NCBI RefSeq assembly: GCF_031583025.1
Contig: NZ_CP134062.1
Span: 4,092,001 to 4,156,000, forward strand
DNA length: 64,000 nucleotides
Origin: Mycobacterium sp. Z3061
GTDB lineage: Bacteria > Actinomycetota > Actinomycetes > Mycobacteriales > Mycobacteriaceae
Reading direction: 5' to 3'
Shown piece after piece: positions 1-64,000 of this stretch. The first letter of the stretch is position 1; each line of letters begins with the position of its first letter. Position numbers and translations under genes: made by a program. Under the pieces are notes generated by a model. That model had not been told where the DNA came from, made no database searches, and saw nothing but the letters and a program-made list of their open reading frames with translations.

Positions 1-1427
1 AGGGTGGCTGCGGTGACGATGTCGGCCGTCGGAAGCAGGACCGCGTAGTCCGTGGAGATGATCGACGCGACCGTGTTGACGATGTTCGCCGGTGTTGGCG
101 CGATCGGGCCCGGCGTCGGCCCCAGCAGTGCGGGCAACAAGTCGGGCCACAGGGGCGTGAGTGGGGGTGGTGTCGCGGAGATGCTCCGTAGATCCGCCAG
201 GAAGTCATGCACGCCCTGCTGCGCGCCCACCACCAGGGCTTGGGCAACCTGACCAGGGCTCACCGGTGGGAACAGCCCGAACGGAGTGGGCACGTTGGCC
301 GGGGTCGTCGACCAACCGTAGGCGGGGTCGCCGTAGCCGAGATTGACGATGACCCGCAGGTCCGGTTGCAGCAGATCGGCCAGCGGATTGCCGAGGAACG
401 GGATGATGCGCAGCGGGTCCAGCAGCGGCAGATTGGGGGTCGGAATCATCTTGTACGTGGTCATGGTCGGGCCTTGCGTGCCCAGGGTGAGGGCGGTATC
501 GACCTGATCCTGGGTCAGGTGCGGGTAACCGAAATGCACCGCGCCGATCCCGAAGAAGGCGTTCAGGTCCGACACGAGATTGAGGGGGTAGCGGGGAAAG
601 TCGGCCAGCCCGTCGTATTCCCGGGTGTAGATGGTGGTGGTGTACACGTTGTCCGGGGTCGCTCCGACCATGCTCACGCCGACCGACGGCAGGCTCAACC
701 CCACGAAGCGCTGCAGCAGGCCGCCGTTGGGGTTCATCGGGTCGCCGATCAGCACGAAGTCCAGATCGGCAGGGCTCGGGGCGCCCGCGCCCAGCGCCGC
801 GAGCTGTCGCATCTCCAGCGAGGCGATCTCGGCGCTCTGGGAGTAGCCGAAGACGGTGACGTGCTTGCCGTCGCCGATCTGCTGCAGGATCGCGTTGTGC
901 AGGATGGCCACGCCCTGCTGCACCGACGCGTCGAACGTCAGGCTTCGCACCCCGGTCAGCGGGTACAGCTGCTCGGGTGTGAACACCACCCGGGGCACGG
1001 CGCCGTCCTGCCTGATAAAAAGCTTGCTGACGGCGTCGACGTAGCTGTTCGGCGGGTTCGGGTCGCCGGTGCCACCCATGATCAGCGACACCAGCGGCTT
1101 GGCCGGCCCCAGCAGCGGCGCGGCGGGGCCGGCCACCGCAGCGGCGTTGGCCGCCTCGGCGTCCAGATAGGCGCGTGCGCCGGCGGCCAGTACGGCCGCG
1201 AACACGTCGCCGAAGGCCGCCGCTCGCGCGAGGACCGCCTGCGCTTCCCGGGCATACGCACCGAACAGTTCCGCGGCGGCCGCCGACACCTCGTCCGCCG
1301 CCGCTGCCGCCAGGTCGACGGTAGGACCGGCCGCCAGCGCTCTGACCTCACTGATCGCCGTGCCGATTCCGGCCAGCTCAGCGGTCGCGGCTGTCATCAC
1401 CTGAGGTTGCGTGGTCAGCAGTGTCAT
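1..1427 (-). CDS. PE family protein with PE-PPE (serine hydrolase) domain, 3' end outside window
   Basis: The frame is open from an ATG at 1427 to the window edge, giving at least 475 residues. The N-terminus (about 1-110) is an alanine-rich helical PE domain, the type VII secretion targeting module. From about residue 115 the sequence matches the PE-PPE alpha/beta-hydrolase domain, including GGTGDPNPP and a nucleophile elbow GYSQS near residue 193. That GxSxS form is typical of PE-PPE esterases. A GAGGTG Shine-Dalgarno lies just upstream of the ATG. It is divergent from ptkA. Known family members are exported and some hydrolyse lipid esters; the substrate here is unknown. The C-terminus and third catalytic residue are not visible. 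Confidence 0.88.
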   Translation of the reverse strand, partial: MTLLTTQPQVMTAATAELAGIGTAISEVRALAAGPTVDLAAAAADEVSAAAAELFGAYAREAQAVLARAAAFGDVFAAVLAAGARAYLDAEAANAAAVAGPAAPLLGPAKPLVSLIMGGTGDPNPPNSYVDAVSKLFIRQDGAVPRVVFTPEQLYPLTGVRSLTFDASVQQGVAILHNAILQQIGDGKHVTVFGYSQSAEIASLEMRQLAALGAGAPSPADLDFVLIGDPMNPNGGLLQRFVGLSLPSVGVSMVGATPDNVYTTTIYTREYDGLADFPRYPLNLVSDLNAFFGIGAVHFGYPHLTQDQVDTALTLGTQGPTMTTYKMIPTPNLPLLDPLRIIPFLGNPLADLLQPDLRVIVNLGYGDPAYGWSTTPANVPTPFGLFPPVSPGQVAQALVVGAQQGVHDFLADLRSISATPPPLTPLWPDLLPALLGPTPGPIAPTPANIVNTVASIISTDYAVLLPTADIVTAAT

Positions 1428-1527
1428 TGCGGGGCACCTCCGAAGCCGGCCCCCGCGTCTTGAGACACCGATTGTGACAAACCGGTGCCCGCCATGTCCG
1501 AACTTCGCGATCAACGACAATGAACAC

Positions 1528-2196
1528 GTGACAGGCTCGATAAACGCCGCGAAGGCCGAACTGGTCATCTTCGATCTCGACGGCACGCTGACCGATTCGG
1601 CCGACGGCATCGTGGCGAGCTTCCGGCATGCGCTCACCCACATCGGTGCCCCGATTCCCGACGGCGATCTCGCCGCCCGCATCGTCGGCCCCCCGATGGA
1701 CGAGACGTTCCACGCCATGGAACTCGACGGGCGCGCCGACGAGGCGTTCACAGCTTTCCGGGCCGAGTACGGCAGCCGCGGCTGGGCGATGAACAGCCTG
1801 TTCGACGGCATCGCGCCGCTGCTGGCCGACCTGCAGGCCGCCGGGGTGCGCCTGGCGGTGGCGACTTCCAAGCTGGAGCCGACGGCCCGGCGCATCCTCG
1901 CCCACTTCGAGCTCGACCAGCACTTCGAGGTCATCGCCGGCGCCAGTCCCGACGGCACCCGCAAGTCCAAGACCGACGTCCTGGCGCACGCGCTGGCGCA
2001 GCTCCAGCCACTGCCCGAGCGTGTCCTGATGGTCGGCGACCGCAGTCACGACGTCCACGGCGCGGCCGCGCACGGCATCGACACGGTGGTGGTCGGCTGG
2101 GGTTACGGGCGGGGCGACTTCACCGAACCGATCACGTTGACCGGGGTGACCCACGTCGAAACGATCGACGAATTGCGGAGGGCGTTAGGTGTCTGA
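1528..2196 (+). CDS. ptkA: HAD-superfamily protein tyrosine kinase PtkA
   Basis: This is a HAD-fold protein with motif I DLDGT (D16, D18 from the GTG at 1528), motif II TSK and motif IV GDRSHD near residue 171. It closely resembles M. tuberculosis PtkA (Rv2232), which autophosphorylates on tyrosine and phosphorylates the adjacent phosphatase PtpA. The stop overlaps the ptpA start by 8 bp, so the two are translationally coupled. The start is uncertain: in-frame GTGs also exist at 1474 and 1411, and the tuberculosis protein has a longer disordered N-terminus. The 1411 start would run into the divergent PE gene. No good Shine-Dalgarno precedes any candidate. Confidence 0.88.
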   Translation: MTGSINAAKAELVIFDLDGTLTDSADGIVASFRHALTHIGAPIPDGDLAARIVGPPMDETFHAMELDGRADEAFTAFRAEYGSRGWAMNSLFDGIAPLLADLQAAGVRLAVATSKLEPTARRILAHFELDQHFEVIAGASPDGTRKSKTDVLAHALAQLQPLPERVLMVGDRSHDVHGAAAHGIDTVVVGWGYGRGDFTEPITLTGVTHVETIDELRRALGV

Positions 2197-2683
2197 TCCA
2201 CGGCTGCACGTGACGTTCGTGTGCTCCGGCAACATCTGCCGTTCGCCGATGGCCGAGAAGATGTTCGCCCATCAGATCTCCGAACGCGGTCTCGGCGACC
2301 TCGTGCGCGTCACCAGCGCCGGCACCGGCAGCTGGCATGCCGGTGAGGGAGCCGACGTGCGGGCCAAGCGGGTGCTGCGCGACCACGGCTACCCCACCGC
2401 CCACCGCGCGGCTCAGGTGAACGACGACCACCTTGCCGCGGACCTGGTCATCGCCCTGGGGCGCAATCATCAGCGCTTGCTCCGGCAGCTCGGGGTCGAG
2501 GACGACCGGTTGCGGATGCTGCGCTCGTTCGACCCCCGCTCGGGCGCCCACACCCCCGACGTCGAGGACCCCTATTACGGGGACCACAGCGATTTCGAGA
2601 CGGCGTTCGTCGTGATCGAGGCCGCGCTGCCGGGTCTGCACGACTGGGTCGACGAGAGACTCGCGCAGAACGGGTACGGCTGA
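2189..2683 (+). CDS. ptpA: Low-molecular-weight protein tyrosine phosphatase PtpA
   Basis: A 164-residue LMW-PTP. The P-loop CSGNICRS carries the nucleophile Cys12 and Arg18, and the general-acid loop DPYYG carries Asp127. These correspond to Cys11, Arg17 and Asp126 of M. tuberculosis PtpA (Rv2234). In pathogenic mycobacteria PtpA is secreted into the macrophage and blocks phagosome acidification; its role in this organism is inferred only. The GTG start lies inside the end of ptkA behind a GGAGGG sequence, and the TGA stop overlaps the ATG of the following SURF1 gene by one base. The three genes therefore form one operon. Confidence 0.95.
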   Translation: MSDPRLHVTFVCSGNICRSPMAEKMFAHQISERGLGDLVRVTSAGTGSWHAGEGADVRAKRVLRDHGYPTAHRAAQVNDDHLAADLVIALGRNHQRLLRQLGVEDDRLRMLRSFDPRSGAHTPDVEDPYYGDHSDFETAFVVIEAALPGLHDWVDERLAQNGYG

Positions 2684-3513
2684 TGGCCAGGCGTTTGCGG
2701 TTCCTGCTGCGGCCGGGCTGGGTGGCGCTGATTCTGGTGTGCGTCGCGTTCACCTACCTGTGTTTCACCGTGCTCGCACCGTGGCAGCTGGGTAAGAACA
2801 CCAGGACCTCGCGGGAGAACCAGCAGATCGCCGACTCCCTGAACACGCCGCCCGTTGCTCTGAAAACCCTTCTGCCTCAGCAGGATTCGTCCGCGCCCGG
2901 CGCCCAGTGGCGGCAGGTGACCGCCACCGGGCACTACCTGCCGGAGGTCCGGGTGCTGGCCCGGCTGCGGGTGGTGGACGGCGAGCAGGCGTTCGAGGTG
3001 CTGATGCCGTTCGCCGTCGACGACGGGCCGACCGTGCTGGTCGACCGCGGCTTCGTGCGGCCCGAGCAGGGTTCGCACGTGCCGCCGATCCCGGCGCCGC
3101 CCACGCAGCCGGTGACCATCACCGCGCGGCTGCGCGACTCGGAGCCGGTGGTGCAGGGCAAGGACCCGTTCACCCGGGACGGCTATCAGCAGGTGTATTC
3201 GGTGAGCACCGGCCAGGTCGCGGCCCTCATCGGCGTGCCGCTGGCGGGGTCATATCTGCAGCTGGTCGAGAACCAGCCGGGTGGTCTCGGCGTCATCGGG
3301 GTGCCGCACCTGGACGCCGGACCGTATCTCTCCTACGGCATCCAGTGGGTGCTGTTCGGCGTGCTGGCGCCGATCGCGCTGGGCTATTTCGTGTATTCCG
3401 AGGTGCGTGCGCGGCGCCGGGACAAGCAGGGCCCACAGGCGCCTGCCGAGCAGAAACCGCCCACGATGACCGTCGAGGACAAGCTCGCCGACCGATACGG
3501 CCGCCGTCGTTAG
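2683..3513 (+). CDS. SURF1 family cytochrome oxidase biogenesis protein
   Basis: A 276-residue SURF1/Shy1 family protein, orthologous to Rv2235. It has the family architecture: a transmembrane helix at about 13-32 followed by PWQLG, a periplasmic domain with the RGF/RPEQ motif, and a second helix at about 216-238 before a charged cytoplasmic tail. SURF1 proteins assist heme insertion and assembly of aa3-type cytochrome c oxidase. The ATG overlaps the ptpA stop by one base, so it is the third gene of the ptkA-ptpA operon. Its 3' end overlaps the convergent cobD by 4 bp. Confidence 0.9.
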   Translation: MARRLRFLLRPGWVALILVCVAFTYLCFTVLAPWQLGKNTRTSRENQQIADSLNTPPVALKTLLPQQDSSAPGAQWRQVTATGHYLPEVRVLARLRVVDGEQAFEVLMPFAVDDGPTVLVDRGFVRPEQGSHVPPIPAPPTQPVTITARLRDSEPVVQGKDPFTRDGYQQVYSVSTGQVAALIGVPLAGSYLQLVENQPGGLGVIGVPHLDAGPYLSYGIQWVLFGVLAPIALGYFVYSEVRARRRDKQGPQAPAEQKPPTMTVEDKLADRYGRRR

Positions 3514-4502
3514 AGCCTGGTCGCCGAGCGTGATCTGAGGGCGGGAAAATCGCGAAATCCCCGCCCTGAGAACATGTTCGGTGCGACGCAAGCCAGCGCG
3601 GCCAGTGTGACGGCGGCCGCCTGCACCGTCCGCGACAGCCGCACCGCGCGGCGCAGGTCGCCCACGGTGGGCGTCCGGCCGTCGCCCAGCGTCGGCCGGA
3701 TCTGCAGTTCGTGGCGGTATTGGGTGGGACCGCCGAGCTGTACCCCGAGCGCTCCCGCGAAGGCGGCCTCGACGACGCCGGCGTTGGGACTGGGATGCCG
3801 GCTCGCGTCGCGTCGCCATGCCCGCACCGCACCGCCGGGTGAGCCCCCGACCAGCGGGGCGCACCCCACCACCAGCCCGGCAGTCACCCGCGCGCCGACG
3901 TAGTTCGCCAGATCGTCCAATCGTGCTGCGGCCCAACCGAATCGGAGGTAGCGCGGGGACCGGTAGCCGACCATGGCGTCCAAGGTGTTGATCGCCCGGT
4001 ACGCCAACACCGCGGGCGCGCCGCCCGCCGCGGCCCACAGCAGGGGCGCCACCTGCGCGTCGGAGGTGTTCTCGGCGACCGACTCCAGCGCCGCGCGCGT
4101 CAGGCCCGCCTCATCCAGGGCGGCCGGATCGCGCCCGCACAATGACGGCAGCAGGGCTCGGGCACCGTCGACGTCGCCGTCGTCCAGCAGCGAGGCCATG
4201 CGACTACCGGTACGGGCCAGCGAGGTTCCACCCAGCGACACCCAGGTCGCCAGCGCAGTGGCCGGGACCGGGCCGGCGCGATGTTGCAGCGCCGCACCGA
4301 GCCATCCGGCCCCGCCTACCAGCAGGCTGACGTGCAGCGCTCCGGCGGCTTTGCTGTCTCGATAGCTGACCCGTTCCACCTCGGCCGCCGCCCTGCCGAA
4401 CAGGGCAACGGGGTGGCCTCGGGCCGGGTCGGCGAACGTGAGGTCGGCCAGATAACCGGCGACAACGCCGAGAAAACGGGCCTGCCCCGCCGTCGAGAAC
4501 AC
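3510..4502 (-). CDS. cobD: Adenosylcobinamide-phosphate synthase CobD/CbiB
   Basis: A 330-residue integral membrane protein of the CobD/CbiB family, orthologous to Rv2236c. It attaches the aminopropanol linker to adenosylcobyric acid in late B12 synthesis. Family signatures are FADPARGHP near the N-terminus, AENTSDAQ, RAINTLDAMVGYRSPRY and HPSPNAGVVEAAFAG. The start is a GTG at 4502. The gene is convergent with, and overlaps by 4 bp, the SURF1 gene. No other cobalamin gene lies in the window. Confidence 0.93.
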   Translation of the reverse strand: MFSTAGQARFLGVVAGYLADLTFADPARGHPVALFGRAAAEVERVSYRDSKAAGALHVSLLVGGAGWLGAALQHRAGPVPATALATWVSLGGTSLARTGSRMASLLDDGDVDGARALLPSLCGRDPAALDEAGLTRAALESVAENTSDAQVAPLLWAAAGGAPAVLAYRAINTLDAMVGYRSPRYLRFGWAAARLDDLANYVGARVTAGLVVGCAPLVGGSPGGAVRAWRRDASRHPSPNAGVVEAAFAGALGVQLGGPTQYRHELQIRPTLGDGRTPTVGDLRRAVRLSRTVQAAAVTLAALACVAPNMFSGRGFRDFPALRSRSATRL

Positions 4503-4536
4503 CCGGGCAGCGTCTCACACCGGCAGTGGCCGGCGG

Positions 4537-4710
4537 CTAGATCACCACCACGACGACGAGCAACGTGATCAGGACGATGAACTGTGCCGCCAGCATCCAC
4601 CACATCTCGGGGACGTAGCGGTAGGCGGCCTGCGAGCGCCCGATCTGGAACAGATTGGTCAACTTGGCCGCACTGACATCGGGCTCGCCGACTGACGGTT
4701 CGATCGACAT
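4537..4710 (-). CDS. Small single-pass membrane protein
   Basis: A 57-residue protein from the ATG at 4708-4710. A hydrophilic N-terminal 30 residues is followed by a hydrophobic C-terminal helix that ends in a run of valines and an isoleucine at the stop. An upstream in-frame ATG at 4749 would add 13 residues; neither start has a clear ribosome site. The gene sits 35 bp upstream of cobD on the same strand and may be co-transcribed with it. I recognise no family. The tail-anchored layout and position favour a real gene over chance. Confidence 0.5.
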   Translation of the reverse strand: MSIEPSVGEPDVSAAKLTNLFQIGRSQAAYRYVPEMWWMLAAQFIVLITLLVVVVVI

Positions 4711-4808
4711 GTGTGCAAGATGCCCGTTTCTAGCCGGTCTAACCTTCATCCGCGGTGAAGTCGGTCACATGTGATGTGGTCTACTCGGACCATGACACGA
4801 GAACCGCA

Positions 4809-5624
4809 ATGAAGCGGCCGGTCACCAGGGTTGCCGACCTGCTGAACCCGGCGGCATTGTTACTGCCTGCGGCGAACGTGATCATGCAGCTGTCGTTGCC
4901 GGGGGTCGGCTACGGCGTGCTGGAGAGCCCGGTGGACAGCGGCAACGTCTACAAGCATCCCTTCAAGCGGGCCCGCACCACCGGCACCTACCTGGCGGTG
5001 GCGACCATCGGCACGGACGCCGACCGCAAACTGATCCGAAAGGCGGTCGACGTCGCGCACCGTCAGGTCCGCTCGACGCCGTCGAGTCCGGTGGCCTACC
5101 GCGCCTTCGATCCCGCGCTGCAGCTGTGGGTCGCCGGCTGCCTGTACCGCTACTACGTCGAGCAGCACGAGTTTCTGCACGGGCCGCTCGAGGATGCGGC
5201 GGCCGACGCCGTCTATCAGGACGCCAAACGACTGGGCACCACCCTGCAGGTGCCCGAGCGGATGTGGCCGTCCGACCGCGTCGCCTTCGACGAGTACTGG
5301 AAGCGATCCCTGGACGAACTGCGGATCGACCCGCCGGTGCGGGAGCACCTGCGCGGGGTGGCCTCGATGGCGTTCCTGCCCTGGCCCCTGCGCGTGCTGG
5401 CCGGCCCGTTCAACCTGTTCGCGACGACGGGGTTTCTGGCGCCGGAATTCCGCGCGATGATGCGGCTGGACTGGTCGGAATCCCAGCAGGCCCGGTTCGA
5501 GTTGCTGCTTTCGGCGCTGCGGGTGGCCGACCGGCTGATACCGCACCGGACCTGGATCCTGATCTATCGGATTTATCTGTGGGACATGAGGTTTCGCGCG
5601 CGCCGCGGCTGGCGGGTGGTTTAG
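4809..5624 (+). CDS. MpaB/DUF2236 family oxygenase-like protein
   Basis: A 271-residue protein of the oxygenase-MpaB/latex-clearing-protein fold (DUF2236), orthologous to Rv2237. Typical features are [12 protein letters not shown] and the helix [18 protein letters not shown], where family members place conserved His/Tyr residues near a heme or metal site, followed by [13 protein letters not shown]. The biochemical role is not established for this subfamily. I chose the ATG at 4809 because the family sequence begins there; an in-frame GTG at 4755 lies only 5 bp from the divergent gene. In M. tuberculosis this gene lies close to ahpE; here 17 kb separates them. Confidence 0.82.
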
Positions 5625-5688
5625 CGGGAACTCCACGACATTTCACCGGCGTGTCCCGTCGTCCAAGTCACAGTCGGCGGCAACCGCG

Positions 5689-6813
5689 TCAGCGCACCGT
5701 CGCGAAGAACTTCCGCACGTCTGCCACGAACAGCTCCGGTTGCTCGAACGCCGCGAAATGCCCGCCACGCGGCATGGTCGTCCAATGGGTGATGTTGAAG
5801 TTCGGCTCGCACCAGCGTCGCGGCGCCCGCAGGATCTCCTTCGGGAAAGACGCGACGCCCGTGGGCAACTCGACCCGGGTGGTGTCGCCCCACTTCTTGA
5901 AACTCTCCCAGTACAGCCGCGCTGAGGATGCCGCGGTTTCGGTCACCCAGTACATCATCACGTTGTCCAGCAACTCGTCTCGCGTGAGCACGTTCTCCGG
6001 GTGGCCGTCACAGTCCATCCAGGCCTGAAACTTCTCGACGATCCAGGCGAGTTGACCCACCGGGGAATCGACCAGCCCGTAGCCCACCGTCTGCGGCCGG
6101 GTGGACTGCTGCTTGGAGTATCCGGTTCCGTTCTTGCGGTGCTCGGCCAGCGCCGCCAGGGCCGACTGCTCCTCGGCGGTGGGATCGGCCATGGTCTCCG
6201 CGGTGGGCATGCCCAGCGGCATGTTGAGGTGGATCGCCACGCAGTTGCCCTCATTGCGGCCGATCTGGCTGGTGACGGCCGCGCCCCAGTCACCGCCCTG
6301 GGCGCCGTAGCGCTCGTATCCGAGGCGGGTCATCAGCTCTTCCCACACCAGCGCGATCTTCTCCACACCCCATCCGGTGCGGCCGGGTTTGCCGGAGAAT
6401 CCGTAGCCCGGCAGCGAAGGGCACACCACGTGGAAGGCGTCCTGCGCCCGGCCGCCATGCGCGGTGGGGTTGGTCAGCGGCTCGATGACCTTGTGGAACT
6501 CCACGATCGACCCGGGCCAGCCATGGGTGATCAGCAGCGGGAAGGCGTCGTCGTGCGGGGAGCGCTGATGAATGAAGTGGATGTCCAGGCCGTCGAACTG
6601 GTCCGTGAAGTGGTCGAAGCGGTTCAACGCCGCCTCGCGGGCCCGCCAGTCGTAGTCGTCGGCCCAGTAGGCGGCCAGATCGCGGGTGTAGCGCAACGGG
6701 ATGCCCTGGCTCCAGTCGTCCACGCACTCGGCTTCCGGCCACCGGGTGCGCACCAGGCGCGCGCGCAGATCGTCGAGTACGTCGTCGGGAACGTCGATCC
6801 GAAACGGCTTCAC
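5689..6813 (-). CDS. Epoxide hydrolase (EHN-domain, microsomal-like)
   Basis: A 374-residue alpha/beta-hydrolase with the N-terminal EHN domain (about 1-105) that marks microsomal-type epoxide hydrolases. The oxyanion motif HGWPGS is at 97-102, the nucleophile motif GGDWG gives Asp175, and the likely catalytic His352 is in RGGHFA. These enzymes open epoxides through an Asp-ester intermediate. The substrate is unknown. It lies 10 bp downstream of a small protein gene on the same strand. No close counterpart occurs at this point in M. tuberculosis. Confidence 0.88.
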   Translation of the reverse strand: MKPFRIDVPDDVLDDLRARLVRTRWPEAECVDDWSQGIPLRYTRDLAAYWADDYDWRAREAALNRFDHFTDQFDGLDIHFIHQRSPHDDAFPLLITHGWPGSIVEFHKVIEPLTNPTAHGGRAQDAFHVVCPSLPGYGFSGKPGRTGWGVEKIALVWEELMTRLGYERYGAQGGDWGAAVTSQIGRNEGNCVAIHLNMPLGMPTAETMADPTAEEQSALAALAEHRKNGTGYSKQQSTRPQTVGYGLVDSPVGQLAWIVEKFQAWMDCDGHPENVLTRDELLDNVMMYWVTETAASSARLYWESFKKWGDTTRVELPTGVASFPKEILRAPRRWCEPNFNITHWTTMPRGGHFAAFEQPELFVADVRKFFATVR

Positions 6814-6823
6814 CCGCTCGACC

Positions 6824-7018
6824 CTACTTCTGCGTCGCGTCCTTGATCAGCGTGCTGATCTGCTCGAGCAGTTCACGCATGTCGGCGCGCATGGCATCCA
6901 CCGCGGCATACAGGTCGGCCTTGGTGGCCGGCTGCTGGTCCGACGACAACGGCCGCACCGGCGGCCCCGATGTCTTCCGTGCTGCGCTGTCGCTCTGAGA
7001 ACCAGGTAGGTCACCCAC
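6824..7018 (-). CDS. Small protein with C-terminal helical segment, probably co-transcribed with epoxide hydrolase
   Basis: A 64-residue reading frame from a GTG at 7018. The first half is polar and Pro/Ser-rich. The second half (about 33-64) is an amphipathic helix with regular Leu/Met/Ile spacing, suggesting a coiled coil or oligomerisation segment. It ends 10 bp before the epoxide hydrolase start. No ribosome site is visible and I recognise no family, so the call rests on codon structure, helix pattern and spacing. Confidence 0.42.
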   Translation of the reverse strand: MGDLPGSQSDSAARKTSGPPVRPLSSDQQPATKADLYAAVDAMRADMRELLEQISTLIKDATQK

Positions 7019-7077
7019 GGTGTCGAGCGTGCCATACCACGCTGAACACGTCCAAAAGGGGCGCTGCTAGCCGCGGG

Positions 7078-7713
7078 TCACTGGCCCAGGCGCAGCTGCT
7101 CTCGAAGCTCCGCGTTCTCGGCCTGCAGCGCTGACAGTTGTTGGCGCAACGAGGCCAGATGCGGTTCGAGTTCGGCGGCGGTGAAGCGCGGGGTGATGTG
7201 CTGGTGACAGTTCCAGTCGTAGGCCTCGACGTCGACGACGACGGCGCGCTCGACGACCGCGTCGTAACTGCCTTCGGCGAGATCGGCCATCAGGGCGGGG
7301 TCGTCGGCGGCGGCGACGACACGGGCCCGGCCGAAGATTTTCAGGCGCCGCTTGTGCGCGTAATCCAGTGCGATGATCGCGACCCTGTTGTCGCCGGCGA
7401 GATTGCCGGTGCTGATGTATTGCAGGTTGCCGCGAAAGTCCGCCCAGCCGATGGTGTGGTCGTCGATGACGCGAAGGAAGCCGGGGGGCCCGCCGCGGTA
7501 CTGGACGTACGGCCAGCCCGTGGCTCCGACGCTGGCCAGAAAAAAGTTGTCGCGTTCCGCGAGATACTCCCGCTCGTCATCGGTCAGCGGGTCGGGGCCT
7601 GAAACAGCCTTGGCCTGAACACGTTTGCGGTCGTAGAAGGCGTAGCTGCCGTACTGATGCTGGACAGCTCTAACGTCATCGGTGAACGCGATCAGGCCGT
7701 AGTGTTTGCTCAT
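7078..7713 (-). CDS. Pyridoxamine 5'-phosphate oxidase-fold flavin-binding protein
   Basis: A 211-residue protein with a split-barrel FMN/F420-binding fold. Typical elements are FFLASVGATGWPYVQYRGGPPGF (cited here as residues about 58-80) and the core around RRLKIFGRARVV. The last 30 residues form a Leu/Glu-rich coiled coil that probably mediates dimerisation. Family members reduce or sequester flavin substrates; the reaction here is unknown. It starts at an ATG at 7713 and is divergent from the feo operon. Confidence 0.78.
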   Translation of the reverse strand: MSKHYGLIAFTDDVRAVQHQYGSYAFYDRKRVQAKAVSGPDPLTDDEREYLAERDNFFLASVGATGWPYVQYRGGPPGFLRVIDDHTIGWADFRGNLQYISTGNLAGDNRVAIIALDYAHKRRLKIFGRARVVAAADDPALMADLAEGSYDAVVERAVVVDVEAYDWNCHQHITPRFTAAELEPHLASLRQQLSALQAENAELREQLRLGQ

Positions 7714-7886
7714 CGTGCACCCGCCTATTCAGTGTGGCCTCGGGAGGACGTTGGTTCACGCGGCCGGGGGCCCACAACAACCCGCGCGGGGCATCGGTAA
7801 TGCTAACCGCGACGAGGGGGGTTGGCACGTCGGCCTGCTTCCGGACTTGAGCCGAGCGCCCGTCCGGCGGCCCTGCCACCGTTGCC

Positions 7887-7905
7887 CTTGGTGAGGCTGA
7901 CCTAA
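7887..7905 (+). promoter_or_regulatory. Putative IdeR (iron box) operator of the feo operon
   Basis: The 19-bp segment CTTGGTGAGGCTGACCTAA matches the mycobacterial iron box TTAGGTTAGGCTAACCTAA at 15 of 19 positions, including the AGGCT core and the CCTAA half-site. It lies 62 bp upstream of the feoA ATG and overlaps a possible -35 (TTGGTG, 7889-7894), 16 bp ahead of GATACT (7911-7916). Iron-loaded IdeR at this site would repress ferrous iron uptake. The match is by eye. Confidence 0.6.
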
Positions 7906-7910
7906 CTCCG

Positions 7911-7926
7911 GATACTCTTGGGTATC
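7911..7926. promoter_or_regulatory. Small inverted repeat GATAC-N6-GTATC at the feo promoter
   Basis: GATAC (7911-7915) and GTATC (7922-7926) form a perfect 5-bp dyad just after the iron box and across the presumed -10 region. It may be a second regulator site or simply part of the promoter. Confidence 0.3.
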
Positions 7927-7966
7927 ACCCACGTGCGGGCGTGGCCGCGATGCGGAGGTACCAACG

Positions 7967-8260
7967 ATGCCCAACAGCCGGTTGGAACGATCAGCGCCGA
8001 AGTCCCGGCCTGGTCAGGACGGCCGGTCGACGCTGGCCGACCTGGCTCCGGGCACTGGCGCAGAGATCGTCGCGTTCGCTCCGGCCATCTCGGCAGACGT
8101 GGCAAACCGATTGCGCCACTTGGGTTTCCGTCCCGGCATCCAGGTCACCAAACTACGCACCGCCCCACTGGGCGACCCTTCGGTGTACCGCCTGCTGGGC
8201 TACGACACCTGCCTGCGGAGGAGCGAAGCCGCCCAGATCGAGATCGCCGACCAGCCATGA
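7967..8260 (+). CDS. feoA: FeoA SH3-like ferrous iron transport protein
   Basis: A 97-residue FeoA with the SH3-like fold: the ADLAPGTGAEI strand, DVANRLRHLGFRPG and the C-terminal YDTCLRRSEAAQIEI. FeoA is a small cytosolic partner that modulates the GTPase permease FeoB. The ATG follows a good GGAGG at 7951-7955. The stop overlaps the feoB ATG (ATGA). About 25 extra N-terminal residues precede the domain. Regulation by iron is suggested by the box at 7887. Confidence 0.9.
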   Translation: MPNSRLERSAPKSRPGQDGRSTLADLAPGTGAEIVAFAPAISADVANRLRHLGFRPGIQVTKLRTAPLGDPSVYRLLGYDTCLRRSEAAQIEIADQP

Positions 8261-10197
8261 CCGCGTCCTGCCATGACGACGGGGGCGCGGTCGCGGCGCC
8301 ACCCGGCCAACCGCGCACGGCCCTGATCGGCAGCCCCAACGCCGGCAAGACCACCGTGTTCAACCACCTCACCGGCATGCGGGCGCGCACGGGCAACTAT
8401 CCAGGTGTCACCGTCGCCCGCCGGGTAGGCACCGGACGGTTCCGCACCGACGACGAGACGAAGACGTTCATCATCGAGGACGTCCCGGGGTGCTACAGCC
8501 TGCAACCGGTCAGCCCGGACGAACAGGTGGTGGCCGACCTGTTGCGCGGCGAATTGCCCGACATCCCCGCGCCCGAAGCCCTCGCGGTGGTCGTCGATGT
8601 CACCGTGCTGGAGCGGTCGCTGTCTCTGGTGTCTCAGGTCCTGGCGCTGGGCAAGCCGACGATCGTCATCCTCACCATGGGAGACGAACTGACGGCCCGC
8701 GGCGGGCAGCTGGACACCGAGCAGTTCGCCGCCGCGCTCGGGGTCCCGGTGGTCAGCGTCATCGGCAGCCGGGGCAAAGGGTTCGAACCGCTGCGGGCCC
8801 TGCTGGCGGCGCCGCAGACCTGGCAGCGGGTCGCCATCCCACCGCCCTCGGATGATGCCGAATACAACAGCTGGATCGCGTCGATCCTGCATGCCGGAGG
8901 ATACCGGGCGCCCGAACCGGACCTGCGCAGCGCGCGGATCGACCGGGTGCTGTTGCACCCGGTGTGGGGATCGCTGTTCTTCATCGCGGTGATGTTCGCG
9001 TTCTTCCAGATCATCTTCACCCTCGCGGCACCGCTACAGGATGCGATCGAGAAGTCGTTCGGCTGGCTGGGCACCCTGGTGGACGACAACGTCAGCAACG
9101 GTGCGGTCGCGGGTCTCCTCGGGCACGGGATGATCGGCGGCGTGGGCGCCGTGCTGGTCTTCATCCCGCAGATCGTGTTGATGTTCCTGCTGATCTCACT
9201 GCTGGAGAACATCGGCTACATGACGCGCGCCGCTTTCCTGGTGGACCGCATCATGGCGACCACCGGGCTCGACGGGCGGGCCTTCGTGGCGATGCTGTCG
9301 TCGCTGGCCTGCGCGGTGCCCGCGATCATGGCCACCCGCACCATTCCGTCGTCGCGCGACCGGCTCGCCACCTGCATGGCCGCCCCGCTGATGACCTGTT
9401 CGGCCCGCCTGCCGGTGTACATCCTGCTGATCGGGATGCTGGTCAGCCCGCAGGACCGGTGGGGGCCGGTCTCGCTGCAGGGCGTGGTCATGTTCGGGAT
9501 GTATCTGCTGGGCGGCGTCTCGGCGATGCTCACCGCCTGGCTGTTCAAATCGGTGGTGCTGGGCGGCGATCTGCTGCCCTTCTACATGGAGATGCCGCCC
9601 TACCGCTTCCCGTCGGTCAAGTCAGTGGTGATGACCGTGTGGGACTCGGCAAAGGTGTTCCTGCGCAAGGCCGGAACGATCATCCTGGGCACCTCCGTCG
9701 TGCTGTGGTTCCTGCTCAACCTGCCGGTGCGCACCGCGGAGACCGCCGGCATGGACCAGGCCGCGGCCACGGCCTACGTCGTCAACCACTCCTTCGCCGC
9801 CGGCCTGGGCAAAATTCTGGAGCCGGTGTTCGCGCCGCTGGGTTTCGACTGGCGGGTCTGCGTCGGGTTGATCGGGGCGATGGCCGCGCGCGAGGTGTTC
9901 GTGGCCACGCTGGGACAGATATTCGCCACCGGCGAATCGGGTGACCTGGTCTCGGCCACCCATTCGGCGGTGTTCACCTCCGGCCCGCACCACGGTGAGC
10001 TGGTGTTCACGGCGCCGACGATCATGGCGTTGCTGGTGTTCTTCGCTTACGCCCTGCAATGCATGTCCACCATCGCCACGCTGCGCCGCGAGACCAACTC
10101 GTGGCGCTGGCCGCTGACGGCGTGGGCGTACATGTTCGTGCTCGCCTGGGTGGCGGCTTTCGCGGCGCGGCACATAACCATGTGGCTGACGGGCTGA
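8257..10197 (+). CDS. feoB: FeoB ferrous iron permease with N-terminal GTPase
   Basis: A 646-residue FeoB. The N-terminal G domain has G1 GSPNAGKT (25-32), G2 in GNYPGVTV, G3 DVPG (75-78) and G5-like SRGKG. The membrane domain (about 240-646) contains the two gate repeats and the conserved ACAVPAIMATRT and CSARLPVY segments. It imports Fe2+. The G4 position reads TMGD (140-143), whereas most FeoB proteins have NMxD, so the guanine-recognising Asn is replaced by Thr. The ATG at 8257 overlaps the feoA stop; an in-frame extension upstream to 7918 overlaps feoA and is rejected. It is shorter than enterobacterial FeoB. Confidence 0.95.
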   Translation: MTASCHDDGGAVAAPPGQPRTALIGSPNAGKTTVFNHLTGMRARTGNYPGVTVARRVGTGRFRTDDETKTFIIEDVPGCYSLQPVSPDEQVVADLLRGELPDIPAPEALAVVVDVTVLERSLSLVSQVLALGKPTIVILTMGDELTARGGQLDTEQFAAALGVPVVSVIGSRGKGFEPLRALLAAPQTWQRVAIPPPSDDAEYNSWIASILHAGGYRAPEPDLRSARIDRVLLHPVWGSLFFIAVMFAFFQIIFTLAAPLQDAIEKSFGWLGTLVDDNVSNGAVAGLLGHGMIGGVGAVLVFIPQIVLMFLLISLLENIGYMTRAAFLVDRIMATTGLDGRAFVAMLSSLACAVPAIMATRTIPSSRDRLATCMAAPLMTCSARLPVYILLIGMLVSPQDRWGPVSLQGVVMFGMYLLGGVSAMLTAWLFKSVVLGGDLLPFYMEMPPYRFPSVKSVVMTVWDSAKVFLRKAGTIILGTSVVLWFLLNLPVRTAETAGMDQAAATAYVVNHSFAAGLGKILEPVFAPLGFDWRVCVGLIGAMAAREVFVATLGQIFATGESGDLVSATHSAVFTSGPHHGELVFTAPTIMALLVFFAYALQCMSTIATLRRETNSWRWPLTAWAYMFVLAWVAAFAARHITMWLTG

Positions 10198-10199
10198 GC

Positions 10200-10721
10200 G
10201 TGCCGGTTCCGCTGCTGCACCCGCAGGCCACCGATGACCCCCGCCTGATGCGGTGGCTGATCGGGACCCGGCAACTGTCCGGTGTGCCGCCGCAAGTGCA
10301 CGCCCTGATCGATGAGGGTGTGCTGGAACAGGCGGAAGTGGGTCCGGGCGAGGTGCGAACATGGTTGGGCGCCAACCGATCCTGGGATGTCGACGGACCT
10401 CGGGTGCGCTCGGCGTTGTTCGATGCGCTGTCTGCTCAGCCCGCCGAAGTCAGCGAACAAGAGTTGCGCGACGGGATCGACGAGATTCTGGCCAGGGAGG
10501 TGTCGCCGGTAGCCGCCTCACACGGGGGTGCGATCACGGTGCACTCGGTGCACGACGGTGTCCTCACAGTGGAGCTGACCGGAGCCTGCCTGGGCTGCCC
10601 GCTGAGCGGTCGGACCCTCGGCGACCTGATCACCCGCAGCGTGCAGGCCCGCTACCCGCAGATCCGCGAGGTCAAGGCGGCTCAGCCGCGCCGCGCGTGG
10701 CTGAAATTGAAACGACGGTAG
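10200..10721 (+). CDS. NifU C-terminal-domain Fe-S protein, third gene of the feo operon
   Basis: A 173-residue protein starting at GTG 10200, two bases after the feoB stop. Its C-terminal half (about 85-165) is a NifU/NfuA domain with the GACLGC motif, whose Cys130 and Cys133 would bridge a [4Fe-4S] cluster at a dimer interface. The N-terminal 85 residues are helical and unassigned. Canonical operons often have FeoC, a winged-helix protein, in this position. A Fe-S scaffold directly behind feoB could sense iron status or receive imported iron; that role is inference. Confidence 0.85.
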   Translation: MPVPLLHPQATDDPRLMRWLIGTRQLSGVPPQVHALIDEGVLEQAEVGPGEVRTWLGANRSWDVDGPRVRSALFDALSAQPAEVSEQELRDGIDEILAREVSPVAASHGGAITVHSVHDGVLTVELTGACLGCPLSGRTLGDLITRSVQARYPQIREVKAAQPRRAWLKLKRR

Positions 10722-10734
10722 CGCGAACGTGAGC

Positions 10735-11787
10735 TCAGCCGGCCGGGCAACCCTCGCGGTTGGCCCCGTCGAGTGCCTTGGGCGCGTCCTCGATCGCCTT
10801 GTTCAGCGTGTCCAGCACCTGCGGATCCCACGTCAGCGCGGTGTTCCAGTCCAGCTTGGCTTCGTTGGAGACGTAGATGCTGTGGGTGTCGTCGAAGGTG
10901 TAGCAGCGCCGGTGCGGCAACACCGGATCGCTGATGTCCTTGGCCAGCGCGCTCTGCAGCGCCACCAGACCGTCGTTGGGCCACACTGCCGGGTTGACCT
11001 GACCCGGTTTGGCGAATTTCTTGCCGCCGATCAGCACCACCGGGATCTTGTCGAGGACACCCGACTGGAAGTCGTTCCAGCCGTTCTTGCCCATCAGGAA
11101 AGCCTGGTTGACTTCCCGGCCGGAGCCGGCCATCAGGCGCAGGACCTCGTCCTTGAATCCCTTCATCGCGTTTTCACAGAACGTGTCACCGACGCAGTCG
11201 GTCAGCGGGACGACGCCGTTGGCGTAGTCGGACAGGTATGAGCCCTGCCAGGGCGTGCCGATCGTGGTCAGCGAGCGGATGTGCACCGGCGCGTTGGTGG
11301 TGGCCAGGACGCGAATCGCGGCTCGTGAGTACAGTCCGCCCATCGAGTGGGCGACGACGTCGACATCGGTGACACCCTTGTCGGTGTGCAGGTAGTTGAG
11401 GAACCGGGCGAGGTGCTCACCGGCGGTGTCGATGCTTCCGGTGGAGTCAACGGTCATGTTCTCCGGCAGCGTGACCGGGCAGACGCCGAATGGGCCGAAA
11501 CCGGTTTGGTCGACCACCTGCCCCCGTCCGGCCATCGCCGGTGAGGTGAAGGCGGTGTAGCCCCGCTTGAGCAGGTATTCGCGGATCGCGGTGTCCGTGT
11601 TGCCGGCGGCCAAACCGGTGGCGCAGGCCTGGTCGGGGGTGGTGAACGGGCTGGTCGCGTCTCCGCCGGACACGATCACCACTGCCTGAGAGGCCGGGTG
11701 TTTGCCGGATTCGTCGGACTTGTGTCCGCAGCCGGGCAGCATCGTCGCCAGCGCCATCACAACGGTCAAAACCAGGAGTCGTCGCAC
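10735..11787 (-). CDS. Secreted lipase/esterase lipoprotein (alpha/beta-hydrolase)
   Basis: A 350-residue lipoprotein from the GTG at 11787. The lipobox LPGC places the lipidated cysteine at residue 20. The nucleophile elbow AHSMGG gives Ser148, with a GTPW oxyanion-region segment and a Cys-rich middle (DCVGDTFCENAM). It resembles bacterial class 2 triacylglycerol lipases (EstA/LipA type). The open frame continues upstream to 12180 without a plausible start or leader, so I cut it at the signal peptide. No Shine-Dalgarno is visible. It is convergent with the NifU-like gene, 13 bp apart. Confidence 0.8.
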   Translation of the reverse strand: MRRLLVLTVVMALATMLPGCGHKSDESGKHPASQAVVIVSGGDATSPFTTPDQACATGLAAGNTDTAIREYLLKRGYTAFTSPAMAGRGQVVDQTGFGPFGVCPVTLPENMTVDSTGSIDTAGEHLARFLNYLHTDKGVTDVDVVAHSMGGLYSRAAIRVLATTNAPVHIRSLTTIGTPWQGSYLSDYANGVVPLTDCVGDTFCENAMKGFKDEVLRLMAGSGREVNQAFLMGKNGWNDFQSGVLDKIPVVLIGGKKFAKPGQVNPAVWPNDGLVALQSALAKDISDPVLPHRRCYTFDDTHSIYVSNEAKLDWNTALTWDPQVLDTLNKAIEDAPKALDGANREGCPAG

Positions 11788-12166
11788 GTCACAGGATGCT
11801 AGACCGCCGGAAGGGTGACTTTGCCGCTGGCCGACGTCGAGGGTTCGACGCGATGTGAGGAACCCGGCCCGAGGCGATGAAAGCCGCGGCGCCCCGGCTC
11901 CATGCGACGCGGTCGCCGCGCGTAGTTGGGTGGCGCCCAGCCGAGCAGGGGTGCGGCGACAGTTGCCGTATCGACTTCGCCCGCGCGGTGGCCCGCGCGA
12001 GTCGGAGAACCTATCGTCCTTAATGGTGGATGGGTGATTGCGGTACGCCCGAGCACCGGCACGCGATTCTTGATTTCGGGCCCGATGAATGGGAAAGCTG
12101 ATGCGACGGATCCAGGCTCCTCTTGAAATAAGCGGCTCAACAACGCAATTGGCGCGTCCGGCTGCC
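11788..12166. other. 379-bp intergenic region without a recognised gene
   Basis: The region lies between two divergent genes for exported proteins and presumably carries both promoters. Short frames exist on the minus strand but lack a ribosome site and resemble no protein. I see no repeat or RNA. Confidence 0.5.
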
Positions 12167-12502
12167 ATGTCTGCATTCATCCGCTGCGCGACGCTCTTCC
12201 CGGCGAGTGTGGTGGCGGTGCTGCTTGTCGGCTGCGTTGCATGCCCTTCGGCCCGGGCCGAAACGAGCTATGGGCCCGGTACCTACACGGTGCCCGGCCA
12301 ACTGCCCCACGGCATCTACACCGCGGGTGCGGACATGCGCGACTTTGCGCCAGCCTGCTCGTTCAGCACGTGGACCAGCGATGGGAAGTTCATCAATGGC
12401 GACAGCGTCACTCCGGGCAAGACACTGACCGCAAACATTTCGGCATCCGTGGTCGCCCAGTTCATTACGCACGGCTGCACACCATGGATCAAGCAGGAAT
12501 GA
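12167..12502 (+). CDS. Small secreted protein with one predicted disulfide
   Basis: A 111-residue protein from the ATG at 12167. A signal peptide ends near ARA-ET (about residue 31). The mature part begins YGPGTYTVPGQLPHGIYTAG and contains two cysteines (PACSF and HGCTPW) about 40 residues apart that could form a disulfide. The pattern resembles small exported mycobacterial proteins of unknown function. A longer frame from 12089 would bury the signal peptide and is less likely. Confidence 0.7.
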   Translation: MSAFIRCATLFPASVVAVLLVGCVACPSARAETSYGPGTYTVPGQLPHGIYTAGADMRDFAPACSFSTWTSDGKFINGDSVTPGKTLTANISASVVAQFITHGCTPWIKQE

Positions 12503-12598
12503 GTCAGGAACGAAGTTTGGCGCCCTGCCCGCGGCTGCCCCATCCGGCGTAAACCTCGCGTCGCCGCAGACAAAAGCGGCGGTTGCTGCACCGACGGT

Positions 12599-13807
12599 TC
12601 AGACGGTGTCGGATCCCGGCACGCGCGCCGCTGCCGAGCCGACGTGGTTCATCCGCCTGATGATCGCGTACTTGTGCACCTCCGTGGGCCCGTCGTAGAG
12701 CCGGAATCCACGAATGTCGCGGAAGATCATCTCGATCGGTGTTTCGTCGGTGACGCCGATTCCACCCATCACCTGTATGCACCGGTCGACGACCTTGAAC
12801 AGCTCCTCGGACACAAAGGCCTTGCTTATCGAACTCTCGTGTCGCGCCTTGTGCCCCTGGTCCAGGACCCAGGCCGTGTACCAGATCGCCAAGCGGCACT
12901 GCGTGAGCGCAATTTCGTTGTCCGCCAGCAGGAATCCGACGCCCTGGTGGTCGACGATCGGGGCGCCGAACGCGGTGCGGGTTTTCGCATGCTCCAAGGC
13001 GATGTGCTGGGCGCGTGAGGCCGCACCCAACCAGCGCATGGCGTGGGTCAGACGCGCGGGGGCCAAACGCATCTGCGCGTAACGCATGGCCTCACCGACT
13101 TCGCCGAGCACGTTGGACGCAGGCACCCGCAGGTCGTCGAATACGACGACGCCGTGTCCTTCGACATAGTTGCGGTCCATCGAGTTCATCACCCGCTCGA
13201 TGACGATGCCGTCTTCACCGCCCTTGGCCAGGAAAAGCGTTGGTCCACCGGGGTTTTCGTCACCGACCACGTTGGCCATGATGATCCAGGTGCCTGCCCC
13301 GTTGGCGCCCGTGATGAGCCATTTGCGGCCGCTGATGACATAGGAGTCGCCGTCGCGTCGCGCCTCGGTGAGCAGTTGCGACGGATCCGAACCCGCTCCC
13401 CCGGGCTCGGTCATCGCGAAGACCGATCGCACGGTGCCGTCGAGAACGGGCTTCAGGAAGACGTCGGCCTGCTCGTCGGTCGTCAGCTTGTCGAGCAGGA
13501 ACATGTTCCCCTCGTCCGGCGCGGCGCAGTTCATCGCGACGGGCCCGAGAGTGGACCATCCGGCCGCCTCGTAGATCACGGACTGCTCGATGTGCGAAAT
13601 GCCCTTGCCGCCGAACCGGGTAGACGCCTGCGGGGTCAGCAGCCCTTCCTTGCGGGCCAACTCGACCAGCTCCTGCCGCAACTCGTCGTTGGGGCCGTGC
13701 TGAGTGAGTCGGGGATCGCGCTCGTAAGGGATGATCGCGTCGATGACGAATCTGCGGACCCGTTCGCCGAGTGCCGTCAGTTCCGGGGGTACGGAGAAGT
13801 CGATCAC
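12599..13807 (-). CDS. Acyl-CoA dehydrogenase, ACAD10/11-like
   Basis: A 402-residue acyl-CoA dehydrogenase with the flavin motif MTEPGGAGSDP, KWLITGA, and a C-terminal QVMGGIGVTDETP. The segment LYDGPTEVHK lies where many family members have the YEGT catalytic glutamate. The YDGP form is typical of the ACAD10/11/LvaC-like branch. It is 26 bp downstream of a phosphotransferase gene on the same strand, the same two activities that are fused in mammalian ACAD10/11 and adjacent in the Pseudomonas lva operon. A role in removing 4-hydroxy groups from acyl-CoAs is therefore likely but inferred. Confidence 0.85.
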   Translation of the reverse strand: MIDFSVPPELTALGERVRRFVIDAIIPYERDPRLTQHGPNDELRQELVELARKEGLLTPQASTRFGGKGISHIEQSVIYEAAGWSTLGPVAMNCAAPDEGNMFLLDKLTTDEQADVFLKPVLDGTVRSVFAMTEPGGAGSDPSQLLTEARRDGDSYVISGRKWLITGANGAGTWIIMANVVGDENPGGPTLFLAKGGEDGIVIERVMNSMDRNYVEGHGVVVFDDLRVPASNVLGEVGEAMRYAQMRLAPARLTHAMRWLGAASRAQHIALEHAKTRTAFGAPIVDHQGVGFLLADNEIALTQCRLAIWYTAWVLDQGHKARHESSISKAFVSEELFKVVDRCIQVMGGIGVTDETPIEMIFRDIRGFRLYDGPTEVHKYAIIRRMNHVGSAAARVPGSDTV

Positions 13808-13833
13808 GGAGCCATCCTTTGGGTAGTGGGTGA

Positions 13834-14922
13834 TCAGATGTGTTCTGTCGAGAGGGAATCGGCGGTGGCCGCCAGGACGGCCGTCGCGATGCGGTTGAAC
13901 GCGGCGTACTTCGGGCCGACGAGCGCCCCGCGTTGATGCAGCACGTACAGCTGTTGCCAGGCGATCGCGAGCCGCAGCCGGCCCAGCGCCAGATAGAAGC
14001 CGACCGGCACCGCTTCGCGTCCAGCCGCGGCGAAGTACTTGGCCGCGAGCTCTTTTCGGTCCGGGAAACCCGGCTGCAGTGACGGGGACAACCCGAGTTC
14101 GCGAATGACGTCCGCGTCGTCGGCCTGCGCCCAGTAGGACAGCGTGACGCCCAGATCGAAGAGTGGATCCCCCAGCGTCGACATGTCCCAGTCGATCACC
14201 GCGGTGGCCGCGCCGGTGGCATCGAAGATCACGTTGTCGAACTTGAAATCGTTGTGCAGCACCGTCGGTTTCGTTGACGGGTCGGGTGCGGTGGCACTCA
14301 GCCAGGACACGATGTGCTCGACCGTCGCCGGCGGTGATCCGTCGAACGCGTTGTGCGCCCGCCGATTCCAGCCGGAAATCTGTCGTGCGATGAATCCGCC
14401 GGGCCGCCCGAGCTCGGCCAGTTCGGGATGCGTGTCCAGGTCGATCGAGTGCAGGTCTGCCAGGGCAGTCACGAATTCGTCGGCGAGTCGGGCGGTCGGG
14501 ATGGTGGCGAGCTGCTCCGGAATGGTGTCCGACACGACTGTGCCGGGCCGGTATTCGATCAGTTGGAAGGGACTGCCCAGTACCGAGGGGTCCTCGCAGA
14601 AGGCCACTGCCCGCGGGGCACGGGGGTAATGCGCGTGCAGTCGGCTCAATACCCGGAATTCGCGTGCCATGTCGCTGGCACCCTCGGCCAGCTGTCCACC
14701 CGGTGGCCGGCGTAACACCACGGGCCGGCCGTCGACCGAAATCAGGTAATTCAGATTCGCCAGACCGTTGGCGAACTGGCGCGGCTCATCGGCGTCGAGC
14801 GCCATCCCGCGGCCACGCAGCCAGACGCTCAGCGCGCCCCAGTTCTGCGACGAGCAGTCGGTGCGAAAGGTCTGCTGTTCAAGGGCGGCACCAGCGTCAC
14901 TGTGATCGTGGCGTGTGGTCAT
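13834..14922 (-). CDS. APH-fold phosphotransferase, probable hydroxyacyl-CoA kinase
   Basis: A 362-residue aminoglycoside phosphotransferase-fold kinase. It has the N-lobe VVLRRPPGG segment, the catalytic-loop LHNDFKFDNVIF and the metal-binding VIDWDMSTLGDP. These match the kinase part of ACAD10/11 and LvaA-type 4-hydroxyacyl-CoA kinases better than antibiotic-resistance enzymes. It precedes the acyl-CoA dehydrogenase by 26 bp. The expected pathway is phosphorylation of a 4-hydroxyacyl-CoA followed by elimination on the dehydrogenase. Drug resistance is not supported. Confidence 0.83.
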   Translation of the reverse strand: MTTRHDHSDAGAALEQQTFRTDCSSQNWGALSVWLRGRGMALDADEPRQFANGLANLNYLISVDGRPVVLRRPPGGQLAEGASDMAREFRVLSRLHAHYPRAPRAVAFCEDPSVLGSPFQLIEYRPGTVVSDTIPEQLATIPTARLADEFVTALADLHSIDLDTHPELAELGRPGGFIARQISGWNRRAHNAFDGSPPATVEHIVSWLSATAPDPSTKPTVLHNDFKFDNVIFDATGAATAVIDWDMSTLGDPLFDLGVTLSYWAQADDADVIRELGLSPSLQPGFPDRKELAAKYFAAAGREAVPVGFYLALGRLRLAIAWQQLYVLHQRGALVGPKYAAFNRIATAVLAATADSLSTEHI

Positions 14923-15451
14923 CGGACTCCTTCAAGACATATCGCGTCATTCGGACCTTACGGCCGACGCCGATACGCGTGTACATGCCCCGAGGCGTCC
15001 GTTGATCAGATCTTCTGCTTACGCCCCTATGTGCGCGCCTCAAGCCGCAAGAAGAGTCCCGAATATGAGGGTCAAAAGACACTAGTTAGAGCAGTTTTCG
15101 ATCACTGAGACTGAGTAGTCAGGATCGGAGCGTTGGCGACGGCTGCAAATTCCAGCCGATGGCGCCGCAGCATCGCAGGGCAAGCGCGGACCCCGGTGAT
15201 GTCTTCGAAACTGCAAAGATGTGCCGCAAAGGAGAACTCGGTGGAAGACCCGACCGAAACCCAAAGTCACCTGCGAAGAACAGGATGTTCCACGAATATG
15301 AGCCATAAGCAATGGTGCCAATGGGTCTCACCCGACATCGACCACATCGAGGCATGCCCGGGCCTGCCAATTCCGCCGGATGGTTCGCTGTGAACAAACA
15401 TAAGCCGCAACTGTCGACACATTGGCGCCACGGCGAAATCGGAGAGTTACT
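14923..15451. other. 529-bp region without a convincing gene, lower GC
   Basis: The region separates the kinase gene from the LURP-one gene and presumably holds divergent promoters. Frames of 60-90 codons occur on both strands but have no ribosome site or recognisable motif. The sequence is visibly richer in A and T than its surroundings, like the gene that follows, suggesting acquired DNA. Confidence 0.5.
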
Positions 15452-15979
15452 TTGAGTAATTTGATTATCAACGAAAAGATATTCTCGGTGAGTGGCGAAT
15501 TCTGGGTGACGGACGAGGCCGGATATCCTCGCTATCAGGTCAAAGGAAGTTTTTTAAGAATTCCGAAGGAATTTCGCATCTACGACGGCCAAGGTCGCGA
15601 CCTGGCCAGAGTCACTCACACTATCATTTCGTTGATGCCGCGTTTTACGTTGGAAATTGGCGACGTGCAGGTGGCGACCATTCAGAAAAAGTTCAGTTTT
15701 TTTAAGCCCAAGTACAGCATCGATGCTTACGGCGTCGAAGTCGTGGGCAATGTTTGGGGCATGAATTTTGAAATCCGGCGTGGTGGTGCCGTCATCGGGC
15801 GAATCGACAAGCGATGGTCTATCCGTGACCAGTACAGGGTTGAGGTGCCGGATCCCCGCTACGAGATTCTAGTGCTGGGCCTGGTGCTCGCCATCGACTA
15901 CGTCAAACGGCAAGAGGCCGGACGCCGGTCGGCAACTCCCGGACTGCCTTCGGCCGGAATGACATGGCACCCAGGCTGA
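15452..15979 (+). CDS. LURP-one-related (tubby-like fold) protein, TTG start
   Basis: A 175-residue LURP-one-related protein. The repeated beta-strand pattern is clear: KIFSVSGEFWVTDEAG, LRIPKEFRIYDGQGRDLARV, ATIQKKFSFFKPKY and FEIRRGGAVIGRIDKRW. The fold is a 12-stranded barrel around a helix, related to tubby and phospholipid scramblases; its function in bacteria is unknown. The start is TTG at 15452 with GGAGAG five bases upstream. An upstream in-frame codon at 15422 has none. A/T-ending codons are far more frequent than in the neighbours, and the C-terminal 20 residues are divergent. Confidence 0.82.
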   Translation: MSNLIINEKIFSVSGEFWVTDEAGYPRYQVKGSFLRIPKEFRIYDGQGRDLARVTHTIISLMPRFTLEIGDVQVATIQKKFSFFKPKYSIDAYGVEVVGNVWGMNFEIRRGGAVIGRIDKRWSIRDQYRVEVPDPRYEILVLGLVLAIDYVKRQEAGRRSATPGLPSAGMTWHPG

Positions 15980-16235
15980 TCGACGCCACCTGGTCACGTC
16001 GGCGCGCGGTCGACACCCGCCCGCAAGGCCTGCGCCTCGGCTTCCATGACGGGCGGGCACATGCTGCTCATCGACCACGAGAATTGGTGATAATCCTGAC
16101 GAACTATGTGACGTGTCGCAATGAACCCGGTAGGGGCTTACGACCACACCACCGCTACCGCCCGGTCGGTATCCGGATCTGGGTGGAGCAAGCGGGCAGC
16201 GCTACTGGGACGGCAGCGTTTGATCGGAATACCGC

Positions 16236-17927
16236 ATGAATTCGCCCGCCAGTCCACCTGCCGTTGCAGACACACCCGTACCCGACACCAAGTCGGCGAT
16301 CTCGCCGCTGCGCTGGATTTTCTGGGGTGCCTTGATTTGTCTTATCGACCTCACTTACAGCAAAACGGTCAATGGTGTCGGATGGAAGTTTGATTTCGCC
16401 AACGATGCGGTCGGGGTGTTGATCATCCTGTGGGGAACATCCCGACTGGCCAGAATTCGGGTCCACGATCGATACCGATCTGCCCTGCGCTTCGTGAAAA
16501 TCACGGCGGTCTTTTCGCTCGTGGATGCGATCCACGCCCATTTCATTTATGACACCCCTGCGGCAATTGCACTCTTCTTCTCGCTAGTGAATGCCGCGGA
16601 GATGGTCGCCACGGTGGTGTTCTGTGTTGCGATGCGCTGGCTGGGCGAAGCGGCGGGCCTCCAGAGATCAGCGAAGAGCTGGAAAATCACCACGTTGCTG
16701 TTCGTAATCATTTATCTGATTCCGCTGGGATCACTTTCCTGTGCCGCAGCGATCGCGATTGCACTGAGATCGCCTTTCCACCTCGATCTGGGACCGGCCG
16801 GTCTGTGGTTGATGCCGGTGTTCGCCGCCCCTTTGATTCACTTTTTCGTCTCCACCACGCGGATGAAGGCCGACGCCCAATCGCCGGCACACGAACCGCC
16901 CCCGCACCCGCCACAAGCCAGTCAGCAACTCAACCGAACCCGAAGACGGCTCGTGCGCATACTGGCGATGGCGGGCGTGGTCGCGGTCGTGGGTCTGTTT
17001 GCTCTGCTCTATTACCGGTCGCAGGCGGCAAAACCCGTCATACCGCCCACCGTGCAGGTCGACAACGGCCCGTACGCGGTTGCCGTTGATCCGGGCACCC
17101 GCACCGTCTACGTCACCAACACGAAGGACAACACGGTGTCGGTGATCGACGGGAAGACGCGGACCGTCACTGCCACCGTATTCGTCGGCGATTATCCGAC
17201 CAGTGTGGCGGTGGATCCGAGCACCCACACCGTCTACGTCGCCAACCTTCATGACAGCACGGTGTCGGTGATCGACGGGAACACGCATGTGGTCACCGCC
17301 ACCGTGAACGCCGGCAAGAACCCCGTCGCCGTGGCGGTGGATCCTGCCACCCACACCGTCTACGTCGCCAACTATCAAGACGTCACGGTGTCAGTGATCG
17401 ACGGGTACACGAATGCCGTCACCGCCACGGTGAAAGTCGGCCCCCAGCCGAGCGGGGTAGCGGTGGATCCGGGCACCCACTCCGTCTACGTCACCAATTT
17501 TTACGACGGCACGGTATCGGTGATCGACGGGTCGACGCGCACGGTCACCGCCACCCTAAAGGTCGGCGAGTGGAACGACCGCCAGTTCAACACGGTGGCG
17601 GTGGATGCGGGCACCCACAGCGTTTACGTCGCGAACCTTCAAGGCGGCAGGGTTTCGGTGATCGACGGATCGACGCACAAGGTGACCGCCACCATTGATG
17701 CCGGCAAGTACCCGAACGGGGTGGCGGTGGACCCGGACACCCACACCGTCTACGTCACCAACAGCTTGGACAACAAGGTGTCGGTGATCGACGGATCGAC
17801 GCACAGGGTCATCGCCACCATTCCCGTCGGCCGGTGGCCGGACGGCGTGGCGGTGGATCCGGCCACCCACACCGTCTACGTCGCCAACAACAGCGATGAC
17901 ACCGTATCGGTGATCGAACGACGATAG
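16236..17927 (+). CDS. Polytopic membrane protein with C-terminal seven-blade YVTN beta-propeller
   Basis: A 563-residue protein in two parts. Residues 1-265 contain about seven hydrophobic helices. A Pro-rich linker at about 212-235 lies before the last helix (about 240-262). Residues about 275-563 form seven tandem blades of about 42 residues with the YVTN signature (VAVDPxTHTVYVxN, then VSVIDG and VTATV). Seven blades close one propeller, probably on the outer face of the membrane. Such propellers bind protein or glycan ligands; no enzyme domain is seen. The blades are also highly similar in DNA, so the region may expand and contract. Confidence 0.85.
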   Translation: MNSPASPPAVADTPVPDTKSAISPLRWIFWGALICLIDLTYSKTVNGVGWKFDFANDAVGVLIILWGTSRLARIRVHDRYRSALRFVKITAVFSLVDAIHAHFIYDTPAAIALFFSLVNAAEMVATVVFCVAMRWLGEAAGLQRSAKSWKITTLLFVIIYLIPLGSLSCAAAIAIALRSPFHLDLGPAGLWLMPVFAAPLIHFFVSTTRMKADAQSPAHEPPPHPPQASQQLNRTRRRLVRILAMAGVVAVVGLFALLYYRSQAAKPVIPPTVQVDNGPYAVAVDPGTRTVYVTNTKDNTVSVIDGKTRTVTATVFVGDYPTSVAVDPSTHTVYVANLHDSTVSVIDGNTHVVTATVNAGKNPVAVAVDPATHTVYVANYQDVTVSVIDGYTNAVTATVKVGPQPSGVAVDPGTHSVYVTNFYDGTVSVIDGSTRTVTATLKVGEWNDRQFNTVAVDAGTHSVYVANLQGGRVSVIDGSTHKVTATIDAGKYPNGVAVDPDTHTVYVTNSLDNKVSVIDGSTHRVIATIPVGRWPDGVAVDPATHTVYVANNSDDTVSVIERR

Positions 17928-17968
17928 GGTTCAGCACCGCTCGTCGGTAGGACTGAATGCGCCAAACC

Positions 17969-18868
17969 TCATCGTGAACCGGTCGCCAGCTTCACCACCC
18001 GATCGTTGCGGGCGTCGGCGACGTACACGGTGCCGGCTCCGTCGACTGCCACCCCGGCGGGGTCGTCGAGGCCACGGATCCGCAATCGGTTCTGCGTGCT
18101 GGACCCGGGCGGCAGCGTCACGACCTGATTGTTGAGGCTGTCGATGACGTACACGGTGCCCGCGCCGTCGACCGCCACCCCGGTGGGGTATTCGAGGCCA
18201 GCGAAAGGCAGCGCGGTCTGGGTACTGGATCCGGCCGGCAGCTTCAGCACCCGACCGTGGTAGTGATCGGCCACATACACGGTGCCCGCGCCGTCCACCG
18301 CCACCCCGGCGGGGTCGCTGAGGCCATGGAACCGCAATCGGTTCTGCGTGCCGGATCCGGCCGCCAGCATCACCACCTGATCGCGAAGCCTGTCGACGAT
18401 GTATACGGTGCCGACGCCGTCCACCGCCACCCCGGTGGGGTCTTGGAGATCGGTGAACGGCAGCACGGTCTGGGCGCTGTCTCCCGAGGCCAACTTCACG
18501 ACTGCACCGCTGGCGTTGTCGGTATCGGTGACGTACACGGTGCCCACGCCGTCCACCGCCACCGCGGAGGGGTGTTTGAGGCCGGTGAACGGCAGCACGG
18601 TCTGGGCGCTGGATCCGGCCGCCAACTTCACCACCCGACCGTTGTCCCGGTCGGCGACGTACACGGTGCCCGCGCCGTCCACCGCCACCCCGGAGGGGTG
18701 TTTGAGGCCGGTGAACGGGACCACTGACTGCGCACCGGACGAAGGCTCGGTGGTGCTGATGATCAGCCTGGTGACGGCAACGACGATGGCGACGGTCAGC
18801 AGGACGGCGGGGATCAGGAGGCTCTTGCGCCGCCACCACCGGCGGGGGGCACCCGCCCCGTTCTCCAC
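17969..18868 (-). CDS. Membrane-anchored six-repeat NHL beta-propeller, PknD-sensor-like
   Basis: A 299-residue protein with a short basic cytoplasmic N-terminus, one helix at about 16-38 and six NHL repeats (hydrophobic pair, GVAVDGAGTVYVADxxN, VVKLxxGS). The repeats closely resemble the extracellular sensor domain of the mycobacterial kinase PknD, but no kinase domain is present. It may be a ligand-binding decoy or adhesin, or a sensor partner. It is convergent with the YVTN propeller gene, 41 bp apart. Each blade is about 135 bp and near-identical at DNA level. Confidence 0.85.
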   Translation of the reverse strand: MENGAGAPRRWWRRKSLLIPAVLLTVAIVVAVTRLIISTTEPSSGAQSVVPFTGLKHPSGVAVDGAGTVYVADRDNGRVVKLAAGSSAQTVLPFTGLKHPSAVAVDGVGTVYVTDTDNASGAVVKLASGDSAQTVLPFTDLQDPTGVAVDGVGTVYIVDRLRDQVVMLAAGSGTQNRLRFHGLSDPAGVAVDGAGTVYVADHYHGRVLKLPAGSSTQTALPFAGLEYPTGVAVDGAGTVYVIDSLNNQVVTLPPGSSTQNRLRIRGLDDPAGVAVDGAGTVYVADARNDRVVKLATGSR

Positions 18869-19011
18869 GACGACCCTCCCTAGCTCAGTCCAGTTCTCTG
18901 CCGGAACAGGATCGTTAGCGCGACGTCAATCGTCTCGCCGGGGGTGCGGCACGCAGCAGGGTATTTCGACCCGTACCGGCGCGGCCTTTGGTAGCCCAAG
19001 ACCCCCTGCGC

Positions 19012-19413
19012 TCAGAACGAATACACATTCTCGAAGCTCACGAACATGCCATGACTGGTGCGGTCGTTGACGAACCGGATGCCGGTCTCGGCGGGGTAGA
19101 TCGTCCAATTTCCGTGGTGGTAGGTCTGCCCGTAGGCCATCGCGGTTATGGGTTGCCCGACGTCAAGGTTTCCCAGTTCCCAGTGGAATGCCCCATCCCC
19201 GGCTGTCACAGGGCTCCCGCCAGTCGGCGGTGCTTGCTTGAACTCTCCTTGGCAGACAACCTCGTCACCCTGCAAGGTGGGATCGGGTGCGACCGCGCAG
19301 ACCAGGTTGAGGGATTGGATGTCGTAGTACTCGGCGGCTGCTGTCGCCGGCCAGAGCAACGCTGATGCGGCCAGCAGTCCGGCGCAGGATCTGGCGATAG
19401 TTCGGATGGTCAT
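19012..19413 (-). CDS. Small secreted protein
   Basis: A 133-residue exported protein from the ATG at 19413, which follows a strong GGAAGG ribosome site. The signal peptide ends near ATAAAEYY. The mature part has two cysteines (VCAVA and VVCQG) likely to form a disulfide, then GAFHWELGNLDVGQPITAMAYGQTY. This is reminiscent of exported mycobacterial proteins of unknown function. A longer frame from 19473 places the signal peptide internally and is rejected. Confidence 0.72.
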   Translation of the reverse strand: MTIRTIARSCAGLLAASALLWPATAAAEYYDIQSLNLVCAVAPDPTLQGDEVVCQGEFKQAPPTGGSPVTAGDGAFHWELGNLDVGQPITAMAYGQTYHHGNWTIYPAETGIRFVNDRTSHGMFVSFENVYSF

Positions 19414-20065
19414 GGTTGTGTTCCTTCCATGGAGTGCCCAGACGAACGCCAGGGCGCAGGTCCCCTCCGTCAATCCGTCCCCTCAACGACCCCGAATGTC
19501 GATGCCACCAGCCTCAATGTCTCGGTGATCCAGCAAAAGGGTCCTTCGCCCCCTCTTGATGAGCAATGCTGTTGCGCTTGCACTGCAATCCGACCGGCCT
19601 GGCTGCGGATCGAATCGGTAATGCCCATTCGCTCTCGCGGAGTCCCGTGTAGTCGACCTCCATTGCCCGACTGATCGCCTCGCGTTCCCCGACGCCGCTG
19701 GCACCGGCGGCACAGCCCGGGCAGCTGTCGACGGCCTCGGCCGCTCGACTGAGCCTGCTGAAGTGTGCATGCATTGGTATCGACGTCGCTGCGGATACGT
19801 CGCGGGGTATGACAAAGCCGGGTCTGGCGCTTCCGAAACTGACCCTTACCGCGCTTCTTAAGTCGCGGGTCTAATTCAGCGTTTTCGCGATCAAGAAGCT
19901 CCCCGGGCCGTGGAAGCCCATGACCGGAATATCCGGATATCCGGTCCGATGACGCTGCCGTTGGCATTCGACCCCCGCTGACCCGCGCGAGCAAACGCAT
20001 GCGCACCTGTAAATCGTGAGCGCGATTGAGTTCCCCAACCCACTCGCAAGGGATAACCTTCCGCT
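19414..20065. other. 652-bp region without a recognised gene
   Basis: It lies between two divergent genes and is the longest non-coding gap in the window. Minus-strand frames up to 178 codons lack ribosome sites and recognisable motifs. A short run of CCGGATAT units sits near 19924-19945. It may hold promoters and a decayed gene; I can support neither. Confidence 0.45.
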
Positions 20066-22699
20066 ATGTCCCGCGTCGTGATCGTGGGTGGGGGCGCCGC
20101 GGGGGTGCTCGCCGCGGTACATCTGCGCCGGAAAAAACCGGAAGCGCAGATCACGCTGACCGACGCATCCGGCCGTCCCGGCACCGGCGCGGCGTACGGC
20201 ACCAACGACCCGACCCACTTGTTGAACGTTCCTGCGCATCGCATGTCGGCCTGGCCGGACGATCCCGACCACTTCTGTCGTTGGCTGGACGAACGAGCTG
20301 TCACGCCGGCGGAGAGCTTCGCACCACGACTTGCCTACGGCCGCTACCTGCGGGAGCTACTGGCGGGCGCCGATGTGCGTATCGAGACTGCCGAGGTCGT
20401 CGGATTGGTGCCTGGCGCGTTCACGCAGGTGAAGCTGAACGACGGACGTTCGTTATCGGCGCACGTGGTGGTGCTTGCGTCTGGGCGTCCCGAAGGTGGC
20501 CTGCCCGACTCGTTGGAACGCGCCTTCGCTCCGGTGTTGGCCGCAGGCACTGACGGCAAGGTTGTGGTGGATCCGTGGGCGCCCGGCGCGCTCGCGGCTC
20601 TCGGTTCACGTCGGCCCCACAACGTCTTGGTGATCGGTTCTGGACTCACGGGCATCGACGTGGCGCTGCATCTGATCGCGCGCGGCGCCACGGTCACCAT
20701 GCTGTCGCGCCACGGCACGCTCCCTCATTGCTTCGTCGACACGGGAGCGCCGACAGAGCTGCCTCACGTCGATTCGCTCGGTGACGCGAACACGCTGGAG
20801 CAGGTGCGTGCCGCCCTCGGTGCGGATCTCGCCCGTGCTCGTGAAGCCAGTTTGAACTGGCGACAAGTGATCGATGCAATGCGGCCGCGCACCGCTCGGC
20901 TGTGGCGCTCGCTGGGGTGGGAGGACCAACGCCGTTTCCTGCGCGAGGACTTGCGGCAGTGGGAGGTCCTGCGCCACCGCATGCCGCCGACGACCGCCGC
21001 CGCAATCGATGCCGCGATCGGCAGTGGCCAACTGATTATCGAGGCGGGCGAAGTGGCCGATGTGTCGCTGCGGCGAAGTGGCGTCGAACTGGTCGTCGCG
21101 ACCAGCGAGGGATCAGTTCGTCGACGGGGTGACGCGGTGGTCGCCGCAACCGGGACCGCGTGGGACCGGCGATCGCTGCAACGCTCCCCGCTGTGGGCGA
21201 ACCTGCTGGCTTCGGGTGTCGCGTCGATGCACCCCTGCGGCATCGGCGTTCGCCTTGATACCGACGGCCGCCTCATCGACGAGACCGGCGCCACGGTCCA
21301 GAGCATCGTCTGCATCGGGGCGATCCGTCAGGGTGAGGAGTGGGAAACCACCGCGATCCCCGAGATCCGTGCCCAAGCCGCCCACATAGCGCAATTTCTC
21401 ACCGACGACACGCGCGACCGTCCGACGAGAGCCCCACGCCGGATCACCACCACCCCGACAGTGAGCGGTGCCGATGCTTGCTACGCCGAGGGTGTGCGTC
21501 GCTTGCTCGCCGTCCAGGACGGCGCCTCAGTCGCTTTCGCCGCCGCGGTCGCGGAAAATCCCCACCACCCGCGTGCGCATGTCGCGCTGGCAATGATCGC
21601 GACGGAACGTCCCGACCGGGCCGGCGGTCGCGACGCGGTCAACGGCCATCTCGCGAGAGCGCGGGCGGCGCTCGCACATGGCAGCGCCGAGGACCGCAGC
21701 CACGTCGAAGCGATCGCGACCTGGTGCGAGAAAGGGAACACCGCAGGCACCGAAGCACTCATTGACCATCTCGACCGCGTACCGGACGACGCGGTCGCAT
21801 TGCTGGTGCTCGCACCGTCGATCGCGTTCGCCGGGGCCGGCGATGCATTGCCGAACGCGTGGCAGTACGTCGAGCGGTTCACCGGCGTGCATGGCGAGGC
21901 GCCCTGGTATCTCGGATTGCGCGCGTTCGGGCGAACCGAACAGGGCCTTTGGTACGACGCAGCCGATCTCGCCGATGCGGCGCTCGACCTCGATCCAGGC
22001 AACGGCAACGCCGCGCACGCGCTGTCCCACGTGCACTACGAGACCGACGCGCACGGTGCCGGACTGAAATGGCTCACGGAATGGATCACCGGGCACGGCA
22101 GCACACAGCGTTACCTCCCGCACTTCCAGTGGCACGCCGCGCTGCACGAACTCGCCATGGGCAACGCCGCTGCGGCAGCGCGCCGGTATACGACGTCTCT
22201 CGCGCCGCCCCATTCCAGGGACGTGCGCTGTTTGGTGGACGCCGGTTCGCTCGCTTGGCGGGCGCGCATGCATCCGGACTGGGTGACACCCCCAGATCCG
22301 ATGCCGGTACTCGCAGAGGTTGGCTCGCTCGCCTATGCGCCGAAAACGCCGTTCATCGCGTTTCACGCGTTGCTTCTCCTGGCCGCGGCGAACGACCCGG
22401 CCGCGATCCGCGCCATCGGTGTCCCCGGCGCGACAGACGAACAGGCAACGACGTTGCGCCTGATCGGCGAAGGCCTCATCGCGCTGACGGCGGGCGATCC
22501 GCGCGCCGCGCTCGACTATCTCCTCGAGTCGCTCCCCGGGCTTCCATCGATCGGCGGCAGCCGGGTGCAACAGGAAGTGGTCCTCGAAACAGCATTGGCC
22601 GCAATGCTCCAGCTCGGTGCACCGGGCCAAGCCGCGCGCCTCTTGTCGCGGCATCGCGCCGCGGCCGGCCCGCAGGTAACCCGCGGCGCCGTGAACTAA
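20066..22699 (+). CDS. FAD/NAD(P)-binding oxidoreductase fused to a TTC38-like TPR domain
   Basis: A single uninterrupted 877-residue frame. Residues 1-455 are an FAD/NAD(P)-binding oxidoreductase of the NAD_binding_9 type: GGGAAG at 8-13, then GTGAAYGTNDPTHLLNVPAHRMSAW, a second Rossmann GSGLTG at 191-196, and ATGTAWD. Residues about 465-877 resemble the TTC38 family of tetratricopeptide proteins, with AAHALSHVHYETD and FQWHAALHELAMG as signature helices. The two halves are normally separate proteins. The substrate is unknown. It is immediately followed by a hairpin and the tRNA-Val gene, and has no counterpart at this point in M. tuberculosis. Confidence 0.82.
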   Translation: MSRVVIVGGGAAGVLAAVHLRRKKPEAQITLTDASGRPGTGAAYGTNDPTHLLNVPAHRMSAWPDDPDHFCRWLDERAVTPAESFAPRLAYGRYLRELLAGADVRIETAEVVGLVPGAFTQVKLNDGRSLSAHVVVLASGRPEGGLPDSLERAFAPVLAAGTDGKVVVDPWAPGALAALGSRRPHNVLVIGSGLTGIDVALHLIARGATVTMLSRHGTLPHCFVDTGAPTELPHVDSLGDANTLEQVRAALGADLARAREASLNWRQVIDAMRPRTARLWRSLGWEDQRRFLREDLRQWEVLRHRMPPTTAAAIDAAIGSGQLIIEAGEVADVSLRRSGVELVVATSEGSVRRRGDAVVAATGTAWDRRSLQRSPLWANLLASGVASMHPCGIGVRLDTDGRLIDETGATVQSIVCIGAIRQGEEWETTAIPEIRAQAAHIAQFLTDDTRDRPTRAPRRITTTPTVSGADACYAEGVRRLLAVQDGASVAFAAAVAENPHHPRAHVALAMIATERPDRAGGRDAVNGHLARARAALAHGSAEDRSHVEAIATWCEKGNTAGTEALIDHLDRVPDDAVALLVLAPSIAFAGAGDALPNAWQYVERFTGVHGEAPWYLGLRAFGRTEQGLWYDAADLADAALDLDPGNGNAAHALSHVHYETDAHGAGLKWLTEWITGHGSTQRYLPHFQWHAALHELAMGNAAAAARRYTTSLAPPHSRDVRCLVDAGSLAWRARMHPDWVTPPDPMPVLAEVGSLAYAPKTPFIAFHALLLLAAANDPAAIRAIGVPGATDEQATTLRLIGEGLIALTAGDPRAALDYLLESLPGLPSIGGSRVQQEVVLETALAAMLQLGAPGQAARLLSRHRAAAGPQVTRGAVN

Positions 22700-22720
22700 C
22701 CGCTGGGCCACTACCCTGCG

Positions 22721-22778
22721 CGAGAAGACGCAAAGTCACCTCATTTCGGCACGAAATGGATGACTTTGCGTCTGCTCG
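22721..22778. terminator. Long hairpin, GAGCAGACGCAAA family, copy A
   Basis: Arms at 22721-22738 and 22761-22778 pair at 17 of 18 positions, and the interior CATTTCG/CGAAATG (22742-22748 and 22752-22758) pairs perfectly. It lies between the 3' ends of the FAD-TPR gene and the convergent tRNA-Val gene and could terminate both. No T-run follows. Confidence 0.65.
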
Positions 22779-22790
22779 CCATGGGAAAAG

Positions 22791-22862
22791 TGGGCGCGGA
22801 CGGTATCGAACCGCCGACCGCTGGTGTGTAAAACCAGAGCTCTACCACTGAGCTACGCGCCC
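22791..22862 (-). tRNA. tRNA-Val (UAC anticodon)
   Basis: On the minus strand the sequence folds as a complete cloverleaf. The acceptor arm GGGCGCG pairs with CGCGCCC, the D arm is GCTC-AGTGGTA-GAGC, the anticodon stem CTGGT/ACCAG closes the loop TTTACAC with anticodon TAC, and the T arm carries the GTTCGATAC loop. TAC reads GUA valine codons. The discriminator is A and CCA is not encoded. It marks the right edge of the accessory block. Confidence 0.95.
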
Positions 22863-22908
22863 TTGTGCCCCGGCGCAGGCTACACGCCGAAAGCCCAACC
22901 ACCCAAAA

Positions 22909-23370
22909 TTAAACGCGCAACGCCTCCAGCGCCTGGGTCCACACCGCACGATCCCGCGCCTCGCCCGGCTGCTTCATCTCGGCGAACCGGATGAACCCCT
23001 CCTTGTCGACCACGAAGGTGCCGCGGTTGGAGATGCCGGCCACCTCGTTGAAAACCCCGTACGCCTGGCTGACCTCGCCATGCGGCCAGAAGTCCGACAG
23101 CACCGGGAACAGGAAGCCGCTCTGCACCGCCCAGATCTTGTGCGAGGGCGGCGGCCCTACCGAGATGGTCAGCACCGCGCTGTCGTCGTTCTCGAACTCC
23201 GGCAGGTTGTCGCGCAGCTGGTCCAGCTCGCCCTGGCAGATGCCGGTGAACGCCAGCGGGAAGAACACCAGCAGCACGTTCTTGGCGCCGCGATAGCTGC
23301 TGAGCGTGACGGGTTGCTGGTTCTGGTCGCGCAGCGTGAAGTCGGGGGCGGTGGCTCCGACGTCGAGCAT
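22909..23370 (-). CDS. ahpE: 1-Cys peroxiredoxin AhpE
   Basis: A 153-residue AhpE-type peroxiredoxin, orthologous to Rv2238c. The peroxidatic motif PLAFTGIC gives Cys45, and the conserved Arg of SNRGTF activates it. It reduces peroxides and peroxynitrite in the cytosol and is recycled through mycothiol/mycoredoxin in the tuberculosis enzyme. There is no resolving cysteine, as expected. Its ATG overlaps the stop of the upstream DUF3052 gene, so the two are coupled. Confidence 0.95.
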   Translation of the reverse strand: MLDVGATAPDFTLRDQNQQPVTLSSYRGAKNVLLVFFPLAFTGICQGELDQLRDNLPEFENDDSAVLTISVGPPPSHKIWAVQSGFLFPVLSDFWPHGEVSQAYGVFNEVAGISNRGTFVVDKEGFIRFAEMKQPGEARDRAVWTQALEALRV

Positions 23371-23780
23371 CAGCGCTTACCGGCCCGCGACTTCGGCTGC
23401 ACCAACCGGCTGGCCGCCCAGTTGCCCAGGTTGACCGATGACGTCGGCATCAGGCCCGCGGTGGGGGCCGCCTCCGCGATGTCGGCGGGCAGCACGTGAC
23501 CCGGCCGGCCCGTCTTGGGCGTCAGCACCCAGATGACGCCGTCCTCGGCCAGCGGGCTGATCGCGTCCATCAGCAGGTCCACCAGGTCGCCGTCACCGTC
23601 GCGGTACCACATCAGGACGACGTCAACGACCTCGTCGGTGTCCTCGTCAAGCAACTCGCTGCCGCAGGCATCCTCGACATCAGCGCGGATGTCGTCGTCG
23701 GTGTCTTCGTCCCAGCCCCATTCCTGGACGACCTGGTCCCGTTGGATGCCCAGTTTGCGAGCGTGATCCGCCGCGACCAC
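23370..23780 (-). CDS. DUF3052 family protein
   Basis: A 136-residue acidic protein orthologous to Rv2239c. DUF3052 is an actinobacterial family with the conserved start ARKLGI, QEWGWDED, VVDVVLMWYRDGDGDLVD and WVLTPKTGRPGHV. Its function is unknown. The stop overlaps the ahpE start by one base, implying translational coupling and perhaps a related stress role. Confidence 0.88.
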   Translation of the reverse strand: MVAADHARKLGIQRDQVVQEWGWDEDTDDDIRADVEDACGSELLDEDTDEVVDVVLMWYRDGDGDLVDLLMDAISPLAEDGVIWVLTPKTGRPGHVLPADIAEAAPTAGLMPTSSVNLGNWAASRLVQPKSRAGKR

Positions 23781-23864
23781 CGTGGAACCTCCTAAACAAC
23801 CGAGCGCGAGACAACCGAGAGCGACGAACGTAATCGTCGCACAGGCACTACTAGCTTCATACGG

Positions 23865-24449
23865 CTAACCCACGCACATTTTCAACGCCTTGGTCTTGGC
23901 GTCGTTGAGCCGGTCGACCCGCCTGTTGAACTCACCGGTGGACGCGTGGGTGCCGATCGCGTTGGCCACCTGCCGGGCAGCGTCGTTATAGGTGTTCATC
24001 GCGTCGCGCAGCTGTCCCGGCAGCGCGTCGCTGTAACTGTTCTCCACCGCCGAGGCGCTGGCGTTGAGCGCGTCGATGGCCGGACCTTCGGCTGGTCCGG
24101 TGTTCTTGCCGCCGTTGAAGGCCGCGACGAAGGCGTTGACCTTGTCGATCGCTTCCTTGCTGGTGGTGGCGAGCGTGTCGCACGAGGTGCGGATCGCCCT
24201 GGTGGTGACCGACGCGATGCGCTGGGATTCCCGGACGCTGGACGTCACCGACGACGCCGACACCGATGCGGACACCGAGGACCGGTACGCCGGGGCGACA
24301 TTGGTGTCCGGCGCTCCGGACCCCTCGGTCACCTTGGTACAGCCGACAATGCCGATCGCCACCACAGCGATGGACCCGAGAGCCAGGGCGCCTCGCCTGG
24401 GGAACGCCCCCACGCGCCTGCGCGGGACGGCACGCCATCCGATGAGCAC
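23865..24449 (-). CDS. Probable lipoprotein, Rv2240c-like
   Basis: A 194-residue exported protein. A basic N-terminal stretch and hydrophobic helix lead to IGIVGC, a lipobox placing the lipidated Cys at residue 37. The mature part is Ser/Val-rich, then helical, with two further cysteines (TSCDTL and KMCVG) that may pair. The position between DUF3052 and aceE matches Rv2240c. The unusually long pre-helix region suggests the true start may be further in. Function unknown. Confidence 0.7.
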
Positions 24450-24609
24450 GGGATCTGACGTTACCGGGTCCCGATCCCATCTGCCCCACTAGCACCGACT
24501 TCGGTGTGGCACCCGCGAGCGGAACACGGGTACCCGCCGGAGACGCCGGTGCGGCACGATAGAGGGACGATCCCTCGAGCATCATCCATGCCGACTACAG
24601 GAGCGGAAG

Positions 24610-27399
<2,790 letters not shown>

Positions 27400-27422
27400 G
27401 CCTGCGGGTTCTCTCGTCGAAT

Positions 27423-27472
27423 GTGCGGCCCGCCGCACCCTCGGTGCCGAGTGTGCAGCTAGCCGCACACTC
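27423..27472. terminator. Tandem hairpins between aceE and mabR
   Basis: Two perfect hairpins follow the aceE stop: GTGCGG-cccg-CCGCAC (27423-27438) and GAGTGTGC-N8-GCACACTC (27449-27472). They could terminate aceE transcription before the mabR promoter. No U-tract follows. Confidence 0.5.
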
Positions 27473-27520
27473 ACGCTGGCGGCGACCAGCCCTTTAGCGG
27501 ACTCCGACAGAAAAAGGGCG

Positions 27521-27535
27521 TAGCTTTTAGGAGTG
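27521..27535 (+). promoter_or_regulatory. TANNNT -10 box for a probably leaderless mabR transcript
   Basis: TAGCTT (27521-27526) lies six bases before the GTG start at 27533, the spacing expected if transcription begins at the start codon. An AGGAG also overlaps the start but is too close to act as a ribosome site. Confidence 0.4.
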
Positions 27536-28849
27536 GGCGACAACAACTTGGCGCAGCAGCTCGGGCGTCCCCGGTCGCCGCTGGAGCTGCTGGACACCGT
27601 GCCGGACTCCCTGCTGCGCAGGTTGAAGCAGTACTCGGGCCGGCTGGCCACCGAAGCGGTCTCGGCCATGCAGGAGCGCCTGCCGTTCTTCGCCGATCTG
27701 GAAGCCTCCCAGCGCGCCAGCGTGGCCCTGGTGGTCCAGACGGCCGTGGTCCACTTCGTGGAGTGGATGCAGGACCCGCACAGCGACGTCAGCTACACCG
27801 CGCAGGCCTTCGAACTGGTGCCTCAGGACCTCACCCGGCGCATCGCGCTGCGCCACACCGTGGACATGGTGCGGGTCACCATGGAGTTCTTCGAGGAAGT
27901 GGTGCCGCTGCTGGCCCGCACCGAAGAGCAGTTGACCGCGTTGACCGTCGGCATCCTCAAGTACAGCCGCGATCTGGCGTTCACCGCCGCCACCGCCTAC
28001 GCCGACGCCGCCGAGGCCCGGGGCACCTGGGACAGCCGGATGGAGGCCAGCGTCGTCGACGCAGTCGTCCGCGGTGACACCGGCCCGGAACTGCTCTCCC
28101 GGGCGGCGGCGCTGAACTGGGACACCACCGCGCCGGCCACCGTCATCGTGGGAACCCCGGCACCCGGACGCGCCGACGGCGAGGCCGGCAGTGAGCGCGC
28201 CAGCCAGGATCTGCGCGACATCGCCACCCGACACGGCCGGGCGGCCCTGACCGACGTGCACGGCACCTGGCTGGTCGCCATCGTCTCCGGTCAGCTGTCG
28301 CTCACCGACAAGTTCCTCAAGGACATCTTGGTGGCCTTCGCCGACGAACCGGTGGTGATCGGGCCGACGGCACCCATGCTCACCGCGGCCTATCACAGCG
28401 CCAGCGAGGCCATCTCGGGGATGAACGCGGTGGCCGGCTGGCGCGGGGCCCCGCGTCCGGTGCTGGCCCGGGAACTGCTTCCGGAACGGGCCCTGATGGG
28501 CGACGCGTCGGCGATCGTGGCGCTGCACACCGACGTCATGCGGCCCCTGGCCGACGCCGGGCCGACGCTCGTCGAAACCCTGGACGCTTTCTTAGATTCG
28601 GGCGGCGCTATTGAGGCTTGTGCCAGGAAGTTGTTCGTTCATCCAAACACCGTGCGCTACCGGTTGAAGCGGATCACCGACTTCACCGGGCGCGATCCCA
28701 CCCAACCACGGGACGCGTACGTCCTGCGGGTGGCGGCGACGGTGGGCCAGCTGAACTACCCGACGCAGAGTCCCAGCGCCGCCAACAACGCGGTGCCACA
28801 GCTTCCGTCGCCGGTCAGAGGGGGTTCCGGAGCCGTTTCCGGCCGATAG
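27533..28849 (+). CDS. mabR: FAS-II transcriptional regulator MabR (PucR/CdaR-type)
   Basis: A 438-residue regulator orthologous to Rv2242. The N-terminal helical and central GGDEF-like regions are followed by a PucR-type helix-turn-helix near 360-410 (LDSGGAIEACARKLFVHPNT, VRYRLKRI). MabR binds the promoter of the fabD-acpM-kasA-kasB-accD6 operon and senses long-chain acyl-CoA in tuberculosis. It sits directly upstream of that operon with the operator-like palindrome between. The GTG start at 27533 gives the family-length protein. Confidence 0.93.
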   Translation: MGDNNLAQQLGRPRSPLELLDTVPDSLLRRLKQYSGRLATEAVSAMQERLPFFADLEASQRASVALVVQTAVVHFVEWMQDPHSDVSYTAQAFELVPQDLTRRIALRHTVDMVRVTMEFFEEVVPLLARTEEQLTALTVGILKYSRDLAFTAATAYADAAEARGTWDSRMEASVVDAVVRGDTGPELLSRAAALNWDTTAPATVIVGTPAPGRADGEAGSERASQDLRDIATRHGRAALTDVHGTWLVAIVSGQLSLTDKFLKDILVAFADEPVVIGPTAPMLTAAYHSASEAISGMNAVAGWRGAPRPVLARELLPERALMGDASAIVALHTDVMRPLADAGPTLVETLDAFLDSGGAIEACARKLFVHPNTVRYRLKRITDFTGRDPTQPRDAYVLRVAATVGQLNYPTQSPSAANNAVPQLPSPVRGGSGAVSGR

Positions 28850-28902
28850 TGATTTAGATGACAGGTAGCGGGTGTATCTCAAACACGTAGCTTACGGAGC
28901 TA

Positions 28903-28923
28903 TTTTGTAGGAGGTATACAAAA
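28903..28923. promoter_or_regulatory. MabR operator candidate of the FAS-II operon
   Basis: TTTTGTA (28903-28909) and TACAAAA (28917-28923) form a perfect 7-bp dyad with a 7-bp spacer, the strongest palindrome in the mabR-fabD gap. It abuts or overlaps the -35 of a promoter whose -10 is CATAAT (28939-28944). Known MabR sites lie at this promoter; that this is the exact site is inferred. Confidence 0.75.
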
Positions 28924-28938
28924 ACCTAAGACCAGGTT

Positions 28939-28944
28939 CATAAT
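28939..28944 (+). promoter_or_regulatory. -10 element of the fabD operon promoter
   Basis: CATAAT differs from TATAAT at one position and lies 45 bp upstream of the fabD GTG. Spacing to the MabR palindrome would place that operator over the -35 region. Confidence 0.5.
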
Positions 28945-28989
28945 CTGTTACACCCCGCAAAACCGTCTTCACAGTGTTCTCTTAGACAC

Positions 28990-29898
28990 GTGATCGCTTT
29001 GCTTGCGCCCGGACAGGGCTCTCAAACTGAGGGAATGCTGTCGCCATGGCTGGAACTGCCAGGCGCAGCGGACCAGATTTCGGCATGGTCGACGGCCAGC
29101 GGCCTGGACCTGGCGCGCCTGGGCACCACGGCGTCGACCGAGGAGATCACCGACACCGCCATCGCCCAGCCCCTGATCGTTGCGGCCACCCTGCTGGCCC
29201 ACCAGGAGCTGACCCGGCGCGGGCTGCTGTCCGGTCAGGATTTCATCGTCGCGGGCCACTCCGTCGGTGAGATCGCGGCCTACGCGATCGCCGGTGTGCT
29301 GGCCGCCGATGACGCCGTCATGCTGGCCGCCACCCGCGGCGCCGAGATGGCCAAGGCGTGTGCCGCCGAGCCCACCGGCATGTCGGCCGTGCTCGGCGGC
29401 GACGAGTCGGAGGTGCTGACCCGGCTCGAGCAACTCGACCTGGTCCCTGCCAACCGCAACGCCGCCGGCCAGATCGTCGCCGCCGGACGGCTGACCGCGC
29501 TGGAGAAGCTTGCCGAGGACCCGCCCGCCAAGGCCCGCGTCCGCGCGCTGGGTGTGGCCGGAGCGTTCCACACCGAGTTCATGGCGCCGGCCCTGGACGG
29601 CTACGCCGCGGCCGCGGCTCGCATCGCGACCGCCGAGCCCACGGCCACGCTGCTGTCCAACTACGACGGAAAGCCAGTGACCTCTGCCGCCTCGGCGATG
29701 CAGGCCCTGGTTTCTCAGCTGACCCGGCCGGTGCGCTGGGATCTGTGCACGGCTTACATCCGTGAGCAGAATGTCTCGGCGATCGTGGAGTTCCCGCCCG
29801 CGGGCACCCTCACCGGTATCGCCAAACGCGAACTTCGGGGGGTTCCGACGCGAGCCGTCAAGTCACCCGCAGATCTGGACGAGTTGGCGAACAGCTAG
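28990..29898 (+). CDS. fabD: Malonyl-CoA:ACP transacylase FabD
   Basis: A 302-residue MCAT orthologous to Rv2243. It loads malonyl units onto AcpM. The motif GQGSQ (8-12), the GHSVG elbow with nucleophile Ser91, and GAFHTEF with His194 are all present at the positions of the tuberculosis enzyme. It is the first gene of the FAS-II operon, with a GTG start. The MabR palindrome lies upstream. Confidence 0.96.
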   Translation: MIALLAPGQGSQTEGMLSPWLELPGAADQISAWSTASGLDLARLGTTASTEEITDTAIAQPLIVAATLLAHQELTRRGLLSGQDFIVAGHSVGEIAAYAIAGVLAADDAVMLAATRGAEMAKACAAEPTGMSAVLGGDESEVLTRLEQLDLVPANRNAAGQIVAAGRLTALEKLAEDPPAKARVRALGVAGAFHTEFMAPALDGYAAAAARIATAEPTATLLSNYDGKPVTSAASAMQALVSQLTRPVRWDLCTAYIREQNVSAIVEFPPAGTLTGIAKRELRGVPTRAVKSPADLDELANS

Positions 29899-29973
29899 TC
29901 GCCTGCTCTACTCCAGAGCCCAATAAGCACGTCAAATCGGTTTACACACAACACATTACGAAGGGAACTAACT

Positions 29974-30321
29974 GTGGCCGTCAGTCAGGAAGAAATCATC
30001 GCCGGTATCGCCGAGATCATCGAAGAGGTCACCGGTATCGAGCCGTCGGAGGTCACCCCAGAGAAGTCGTTCGTCGACGACCTGGACATCGACTCGCTGT
30101 CGATGGTGGAGATCGCCGTGCAGACCGAGGACAAGTACGGCGTGAAGATCCCGGACGAGGACCTCGCCGGCCTGCGCACCGTCGGTGACGTCGTCGCCTA
30201 CATCCAGAAGCTCGAGGAAGAGAACCCCGAGGCTGCCGAGGCGCTGCGCGCCAAGCTGGAGACGGACAACCCCGAGGCTGCTGCCAACGTCAAGGCGAGG
30301 CTGGAAGCGGACAGCAAGTGA
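29974..30321 (+). CDS. acpM: Meromycolate acyl carrier protein AcpM
   Basis: A 115-residue ACP with the phosphopantetheine site DSLS at Ser41. The C-terminal 35-residue extension, rich in Glu, Ala and Lys, is characteristic of mycobacterial AcpM (Rv2244) and contains two near-repeats of NPEAAxxxxAxLE. The GTG start has a GAAGGGA ribosome site. The stop overlaps the kasA start by 4 bp. It carries the growing meromycolate chain. Confidence 0.97.
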
Positions 30322-31568
30322 CCAAGCCTTCCACTGCTAATGGCGGTTACCCCAGCGTTGTGGTAACCGCCGTCGCGGCGACGACATGCCTCGCGCCGGA
30401 CATCGAGAGCACGTGGAAGGGCTTGTTGGCCGGCGAAAGCGGCATCCACACTCTCGAAGACGACTTCGTCTCCAAATGGGACCTGCCGGCCAAGATCGGC
30501 GGACACCTCAAGGAACCGGTCGACATCCACATGGGCCGGCTGGACATGCGACGCATGTCGTATGTCCAGCGGCTCGCCAAGTGGCTGAGCGGCCAGTTGT
30601 GGGAGTCCGCCGGCAGCCCTGAGGTCGATCCCGATCGCTTCAGCGTCGTGGTGGGCACCGGTCTGGGTGGCGCCGAGCGGATCGTCGAGAGCTATGACCT
30701 GATGAACGAGGGCGGCCCCCGCAAGGTGTCGCCGCTCGCCGTTCAGATGATCATGCCCAACGGCGCCGCCGCGGTGGTCGGCCTGCAACTCGGTGCCCGC
30801 GCCGGCGTGATCACGCCGGTGTCGGCCTGTTCGTCGGGCTCGGAGGCCATCGCCCACGCGTGGCGTCAGATCGTCATGGGTGACGCTGACTTCGCGGTGT
30901 GCGGCGGCGTCGAAGGACCTATCGAAGCGCTGCCCATCGCGGCGTTCTCGATGATGCGGGCCATGTCCACGCGCAACGACGAGCCCGAGCGGGCGTCGCG
31001 GCCGTTCGACAAGGACCGGGACGGGTTCGTGTTCGGCGAGGCCGGAGCGATGATGATCATCGAGACCGAGGAGCATGCCAAGGCACGTGGCGCCAAGCCA
31101 CTGGCCCGCCTGATGGGCGCCGGCATCACTTCGGACGCCTTCCACATGGTCGCCCCTGCCGCCGACGGCACTCGTGCCGGCGGGGCAATGCGACGGGCGA
31201 TGGAGTTGGCGGGCTTGTCCCCCAGCGACATCGACCATGTCAACGCGCACGGCACCGCGACACCTATCGGTGACACTGCCGAGGCCAACGCGATCCGGGT
31301 CGCCGGATGCGAAAACGCCGCCGTCTATGCGCCGAAATCGGCGCTCGGGCACTCGATCGGCGCCGTTGGCGCACTCGAATCGGCGCTCACGGTGCTGACC
31401 CTTCGGGACGGAGTCATACCACCGACGTTGAACTATGAGACCCCGGACCCAGAGATCGATTTGGACGTGGTCGCCGGTGAGCCTCGCTACGGCGAGTACC
31501 GCTACGCGATCAACAACTCGTTCGGGTTCGGCGGCCACAATGTGGCGCTCGCTTTTGGACGCTACTGA
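30318..31568 (+). CDS. kasA: Beta-ketoacyl-ACP synthase KasA
   Basis: A 416-residue KAS I/II enzyme orthologous to Rv2245. The catalytic triad falls at Cys171, His311 and His345, the same numbering as the tuberculosis protein. It performs the initial elongation of mycolate precursors and is the target of thiolactomycin-type inhibitors. Its GTG start overlaps acpM, ensuring coupled expression. The C-terminal [10 protein letters not shown] motif is intact. Confidence 0.97.
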
Positions 31569-31594
31569 GTGGCGCTGTTAAGTACGGAAGGAAC

Positions 31595-32860
31595 GTGGCA
31601 CAAGCCATGACAGAGCTGGTTACCGGGAAAGCTTTCCCGAATATTGTCGTTACCGGCATTGCCATGACGACCGCATTGGCAACCGACGCCGAGAACACAT
31701 GGAAGTGTCTGCTCGACGGGCAAAGTGGCATTCGGGTCCTCGAGGACGATTTCGTCGAGGAGTTCGACCTGCCGGTGAAGATCGGCGGGCACCTGCTGGA
31801 GGAGTTCGACAGTCAACTGACGCGAATCGAGCTGCGCCGCACGGGTTACCTGCAGCGGATGTCCACCATCCTGGGACGGCGGGTGTGGGAGAACGCCGGT
31901 TCACCGGAGGTCGACACCAACCGGCTGATGGTCTCCATCGGCACCGGGCTGGGTTCGGCCGAAGAGCTCGTCTTCGGGTACGACGAGATGCGGGTGCGCG
32001 GTTTCCGTGCGATCTCCCCGCTGACCGTGCAGAAGTACATGCCCAACGGCGCGGCCGCGGCGGTGGGCCTGGAACGGCACGCCAAGGCCGGGGTGATGAC
32101 CCCGATCTCGGCGTGTGCGTCCGGGGCCGAGGGCATCGCCCGTGCCTGGCAGCAGGTTGCGCTGGGTGAGGCCGACATCGCGATCTGCGGTGGTGTGGAG
32201 ACCAAGATCGAGGCGGTGCCGATCGCCGGGTTCGCCAACATGCGAATCGTGATGTCCACCAACAACGAAGACCCGCAGGGCGCCTGTCGCCCGTTCGACA
32301 AGGACCGCGACGGTTTCGTGTTCGGTGAGGCCGCCGCGTTGATGGTGATCGAGACCGAGGAGCACGCCAAGGCCCGGGGTGCCAACATCCTGGCCCGCAT
32401 CATGGGCGCGAGCATCACCTCGGACGGCTTCCACATGGTGGCGCCCGACCCCAACGGGATCCGGGCCGGGCACGCGATCACGCGGGCAATCCAGCTCGCC
32501 GGTCTGCAGCCGAGCGACATCAGCCACGTCAACGCTCACGCCACCGGCACTCAGGTCGGCGACGTGGCCGAGGGCAGGGCGATCAACAACGCGCTCGGCA
32601 GCCACCACCCGGCGGTGTTCGCACCCAAGGGTGCGCTGGGCCACTCGGTGGGTGCGGTCGGCGCGGTCGAGTCGATCCTGACCGTGCTCGCATTGCGGGA
32701 TCAGGTCATCCCGCCGACACTGAACCTGGTCAACCTCGACCCCGAGATCGACCTGGACGTGGTGGCCGGCAAGCCCCGATCCGGGAATTACGAGTACGCG
32801 ATCAACAACTCGTTCGGGTTCGGCGGTCACAACGTGGCGATCGCTTTCGGGCGTTACTAG
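31595..32860 (+). CDS. kasB: Beta-ketoacyl-ACP synthase KasB
   Basis: A 421-residue KAS paralogous to kasA and orthologous to Rv2246. The catalytic residues are Cys174, His315 and His350. KasB extends mycolates to full length and affects acid-fastness in tuberculosis. The GTG at 31595 has GGAAGG only three bases upstream; an ATG at 31607 is the alternative, and the tuberculosis protein is annotated with a longer start. It lies 26 bp after kasA. Confidence 0.96.
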
Positions 32861-32919
32861 AAAGCTCCAAGGATCACGGGATAAACCCAGAGCACCACAG
32901 GCGAACTAGGAGATCTGCG

Positions 32920-34341
32920 ATGACAATCATGGCCCCCGAGGCGGTTGGCGAGTCGCTCGACCCCCGCGATCCGCTGTTGCGTCTGAGCAACTTCCTCGAC
33001 GACGGCAGCATCGAGCTGCTGCACGAGCGGGACCGCTCGGGCGTGCTCGCCGCGGCCGGGACCGTCAATGGCGTACGGACAGTGGCGTTCTGCACTGACG
33101 GCACCGTGATGGGTGGCGCCATGGGCGTCGAGGGTTGTGCGCACATCGTCAACGCCTACGACACCGCCATTGAGGAGCAGTGCCCGATCGTGGGCATCTG
33201 GCACTCCGGTGGTGCCCGGCTCGCCGAAGGCGTCAAGGCGCTGCACGCGGTGGGTCTCACCTTCGAGGCCATGATCCGGGCGTCCGGCTACATCCCGCAG
33301 ATCTCGGTGGTCGTCGGCTTCGCCGCCGGCGGCGCCGCCTACGGGCCGGCCCTGACCGACGTCATCGTGATGGCGCCGGAAAGCCGGGTCTTCGTCACCG
33401 GGCCGGACGTGGTTCGTAGCGTCACCGGCGAGGACGTCGACATGGCTTCCCTGGGTGGGCCCGAAACCCACCACAAGAAGTCCGGGGTGTGCCACATCGT
33501 CGCCGACGACGAGCTGGACGCCTACGAACGCGGTCGCCGGCTGGTCGGATTGTTCTGCCAGCAGGGACATTTCGACCGCAGCAAGGCCGAGGCCGGCGAC
33601 ACCGACATCCGGGCGCTGCTGCCGGAGTCGTCGCGACGGGCCTACGACGTGCACCCGATCGTCACCGCGGTGCTCGACGCAGAGGCTCCTTTCGAGGAGT
33701 TCCAGGCCAAGTGGGCGCCGTCGATGGTGGTCGGCCTGGGCCGGTTGTCGGGTCGCACGGTCGGCGTGCTGGCCAACAACCCGCTGCGTCTGGGCGGCTG
33801 CCTGAACTCCGAAAGTGCAGAGAAGGCCGCGCGTTTCGTGCGCCTGTGCGACGCGTTCGGCATTCCACTGGTGGTCATCGTCGACGTGCCGGGTTACCTG
33901 CCCGGTGTCGACCAGGAGTGGGGCGGTGTGGTGCGACGCGGCGCCAAGCTGCTGCACGCCTTCGGTGAGGCCACGGTTCCGCGGGTCACCCTGGTGACGC
34001 GAAAGATCTACGGCGGGGCCTACATTGCGATGAACTCCCGTTCGCTCAACGCGACGAAGGTGTTCGCCTGGCCGGACGCCGAGGTTGCGGTGATGGGTGC
34101 CAAGGCCGCCGTCGGCATCCTGCACAAGCGCAAGCTGGCCGCCGCCCCGGACCACGAGCGCGAGGCACTGCACGACGAGTTGGCCGCCGAGCACGAGCGC
34201 ATCGCCGGTGGGGTGGACAGCGCCATCGACATCGGCGTGGTGGACGAGAAGATCGACCCCTCGCACACCCGCAGCAAGCTCACCGAGGCGCTGGCTCAGG
34301 CGCCGGCACGCCGCGGACGCCACAAGAACATCCCGCTGTAA
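32920..34341 (+). CDS. accD6: Acetyl/propionyl-CoA carboxylase beta subunit AccD6
   Basis: A 473-residue carboxyltransferase subunit orthologous to Rv2247. The crotonase-like halves carry the oxyanion glycines GGARLAEGV with GFAAGGAAYGPAL, and DVPGYLPG with GGAYIAMNSR. It forms the essential ACCase with AccA3 and supplies malonyl-CoA to the rest of the operon. The ATG follows AGGAG. It is the last gene; a long hairpin lies 12 bp after its stop. Confidence 0.96.
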   Translation: MTIMAPEAVGESLDPRDPLLRLSNFLDDGSIELLHERDRSGVLAAAGTVNGVRTVAFCTDGTVMGGAMGVEGCAHIVNAYDTAIEEQCPIVGIWHSGGARLAEGVKALHAVGLTFEAMIRASGYIPQISVVVGFAAGGAAYGPALTDVIVMAPESRVFVTGPDVVRSVTGEDVDMASLGGPETHHKKSGVCHIVADDELDAYERGRRLVGLFCQQGHFDRSKAEAGDTDIRALLPESSRRAYDVHPIVTAVLDAEAPFEEFQAKWAPSMVVGLGRLSGRTVGVLANNPLRLGGCLNSESAEKAARFVRLCDAFGIPLVVIVDVPGYLPGVDQEWGGVVRRGAKLLHAFGEATVPRVTLVTRKIYGGAYIAMNSRSLNATKVFAWPDAEVAVMGAKAAVGILHKRKLAAAPDHEREALHDELAAEHERIAGGVDSAIDIGVVDEKIDPSHTRSKLTEALAQAPARRGRHKNIPL

Positions 34342-34353
34342 CAGTTCCCCCGC

Positions 34354-34409
34354 GAGCAGTCGCAAAGTCGCACGTTTCCCTTCGGGAACGTGCGACTTTG
34401 CGTCTGCTC
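34354..34409. terminator. Long hairpin, GAGCAGACGCAAA family, copy B
   Basis: Arms 34354-34380 and 34384-34409 pair along about 26 bp with one mismatch and one bulge, around a TTC loop. It lies between the convergent ends of accD6 and the flavin monooxygenase gene and probably terminates both. Confidence 0.7.
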
Positions 34410-34415
34410 ACCCCC

Positions 34416-35978
34416 TCACCCCAGAGCCAGGATCCTTCCGAGCGCCTGTTGCAGTGCTGCAGCGGGGTCGGGCGGCAGCTCCTCGACCCGCCATCCCACG
34501 AAGTCGTCGGGGCGCACCAGCAGCGCTCCCGTCGCGCCTAAACCGTTGACGACCAACCACTCTGGCTCATCGATGCGGTGCATGGCGACCTCGAGACCGG
34601 CCGCCGCGGCACGCCAGCGCTCGTCGGCCGACAGCACCGTGAACCGGGGACCCAACAGGTCGAGTGTGGAAACCCGCCGACCGTCGCGGTCCAGCCACAC
34701 ATGGGGAACACGCGTGCCCGGTTGCCCCCGCAATTCCGGTACCAACTCGAGGTTGCCGGAGTCCGGGTCGTCGGTCAGCACTGCAGCCGAGCGGTACCGG
34801 TAGCCGATCAACAGTTCGAACATCGAGCACTCTTCGTCGGGCGCCAATTGCGGCCGCTCGTCGCCCAATTCGAGCGCGGCCAGCGTCGGGCCGCTCAGCG
34901 ACTGGTGGGCAGCGAACCGGCCGACCGGGTGCCGCTCGCGGTGGTAGGTGTCCAGCAGCGCCGGCCCGGCTCGTCCGTGCAGCACCGCAGCCAGCTTCCA
35001 GGCCAGGTTGTGCGCACTCTGAATGGCGGTGTTGGCTCCCCCGGCCTTGAACGGCGGCATGGTATGCGCGCAATCGCCGACCAGAAGGACACGGCCACAG
35101 CGGAACTCATCGGCCACCTGTTCGTAGGGCTGCCACGACGCGATCTCGATGATCTGCACCTCGGCCTGCTCGCCGATCGCCGCGTTCACCAACTCGGCGC
35201 ACCGGTCAGGTGTGAATTGTTGGGCTGTCTCGCCTTTGGCGGGAAAGTAGGTCGTGATGAACATGCCGCGGTCCGCGTCGATCGCGAGGAAGATTCCCGG
35301 CGCGGCCGGGCTGCTGATCTGCACGGCATCGCCGGTGTTGACGTAGGGCGCGAAGGTGCGCCAGGCGGCCCGAAAGTAGATGAAGACGACGAAGATCGGC
35401 AGCGCCCCGTACCCGGAAGTCGGGATCGACAGCACTTTGCGGATCGGGCTGTGCACGCCGTCGGCGGCGATCAGATACTCGGCTCGCAAAGTCTGCGTGC
35501 TGCCCGAATCCCGTTCCGCCAGAACGGCGGTGACACCCTGGTCGTCCGCCTGAAACGAAACGAGCTCGATACCGTACCGGACCTCGCTGCCGCGACTTCG
35601 CGTCGCTCGCAACAACATCGGCTCGGACTCGCTCTGCGGACAGTACTGTGCGGCAGGCTCGGGACTCGCCGCGTCCAGCCCGCCGAAGATTGCGTCCATG
35701 TCGATCGCCGGGTGCCCCGGGACCGTGCTGGCCAGCGTCGGCTTGACCACCATGGTCGACACCCGACCGGCCACCGCGTGCACCTCGTCGCCCAGACCGA
35801 GCCCCCGCAGGATTTCCAGGCTTCGGAAGCTCAGATTGCGCGCCTTGGGGTAGATGAACGTCTCGCGCCGCCGGTCGATCAGCAGCGAGCGCACGCCGTG
35901 CTGGGCAAGCAACGCCGACGTCGCCAGGCCACCCACCCCGGCTCCGACGATCAATACCCGAGGGTCCTCCCCCGTCAC
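34416..35978 (-). CDS. FAD-dependent aromatic hydroxylase (class A flavin monooxygenase)
   Basis: A 520-residue class A flavoprotein monooxygenase of the PheA/TfdB/RdmE type. It has GAGVGG at 12-17, the AADGVHSPIR (DG) motif, and the GD motif VLLVGDCAHTMPPFKAGGAN. The C-terminal thioredoxin-like domain (about 400-520) is typical of this group. It hydroxylates aromatic or polyketide substrates using NAD(P)H and O2. It occupies the position between accD6 and glpD1, where M. tuberculosis has only a short hypothetical gene, so it looks like an insertion. Confidence 0.85.
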   Translation of the reverse strand: MTGEDPRVLIVGAGVGGLATSALLAQHGVRSLLIDRRRETFIYPKARNLSFRSLEILRGLGLGDEVHAVAGRVSTMVVKPTLASTVPGHPAIDMDAIFGGLDAASPEPAAQYCPQSESEPMLLRATRSRGSEVRYGIELVSFQADDQGVTAVLAERDSGSTQTLRAEYLIAADGVHSPIRKVLSIPTSGYGALPIFVVFIYFRAAWRTFAPYVNTGDAVQISSPAAPGIFLAIDADRGMFITTYFPAKGETAQQFTPDRCAELVNAAIGEQAEVQIIEIASWQPYEQVADEFRCGRVLLVGDCAHTMPPFKAGGANTAIQSAHNLAWKLAAVLHGRAGPALLDTYHRERHPVGRFAAHQSLSGPTLAALELGDERPQLAPDEECSMFELLIGYRYRSAAVLTDDPDSGNLELVPELRGQPGTRVPHVWLDRDGRRVSTLDLLGPRFTVLSADERWRAAAAGLEVAMHRIDEPEWLVVNGLGATGALLVRPDDFVGWRVEELPPDPAAALQQALGRILALG

Positions 35979-36017
35979 GGTTACGAAACTACAACTCGCG
36001 CACGGTTGTCGCGAGAG

Positions 36018-37553
36018 TCAGCGCAGGGCTCCCAGGAACTCCTCAGCCACGGCGACCACCTTGTCGCGGTCCCGCGGCACCAGCCCGATGCGGGTGCGCC
36101 GGTCGAGGATGTCACCGACTTCCAGTGCACCCTCGTGGGTTACCGCGTACTCGAACTCCGCGCGGGTCACGTCGATCCCGTCGGCGACCGGCTCGGTGGG
36201 CCGCTCACACGTGGCCACCGCGACGACGTTGGCCGCCTCGGCGCCGTACCGCGCCACCATGGAGGCCGGCACGCTACCCGGGCCCGCGGCGGGCCCGGGA
36301 TTGGCCGCGGCCCCGATCAGCGGGAGGTTACGGGTCCGGCACTCCCCGGCCCGCAGCTGGCGGACCTTGACCGCCCGGTTGAGCACATCCTCTGCCATGT
36401 AACGGTATTCGGTGAGCTTGCCCCCCACCACGCTGATCACCCCGGTCGGCGACTCGAAGATGGCGTGATCGCGCGAGACATCGGCGGTGCGCCCTTCACC
36501 GGTGTCGATCAGTGGCCGCAGCCCGGCGTAGGAGCCGACCACATCCGCGGAAGAAACGGTGGTCCCCAGCGCCGTGTTGACTGTCTCGAGCAGGAATGCG
36601 ATCTCCGCCGAAGACGGCTCCGGCACATCGGGAATCGGACCGGGCGCGTCCTCGTCGGTCAGCCCGAGGTAGATCCGGCCGAGCTGCTCGGGCATCGCGA
36701 ACACGAACCTGTTCACTTCGCCGGGGATCGGAATGGTCAGCGCCGCAGTCGGATTGCCGAACGCCGCCGCGTCGAACACCAGATGCGTTCCCCGGCTTGG
36801 CCGTAACTTCAATGCCGGGTCGATGTCACCACCCCAAACGCCCGCGGCGTTGATCACCGCGCCGGACTTCACCTCGAACGACTCCCCGGTCCGCTGGTCG
36901 GTCAGCCGCACCGAGGTGGCAGTGGCATCGGAGGCTGCGACGTAGGTGAGGATCCGGGCGCCGTGCTGGGCCGCGGTACGCGCCACCGCCGCCACCAGCC
37001 GAGCGTCGTCGATCAACTGCCCGTCGTAGTTGAGCAGCCCGCCCGCCAGGCCGTCACGCTGGACGGTCGGCGCCAACTCCGCCACCCGTTGCGCGGAGAT
37101 CCGCCGCGACCGCGGCAGCGTCGACGACGACGTTCCCGCCAGCACCCGCAGCGCGTCGCCGGCCAGGAAGCCGACGCGCACCAGGGCGCGGTTGAAGTGG
37201 TTCATCGCCGGCAACAGCGGAACCAGTTGCGGCATGGCATGAACAAGGTGAGGGGCGTTGCGCGACATCAGGATTCCGCGCTCGATGGCGCTGCGCCGGG
37301 CGATGCCGATATTGCCGCTGGCCAGGTAACGGAGCCCGCCGTGCACCAGTTTGGAGCTCCACCGGCTGGTGCCGAACGCCAGGTCGTGCTTTTCCACCAG
37401 CACCGTGCGCAGGCCTCGGGACGCGGCGTCCAGGGCGATGCCGGCGCCGGTGATGCCGCCACCGATCACGACGACGTCCACCTCGGCGCCATCGGCCAGT
37501 GCGGTCAGGTCCGCGGTACGACGGGCAGCATTGAGAGCGGTCAGGTTCTCCAT
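36018..37553 (-). CDS. glpD1: Glycerol-3-phosphate dehydrogenase GlpD1
   Basis: A 511-residue aerobic FAD-dependent enzyme orthologous to Rv2249c. It oxidises glycerol 3-phosphate to dihydroxyacetone phosphate and feeds electrons to menaquinone. The Rossmann motif GGGITGAG is at 31-38, followed by the RWSSKLVHGGLRYL substrate-site segment. Its ATG overlaps the stop of the TetR gene by one base, so the regulator and enzyme are co-transcribed. Confidence 0.94.
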   Translation of the reverse strand: MENLTALNAARRTADLTALADGAEVDVVVIGGGITGAGIALDAASRGLRTVLVEKHDLAFGTSRWSSKLVHGGLRYLASGNIGIARRSAIERGILMSRNAPHLVHAMPQLVPLLPAMNHFNRALVRVGFLAGDALRVLAGTSSSTLPRSRRISAQRVAELAPTVQRDGLAGGLLNYDGQLIDDARLVAAVARTAAQHGARILTYVAASDATATSVRLTDQRTGESFEVKSGAVINAAGVWGGDIDPALKLRPSRGTHLVFDAAAFGNPTAALTIPIPGEVNRFVFAMPEQLGRIYLGLTDEDAPGPIPDVPEPSSAEIAFLLETVNTALGTTVSSADVVGSYAGLRPLIDTGEGRTADVSRDHAIFESPTGVISVVGGKLTEYRYMAEDVLNRAVKVRQLRAGECRTRNLPLIGAAANPGPAAGPGSVPASMVARYGAEAANVVAVATCERPTEPVADGIDVTRAEFEYAVTHEGALEVGDILDRRTRIGLVPRDRDKVVAVAEEFLGALR

Positions 37554-38125
37554 CAGAACAGGTATCCGTTCAGTGTGTAGGCGAGTTGGGTGGCCAGGGC
37601 CTCGTCGTCGAGGATCGGTTTGACGATGTCGGCGGATTGAATGGTGGACTGGGCGATCAGCAGGATCATGGTCGCGAACTGGCGGGGGTCACCGGGCCGG
37701 ACGCTGCCCGCACTTTGCGCTTCGGCGAGCCGCTGTGCCAGTCCCTCGATCAGGAACTGCTGGCTGACACCGAGGCGCTCGGTGATGTAGACCCGCGCCA
37801 ACTCTGAGTGCATGACCGACATGATCAGCTCATCCCGGCGCAACCGGTCGGCGACCGCCACCACCTGCTTGACCAACGCCTCCCGGTCGTTGCCTTCGAA
37901 CGGCACCTCGTGCATCACGTTGGTGATGTGGTCGGTCAGCAGCGTGGACATGATCGACTGGGTGTCCGGCCATCGGCGGTAGACCGTCGGGCGGCTCACC
38001 CCCGCCCGGCGGGCGATCTCGGCGAGCGTCACCCGATCCGCGCCGAAATCGACCACGCAGCTCGCCGCGGCAGCTAATATTCGGTCCCCGGTATCCAAAT
38101 TTGGTTCATTACTCATTGACACCAT
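37553..38125 (-). CDS. TetR family regulator upstream of glpD1
   Basis: A 190-residue TetR-type regulator orthologous to Rv2250c. The helix-turn-helix is clear: RVTLAEIARRAGVSRPTVYRRW at about 33-54. The C-terminal ligand domain is unassigned. I place the start at the ATG at 38125, which follows TACAGT by seven bases (leaderless pattern); an ATG at 38116 is possible. Only 17 bp separate it from the divergent agpS-like gene, so it probably controls both. Confidence 0.85.
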   Translation of the reverse strand: MVSMSNEPNLDTGDRILAAAASCVVDFGADRVTLAEIARRAGVSRPTVYRRWPDTQSIMSTLLTDHITNVMHEVPFEGNDREALVKQVVAVADRLRRDELIMSVMHSELARVYITERLGVSQQFLIEGLAQRLAEAQSAGSVRPGDPRQFATMILLIAQSTIQSADIVKPILDDEALATQLAYTLNGYLF

Positions 38126-38142
38126 GTGTAATACTGTAACGC
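38126..38142. promoter_or_regulatory. Overlapping divergent -10 elements of the TetR and agpS-like genes
   Basis: The 17-bp gap TGTAATACTGTAAC... contains TACTGT (38132-38137) five bases before the agpS-like ATG on the plus strand, and TACAGT (38138-38133) seven bases before the TetR ATG on the minus strand. Both fit TANNNT of leaderless promoters. The TGTAA half is repeated directly. Confidence 0.45.
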
Positions 38143-39753
38143 ATGACGCACCTCGAGGAACTCCTTCCGCCAATGAAATGGAACGCGTGGGGGGATCCCG
38201 CCGCGGCCAAGCCACTTTCCGACGGGGTCCGCGGCTTGCTGAAGCAGGTTGTGGGCCTTGCAGATTCGGATGAAGCCGAGCTGCAGCCCGACGAGGTGAA
38301 GCTGCGCCCGTGCGCCCTGTCGCAGGCCGACCAGGACGGGCTCGCCAAGATCGTCGGCGGCGAATTCTTCCGCACCGCCGACCGGGACCGGTTGCTGCGC
38401 GCCGGCGGCAAGTCCACCCCCGACATGCTGCGCCGCAAAGACCGCGGCGTCCAGGACGCGCCCGACGCGGTGCTGCTGCCCGCCGATGACGACACAGTTC
38501 TGGAGATCCTGCGCTACTGCTCCGACCACGGCATCGCGGTCGTCCCGTTCGGCGGCGGCACGAACGTCACCGGCGGACTGGACCCCACCCGCGGCCAGTT
38601 CTCCGCGGTGATCTCGCTGGATCTGCGCCGCTTCGACGAACTGCACTCGCTGGACAAGGTGTCCGGGATCGCCGAATTGGGTGGCGGCGTCACCGGTCCG
38701 GACGCCGAGCGCCTCCTGGGCGAACAGGGCTTCTCCCTGGGGCACTTCCCGCAGAGCTTCGAGTACGCCACCATCGGCGGCTTTGCGGCGACCCGTTCGT
38801 CCGGACAGGACTCGGCCGGCTACGGCCGGTTCAACGACATGATCGTGGGACTGCGCATGGTCACCCCGGTCGGCATCTGGGACCTGGGCCGGGTGGCAGC
38901 CTCGGCGGCCGGCCCGGATCTGCGTCAGCTGGCGATCGGTTCGGAAGGCACTCTGGGGGTCATCACCAAGGTGCGGCTGCGGGTGCACCCGGTCCCGGAG
39001 ACCACCCGCTACGAGGCGTGGTCCTTCCCGGATTTCGCGACCGGAGTCGCGGCCCTGCGGGCCATCACCCAGACCGGCACCGGCCCGACCGTCGTCCGCC
39101 TGTCCGATGAGGCGGAGACCGGGGTCAACCTCGCCACTCACGAGACGATCGGCGAAAACCAGAACGCCGGAGGATGTTTGGGCCTGACGCTGTTCGAAGG
39201 CACCAAGGAGCACGCCGAGAGCCGGCACGCCGAAACCCGCGCGCTGCTGGAAGCCAGCGGCGGCACCTCGCTCGGCGAAGGACCGGCCAGGACCTGGGAG
39301 CACGGCCGGTTCAGCGCACCCTACCTGCGCGACTCGATGCTGGCCGCCGGTGCGCTGTGCGAGACGCTGGAAACCGCCACCGACTGGTCCAACATCCCCG
39401 CCCTCAAGGCCGCCGTCACCGAAGCGCTGACCAGTTCACTCGCCGAGTCGGGCACCCCGGCGCTGGTGATGTGCCACGTGTCGCACGTCTACCCGACCGG
39501 CGCCTCGCTGTACTTCACCATCGTGGCCGGGCAGCGCGGCAATCCGCTCGAGCAGTGGTGGGCGGCCAAGAAGGCCGCGTGCGACGCGATCATGGCCACC
39601 GGCGGAACCATCACCCACCACCACGCCGTCGGCGCCGACCACCGGGCCTGGATGCGTGAGGAGGTCGGTGACCTCGGTGTGCAGCTGTTGCGCGCGGCCA
39701 AGGCCACCCTGGATCCAGCCGGAATTCTGAACCCCGGCAAGCTGATTCCGTGA
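38143..39753 (+). CDS. FAD-binding oxidase, alkyldihydroxyacetonephosphate synthase-like
   Basis: A 536-residue FAD-linked oxidase orthologous to Rv2251 (often called AgpS). The PCMH-type FAD domain has VVPFGGGTNVTGG and the second pyrophosphate motif IGGFAATRSSGQDSAGYG. The C-terminal His-rich THHHAVG and the ending LDPAGILNPGKL are typical of the family. Plasmalogen synthesis is not known in mycobacteria, so the reaction is uncertain. It overlaps the following kinase gene by 4 bp. Confidence 0.88.
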   Translation: MTHLEELLPPMKWNAWGDPAAAKPLSDGVRGLLKQVVGLADSDEAELQPDEVKLRPCALSQADQDGLAKIVGGEFFRTADRDRLLRAGGKSTPDMLRRKDRGVQDAPDAVLLPADDDTVLEILRYCSDHGIAVVPFGGGTNVTGGLDPTRGQFSAVISLDLRRFDELHSLDKVSGIAELGGGVTGPDAERLLGEQGFSLGHFPQSFEYATIGGFAATRSSGQDSAGYGRFNDMIVGLRMVTPVGIWDLGRVAASAAGPDLRQLAIGSEGTLGVITKVRLRVHPVPETTRYEAWSFPDFATGVAALRAITQTGTGPTVVRLSDEAETGVNLATHETIGENQNAGGCLGLTLFEGTKEHAESRHAETRALLEASGGTSLGEGPARTWEHGRFSAPYLRDSMLAAGALCETLETATDWSNIPALKAAVTEALTSSLAESGTPALVMCHVSHVYPTGASLYFTIVAGQRGNPLEQWWAAKKAACDAIMATGGTITHHHAVGADHRAWMREEVGDLGVQLLRAAKATLDPAGILNPGKLIP

Positions 39754-40688
39754 CGCAGCAGTCCCCCGTCCTGAGCCGGCGCGAGATCGCGAAGATCACC
39801 GCGCTGACCAATCCCCTCTCTGGGCACGGCGCCGCGATCGAGGCGGCGCAACGTGCGATCGCCCGTTTCCACAAGCGCGGGATCGAGGTGGTCGAGATCA
39901 TCGGTGACGGCGCCGAGGACGCCCGCTTCCTGGTCGCCGCGGCATTGGAGAAGGGCACCGACGCCGTCGTCGTCACCGGCGGCGACGGCGTCATCTCCAA
40001 CGCCCTGCAGGTGCTGGCCCAGACCGATGTGCCGCTGGGCGTCATCCCGGCAGGCACCGGAAACGACCATGCGCGCGAATTCGGGATTCCCACCAAGGAT
40101 CCCGAGGCCGCCGCGGATGTCGTGGTGGACGGCTGGACGGAAACCATTGACCTGGGCCGCATCAAGGACCAGCACGGCGTCAACAAGTGGTTCGGCACTG
40201 TGGCGGCAACGGGATTCGACTCGTTGGTGACCGACCGGGCCAACCGGATGACCTGGCCGCACGGGCGGATGCGGTACTACATCGCGATGCTTGCCGAACT
40301 GTCGCAGTTGCGGCTGCTGCCGTTCCGGTTGGTGCTGGACGGGCAGCAGGTGATCGAAACCGACCTGACGATGACCGCCTTCGGCAACACCCGCAGCTAC
40401 GGCGGCGGAATGCTGATCTGTCCCAACGCCGATCGGTCGGACGGCCTGCTCGACCTCACCATGGTGAGATCGGAGTCGCGGACGAAGCTCATCCGCTTCT
40501 TCCCCACCGCTTTGAAGGGCACGCACATCGGACTCGACGAGGTCACCACCGCACGGGCCAAGACCGTCGAAGTCGAATGCCCAGGAATCAACGTGTACGC
40601 CGACGGCGACTACGCCTGTCCGCTGCCGGCCGAGATCTCGGCGGTACCGGCCGCGCTGCAGGTGCTGCGACCGGCCCACAAGGTGTAA
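39750..40688 (+). CDS. Diacylglycerol kinase (Rv2252-like)
   Basis: A 312-residue lipid kinase of the DAGK catalytic family. It has the glycine-rich GGDGVISN motif and the PAGTGNDHARE motif; the N-terminal TNPLSGHG is also conserved. It converts diacylglycerol to phosphatidic acid; the tuberculosis ortholog influences phosphatidylinositol mannoside synthesis. The GTG start overlaps the upstream oxidase by 4 bp, linking both to lipid metabolism. Confidence 0.92.
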   Translation: MTQQSPVLSRREIAKITALTNPLSGHGAAIEAAQRAIARFHKRGIEVVEIIGDGAEDARFLVAAALEKGTDAVVVTGGDGVISNALQVLAQTDVPLGVIPAGTGNDHAREFGIPTKDPEAAADVVVDGWTETIDLGRIKDQHGVNKWFGTVAATGFDSLVTDRANRMTWPHGRMRYYIAMLAELSQLRLLPFRLVLDGQQVIETDLTMTAFGNTRSYGGGMLICPNADRSDGLLDLTMVRSESRTKLIRFFPTALKGTHIGLDEVTTARAKTVEVECPGINVYADGDYACPLPAEISAVPAALQVLRPAHKV

Positions 40689-40710
40689 CGAACCGGTCAC
40701 GCGATGCGAC

Positions 40711-41232
40711 ATGTTCAGCATGTCAGTGCTCGTCAAGACCGGGTTGGCCGCGGTAGTGGCTGTGGGGGTTCCGCTGTGCGTAGCTCCGGCGGCCCACGCG
40801 GGTGAAGTCGCTTCCTGGAACGGCGAATACCTCGTCGTGCTGGGCGCCAACGCTAAGTCCGGCACCAGCGTAGCGGCCGGTCAACCGGAGTTCGCGCACC
40901 GGTCCACCGTCTCGTTCACCTCGAACTGCGCCGCGGGTGTCTGCGTCGCGACGGTCGACAACCCGCCCGCGCCGAAGAACGAATCGATGCCGCGCACAAT
41001 CGAATTCACCTGGAACGGGTCACAGTGGGTGCGCGAGATGACGTGGAAATGGGACTGCCTGCTGCCAGACGGCACCATCGAGTACGACCCGGCGAAGTCG
41101 ATAACGGTCTACACCCCAGGGCAATACGGCATTCTCACCGGCGTCTTCCACACCGACATCGCCAGCGGCACGTGTCAGGGCAATGTCGATATGCCGGTGT
41201 CCGCCAAACCCATTTCCGGTCCGGTCACCTAA
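40711..41232 (+). CDS. Secreted protein, Rv2253-like
   Basis: A 173-residue exported protein from the ATG at 40711. The signal peptide ends at AHA-GE (about residue 30). The mature domain has four cysteines (SNCAAGVCV, WDCLL and GTCQG), likely two disulfides, and aromatic strands such as IEFTWNGSQWVREMTWKWD. Its place behind the diacylglycerol kinase gene matches Rv2253. Function unknown. Confidence 0.82.
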   Translation: MFSMSVLVKTGLAAVVAVGVPLCVAPAAHAGEVASWNGEYLVVLGANAKSGTSVAAGQPEFAHRSTVSFTSNCAAGVCVATVDNPPAPKNESMPRTIEFTWNGSQWVREMTWKWDCLLPDGTIEYDPAKSITVYTPGQYGILTGVFHTDIASGTCQGNVDMPVSAKPISGPVT

Positions 41233-41238
41233 CCCCGC

Positions 41239-41297
41239 CGAGCAGACGCAAAATCGCCCAGGAGCGTGCGCTCCAAGGGCGATTTTGCGTCTGCTCG
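41239..41297. terminator. Long hairpin, GAGCAGACGCAAA family, copy C
   Basis: Perfect 21-bp arms at 41239-41259 and 41277-41297 enclose a second small hairpin GGAGC-gtgc-GCTCC (41261-41274). It fills the gap between the convergent ends of the secreted-protein and DUF3145 genes. Confidence 0.72.
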
Positions 41298-41308
41298 CGG
41301 GGCGAACG

Positions 41309-41821
41309 CTAGCCGACTCCGCGGCTCAGCCAGGTGACCTCGCCGGCGTCGCCGCCGTCGCGATACGGCTCGAGGGCCTCATCCCAGGCGGTGCCCAGCA
41401 CCGAATCCATCTCGGCGGCAAGGGTATCGGCGCCCTGGGCCATCAGCGTGCGCAACCGCATCTCGCCCACCATGATGTCGCCGTTGGCGCTCATCGGCCC
41501 GCTCCACAACCCCAGCTGCGGGGTGTGGCTGAACCGGTGCCCGTCGACGCCGGGGCTGGGATCCTCGGTCACTTCGAACCGCAGCACTGACCACGAGCGC
41601 AACGCGTTCGCCAAGCGGGCGCCGGTACCGACCGGCCCAACCCAGTTGGTGACCGCGCGCAACTGCCCGGGCATGGCCGGCTGCGGCGTCCACACCAAAT
41701 TCGCCTTGGCTTGCAAGGTCGACGACAACGCCCACTCGACATGCGGGCACACCGCCGCTGGCGAGGCGTGGACGTACACCACACCAGCCGTCACGTCGGC
41801 GAACTGATTCGACGCACGCAT
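41309..41821 (-). CDS. DUF3145 family protein
   Basis: A 170-residue protein orthologous to Rv2256c. It begins MRASNQFADVTAGVVYVHASPAAVCPHVEWAL, the signature start of the actinobacterial DUF3145 family. No signal peptide, membrane segment or catalytic motif is seen. Function unknown. The 128-bp upstream gap is AT-rich (41896-41908) and probably contains its promoter. Rv2254c and Rv2255c counterparts are absent. Confidence 0.88.
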   Translation of the reverse strand: MRASNQFADVTAGVVYVHASPAAVCPHVEWALSSTLQAKANLVWTPQPAMPGQLRAVTNWVGPVGTGARLANALRSWSVLRFEVTEDPSPGVDGHRFSHTPQLGLWSGPMSANGDIMVGEMRLRTLMAQGADTLAAEMDSVLGTAWDEALEPYRDGGDAGEVTWLSRGVG

Positions 41822-41949
41822 CTTCTTGCTCCTTCGGTTCCACGAGGGACGTCTTCCCCAACGACCTGGTGAACCCGATCAAGAGATACTGCGCGATATA
41901 TTTTCTTGTGTCCTGCGTGTCTATTGTGCCTCGTGATACCTGTGTTGCG

Positions 41950-42786
41950 CTAGTGTGCATTTTCCTTTCCGGCGTACGCAGCTAAAACCGCGTCCGAAAG
42001 CGCCGGCCAGGGCTTCAGCGCCCACTCTCCGAAGTCGCGGTCGGTGAGCACCACCAGCGCCAGGTCAGCATCGGGATCCACCCAGATGAACCCGCCTGAC
42101 TGGCCGAAATGACCGTAGGTGCGCACCGAGTTGCCCGCGCCCGTCCAGTGCGGCGACTTCGAATCCCGCAGCTCGAATCCCAGCCCCCAGTCGTTGGGCC
42201 GCTGCGACCCGTATCCCGGCAGCACCCCGTCGAGACCCGGGAACTGCACGGACGTCGCGTCGGCGTGCATCTGCGCCGAAACCGTCGCCGGGCGCAGCAG
42301 GTCACCCGCGAACCGGACCAGGTCGTCGACCGTCGAGGTCGCGCCGTAGCCGGCGGTGTCGGCGCCCCCGTCCAGTCGCGTCGAGGTCATCCCCAGCGGC
42401 TCGCACACCGCCTCGGTGAGGTAGCGGCCGAACTCGATGCCCGACTCGCGCTCGATGGTCTGGGCCAGCACGGCGAACCCGTAGTTCGAATAGATGCGGC
42501 GGGCCCCGGGCCGCGCCAGCACGCCACCGGAAAGCATGGCCAGTCCGGAGGCGTGCGCAAGGAGGTGACGCACGGTGGACCCGGGCGGGCCGGCCTCGGT
42601 GTCGAGTTCGACGACGCCTTCCTCGACGGCGATCTGTGCGGCCCGCGCGACGATCGGCTTCGTGACCGACGCCAGCGCGAACTCGCGCGCGGTGTCACCG
42701 TGGGTGGCCCGCACTCCGTCCGGGCCGACGACCGCGGCGGCGGCGTTGGGGACGGGCCAGTCGTCCAGAACGCTCAGTGCGCTCAT
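41950..42786 (-). CDS. Beta-lactamase-fold serine hydrolase (Rv2257c-like)
   Basis: A 278-residue class C beta-lactamase/esterase-fold protein. It carries the nucleophile motif SVTK, the Tyr motif YSNYG, and GHFGQSGG in the third-motif position. It is more likely an esterase or D-Ala peptidase than a drug-resistance enzyme, and there is no signal peptide. The ATG at 42786 overlaps the methyltransferase stop (ATGA). The frame is open to 43887, but that extension lies opposite no signal and overlaps the methyltransferase. Confidence 0.86.
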
Positions 42787-43853
42787 TTGCGCGCGATGTA
42801 GTAGTTGTTGATCGGGTCCGACTCGACTTCGGCGACCACCACGTCGCCGAAGCCGGCATCGGCCAGCATCGAGGTGGCCAGTTGCGTCCCCCAGGCCGCC
42901 CCCAGCCCGGCGCCGCCGTGCGCCAGCGACACCGTCATGCAGTGCATCAGGGACACCGTGTAGAGATAGGTGCTCATCGGTACGTCGACGTTGTCCTCGA
43001 GCCGGCTCGATGCCTTGACGTCTGCCATCAGAAACACGCCGCCCGGCCTCAACGCGCGGTGGATGTTCTCCAGCACGCGCGCCGGTTGGGCCTGGTCGTG
43101 GATGGCGTCGAACACCACGATGACGTCGTAGACCGCCTCCTTGTCCAGCGTGGGCAGGTCGTGGCTTTCGAAGGTCACATTGGACAGACCGAGCCGCGCG
43201 GCCTCGTCGCGGCCGGCTGCGATCGCCTCCTCGGAGAAGTCGATACCGGTGAACCGGCTGGCCGGGAACGCCTGAGCCATCACGTTCACGGCATGTCCAC
43301 TGCCGCAACCGAAGTCGGCGACGTCGGCACCCGATCGCAGGCGCTCCGGAAGACCGTCCACCAGCGGCAGCACCACATCGACAAGCCCGGCGTCGAACAC
43401 CACACCACTCTGCTGAGCCATCAACGTGTGGAAGCGGGGATATTCGCTGTAGGGCAGCCCGCCGCCCGCCCGGAAGCAACCGAGGATCTTCTGCTCGACC
43501 TCGCTCAGCAACGGCACGAACTGGGCCACCAGCGCGAGGTTGTTCGGCCCGGCCGCACTGGTCAGCACCGCCGCGCGCTGGGCCGGCAATGTGTAGGTCC
43601 CGGTCTCGGCGTCGTAGTCGACCACGCGGCCGGTTGTCATGCCGCCCAACCACTCTCGGACATAACGTTCGTCGAGGTGCGCGGCTTCGGCGATCTCCGC
43701 GCTGCTGGACGGCGGCAGTGCCGCCATGGTGTCCAGCAACCCGGTCTGATGTCCCAGGCTCAGCAGCAGCGTGAGGCTCGCGTTGTCGATCGTCGACACC
43801 ATCCGGTCGGTGAAGGCCTCTACGGTTTCGGTGCCGGTCTCGGGTGCCGTCAT
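42783..43853 (-). CDS. SAM-dependent methyltransferase with N-terminal winged helix (Rv2258c-like)
   Basis: A 356-residue class I methyltransferase orthologous to Rv2258c. A helical winged-helix dimerisation domain (about 1-100) precedes the Rossmann core, with motif [10 protein letters not shown] at 180-188 and the acidic IDFSEEAI loop. The layout matches O-methyltransferases acting on small hydroxylated metabolites; the substrate is unknown. It overlaps the serine hydrolase gene by 4 bp and is divergent from mscR. Confidence 0.9.
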
Positions 43854-43885
43854 GCGAAGCGACGCTACACCGTAGTTTGGAGGCC

Positions 43886-44971
43886 ATGAGTCAGACAGTG
43901 CGCGGCGTCATTTCGCGGAGCAAAGGGCAACCCGTCGAGTTGGTCGACATCGTCATCCCCGACCCCGGACCGGGCGAGGCGGTCGTCGATATCACCGCGT
44001 GCGGTGTGTGCCACACCGACCTGACCTACCGCGAGGGCGGCATCAACGACGAGTACCCGTTTCTGCTCGGGCACGAGGCCGCCGGCACGGTCGAAGCGGT
44101 CGGCCCCGGCGTGACCCACGTCGAGCCGGGTGACTTCGTGATCCTGAACTGGCGCGCGGTATGCGGGCAGTGCCGGGCCTGCCGGAGAGGCCGGCCGCAT
44201 CTGTGCTTCGACACCTTCAACGCCGAGCAGAAGATGACGCTGACCGACGGCACCGAACTCACCCCCGCACTGGGCATCGGGGCGTTCGCCGACAAGACGC
44301 TGGTGGCGGCCGGGCAGTGCACCAAAGTCAATCCGGAGGCCGACCCGGCCGTCGCGGGCCTGCTCGGGTGTGGGGTCATGGCGGGCCTCGGCGCGGCGAT
44401 CAACACCGGCGGCGTCACGCGTGACGACACGGTTGCGGTGATCGGTTGCGGCGGCGTGGGTGACGCCGCGATCGCCGGTGCCGCGCTGGTCGGGGCGAAG
44501 AAGATCATCGCCGTCGACACCGACAACGCGAAACTGGAGTGGGCCCGCAAGTTCGGCGCCACCCACACCGTCAACGCCCGCGAATTCGATGTCGTGGAGA
44601 CCATTCAGGACCTCACCGATGGCTTCGGGGTCGACGTGGTGGTCGACGCCGTCGGCCGGCCCGAGACCTGGAAGCAGGCCTTCTACGCCCGCGACCTCGC
44701 CGGGACCGTGGTGCTGGTCGGGGTACCGACTCCCGACATGCGCCTGGACATGCCGCTGGTGGACTTCTTCTCCCGCGGCGGCTCGCTGAAGTCGTCCTGG
44801 TACGGCGACTGCCTGCCGGAGCGCGACTTCCCCACCCTGATCGACCTGTACCTGCAGGGCCGGCTGCCGTTGGAGAAGTTTGTCTCCGAGCGAATCGGGT
44901 TAGACGGCATCGAGGAGGCTTTTCACAAGATGCACGACGGCAAGGTATTGCGTTCGGTGGTGATTCTCTGA
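43886..44971 (+). CDS. mscR: S-nitrosomycothiol reductase / mycothiol-dependent formaldehyde dehydrogenase MscR
   Basis: A 361-residue zinc alcohol dehydrogenase-family enzyme orthologous to Rv2259. The catalytic zinc site is Cys39 with GHE (His63, Glu64), and a structural zinc site [15 protein letters not shown] is present. The NAD motif is GCGGVG. It oxidises the formaldehyde-mycothiol adduct and reduces S-nitrosomycothiol. The ATG at 43886 gives the family length. The stop overlaps the downstream metallo-hydrolase ATG by one base. Confidence 0.94.
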
Positions 44972-45594
44972 TGGTGGTCATCGACCGGTTGGTCACGCAC
45001 GGCACCTTCGAACTCGATGGCGGCAGTTGGGAAGTCGACAACAACATCTGGCTGGTGGGCGACAACTCCAACGTCGTGGTGTTCGACGCGGCCCACGACG
45101 CGGCGCCGATCATCGAGGCCGTCGACGGGCGGCACGTGGTGGCGGTGGTCTGCACGCATGGCCACAACGACCACGTGACGGTGGCTCCGGAACTCGGTAA
45201 GGAGCTCGACGCGCCGGTGTTGCTACACCCCGCTGACGAAGTGCTGTGGCAGATGACGCACCCGGACAGCAACTTTGAGCCGATCTCCGAAGGGCACGCG
45301 CTGAAGGTGGGTGGCACCGAGTTGCGGGCCATCCACACCCCGGGGCACTCCCCCGGATCGGTGTGCTGGTACGTCCACGATCTGGGTGTGGTGTTCAGCG
45401 GTGACACCCTGTTCTCCGGCGGGCCGGGGGCCACCGGCCGGTCCTACTCGGATTTCCCCACGATTCTGCAGTCGATCTCCGAGCGCCTGGGCAAGCTGCC
45501 CGGGGATACCGTCGTGCACACTGGCCACGGCGATAGCACGACGATCGGCGACGAGATCGTGCACTACGAGGAGTGGGTGAAGCGCGGGCACTAG
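44971..45594 (+). CDS. Metallo-beta-lactamase-fold hydrolase coupled to mscR
   Basis: A 207-residue MBL-fold protein orthologous to Rv2260. The metal motif HGHNDH is at 63-68, followed by HTPGHSPGS and FSGDTLFSGGPGATGR, the glyoxalase II-like pattern. With mscR upstream and overlapping by one base, the likely substrate is a mycothiol thioester such as S-formylmycothiol; this is inference. A frame extending upstream inside mscR is rejected. Confidence 0.9.
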   Translation: MVVIDRLVTHGTFELDGGSWEVDNNIWLVGDNSNVVVFDAAHDAAPIIEAVDGRHVVAVVCTHGHNDHVTVAPELGKELDAPVLLHPADEVLWQMTHPDSNFEPISEGHALKVGGTELRAIHTPGHSPGSVCWYVHDLGVVFSGDTLFSGGPGATGRSYSDFPTILQSISERLGKLPGDTVVHTGHGDSTTIGDEIVHYEEWVKRGH

Positions 45595-45611
45595 GTCGGT
45601 TGCTTTCACCC

Positions 45612-45671
45612 GCGAGCGTGCACTCAATGCCAGCCGTACCGGAGTGTCGCTGTACATTTGCGCACGCTCGC
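45612..45671. terminator. Inverted repeat between convergent genes (GCGAGCGTGC arms)
   Basis: Perfect 10-bp arms GCGAGCGTGC (45612-45621) and GCACGCTCGC (45662-45671) flank an inner CACTC/GAGTG pair (45621-45625 and 45642-45646). It is a different sequence family from copies A-C but occupies the same kind of site. Confidence 0.5.
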
Positions 45672-45684
45672 CGACGACACCAAG

Positions 45685-46404
45685 CTACAGCCCCTCCATA
45701 ACCCGCCGCTTCTCCGCCTGGAACTCCTCCTCAGTCAACGCGCCCGAGTCCCGCAGCGCGGCAAGAGTTTTCAGGCGCTCGACCCGCACGCCCTCACCAG
45801 AGGGCTCGTAGGCCGCCGGCGGTGCGACGACGGCGAACCCGCCGCCGGCAGAAGGCACCGGCCGCCGGCGCACCCGCGCCAGCCACATGATCGACAGCGT
45901 CAGGTCGACCAACCCGACGACGAACAGCGCCACGAAAACCCAGACCAGATACCCGTACGAGCTCTGATGCCCGAAAGCCAGTCGCGGGTTGATGTATCCG
46001 TTGACCTGGCCATCGGTCACGACCTGGTAGGTGCCGTCGGCAGGCACCTGGACGTTCCACACCCGGATATGCGCGTCGTTGTTGACTGTCGTTGTGCTGC
46101 CGATACTTTCGGTGACCTCCGGCTGCGGCACACCATCCGGCGGGGTGATCGAGATGCGCATCGGCGGCACCGGTAGACCGCCGCCGTCGGTCCCGCCGAT
46201 GACCAGGGTATGCAGGCTGACGGTCGCCTGCCCGGCAGGCAGATGCACGCTCCCGGATCCCGGCACGGGCACCTCACCGTAGGCGTCGTAGTCGTCCAGG
46301 AAGAACACGTTGAGCACCAGCGTCGTGATGAAGCCGGCGACCGACACGACCAGCGTCACAATCGCCAGGATCAACGAAGCCTTGGCGACCCGTCTGCTAT
46401 TCAT
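45685..46404 (-). CDS. Membrane protein with C-terminal SHOCT domain
   Basis: A 239-residue protein. It has a transmembrane helix at about 9-33, an extracytoplasmic beta-rich domain (about 40-145), a second helix at about 150-176, and a short cytoplasmic SHOCT motif at 208-239 ([22 protein letters not shown]). SHOCT motifs are oligomerisation or regulatory tails. Function unknown. It is divergent from the SDR gene. Confidence 0.8.
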
Positions 46405-46485
46405 CCAGGCAGTGTGTCACGCACGGCAGCGACAGGGGACACTGTTTGCGACCCCAGACGCAGCAACCGGAGAAGGAGTTCTCAG

Positions 46486-47439
46486 ATGGCCAACGATCTC
46501 GTCGCCACGGTGCCCGATCTGACCGGCAAGCTGGCGGTTGTCACCGGATCCAACAGCGGCCTCGGCTTCGGCCTGGCCAAGCGCCTGGCCGCGGGCGGTG
46601 CCGACGTCGTGATGGCCATCCGCAACCAGGGCAAGGGCGAGGCCGCCATCGAAGAGATCCGCAAGTCGGTCCCCGACGCCAGCCTGACCATCAAGCCACT
46701 GGACCTGTCATCGCTGGACTCCGTCCAAGCCCTGGGTGCCCAACTCAACGCCGAGGGCCGGCCGATCGACATCCTGATCAACAATGCCGGTGTCATGACG
46801 CCACCCGAGCGCGACACCACCGCGGACGGCTTCGAATTGCAGTTCGGCAGTAACCATCTCGGGCATTTCGCGCTCACCGGGCAAGTGTTGCCGCTGCTGC
46901 GCGCGGCGCAGGCCCCCCGCGTCGTGTCGTTGAGCAGCATCGCCGCGCGCCGTGGCCGCATCCACTTCGACGACCTGCAGTTCGAGAAGTCCTACGCCTC
47001 GATGGCGGCCTACGGGCAGTCGAAGCTGGCGACGCTGATGTTCGCCCTTGAACTGGACCGGCGCAGCCGCCAGGGCGGCTGGGGCATCACGTCCAACGCG
47101 GCGCACCCCGGGCTCACCAAGACCAACCTGCAGATCAGCGGACCGTCACACGGCCGGGACAAGCCGGCGCTGATGCAGCGTCTGTATACGACGTCCTGGA
47201 AGTACGCCCCATTCCTGTGGCAGGAGATCGACGAAGGCATCCTGCCGGCGCTGTACGCGGCCGTCACCCCCGGCGCCGAGGGCGGCGCGTTCTACGGACC
47301 GCGCGGCTTCGCCGAGGCCGCCGGCGGCGGGGTCACCGAAGCCAAGATACCCAAGCGTGCCGCCAATGATGATGACTGCAAACGACTTTGGGAGATCTCG
47401 GAGAGGCTCACCGGTGTCAGCTACCCCGCGCCGAACTGA
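46486..47439 (+). CDS. Short-chain dehydrogenase/reductase (Rv2263-like)
   Basis: A 317-residue SDR of the retinol dehydrogenase-like branch, matching Rv2263 in length and position. It has the cofactor motif TGSNSGLG at 20-27, NNAGVM, and a catalytic SSIA...YGQSK set. It probably uses NADP(H) on a lipophilic alcohol or ketone. The ATG at 46486 follows GAAGGAG. The downstream methyltransferase starts inside its last 26 bp. Confidence 0.92.
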
Positions 47440-48547
47440 GCCGCAGCGCAAGGTCCGCCTGCCCGAATCGAGTGTGGTGGTGCGGCCCGAGCCGATGGAA
47501 TCGGCGACCTACACCCAGTCGTCGCGGCTGCAGGCGGCCGGATTGCTGCCCGCCGTCGCGCTATTCGAACAGGCGGCACAACAGGTGCCCCTGCCCAAAC
47601 CCCCGCAACCGGTCGTCGTCGCCGACTACGGCGCTGCCACGGGCCATAATTCGCTGAGGCCGATGGCCACCGCGGTCGAGGTGTTGCGCGGCCGCACCCG
47701 CCACGATCACGCCATCCTGGTGGCGCACACCGATGTGCCGGAGAACGACTTCACCGCCCTGTTCCACACCCTGGCCGACGACCCGGACAGTTACCTGAAT
47801 AACGACGCGGCCAGTTTCACCTCCGCCATCGGCCGGTCCTTCTACCAGCAGATCCTGCCGACCGGCACGGTCAACCTCGGGTGGTCGTCGTGGGCGATCC
47901 AGTGGCTGAGCCGGGTCCCCGAGGGCGCCCCGGAGGTCGCCGACCACGTGCAGGTCGCGTTCAGCAGCAACACCGAGGCCCGGCGAGCCTACGAGCACCG
48001 ATCGGCGCTGGACTGGAATGACTTCGTCGCCTTCCGGGGCCGGGAACTGTGTCCGGGTGGCCGGTTGGTGGTGCTCACCATGGCCCTCGATGAGGACGGC
48101 GAGTTCGGCTACCGCCCGCTGAACGAGGCACTGATGGCGTCGCTGGAAGAGCTGGCCGAACACGGTCTGGTGCGCCGGGAAGAGGTGCGGCGCATGGTGA
48201 TTCCCGTGGTGGCCCGCACCGAGAAGGATTTCCGCGCCCCGTTCGCACCGCGCGGCTGGTTCGAAGGCCTGACCATCGAGCACCTCGACATGTTCAACGC
48301 CGACGACCGGTTCTGGGCCAGATACCAAAAGGACTCGGACGCAGAAGCTTTCGGCGCACAATGGGCCGCGTTTGCCCGGGCCGCCCTGTTTCCGACCCTG
48401 CGGGCGGGCCTGAGCGGCGGGTTCGACGACCCGCGCGGCATGGATTTCATCGAGCAGCTCGAGGCCGGTGTCGCCGGGCGTCTGGCCAGGGCGCCCGAGC
48501 CGATGCGGATTCCGCTTGCATCCCTCGTATTGGCAAAGCGGCAGTAA
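47414..48547 (+). CDS. SABATH-like carboxyl/O-methyltransferase
   Basis: A 377-residue methyltransferase from the GTG at 47414, which follows GGAGAGG with 7-base spacing. Motif I is [13 protein letters not shown], followed by [13 protein letters not shown] and [28 protein letters not shown] (about 137-165). These track the plant SABATH family (salicylate/benzoate carboxyl methyltransferases). It is translationally coupled to the SDR by a 26-bp overlap, so the two may act in sequence on one metabolite. Substrate unknown. Confidence 0.8.
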
Positions 48548-48628
48548 CGGGAGTTTCGGCTCCACGCCGATGTGGTAACCCTCACTTTGGGTCGGGTCGC
48601 ATAGCAACTCCTTAAGGGGGCCACACGT

Positions 48629-49240
48629 ATGAGCGCGCACGAGGAAGAATCGGCTGGTCAGGACGACAGCAAGACCGATGACGGTGCCGTGAGTACGGCC
48701 GAGGCCGACGAGAAAGACGACGACAGCAACGACGGCGTCCAGCAGACGGGCGAGAAGCCGGAGCCGGACGAGGATGCCAAAGAGAAGGCCGCAGAGATGA
48801 TGACGGCCTACGAGGACAAGCCCACCTTGGTGATGCCCGGTTCCGGCAAGACCATCACCGGCACCGCCGTCAACGAATGGCTCGACGACGACGGCAACCC
48901 CAAATACGCCGAAGACGACGATTCGCCTGCGGCCAAGGCCAAGTCAGAGGCGTCCGAGGCCGGCGACAAGAAAACCGACGAGACCGACGACGCGCCCGCC
49001 GAGCAAAGCGGCAAAGACGGCGACAACGATGACGGAAGCCGCGCGAAGAACACCGCCGAAAGCGAGCGGGCGGCCGACGCCGACGAAAATGCCGAGGACG
49101 AGAACAAGTCGGTCGAGCAGCTGCAGGAAGAGGCCGAGCAGCGCGTCAAAGACAACATGGAGAAAGACAAGGAATTCAACCAGCAGATCATCGAGGCCAC
49201 CAAGCAGGACCGGGAGGACCGCGAGAAGGCCGGTACCTAA
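48629..49240 (+). CDS. Highly acidic, intrinsically disordered protein
   Basis: A 203-residue protein made largely of Asp, Glu, Lys, Ala and Ser, with almost no hydrophobic residues and no cysteine. A short ordered-looking segment TLVMPGSGKTITGTAVNEWLDDDGNP lies near 66-91, and the last 50 residues could form a charged helix. AAGGGGG precedes the ATG. No family is recognised. It is convergent with the Hsp70-like gene, 5 bp apart. Confidence 0.75.
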   Translation: MSAHEEESAGQDDSKTDDGAVSTAEADEKDDDSNDGVQQTGEKPEPDEDAKEKAAEMMTAYEDKPTLVMPGSGKTITGTAVNEWLDDDGNPKYAEDDDSPAAKAKSEASEAGDKKTDETDDAPAEQSGKDGDNDDGSRAKNTAESERAADADENAEDENKSVEQLQEEAEQRVKDNMEKDKEFNQQIIEATKQDREDREKAGT

Positions 49241-49245
49241 ACGGG

Positions 49246-51084
49246 TCAGCCGACCTTCGGCACGTGGCCGATTCCGGGGATCTGCGGTAGCCCCGGAATC
49301 TGCGGTAGCTGCGGAATAGCCGGTGGCGCAGGCGGATTCGGGTTGGCGGGTCCAGGCAGCTGCGGGATCTGCGGCACCGGCGGCGCGGTCGTCACCGGCG
49401 GTTGAGTGGTGACCGGCGGCTGGGTGGTCACTGGCGGAGGCACCGTGGTGGTCACCGGTGCGGGCGCTTCGGTGGTGGGCGGCGGTGCCTGAGTGGTCTG
49501 CACCGGTGCCGGAGCCTGGGTCTGCGGGGGCGGCGCGGGCGCCTGTGTCGTCGGCGCCGGTTCGGGCGTCGAGGCCGGCGGCGGCTCGGGACTGGGGCTC
49601 TCGGTGGCCGCGGGCGCGGAACTGCGAGGCGTGGTGTTAACGCCGGGAGACTTGGTGCCTTTGCTGCCGTGCGAGGTCAACCCGATCGCCACCGCGGTGC
49701 CGACCAGCAGCACCGCCACGATGGTGCTGATGATGATCACCGCCGGCAGCCGGTACCAGGGAATGGGAGAGGCCTTGCGCTCGGGTTCGGGTCGCTCTTC
49801 GTGCTCGAACTTCATCTGCGGCCGGGCGGCCGTGTAGCCCGATCCGGAGCCGGAACCCGACGAAACCGCGGGCATCACCCGCGACTCGTCCTGGGCTTCC
49901 GACCAGGCCAGCGCGGGTTGCATTGCCGACACCGGAGCCGCGGCGGGCACGTCCTGGAATTCCTCCACGGGGGGCGGTTCCGGCGCCGCAGCCAACGGCG
50001 CGGGCGGCGCGGCCGGCGTCAACGTCGTCGCGCTCACGTCGGCGGGGCCGCGCGCCGCGCGCAGCGCACCACCGATGGCGGCGGTCAATTGCGGGCGCGG
50101 CGTCGTGATCACCGGCACTCCGAACCGACCGGACAGCGAGGTGGTCACCGCCGGGATGTTGGCGCCGCCCCCGAAAGTGACGATCGCGACCAGGCCGGTT
50201 GCGTTGCGGCGCAACGATTCTTCGAGGACCTCCATAACCCCGGCCAGCGAACCGCGGATCGTCTCCTCGAGTTCGTTGCGGGTCAGCCGGATCTCCCCGC
50301 GCAGTCCCGGCACCTCTTCGGCGAGTGTGGTCGCCGTCGTCGCGGAGAGCCGCTCCTTGGCGGCGCGGCAGGCGGCGCGCAGCCGCGTCAACGAACCGAT
50401 CGCCGCGGTGGCCGACGGGTCGAAGGAGCCCGTGGCCGGCATCTCGGACATGACGTAGCTCAGCAGCGACTGGTCGATCAGGTCGCCGGAGAAGTCGTGA
50501 TGCCGGACGGTGGGGCCCAGCGGCTGGTAGTCGGCGCCGGCGTCGACCAGGGTGATGCTGGTTCCGCTGCCGCCGAAATCGCACACCGCGACGGTTCCGC
50601 GCGCCGGAATACCCGGGTTGGCCCGCACCGCGAACAACGCGGCCGCCGCGTCGGGGATCAAGGTGACCGGCGTGGCCTGGTGCGACCATTCCGACACCCG
50701 GCTCACCGCGCCGCCCAATGCGTCGACCGCCGTCGGCGCCCAGTGGGCCGGATAGGTCACCGCGACGTTGTCTGGCAGCGCGCGGCCCCCGGTGGCCGCG
50801 TAGGCCAGCGCCCGCAACCCGTCGGCGACCAGGGCTTCGCTGCGGTGCACCGAACCGTCGGCCGCCACGATGCCGACCCGGTCGCCCACCCGGTCGACGA
50901 AGTCGGTAATCACCAGACCGGGCTCGTCCAGCCGGGGATTCTCTGAGGGGATCCCGACCTCGGGCGGACGCTGCCGGTACAGGGTCACGACGGGTTTGCG
51001 GGTGAGGGCATGGTCGGGCGTGACGGCGGCGAGGTTGGTGGCACCGATCGACAGGCCCAGCGCGGGCCTAGCTCCATCTGCCAT
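49246..51084 (-). CDS. Membrane-anchored Hsp70-like ATPase with proline-rich external tail (Rv2264c-like)
   Basis: A 612-residue protein. Residues 1-345 are an actin/Hsp70-fold nucleotide-binding domain (LGLSIGATNLA, CDFGGSGTSITLVD, TFGGGANIP). There is no substrate-binding domain. After an Ala/Pro linker, one helix at about 441-466 crosses the membrane, and the last 140 residues are a Pro/Thr/Ala-rich tail with TTQPPV and IPQLP repeats. It matches the proline-rich protein Rv2264c in position. A role linking cytosolic ATP state to the wall is plausible but unproven. Confidence 0.85.
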   Translation of the reverse strand: MADGARPALGLSIGATNLAAVTPDHALTRKPVVTLYRQRPPEVGIPSENPRLDEPGLVITDFVDRVGDRVGIVAADGSVHRSEALVADGLRALAYAATGGRALPDNVAVTYPAHWAPTAVDALGGAVSRVSEWSHQATPVTLIPDAAAALFAVRANPGIPARGTVAVCDFGGSGTSITLVDAGADYQPLGPTVRHHDFSGDLIDQSLLSYVMSEMPATGSFDPSATAAIGSLTRLRAACRAAKERLSATTATTLAEEVPGLRGEIRLTRNELEETIRGSLAGVMEVLEESLRRNATGLVAIVTFGGGANIPAVTTSLSGRFGVPVITTPRPQLTAAIGGALRAARGPADVSATTLTPAAPPAPLAAAPEPPPVEEFQDVPAAAPVSAMQPALAWSEAQDESRVMPAVSSGSGSGSGYTAARPQMKFEHEERPEPERKASPIPWYRLPAVIIISTIVAVLLVGTAVAIGLTSHGSKGTKSPGVNTTPRSSAPAATESPSPEPPPASTPEPAPTTQAPAPPPQTQAPAPVQTTQAPPPTTEAPAPVTTTVPPPVTTQPPVTTQPPVTTAPPVPQIPQLPGPANPNPPAPPAIPQLPQIPGLPQIPGIGHVPKVG

Positions 51085-51176
51085 CTGGACTCACCCCCGT
51101 GTCCCCCGACTCATTTTCTCGGTAAAACCTATAGGCATTCTCAGTATCGGCTATGCGCCGACTGTATGAGCGCTGG

Positions 51177-52262
51177 TCAGCGGATCGTACCCGCGCCCGG
51201 GATGAGTGGCAGATCCAGCGCGGTGACCCAGCCCGGGGACAGCTCGTTGACCGCCGGAACGGCGTTGAGCGCCCGCAGGCCGGTGGCCAGGCATCCGGCG
51301 GCCGCGGCATCCCGGCCCGAGCCGTCGGTGAAACGGAACGCGGTTTCCTGGAAGATGCTGGGCGTGCCTTCGATGTCCACCCGGTAGACGTCGTTGTCGT
51401 GGCCCGTCGGCCAGTCCGGGGCGGCGTCGAGCCCGATGCGGTTGACGTGCTCGAGCTGGATCCGCGTCTCGCCCTGGTAGAGCCCGTTGATGGTGAACCG
51501 GACGGCGGCGACGTTGCCCGCCTTGATGACGCCCTTGGCCGACTTGCGGTCAGTGGGCGTCACCCACTTGTCCCAGGTGGTGGTCATCTCGTCGAGCATG
51601 ATGCCGGCGGCGTGCGCGATCATCGGCACGGTGGCGCCCCACGCGAAGATCAGCACGTCGCGGTTTTCCAGCATCGGGCTGAACTCGGGTTCACGGCCGA
51701 TGCCCATTTCCCGCTCGTAGTCGCCCTCGTAGTTGGTGTAGTCCAGCAACTCGGAGGCGCGTACCCGCTTCACTTCCGAGCACAGGCCCATCAGGGTCAT
51801 CGGGAACAGGTCGTTGGCGAAGCCGGGGTCGATGCCGGTGGTGAAACACGACGCCTCCCCCAGCTCGCAGGCCTGGGTGATGGGGGCAATCCAGTTGGGC
51901 GGGTTCTGCGGCATGGTCGGCCAGATCCACGGCGTCATCGCCGTCGAGCACACATCGATACCGGCGCGCAGGAAGCGGGTGATCAGCGAGATGTTGTCCT
52001 TGGCGTGCATCGCGGTCGGTCCGTAGTGCACCAATGCGTCGGGTTTGAGCGCGATCAGCGCGTCGACGTCGTCGGTGGCGGTGACGCCGACCGGTTCATC
52101 CAGGCCGCAGATCTCACCGACGTCGCGGCCCACCTTGTCCGGGTTGCTGACACCGACACCCACCAACTCGAAGAGCGGGTGCTTGACGATCTCCGGGATC
52201 ACCATCCGGCCCACGAAGCCGGTGCCCCACACCACCACTCGCTTAACGCCACTCTGCGTCAT
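51177..52262 (-). CDS. NAD(P)-binding DapB-like oxidoreductase
   Basis: A 361-residue protein with an N-terminal Rossmann motif GTGFVGR and a dihydrodipicolinate-reductase-type domain, similar to the 2,4-diaminopentanoate dehydrogenase group. The TTGIDPGFANDLFP segment is typical of mycobacterial members, which are often found near lipid genes. The length excludes true DapB. Substrate unknown. It is transcribed away from the MmpS-like gene. Confidence 0.8.
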   Translation of the reverse strand: MTQSGVKRVVVWGTGFVGRMVIPEIVKHPLFELVGVGVSNPDKVGRDVGEICGLDEPVGVTATDDVDALIALKPDALVHYGPTAMHAKDNISLITRFLRAGIDVCSTAMTPWIWPTMPQNPPNWIAPITQACELGEASCFTTGIDPGFANDLFPMTLMGLCSEVKRVRASELLDYTNYEGDYEREMGIGREPEFSPMLENRDVLIFAWGATVPMIAHAAGIMLDEMTTTWDKWVTPTDRKSAKGVIKAGNVAAVRFTINGLYQGETRIQLEHVNRIGLDAAPDWPTGHDNDVYRVDIEGTPSIFQETAFRFTDGSGRDAAAAGCLATGLRALNAVPAVNELSPGWVTALDLPLIPGAGTIR

Positions 52263-52384
52263 CGATCAGCCACCTCTTTCGGTTATCCGCTTCACCCTAA
52301 GCGTGCGGCGAAGTGACATCTAGCATCAGACCGTACGAGCGGTACCGGGACTGACTCTGGTGTGGCGCCGCGGGTGATGACACG

Positions 52385-52750
52385 ATGACAACCATGACCA
52401 GTCGTCGTGCAGCTTCGATCCTGATTGCCACCGGCACCGCCTTCGGCGCCACCTACGGTGTGGCGCACGCGGATCCTTTCCTTCCCCCGGGCGCATTCCC
52501 CCAGGTTCACTACGAAGTCACCGGCACCGGCATGGCCGAGTACATCTCGTACCAGACCCAGCACGGTCAGCAGCGAGCGGTGAATGTGCCGCTGCCGTGG
52601 TCGACGGACTTCCAGGGCTTCGGTGGCCAGGTCTACGTGCTGAGCGCGCAGGGGCAGGGCACCATCGCCTGCAAGATCGTGGTGGACGGCAACGTGGTCA
52701 ATGACGCGCACTCGACGGGGACGCCCGGACACACGATGTGTTCGCACTGA
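52385..52750 (+). CDS. Orphan MmpS-like exported protein
   Basis: A 121-residue protein with a signal peptide ending at AHA-DP. The mature part matches the beta-sandwich of MmpS proteins: VHYEVTGTGMAEYISYQT, VPLPWS, YVLSAQGQGTIACKIVVDG, and paired cysteines (IACKI and HTMCSH). MmpS proteins normally partner with MmpL transporters, but no MmpL is nearby. Located directly upstream of cyp124. Confidence 0.78.
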   Translation: MTTMTSRRAASILIATGTAFGATYGVAHADPFLPPGAFPQVHYEVTGTGMAEYISYQTQHGQQRAVNVPLPWSTDFQGFGGQVYVLSAQGQGTIACKIVVDGNVVNDAHSTGTPGHTMCSH

Positions 52751-52790
52751 CGCGGTCTCGCACTGAGGCGGCCTAAGCTCGCCGGTGGCA

Positions 52791-52819
52791 CCTCCTCAAC
52801 GATGAGGAGGCAAAGGAGG
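52791..52819 (+). promoter_or_regulatory. CCTCCTC hairpin competing for the cyp124 ribosome site
   Basis: CCTCCTC (52791-52797) can pair with GAGGAGG (52804-52810) or with the Shine-Dalgarno AAAGGAGG (52812-52819) four bases before the ATG. The two pairings are mutually exclusive and could tune translation. Confidence 0.4.
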
Positions 52820-52823
52820 ATGC

Positions 52824-54128
52824 ATGGACCTCAAGACTGACGCGCGATCGGGACTCAGGCCGAGGGCGAACGGGACGCCTCCGCCCGAGATACCGCTGGC
52901 CGACATCGCGCTGGGCTCGCTGGATTTCTGGGCACTCGACGACGACTACCGCGACGGCGCCTTCGCCACCTTGCGGCGCGAAGCGCCCATCTCGTTCTGG
53001 CCCGCGATCGAAATGGAAGGGTTCACCGGGGGCAACGGGCACTGGGCGCTGACCAGGCTGGACGACGTGTTCTTCGCCAGCCGCCATCCGGAGGTGTTCA
53101 GCTCGAGCCCCAACATCACCATCAACGATCAGACACCGGAACTGGCCGAGTACTTCGGGTCGATGATCGTGATGGACGATCCGCGGCACCAGCGGCTGCG
53201 TTCCATCGTCAGCCGGGCGTTCACGCCGAAGGTAGTGGCCCGCATCGAGGCCTCGGTGCGCGATCGCGCCCACCAGCTGGTGACCTCGATGATGGCCAAC
53301 CACCCCGATCGGCAGGCCGACCTGGTCAGCGAGATCGCCGGGCCGCTGCCGTTGCAGATCATCTGCGACATGATGGGCATCCCCGAAGAAGACCACCAGA
53401 CGATCTTCCACTGGACCAACGTGATTCTCGGCTTCGGCGACCCCGACCTGGCCACCGATTTCGGTGAGTTTCTTCAGGTTTCGATGGACATCGGCGCCTA
53501 TGCGACCAAGATGGCCGAGGACCGTCGCAGTTCGAGCGCGGATCATCACGACGACCTGACCACCGCGCTGGTGCAGGCCGAGGTGAACGGCGAGCGCTTG
53601 TCGTCGTCGGAGATCGCGATGTTCTTCATCCTGCTGGTGGTGGCCGGCAACGAAACCACCCGCAACGCGATCAGCCACGGGGTGCTGGCGCTGTCCCGCT
53701 TCCCCGAGGAACGGGACAAGTGGTGGGCGGACTACGACGGCCTGGCCCACACGGCGACCGAGGAGATCGTGCGGTGGGCCTCACCAGTGGTGTACATGCG
53801 GCGCACCCTGACCCGTGACTTCGAGCTCAGCGGCACCAAAATGGCTGAGGGCGACAAGGTTTCGCTGTGGTACTGCTCGGCCAACCGGGACGAGGCGAAG
53901 TTCGCCGACCCGTGGCGGTTCGACGTGGCGCGCAACCCCAACCCGCATGTCGGGTTCGGTGGCGGCGGTGCGCACTTCTGCCTCGGGGCCAACCTGGCCC
54001 GCCGCGAGATCCGGGTGGTGTTCGACGAGTTGCGCCGCGAGATGCCGGAGATCGTAGCGACGGCAGAGCCCCGGCGGCTGCTGTCGCAGTTCATTCACGG
54101 CATCAAGGTGCTGCCGGTCACCTGGTGA
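52824..54128 (+). CDS. cyp124: Cytochrome P450 CYP124
   Basis: A 434-residue P450 with high similarity over its whole length to CYP124A1 (Rv2266). The I-helix AGNETTRN is at 274-281 and the heme-binding loop FGGGGAHFCLG has the ligand Cys386. CYP124 omega-hydroxylates methyl-branched lipids such as phytanic acid and also cholesterol side chains. A near-perfect AAAGGAGG precedes the ATG. Its 3' end overlaps the convergent methyltransferase by 11 bp. Confidence 0.95.
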   Translation: MDLKTDARSGLRPRANGTPPPEIPLADIALGSLDFWALDDDYRDGAFATLRREAPISFWPAIEMEGFTGGNGHWALTRLDDVFFASRHPEVFSSSPNITINDQTPELAEYFGSMIVMDDPRHQRLRSIVSRAFTPKVVARIEASVRDRAHQLVTSMMANHPDRQADLVSEIAGPLPLQIICDMMGIPEEDHQTIFHWTNVILGFGDPDLATDFGEFLQVSMDIGAYATKMAEDRRSSSADHHDDLTTALVQAEVNGERLSSSEIAMFFILLVVAGNETTRNAISHGVLALSRFPEERDKWWADYDGLAHTATEEIVRWASPVVYMRRTLTRDFELSGTKMAEGDKVSLWYCSANRDEAKFADPWRFDVARNPNPHVGFGGGGAHFCLGANLARREIRVVFDELRREMPEIVATAEPRRLLSQFIHGIKVLPVTW

Positions 54129-54735
54129 GGTCGTAGACGATCAGCACCCGCGGGTAGACCGTCAGCCACTGCGGTGGTTGCGGAATCCGTTGCACACTAA
54201 CGGCTTTCGTGGCGAGCCAGGCCAGTGCCTGGCGGTACTCGTCGAGGCGCGCCGGGCGGAACGGGTAGCGGTGGTGGTGGGCGAACGCCCGCACCTGCGC
54301 CTGCAACGCGAGCTTGCCGACCAGCCCCTCGGGCATGTCCTCGAACACCAGGATGCGTCTGCGCGCGACGCGTTCGCATTCGGCGGTCAGCCTGACCGGG
54401 TCCTGGCTGTGGTGCAGCACCTCGCTGAGGATGACGTGGTCGAACGAATTGTCCGGGAAAGGGATTGAGGTGCCGTCGAATTCGGTGAACGGGATGTCGG
54501 TCTTGCGGAAGTCCCTGACGTCGATGCCTTTCGGCGCCACCCCGTACATGTCGCGCAGATAGACCGACAGCAGCCCGGTGCCGCAACCGACGTCCAACAC
54601 GCTGTCGCCCTCTGCGACGTACCCCTTGAGGGCTCTAGCCTTTTCGCGGGCTTGCTCGTGTAACCGTGCGGCGGGCTGCATGACATGCTGGGCTTCGGAG
54701 AGGCGGCGGCGGAACATCTCGGCCAAAACTAGCAC
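54118..54735 (-). CDS. Class I SAM-dependent methyltransferase
   Basis: A 205-residue methyltransferase with motif I LDVGCGTGLLS and HVILSEVLHHSQDP, the UbiE/CoQ5-like pattern. Substrate unknown. The N-terminal 40 residues are helical. It overlaps the end of cyp124 by 11 bp and is divergent from the MFS transporter gene, 38 bp apart. Confidence 0.82.
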   Translation of the reverse strand: MLVLAEMFRRRLSEAQHVMQPAARLHEQAREKARALKGYVAEGDSVLDVGCGTGLLSVYLRDMYGVAPKGIDVRDFRKTDIPFTEFDGTSIPFPDNSFDHVILSEVLHHSQDPVRLTAECERVARRRILVFEDMPEGLVGKLALQAQVRAFAHHHRYPFRPARLDEYRQALAWLATKAVSVQRIPQPPQWLTVYPRVLIVYDLTR

Positions 54736-54773
54736 GGTGACCTTGGCAGCGATTGCGCGTGGAAGGAGGCGCC

Positions 54774-56099
54774 GTGAACGTCAGGCGTATTGCGTTCGCG
54801 TGCATGGTGGGGACCACCGTCGAGTTCTACGACTTCTACATCTACGGCACCGCCGCGGCTTTGACGTTCCCCACCGTCTTCTTCCCGAACCTGAGCCCGG
54901 CCCTGGCGACGGTCGCCTCAATGGGGACATTCGCCGCCGCTTTCGTGTCACGGCCACTGGGCGGAGCGGTGTTCGGTCACTTCGGCGATCGGATCGGGCG
55001 CAAGAAGACGCTGGTCGCGACGTTGCTGATCATGGGTTTGTCCACCGTGGCAGTCGGTCTCACCCCGGGTGCGGCGACGATCGGTGTGGCGGCGCCGCTG
55101 ACCGTGCTGATGCTGCGCCTGTTGCAGGGGATCGCGGTCGGCGGCGAGTGGGCCGGATCGGCTTTGCTGGCAGCCGAATACGCACCGGCGGATCAGCGCG
55201 GCCGCTACGGCATCTTCACAGCCGTCGGCGCCGGGATCGCGATGGTGCTGACCGGCGTAACCTTCCTGCTCGTCAACGCCACCGTCGGCGAGACGAGTCC
55301 GGCGTTTCTCAGTTGGGGATGGCGAATTCCGTTCCTGCTCAGCGGCTTGCTGGTCGCTTTCGCGTTGTACGTACGGGTCAGCATCGAAGAGACCCCGGTG
55401 TTCACCGCCCAGGCCGCGCCGCCGCGGGTGCCACTCGCGGAAGTCTTGCGACAGCAGTGGGGCACCGTGTTGCTGGCGTCGGGCAGCTTTGTGGCGCTGT
55501 TTGCGTTCGTGTTCATGGCCGGCACCTACCTGACGGGTTATGCCCACCGCCAATTGGGCCTGTCCCGCAACGCAATCCTGTTCGCCGGGTTGCTGGGTGG
55601 GCTGGTGTGGACGGCGGTGGTGCCGGTCTCGGCGGGCTTGTCGGATCGGGTCGGGCGGCGACCGGTCATCCTGGCCGGGTGGGCGCTGGGCCTGCCGTGG
55701 TCTTTCGCGGTGCTGCCGTTGATCGACGCCGACAACGCGACGTTGTTCGCGGTGGCGATCGCCGGCACGTACGGAATCGCCGCGTTCGCCTACGCTCCGA
55801 TGACTTCCTTTGTGCCTGAGCTGTTCACGACGTCGCACCGCTATACCGGCGCCGGGTTGGCGATCAACATCTCCGGCATTCTCGGCGGCGCCGTTCCACC
55901 GCTGATCGCCGAACCGCTGAGCGTGCGCTACGGCAGCTGGAGCATCGGTCTCATGCTGGCGGTGCTGGTGGTGCTGAGCCTCTGGTGTACCTATCGGCTG
56001 CCGGAGACGCGCGGGACATCTCTCGACCAGGTGATAGCGCCGGCGATATCACGTTCCGGCGGCAGTCATGCCGAGCTCCGCCGGGACGCGAGTGACTGA
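54774..56099 (+). CDS. MFS transporter, metabolite:H+ symporter (MHS) family
   Basis: A 441-residue twelve-helix transporter from the GTG at 54774, which follows AAGGAGG. The start VGTTVEFYDFYIYGTAA and the loop FGHFGDRIGRKK are hallmarks of the MHS group (ProP, KgtP, ShiA). It imports an organic acid or osmolyte with protons; the substrate is not predictable. Its last codons contain the first copy of a 22-bp palindrome. Confidence 0.88.
   Translation: MNVRRIAFACMVGTTVEFYDFYIYGTAAALTFPTVFFPNLSPALATVASMGTFAAAFVSRPLGGAVFGHFGDRIGRKKTLVATLLIMGLSTVAVGLTPGAATIGVAAPLTVLMLRLLQGIAVGGEWAGSALLAAEYAPADQRGRYGIFTAVGAGIAMVLTGVTFLLVNATVGETSPAFLSWGWRIPFLLSGLLVAFALYVRVSIEETPVFTAQAAPPRVPLAEVLRQQWGTVLLASGSFVALFAFVFMAGTYLTGYAHRQLGLSRNAILFAGLLGGLVWTAVVPVSAGLSDRVGRRPVILAGWALGLPWSFAVLPLIDADNATLFAVAIAGTYGIAAFAYAPMTSFVPELFTTSHRYTGAGLAINISGILGGAVPPLIAEPLSVRYGSWSIGLMLAVLVVLSLWCTYRLPETRGTSLDQVIAPAISRSGGSHAELRRDASD
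56031..56052. repeat. 22-bp palindrome, copy 1
   Basis: The unit starts GTGATA, has a GCGCCGGCGA centre and ends TATCAC, a near-perfect dyad. An identical unit is at 56203. This copy lies inside the 3' end of the transporter gene. Confidence 0.7.
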
Positions 56100-56165
56100 T
56101 GTGACGAGTCCGGCTGTCTGAAACCCGCGCCGAGGTGCAGTGGACTTGAGTCACATCCGTCACTC
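56090..56165. terminator. Inverted repeat at the convergent ends of transporter and channel genes
   Basis: GAGTGACTGATGTGAC (56090-56105) pairs with GTCACATCCGTCACTC (56150-56165) at 15 of 16 positions across a 44-base loop. The left arm covers the transporter stop codon. Confidence 0.55.
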
Positions 56166-56202
56166 CCGTCTCTGCAAACCAAGGCATGATGCGGTCGCGA
56201 TC

Positions 56203-56224
56203 GTGATAGCGCCGGCGATATCAC
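56203..56224. repeat. 22-bp palindrome, copy 2
   Basis: Exact copy of the unit at 56031, 172 bp further on. It overlaps the stop codon of the potassium channel gene. Confidence 0.7.
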
Positions 56225-56979
56225 CGGCCCGCTGGATGGGCGGCCTGGGCGCCCGATTCAGCACGAGTCACCCGCAGTTGTTCGGCCAGCTCCCGGATCT
56301 CACCGCGCAGTTCGTCGATCTGAGCCGCGGTCGCCACCTGATTGGCCGTGTCGGTTTCGGAAACCCGCTGCACGATCCAGGAGGCCAGCGATCCGGTAAC
56401 CACACCGATCAGGGTGATGCCGCCCATCATCAGCAGGACCGCTACCACGCGTCCCGTCACGGTGAGCGGATAGAGGTTGCCATAGCCCACTGTGGTGACC
56501 GTGGTGATGGCCCACCACACTGCCTTACCGAAGCTGTTGATGGTGGTGCCGACCTGTTGACGTTCGGCGTCCAACACCGCCAGCGCACCCGTATAGACCA
56601 GCAGCAGGACCCCGGACACCGTGTAGATCAGGATCTGCCCCCGCACAGCGTGACCGACGGCCTTCTGCAACACGCCCAGCAGCACAATCAGGCGCACCAT
56701 CCGCAACGGACGCAGGAACGGCAGCAAGACGATCAGCAGGTCGACGATGTGCAGCAGGAACCATTCGCGGCGGTTGTCCGCCAGCACCAGGCGCGCGAAG
56801 TAATCCCCGACGAACAAGGCCCAGGCAACCCAGCAGAGGAACCACAGGATGCGCGCCTCGGACCCGTGTGGCCTGGCCAGGATCTGCACCGAGTACATGA
56901 TCAGGAAGGCGACGGCGACCACGGCCAGCGGCCACTCGGTGCGCTGCCTCCACAGCTGTTCCTTGGAGAGAGAGTGCAT
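56221..56979 (-). CDS. Voltage-gated-type potassium channel
   Basis: A 252-residue six-helix channel from the ATG at 56979. The selectivity filter TTVGYGNLYP has GYG at 165-167, and the S4-like segment FLRPLRMVRLIVLL (88-101) carries regularly spaced Arg. A cytoplasmic coiled coil follows (about 205-240: IDELRGEIRELAEQLR) and could tetramerise. It resembles KvAP-type channels. A GTG at 56988 overlapping the upstream stop is an alternative start. Confidence 0.88.
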   Translation of the reverse strand: MHSLSKEQLWRQRTEWPLAVVAVAFLIMYSVQILARPHGSEARILWFLCWVAWALFVGDYFARLVLADNRREWFLLHIVDLLIVLLPFLRPLRMVRLIVLLGVLQKAVGHAVRGQILIYTVSGVLLLVYTGALAVLDAERQQVGTTINSFGKAVWWAITTVTTVGYGNLYPLTVTGRVVAVLLMMGGITLIGVVTGSLASWIVQRVSETDTANQVATAAQIDELRGEIRELAEQLRVTRAESGAQAAHPAGR

Positions 56980-56984
56980 GTGCC

Positions 56985-57683
56985 TCACCCTACGAGCTGG
57001 CCGGCGAGATCGACGAAATCACAAGCGTTGACGTCGAACTCGTCCGAATAAGCAACGTCGGCCACGCCGTCGGCGCCGAATTCGAGCGGTCGCGCGATGA
57101 AGGCGGTCCGGAATCCGAGTTGGGCGGCGGCGCGCAGGTCGTATTTGTGGCTGGCCACCATCATGATGTCGCCGGGCGGCAGGCCGAGATACGTGGCGGC
57201 CATCCGGTAGGCGCCGGGATCGGGTTTGAACACCCCGGCCATCTCCGCGGTGAAGATCGCGTCCCAGGGCAGGCCGGCCCGCTTGGACATGTTGATCACC
57301 GCGCTGACGTCGGCATTCGACAGCGTCGCCAGCACATAGATGCGGCGTAGCCGGGTCAGCCCCGCCACCGCGTCCGGCCACGGACGCAGCCGCTGCCAGG
57401 CCAGGGCGAGGTCGTCACGCTCGGCGGCCGTGAGGTCGGTGAAGCCGGCGTCGGCGAGCACGGTGTCGAGGACGTCCCGGTATATCGAGTGCACCGAAAC
57501 CCAGGTGTCCTGCTTGGGCCGGCGTTCCAAGGCCGCGAAGTAGCCGGCCCGCCAACTGCGGACGACCTCGGGCCAATCCACGCCGGAGTCGCGGCCGGCG
57601 CTGATGCGGCGCGCCTCGTCGCACACCGTCGAGTGAAAGTCGGTCGCGGTTCCCTGGACATCGAATAACAGCGCCTTGAGCAC
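56985..57683 (-). CDS. HAD-superfamily hydrolase, haloacid dehalogenase type II-like
   Basis: A 232-residue HAD protein from the GTG at 57683. Motif I is [10 protein letters not shown] with Asp8, motif II is TLSNAD, motif III is KPDPGAY, and [11 protein letters not shown] follows, as in L-2-haloacid dehalogenases. The usual FDVFGT Phe is replaced by Gln. The substrate is uncertain. It ends 5 bp before the channel gene's ATG, suggesting an operon. Confidence 0.82.
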
Positions 57684-57694
57684 CCGACCGAATC

Positions 57695-57710
57695 TACGAT
57701 GTGCACCGTG
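57695..57710 (+). promoter_or_regulatory. TANNNT -10 box for a leaderless DUF202 transcript
   Basis: TACGAT (57695-57700) is followed by seven bases and the GTG at 57708, the standard leaderless arrangement. This favours GTG 57708 over ATG 57699 as the start. Confidence 0.45.
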
Positions 57711-58082
57711 GCTAGCGACTGTCCCCCCGAAGACGTCATCGAAGAACAAGAGCCCGACTACCGTTTCACCCTCGCCAACGAGCGAACTTTTCTGGCCTGG
57801 CAGCGCACCGCGCTCGGCCTGCTCGCGGCCGCGGTCGCGCTGGTGAACTTCGTCCCGGAACTGGTGGTGGTCGGGGCGCGGCGAATCATGGGCATCGGAT
57901 TGGCAGCGCTCGCGATCTCGACCAGCTGGACCGGACTACAGCGTTGGCGCCAGGCCGACCGCGCCATGCGCCGCGGGGAGCCACTACCGCGGCACCCGTC
58001 CCCCGGCCTACTGGCGATCGGGCTCATCGTGCTCGGGGTGATCACACTGAGCATGGTGATCGCGAAAGTATTCCTGGGTTGA
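57708..58082 (+). CDS. DUF202/YidH family membrane protein (Rv2272-like)
   Basis: A 124-residue protein with the DUF202 signature [20 protein letters not shown] and three transmembrane helices. It matches Rv2272. Function unknown. The GTG start is supported by a leaderless -10 box; an in-frame ATG lies nine bases upstream. A second DUF202 gene overlaps its stop by 4 bp. Confidence 0.82.
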
Positions 58083-58399
58083 CCGGCCCCACCGGCCCAG
58101 GTGGGCCCGCCGAACGTACGACGCTGGCCTGGTCCCGGACATCGTTCGCGTTTCTGGTCAACGGAGTGCTGCTGGCGCTGAAGGACGTTCACGGCGCCGG
58201 GCACCGGCTGGGCGCGCTGCTGCCGGCCGGGGTGGCCTGCCTCGCCGCGTCGGTCACCTATGTGATTGCGCTGCGACGCCAGCACACGCTGACCCAACGC
58301 CCGTTGCCGACGCCGCTCACCGCGCGCCGGCAGGTGTACGTCATCGGGCTGGCAACCCTGGTGCTGACCGTCACCACCGCGATTGCCGAACTGCTGTAA
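58079..58399 (+). CDS. DUF202 family membrane protein, second copy (Rv2273-like)
   Basis: A 106-residue protein starting at TTG 58079, which overlaps the previous stop (TTGA). It keeps a shortened DUF202 motif [17 protein letters not shown] and three helices. The paired arrangement matches Rv2272-Rv2273, suggesting the two form one hetero-oligomeric membrane complex. Function unknown. A frame from 57944 would overlap the first gene and is rejected. Confidence 0.78.
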
Positions 58400-58409
58400 C
58401 GCTTTTCGG

Positions 58410-59963
58410 CTACCAGAGGTAGACGACGGCGTCCTTGCCGCCGGTGCACCTGATCCACGGATTGGTGCCGTCGCCGGCGCACTGCAGCAGGAAGTTCGCC
58501 GCGTTTTTCGGGTCGCAGTTCGCGCCGGGGACGGTGAAGCAGTCGACGGCTCCGGGCGACGAGACGGTGCGCGCGCCGTTGGTGGCGTTGTTGTAGGTGT
58601 TCCAGTACGCATGCAATACCGCGTTGGCGAAGTAGCACGACGTCTGCGGCGAACCGCGCCCGCCGTGTGAGCCGTACCCGGTGACGTTCATCTGGAAGCC
58701 CTGATCGCAACTCTGGTGGCTGGCGCTCTGGTCGGGCCCGGTCACCAGCGGCGGCGCCGCGTTGGTCGGCCGCGGAGGGATCGGCTCCGGCGTCACCGTG
58801 GACGTCTCACCCGAGTACGGCGGGATGGTCGGCGGCACGGTCGCTGTCGACGCCGCAGGCGTGTCTTCTTTCTTCGCCAGCAGTCCGACCGCTACGCCGA
58901 TGCCGCCGAGTATCAACACCGCGCCGAGGCCGATGGCGACGGGAGCCAACCAGCGACGCTGCGGTGCTGCCGGCGTCGGAGCTGTGCTGGGGACCACGGG
59001 CTGGGGTCCGGACGGGAAGGTCTGCGGGTACATCTGCTGGACTGTCGGCGGCTGCTGAGGCGGCTGCGGCGGGGGCGGTGGCGGCCAGGATGCCGGCCGG
59101 GTCGGCGACTCGTCCGTCGGGTCGACCGCGGTGCGCACCCCGCTGCGCAGCGCCCGCTCGGCCGCCCGCCCGAATGCGCCGGCGCTGCCATACCGATCGT
59201 CGGGTTCCTTCGCCATGCCGCGCGCGATGACCTCGTCCAGCGCCGCGGGAACCCGAGGGTTCGTCAGGCTGGGCCGCGGCGGTGGGGCCGACAGGTGCGC
59301 AGCCACGAAGCCGCCTTGCGACTCGGCGGGGAAGGGAAGCTGGCCGGTCAGCGCTTCGTACAGCACGCACGCCAGCGAGTAGATGTCGGCGGACGGCGTG
59401 ATGTCCCGGTCGGAAAACCGCTCCGGCGCCATGTAAGCCCAGGAGCCGACGCGCATGTTGGCCGCGGTCAGGCGGGTGTGCTCCCCCATGGTTTCGGCGA
59501 TGCCGAAGTCGACCAGGTAGGCGAAGTCCGCCGGGGTGACCAGGATGTTCTGTGGCTTGACGTCCCGGTGCACGAGCCCTTCGGCGTGGGCGGCATCGAG
59601 CGCCGCGGCGATCTGGGCGACGATCGCAACGGCCCGCGCGGGCTCCAGCGGACCGTTGGCGAGCAGGCCCTCCAGGTCTTTGCCGCGGACCAGGCGCATG
59701 TCGATGAACAGCGAGCCGTCGATCTCGCCGAAGCCGTGAATCGGGATGACGTGGGGTTCCTGAAGTGTTGCCGCGGCGTGCGATTCGCGCTCGAAGCGGG
59801 TGCGGTATTTGCGGTCGTTGGCGAACTGGGTGTTGATGATCTTGAGGGCGACGGTCCGGCCGATCTGGTTGTCGTAGGCCTCGTAGACCTCGCCCATGCC
59901 GCCCTTACCGACGACACCGGTGATCGTGTATTTGCCGAAAGTCGTGCCGACGCGCTGGTCCAC
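58410..59963 (-). CDS. Receptor-type Ser/Thr protein kinase
   Basis: A 517-residue PknB-type transmembrane kinase. It has the glycine loop GKGGMGEVYEA (19-29), Lys41, the catalytic loop HRDVKPQN with Asp134, DFG at 152-154 and APE at 179-181. A proline-rich juxtamembrane segment (about 295-335) leads to a helix at about 337-361. The external domain (about 390-517) has six cysteines and a GYGSHGGRG stretch but no PASTA or NHL repeats. It is closest in layout to PknE/PknF-like kinases; the ligand is unknown. Confidence 0.9.
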   Translation of the reverse strand: MDQRVGTTFGKYTITGVVGKGGMGEVYEAYDNQIGRTVALKIINTQFANDRKYRTRFERESHAAATLQEPHVIPIHGFGEIDGSLFIDMRLVRGKDLEGLLANGPLEPARAVAIVAQIAAALDAAHAEGLVHRDVKPQNILVTPADFAYLVDFGIAETMGEHTRLTAANMRVGSWAYMAPERFSDRDITPSADIYSLACVLYEALTGQLPFPAESQGGFVAAHLSAPPPRPSLTNPRVPAALDEVIARGMAKEPDDRYGSAGAFGRAAERALRSGVRTAVDPTDESPTRPASWPPPPPPQPPQQPPTVQQMYPQTFPSGPQPVVPSTAPTPAAPQRRWLAPVAIGLGAVLILGGIGVAVGLLAKKEDTPAASTATVPPTIPPYSGETSTVTPEPIPPRPTNAAPPLVTGPDQSASHQSCDQGFQMNVTGYGSHGGRGSPQTSCYFANAVLHAYWNTYNNATNGARTVSSPGAVDCFTVPGANCDPKNAANFLLQCAGDGTNPWIRCTGGKDAVVYLW

Positions 59964-60011
59964 CGCTTGAGCCCTCCTCCGTAGGGATTATGCGGCACCG
60001 TGGCGAGATGT

Positions 60012-60836
60012 CTAAGGGTTTCCCGGGCACTGGCCGGCGGGCAGCTGCGGGAGATGGGCGCTCAGCCAGACGGTGGCTTCGTCGAGGGCGCGGGTGCCGT
60101 CTTCGAAAGTTCCCGACGCCGGCTCCGCCGCGATGGCGACCGCCAGTCGTCCCGAGTTGACGACGCCGATCTGGCGCACCAGGTATCTGCCGGCCGGGGA
60201 CGGACCCCAGCCACCCTTGAACTGCGCGCCGGGCAGCGCGCCGAGGCCCCAACTTTGTTGTGGCGCAATCTGTCCCATCAACGCGAAGATCGGGTCGTTC
60301 TGCTTGTCGCAGAATGCCCGCGCGGTGAAGTGCGCCTGATTCGGCAGCGACCAGATGGTCTGGCCGAATGCGGTGAATTCCGGTCGCAGCTTTCGTGATT
60401 CGACCGTGGTCGGGTCACCGGTTTCCCGCAGCACCTCTTGCACTTTGCCTGCCGCGGTGACCGGATCGCCGAGTTGCTGCCAAAGCGCTTCGGCCGCTGC
60501 GTTATCCGATTCGGTGATGGCGGCCTTCATAGTGGCGGTGACCTGGTGTTGCTGACGGTAGGCGGCGATCGCGAGCGGCACCTTGATGGTCGACCAGGCC
60601 GGGCCCGGCGGCCAGTCGCCATAGATCGTGGGCGGTTCGTTGCTCCCGACGGCGGTGACGGCCAGTCCCATCGTGGCGTTGAGGCGGGCGGCCAGTTGCG
60701 CGAATTCCGCAGCGAGGTCGGCGTTCTGTGGCGGCGGTGCGCTTCGGGGGGACGTCATCGGTGGCCTTTGCGGAGCGGGGGCGTGCCGGTAGGTGTAGAC
60801 GGCGGTCAAGGTCACGATCGCGGCCGCCACAACCAA
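60012..60836 (-). CDS. Class A beta-lactamase-like exported protein
   Basis: A 274-residue protein with an N-terminal signal anchor. Motif 1 is STIK (82-85), motif 2 is SDN (110-112), and the KTG position reads KGG (207-209). The Glu of the omega loop is not obvious, so it may be a penicillin-binding or peptidase-like relative rather than an active beta-lactamase. The start is a TTG at 60836 or GTG at 60830, neither with a ribosome site; it lies 31 bp after the amidase stop. Confidence 0.75.
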   Translation of the reverse strand: MVVAAAIVTLTAVYTYRHAPAPQRPPMTSPRSAPPPQNADLAAEFAQLAARLNATMGLAVTAVGSNEPPTIYGDWPPGPAWSTIKVPLAIAAYRQQHQVTATMKAAITESDNAAAEALWQQLGDPVTAAGKVQEVLRETGDPTTVESRKLRPEFTAFGQTIWSLPNQAHFTARAFCDKQNDPIFALMGQIAPQQSWGLGALPGAQFKGGWGPSPAGRYLVRQIGVVNSGRLAVAIAAEPASGTFEDGTRALDEATVWLSAHLPQLPAGQCPGNP

Positions 60837-60867
60837 TGTTGCGAAGACCGCGATCGCGGTGCGGAGG

Positions 60868-61617
60868 CTAGCCCGCCTTGGCTTGTAGATAGGCGACGAT
60901 CCCTTGGGTCACGGCGGACGCGTATTTCGCTCGGCCGTCGGCACTTTCGATCTGGGCGGCGTCCTCGGCGTTCTTCATGTTGCCGAGTTCGACGAGGACG
61001 GCCGGGTATTGGGCCAGGTTGAGCCCGGCAAGGTCGGCGCGACCGTAGAGGCCGTCGGAGCCGATGTAGTTCGACGGCTGAAAGCCGGCGGAGATCAGGG
61101 CGGACCGCATCGCGTTGGCGAGTTGCATGGCACCGCCGGATTGGGCGTCGTTCAGTGGCGGGCTGGAGTAGTTGACGTGGAATCCGTGTCCGGAGGCGGG
61201 TCCGCCGTCGGCGTGGATGCTGACGATCGCATCCGGGTGCATCGCGTTGGCGCGGGCGGCGCGCTCGTCGATGCAGGGGCCGACGGAGCCGTCGTCGGGT
61301 CTGGACAGCGCGGTGGCGACGCCCAGGTTCTGCAGGTTGGCCGCGACCATGGTGGTGACGTCCCAGGTGAACGCGTGCTCGGGGTAGCCGTCGCCGGCCG
61401 CGGTGCCCGAGGTATTGCACGGCTTGGTACCGCCGCGGCCGTTGGGCACCTGTTGGTTGATCGACGCGTCGGCGACGGCGTTGTGGCCCGGGTCGAGAAA
61501 GACGCTCATCCCGGCGATGCCGGCAGCGGAGGCGGGCGGGACGGTGACCATCGCGGCGAGGAGAAGCGGTGCTGCGGCGGCGTATTTCAGCACGTCGCGC
61601 CTGGGATATCGTCTCAC
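60868..61617 (-). CDS. N-acetylmuramoyl-L-alanine amidase (Amidase_3, Rv3717/Ami1-like)
   Basis: A 249-residue exported zinc amidase. The N-terminus PRRDVLK plus hydrophobic stretch resembles a Tat signal. The zinc ligands are His45 (DPGHN), Glu80 (PEHAF) and His135 (SIHADGG), with catalytic Glu210 (VELGN). Cys67 and Cys115 probably form the disulfide seen in mycobacterial relatives. It cleaves the bond between MurNAc and the stem peptide. Co-directional with the beta-lactamase-like gene. Confidence 0.9.
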   Translation of the reverse strand: MRRYPRRDVLKYAAAAPLLLAAMVTVPPASAAGIAGMSVFLDPGHNAVADASINQQVPNGRGGTKPCNTSGTAAGDGYPEHAFTWDVTTMVAANLQNLGVATALSRPDDGSVGPCIDERAARANAMHPDAIVSIHADGGPASGHGFHVNYSSPPLNDAQSGGAMQLANAMRSALISAGFQPSNYIGSDGLYGRADLAGLNLAQYPAVLVELGNMKNAEDAAQIESADGRAKYASAVTQGIVAYLQAKAG

Positions 61618-61654
61618 CGCGCGATGGTAACAACCTTGGCGGGCTCGGCGCCCT

Positions 61655-61942
61655 TCACCTGTGGCGGCGCACCTGGCGCATCAGCTTGGCTCCTTCGACG
61701 CCGTAGACACCGCGGTCGTCGCCCTGCAGCACCCAGCGGTGCTGCTGGTCGGCGCGCGCGGTCAGAGCGGCACGGTTGCGGGCGTACTCGGCCTCGCGTT
61801 CGGTGTACCAACGGGCGATGGCCCGGGCCAGGAAGAAGAGGCCGACCAGGGCCGCTGCGCCCAGGATCCACCAGATGAATTTGATGATCAGGCCGATGAC
61901 CAGCACCACGCCGAACACCGCGCCGAAACCGCCGCGCTCCAT
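61655..61942 (-). CDS. Small membrane protein
   Basis: A 95-residue protein from the ATG at 61942. Two closely spaced hydrophobic segments (about 6-22 and 25-41) are followed by a charged amphipathic cytoplasmic tail ending in VYGVEGAKLMRQVRRHR. No family is recognised. A longer start at 61996 overlaps the upstream lipoprotein gene and is less likely. Confidence 0.65.
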   Translation of the reverse strand: MERGGFGAVFGVVLVIGLIIKFIWWILGAAALVGLFFLARAIARWYTEREAEYARNRAALTARADQQHRWVLQGDDRGVYGVEGAKLMRQVRRHR

Positions 61943-61973
61943 GGCACGCAAGCTACTGCGGGCCACCGACAAC

Positions 61974-62753
61974 TCAGTCGATCCGCCCGATCGCAACTTG
62001 GGCGAACCGTTTCAGATTTGCACACGATCCAAACCCCTGGGTGACCCGGAGTATCCGTTCGCCACTCAGCAAGACCACCAGCGTGGTGGACGGCGGTGTG
62101 GTGGTGAGTTCATTAACGCAGGCGGCCTTGAGGCCGATGCCACCGACCGCTTCGCCGGTGCTGGTGGCAAGCGCGAACTCGGACGGCGCATCGACGGCGA
62201 ACGCGCCCGAGGTCTGCAGGTCGACTTCCACACCATCCCCGACGTCTTGTGGCTTGTCGTAGATGCACGCGATGTCGACCGAACCGGGTTCAGCGCCCAG
62301 AGGTTCGGCGTTCACCGGGCCGCCCATGATGTCTGCGGCCTCGGTCGCGGTCACCCAGTCACACGGCCGGAATGCCGGCGGTTCCGTCGGGTCTACTTCG
62401 ACGAGTTCAACGGTGACCGCGTCACGGCGGCCGACCGGCGTTCCGGTCGCGGGCGATACCGCGACGATGCGGTACGTCTTTTCGGCGGGCCGGGCCGGAT
62501 GGTTGAGGGGGTCGTGACCATCCGGCGCCACCGACTTGAGCTGGTAGCACTCCAGGACCCCATCCTTGGCCTGATACAGAAGGCGCCCAACGACATTCGG
62601 CACCGGGAGGGGCCATGTCTGCGCATCGCAGAGCTGCTGCACGGTTTTCGGTCCCGCAGCCCCCGTCACGGTGGGTCGCGGCACCGGGTGGTGTGCCGAA
62701 CAGGCCGCACACACCAGCGCGGCGAGAAGGGCGATCAGTCGGCGCGACGTCAT
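61974..62753 (-). CDS. Probable lipoprotein, DUF3558-like
   Basis: A 259-residue exported protein with a signal peptide ending at VCAAC, making Cys18 the likely lipidated residue; the -3 Cys departs from the lipobox consensus. The C-terminal half contains CDWVTATEAADIMG and IACIY, a pattern seen in mycobacterial DUF3558-type lipoproteins. Six further cysteines suggest several disulfides. Function unknown. Confidence 0.7.
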   Translation of the reverse strand: MTSRRLIALLAALVCAACSAHHPVPRPTVTGAAGPKTVQQLCDAQTWPLPVPNVVGRLLYQAKDGVLECYQLKSVAPDGHDPLNHPARPAEKTYRIVAVSPATGTPVGRRDAVTVELVEVDPTEPPAFRPCDWVTATEAADIMGGPVNAEPLGAEPGSVDIACIYDKPQDVGDGVEVDLQTSGAFAVDAPSEFALATSTGEAVGGIGLKAACVNELTTTPPSTTLVVLLSGERILRVTQGFGSCANLKRFAQVAIGRID

Positions 62754-62759
62754 GGGGCC

Positions 62760-63200
62760 TCAGCCCAGCTCGTACGATTCCCGCGACACCTGGAAGAAGT
62801 GACCCGTGCCGGCGTCGCGGCAGGTGATCCCAGATGGCTCGCTCTCGCACGTGAGAGCACCGGTGGTACGGGATTGGCCGAAGTCGAGCACCGGCCGGTC
62901 GCTCGGAGGCATGTGCTGAGTCGCGCAGGCAAAGCCAGGTTGTTCGCCCTCGTTGAGCCTCAACTGATTTGCGGTCGGCGCCAGCGGGCAGCCCCAGATC
63001 GACTGGGTCGGTGCCACCCAGGTGTGATCGGCGATTTCGCATAACGCATGTGGCCTGTCGGCCCCGACCGAGGTGTACATCATGCAGCGGATGTTTCCCG
63101 ACGGTGACTGGAACTCATAGCTCGCGTCGGCATGCGCCGTGCCCGGCACGGCGATCGTCGTCGCGACAGCGGCAAGCGCCAGCGAGGTGAACCTCTTCAT
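62760..63200 (-). CDS. Small secreted cysteine-rich protein
   Basis: A 146-residue protein with a signal peptide ending at AHA-DA. The mature part begins YEFQSPSGNIRCMMY and has six cysteines. The SGNIxC start is shared by a family of exported actinobacterial proteins of unknown function. It lies 6 bp before the lipoprotein gene on the same strand, so the two are likely co-expressed. Confidence 0.75.
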   Translation of the reverse strand: MKRFTSLALAAVATTIAVPGTAHADASYEFQSPSGNIRCMMYTSVGADRPHALCEIADHTWVAPTQSIWGCPLAPTANQLRLNEGEQPGFACATQHMPPSDRPVLDFGQSRTTGALTCESEPSGITCRDAGTGHFFQVSRESYELG

Positions 63201-63338
63201 ACGGCCACTCCTGTCGTCGGGCTCGGCCAGTCAATGTGGTCCGGCTCGCTACCGATCCCAACATCTACGCGACGCGTGCGGCGTTTCTGCGCGATTGCGC
63301 CGATGTAGTGAGCGGCACGAGCGACGATCCTGGCTAAC

Positions 63339-64000
63339 ATGAGCCAAAACGTGGAGCTGACCTGGAACGATTTGGGCATGACCGAGTTGCTGCCGACCGG
63401 CACGGTGACGCTGCTGCTTGCCGACGTGGAAGGCTCCACCCGGTTGTGGGAAACCCAGCCCGAGCAGATGACCGCCGCGCTGGCACAGCTCAACCGCACC
63501 GTCAACCAGACCATCGCCGCCCACGACGGGGTGCGCCCGCTCGAACAGGGCGAAGGCGACAGCTTCGTGGCCGCGTTCTCCCGCGCCTCCGACGCGGTGG
63601 CCTGCGCGCTGGCGATACAGCTGGCTCCGCTCGCCCCGATCCGGGTACGCATCGGCATCCACACCGGCGAGATCCAGCTGCGCGACGACGCCAACTACGC
63701 CGGTCCCACCATCAACCGCACCGCCCGGCTACGCGACCTCGCCCACGGCGGCCAGACCGTGTTGTCGGGCGTGACCGAGTCGCTGGTGATGGACCGCCTG
63801 CCCGACGGCGTGTGGTTCACCGATCTGGGCAGTTACCCGTTGCGCGGCGTGCCGCGCCCCGAACGCGTGGTGCAGCTGTGCCACCCCGACTTGCGCAACG
63901 AGTTCCCGCCGCTGCGGGTCCGCACCGCCGTTGCCGCGCACAATCTTCCGGCTCAACTGACGAGTTTCGTCGGGCGCGCTAACGAGATGGCGGAGCTGCG
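63339..64000 (+). CDS. Class III cyclase/AAA-ATPase regulator, 3' end outside window
   Basis: The ATG at 63339 opens a frame that runs off the window after 220 residues. Residues about 20-185 are a class III nucleotidyl cyclase domain (LADVEGSTRLW, GDSFVAAF, IRVRIGIHTGE, NYAGPTINRTARLRD). HNLPAQLTSFVGR near 205-217 begins an NB-ARC/AAA ATPase module. In mycobacteria such proteins (for example Rv0386 and Rv2488c) continue to a LuxR-type DNA-binding domain. Several metal and base-recognition residues differ from active cyclases, so activity is uncertain. Confidence 0.88.
   Translation, partial: MSQNVELTWNDLGMTELLPTGTVTLLLADVEGSTRLWETQPEQMTAALAQLNRTVNQTIAAHDGVRPLEQGEGDSFVAAFSRASDAVACALAIQLAPLAPIRVRIGIHTGEIQLRDDANYAGPTINRTARLRDLAHGGQTVLSGVTESLVMDRLPDGVWFTDLGSYPLRGVPRPERVVQLCHPDLRNEFPPLRVRTAVAAHNLPAQLTSFVGRANEMAEL

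Follow-up and report, generated by a model that had tools for sequence, protein, structure and literature searches.

In the FeoABC systems of gammaproteobacteria, a third small gene lies directly 3′ of feoB within the operon. According to the passages on FeoC in a 2022 survey of Feo evolution (PMC8749426), the E. coli protein binds a [4Fe-4S] cluster in the absence of air, and the Salmonella protein shields FeoB from proteolysis. By the same passages, the cysteines of FeoC are variable and Vibrio has none; the abstract of the survey calls the roles of FeoA and FeoC unclear. For some species that lack feoC, the survey describes a FeoB-associated Cys-rich protein (PF12669) encoded 3′ of feoB; it is an oligopeptide, found mainly in Firmicutes and Bacteroidetes, and sometimes constitutes a C-terminal domain of FeoB (PMC8749426).

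Two further kinds of protein are relevant to the present locus. NFU1 and the alphaproteobacterial Nfu proteins consist of an Nfu_N domain (PF08712) followed by a NifU domain (PF01106), and in E. coli NfuA the C-terminal Nfu domain is joined to another domain, which may select the partner. General Fe-S carriers are built of Nfu_N plus NifU. The front domain of NfuA is a degenerate A-type carrier domain, and Nfu proteins are described as transferring clusters and serving several targets, NfuA doing so under oxidative stress (PMC8593673).

The locus described here lies in a 64-kb window, that is, the whole stretch of a mycobacterial genome that was analysed, and all coordinates are positions within it (Table 1). 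The genes feoA, feoB and nfu form a tight predicted operon behind a 15/19 iron box. GGAGG is located just 5′ of feoA. The start of feoB comes before the stop of feoA, giving the 4-bp ATGA overlap already noticed in the sequence-only reading, and two bases separate the feoB stop from the nfu start. In the predicted FeoB, the domains PF02421 (FeoB_N), PF07670 (Gate) and PF07664 (FeoB_C) each exceed their cut-off, so that the domains and the equivalog model agree in assigning the protein to FeoB. It is 98% identical to the FeoB of Mycobacterium gordonae CTRI 14-8773.

Table 1. Features of the feoA-feoB-nfu locus, in window positions
Feature	Position	Strand	Description
Iron box (DtxR/IdeR-type putative operator)	7887..7905	.	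CTTGGTGAGGCTGACCTAA; 15/19 to palindromic consensus
Possible promoter	7888..7916	+	TTGGTG 7888-7893, 17 nt, GATACT 7911-7916; inferred by eye
feoA	7967..8260	+	ATG 7967, stop 8260; 97 aa; PF04023 53.6 bits (cut-off 23)
feoB	8257..10197	+	ATG 8257, stop 10197; 646 aa; TIGR00437 443.6 bits (cut-off 315.65)
nfu	10200..10721	+	GTG 10200, stop 10721; 173 aa; NifU PF01106 57.5 bits (cut-off 27)
N-terminal half of nfu, divergent Nfu_N domain	10200..10451	+	profile-profile match to Maritalea NFU
HGG motif (H108) to CLGC motif (C130, C133)	10521..10598	+	conserved residues; cysteines are presumed cluster ligands

The iron box was scored against a palindromic consensus which we take to be TTAGGTTAGGCTAACCTAA. 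The site proposed earlier is the best in the window and the sole one of at least 15/19, and none reached that score in 100 first-order Markov resamples of the window. A 14/19 site at 515-533 was considered as a second operator and rejected, as it is located inside an ORF. The suggestion that the box overlaps a likely promoter is weakened, because a sigma-70 consensus scan reported none that reached its threshold, although the TTGGTG/GATACT pair remains a candidate by eye. Control through the box, also suggested earlier, gains from its conservation across the clade: among 78 named loci, 63 have a box of at least 13/19 5′ of feoA, and the other 15 score below 13/19. At least 13/19 is found in 0.6% of 2340 shuffled resamples and likewise in 0.6% of 2078 other stretches, two of which (0.1%) reach 16/19. 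The feoA scan left out 7 of 120 loci (L147, which has no feoB, and six without a FeoA match). The genome encodes two DtxR-family proteins (PF02742). A palindromic box kept in relatives and a regulator of this family encoded in the same genome are consistent with membership of the operon in an IdeR/DtxR regulon.

The third gene agrees with its earlier description as a NifU-domain gene with a GACLGC motif two bases 3′ of feoB. By its domain matches, the product is a divergent two-domain NFU (Nfu_N plus NifU) and not a FeoC. The window Nfu was aligned with 68 of 73 full-length members (alignment A3), and H108, G110, G128, C130 and C133 are invariant in the 69 aligned sequences; C130 is encoded at 10587-10589 and C133 at 10596-10598. 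W19 is a further invariant residue. GxCxxC is present in 73/73 and HGG in 71/73 of the full-length named members. The C-terminal NifU domain with its CxxC, as expected of an NFU-type carrier, is matched in 69/69 members, and the N-terminal Nfu_N domain can be assigned by profile comparison, the Pfam model (PF08712) matching just 2/69. When the N-terminal half alone was compared by hhalign with the Nfu_N part of a single Maritalea NFU, the probability was 84 (E 7.5e-6), against a best probability of 1.2 among 50 controls; the whole A3 profile matched the Maritalea NFU with a probability of 98.7 over 173 columns. In the mycobacterial genome, Pfam Nfu_N gave no match at E up to 10. The best solved chains by sequence were chloroplast NFU2, the S. 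epidermidis-type Nfu 1xhj and NFU1 homologues, all through the NifU domain only, and this comparison matched no solved Nfu_N chain. The dN/dS of nfu is 0.18-0.28 against four near relatives (feoB 0.08-0.11) and 0.40 against two farther ones (feoB 0.26-0.27). Nfu is constrained less than FeoB, yet these values place it under purifying selection.

Compared with the described systems, the actinobacterial Nfu resembles FeoC in position and the NFU proteins in domain layout. The sequence-only reading had a NifU-type protein standing in place of FeoC. This holds for the position, a small gene directly 3′ of feoB in one predicted operon, but not for homology. Pfam FeoC (PF09012) is absent from the 22 families that the 69 members match at E up to 5, a scan in which few matches above about 0.1 pass the HMMER filters, and in the mycobacterial genome no FeoC exceeds the cut-off, the three weak sub-cut-off matches all lying elsewhere. 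Nfu was rejected as a FeoC homologue on these results. FeoC belongs to another protein family, in contrast to the NFU domains with CxxC and HGG found here, and its cysteines vary in the survey's account (PMC8749426), whereas both cysteines of the actinobacterial Nfu are invariant in the 69 sequences. The PF12669 protein is likewise small, cysteine-bearing and encoded downstream of feoB, but it is an oligopeptide, whereas the actinobacterial Nfu has two domains and about 190 residues; PF12669 too is absent from the 22 families matched in the same filtered scan at E up to 5. NFU1 and the alphaproteobacterial Nfu share this domain pair and its order, but differ from the present family in the rarity of its Pfam Nfu_N match and in its tie to feoB. 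NfuA likewise pairs a C-terminal Nfu domain with another domain; its front is an A-type carrier domain (PMC8593673) where the present protein has an Nfu_N-like half, and TIGR03341 (NfuA) matches the C-terminal part of the window Nfu alone (36.1 bits, cut-off 269.35). Among the matches listed in the open-licence literature, no earlier report of an Nfu/NifU gene tied to feoB was found.

Whether nfu adjoins feoB in other genomes is the question on which the dedicated partner of the sequence-only reading depended. Across actinobacteria, 80 named loci were picked by FeoB similarity alone. The gene nfu lies directly 3′ of feoB in 77 of them, covering 24 named genera, and elsewhere in the same genomes in the remaining three (L239 and L242, where feoB has no adjoining nfu, and L181, where feoB is at a contig end). 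By this survey, the feoA-feoB-nfu trio is general among many actinobacteria, and chance neighbourhood of the two genes is ruled out. With the start taken nearest to the feoB stop, which favours short gaps, the spacing of feoB and nfu falls between -4 (an overlap, seen in 35 loci) and +7 bases in 68 of 73 full-length cases. This count covers 73 of the 80 loci, as L181, L239 and L242 have no nfu to measure, L184 has no start, and contig ends truncate L193, L216 and L244. L184, from Cryobacterium breve, has nfu in two frames beside an open feoB, either a decayed gene or a sequencing error; L147 (genome G173) also has nfu in two frames. No Nfu-FeoB fusion occurs among the loci examined for adjacency. 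Neighbour clustering found no further family in more than 9 loci. Downstream ORFs were taken mechanically from the same strand within about 350 bases, and 74 of 95 were scanned, including one ferritin (L272); no Pfam family is common to more than 3 members. A wider fixed operon is ruled out by these two counts. Spread by plasmids was rejected as well, the five plasmid matches being weak and none actinobacterial.

The same data bear on the explanation that Nfu is an ordinary whole-cell Fe-S carrier, iron-boxed to serve iron-short cells, which shares the feoAB transcript but does no work with FeoB. The layout of Nfu_N plus NifU is that of general carriers, and the several targets of Nfu proteins and the oxidative-stress role of NfuA described above (PMC8593673) agree with it. 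However, such a carrier should be common without FeoB. In a class sample of 393 genomes, 15 of 16 strong matches to the nfu family, whose profile was built solely from members adjoining feoB, lie next to feoB, and the sixteenth is a two-frame copy; this argues that the protein is not a free-ranging carrier. Two further proteins with a NifU domain are encoded in the mycobacterial genome, each also carrying a Rieske domain, which does not favour the explanation. We regard the whole-cell carrier as unlikely, even with the FeoB-less nfu of genome G860 (see below) on its side. The dedicated partner is, at the genetic level, well supported by the FeoB-selected loci and the class sample.

The FeoB tree, which left out loci L136-L157, separates the nfu-linked FeoBs from 17 actinobacterial FeoBs without nfu, with a branch support of 99. 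The label of nfu beside feoB requires three changes on this tree: the clade itself, L181 at its contig end, and the pair L239/L242. Eighteen genomes carry an other-clade FeoB over the cut-off; the DNA of 16 was read (G533 and G534 left out), and in two of these 16 (L160 and L171) the stretch ends no more than 450 bases after feoB. Since the FeoBs of the other clade manage without nfu, Fe(II) import does not in itself require the gene. In the other clade, a box of at least 13/19 is found in 9 of 16 loci. A Cys/His tail on FeoB was considered as a special dock for Nfu: Cys or HH occurs in 72 of 80 tails of the nfu clade. It was rejected, as Cys is also present in 13/13 readable tails of the other clade (13 of 17 being readable).

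In genome G859 (L272) the gene order is feoA-feoB-nfu-ferritin, and in G860 (L273) an nfu-ferritin pair stands without feoB beside nfu, G860 keeping another FeoB. The two ferritins (PF00210, E 2.1e-31 and 1.5e-30) are 91% identical, and an identical 17/19 box precedes both gene sets. The pair in G860 suggests that Nfu can act away from FeoB. Ferritin after nfu in these two genomes is the sole hint toward a storage role. An Fe(II) chaperone handing imported iron from FeoB to ferritin would explain both gene orders and the shared box. On the other hand, the closely similar ferritins come from two genomes only, none of the 73 other downstream ORFs scanned (of 95) matches ferritin, which indicates that the storage link is not general, and the ferritin query matched in no other locus examined. 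To our knowledge, the two-cysteine Nfu site serves clusters and not mononuclear iron, which also speaks against such a chaperone. We consider it very improbable.

As far as sequences can do so, the analysis establishes the three-gene operon and its conservation, a distinct FeoB clade, Nfu domains with invariant cysteines, conserved boxes and purifying selection. These findings lead us to favour, with modest confidence, the view that Nfu is an Fe-S subunit dedicated to one actinobacterial FeoB clade, acting at FeoB either as an acceptor or as a regulator. When iron is ample, the operon would be shut by a DtxR/IdeR-family repressor carrying Fe(II). When iron is needed, FeoA, FeoB and Nfu would be made together by coupled translation. 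Nfu is probably a dimer holding a [4Fe-4S] cluster between two CxxC pairs, and may work on the inner side of FeoB. In this position it could take up the consequence of import, building or delivering clusters with the new iron, or it could report import, apo or holo Nfu altering the activity of FeoB. In either form, Nfu would fill the role for which gammaproteobacterial FeoC, also small and able to carry an Fe-S cluster, is a candidate. The idea that imported iron, or the cluster made from it, is read or stored by a dedicated partner is, as a whole, partly supported.

The second form can be taken by itself: Nfu would be an iron or redox sensor that only gates FeoB, a functional FeoC whose cluster would be assembled or lost in response to iron or oxygen, one form closing or protecting FeoB. 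Being one of the two forms of the dedicated-subunit reading, its likelihood overlaps with that of the latter. Nfu occupies the same slot after feoB as feoC, the E. coli cluster and the Salmonella protection (PMC8749426, passages cited above) offer precedents, and the close gene coupling points to fixed amounts. Nfu has no FeoC match, however, and the known Nfu proteins transfer clusters (PMC8593673); the nfu-ferritin pair without its feoB is also hard to reconcile with a gate, unless its partner there is the other FeoB of G860. A sensor and nothing more seems somewhat unlikely to us.

More broadly, and tentatively, the FeoB of this clade might be a three-part machine with Nfu, in which the entry of iron is linked at the membrane to Fe-S assembly, to storage or to a cluster-based gate; FeoB would then have been given an Fe-S site twice and independently, by the unrelated proteins FeoC and Nfu. 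We hold this to be possible, though short of probable.

The job of the third Feo protein, and why just some FeoBs have one, is unsettled, and the actinobacterial trio opens new tests. Actinobacteria offer a natural second solution, an unrelated Fe-S protein in the slot of FeoC. If Nfu does not bind FeoB, the operon would still mark an iron-boxed Fe-S carrier in many genera. If it does, the Feo system would have called more than once for an Fe-S site on FeoB, which would then not be a mere peculiarity of FeoC.

The feoA, feoB and nfu genes of Mycobacterium sp. Z3061 lie in tandem on a single-contig genome of 6.79 Mb, in the window at 4092001-4156000 of NZ_CP134062.1. Judged by FeoB, Mycobacterium gordonae CTRI 14-8773 is the closest named relative (98%). 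Both flanking genes are on the opposite strand, so the trio stands alone.

Features of the feoA-feoB-nfu region, in window coordinates
Feature	Position	Strand	Remark
PNPOx-type gene	7078-7713	-	5′ neighbour of the trio
Putative iron box	7887-7905		15/19 to consensus
feoA	7967-8260	+	FeoA domain well above cut-off
feoB	8257-10197	+	overlaps feoA by 4 bp; FeoB domains well above cut-off
nfu	10200-10721	+	gap of 2 bp after feoB; NifU domain well above cut-off
Esterase/lipase-type gene		-	3′ neighbour of the trio

The genome collection was searched with the FeoB alignment only (ten FeoBs having nfu as neighbour), and the best 80 of 211 FeoB relatives were kept. By the nfu protein profile, nfu lies right 3′ of feoB on the same strand in 77 of these 80 FeoB-selected loci, including three truncated at a contig end and a two-frame copy (L184). 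The survey of feoB neighbours proposed in the sequence-only reading does find the same triple elsewhere, in 24 named genera and 14 named families; 16 loci are without a genus name and 11 without a family name. Among the three loci scored without nfu, L181 stops inside feoB, and a contig of that genome carries the feoB end and then nfu. L239 and L242 have a different gene after feoB, with nfu elsewhere in both genomes. The spacing between feoB and nfu is -4 bases in 35 of the 73 full-length named cases and between -4 and +7 in 68, the nfu start codon being picked nearest the feoB stop, which biases toward short spacing.

The 2022 survey of Feo evolution describes feoC and a Cys-rich PF12669 gene as the two kinds that follow feoB, and NifU does not occur in its main text (PMC8749426). 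Nor does it occur in the FeoAB fusion paper (PMC8980893). Among the matches listed, mostly from non-subscription literature, no report tying Nfu or NifU to feoB was found; an earlier report is possible.

The FeoB tree (99 rows, quick method) places 80 named loci, the genome G772 and the window on one side of 82 rows (SH-aLRT 99), and outside it are 17 actinobacterial FeoBs without nfu. The depth of the separating branch is unsure because of the long branches L168 and L159, and the nfu label needs three changes on the tree because L181 and the pair L239/L242 are scored without nfu. In the family survey FeoB_C is above cut-off in 17 of 151 genomes and nfu adjoins it in 11, the FeoB identity of the remaining six being 32-35%. 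The class survey gives FeoB_C above cut-off in 34 of 393 genomes, with nfu adjoining in 15, plus G772 at a contig end. Searched with the nfu profile (E up to 1e-18), 16 of the 393 genomes are matched, 15 of them beside FeoB; the 16th, G173, has a two-frame nfu copy and no FeoB_C match. Among the matches listed for the phylum sample (396), six full-length nfu genes are all beside FeoB (G000, G008, G036, G055, G208 and G467), and that of G173 is again not. The class counts speak against a rival reading, Nfu as a general carrier.

The two-frame nfu of L184 (Cryobacterium breve, around 6832-7477), whose neighbouring feoB is open, and that of L147 in G173 (3113-3760) may be either decayed copies or sequencing errors. 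Two feoB-nfu loci per genome are seen in Mycolicibacterium litorale F4 (L179, L211) and Dactylosporangium vinaceum (L195, L213). Since the M. litorale loci sit on far-apart branches of the FeoB tree, transfer within the phylum is suggested. In L254, from [Pseudopropionibacterium] massiliense, a second nfu-like gene (4095-4676, + strand; 89 bits to the family profile) lies 5′ of feoA and has neither the two cluster cysteines nor the HGG motif. Such a cysteine-free paralogue beside the operon is a hint of a role in structure or pairing.

The NifU domain is present in all 69 aligned nfu proteins, in which six positions are invariant: W19, H108, G110, G128, C130 and C133. The N-terminal half of the window protein has no Pfam match, and Nfu_N is matched by 2 of the 69 members (best 9.6e-5). 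When only the N-half profile is compared with a Maritalea NFU protein, whose own Nfu_N score is 42.9 bits, it aligns to the Nfu_N half with probability 84 and E 7.5e-6; across 50 controls, made up of 40 shuffles and 10 pieces of FeoB, the highest probability is 1.2. From this alignment together with the NifU domain, the nfu product is most likely a far-diverged two-domain NFU. Among solved chains, the closest in sequence are chloroplast NFU2, Nfu 1xhj and NFU1 homologues, all reached via the NifU domain only. Identity with FeoC was rejected: FeoC is absent from the families that the 69 aligned proteins match, and no FeoC is above cut-off in the Z3061 genome. In simple NG86 counts against four near relatives, dN/dS is 0.18-0.28 for nfu and 0.08-0.11 for FeoB; with two more distant relatives the values are 0.40 and 0.26-0.27, respectively. 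Judged from coding sequence, nfu is retained by selection. The genome has two further NifU-domain proteins, both with Rieske domains (L008 at 4335258 and L009 at 2373572), one of which adjoins a putative NiFe-hydrogenase large subunit, as read by eye.

At the N-terminus of the window FeoB (8257-8340) a Cys/His tail, MTASCHDDGG, immediately precedes the G1 motif. Cys or HH occurs in this tail in 72 of 80 FeoBs of the nfu clade; among the other actinobacterial FeoBs, all 13 tails that could be read have Cys. The tail is possibly a metal site common to both clades.

The putative iron box is the sole site of at least 15/19 across the 64-kb window, and none appears in 100 Markov resamples of it. 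Conservation across loci is the stronger test. The best site in the 300 bases 5′ of the FeoA domain was taken for 78 of the 80 named loci, two having no FeoA match; it scores at least 13/19 in 63, at least 14 in 50 and at least 15 in 24. First-order resamples of those stretches (n=2340) give 0.6%, 0.13% and 0, respectively, and 2078 other stretches of the scanned loci give 0.6% at 13/19 or more and 0.1% at 16. Boxes of at least 13/19 are also frequent in the other FeoB clade (9 of 16 loci), so iron control is not peculiar to the nfu clade. The Z3061 genome encodes two DtxR-family regulators. A 14/19 site lies within an ORF at window 515-533; by Markov resampling, about 0.06 sites of at least 14 are expected per 64 kb.

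The nfu genes of the L239 and L242 genomes accompany ferritin. G859, home of L239, has a second Feo operon (L272, 3788-6800, - strand) of feoA, feoB (75% to the window FeoB), nfu and ferritin, the last lying about 45 bases or less from the nfu match. G860, home of L242, has nfu-ferritin without feoB (L273, 4156-5263, + strand) behind a 17/19 box that is letter-for-letter the box before feoA in G859; heme oxygenase and phytochrome genes lie upstream. It looks as if feoAB, once between the box and nfu, had been lost. From gene order, the arrangement shows that nfu can remain behind the box without feoB and can accompany a storage gene. Here the rival reading of Nfu as a ferritin chaperone comes in; the nfu-ferritin link is rare, since a scan of the 73 other downstream ORFs gave no ferritin match.

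The operon, the domains, the conserved cysteines, the linkage and the boxes are read directly from the genomes compared. In the proposed working, a DtxR-type regulator with iron would repress the operon, the trio would be translated jointly, and an Nfu dimer carrying a [4Fe-4S] cluster would act at FeoB's inner face, where it would either accept or report iron import. A sensor-only form of Nfu is a rival that overlaps this reading, so the odds of the readings do not sum to one. That Nfu is a subunit dedicated to the Feo system, whether acceptor or reporter, appears to us slightly better than an even chance.
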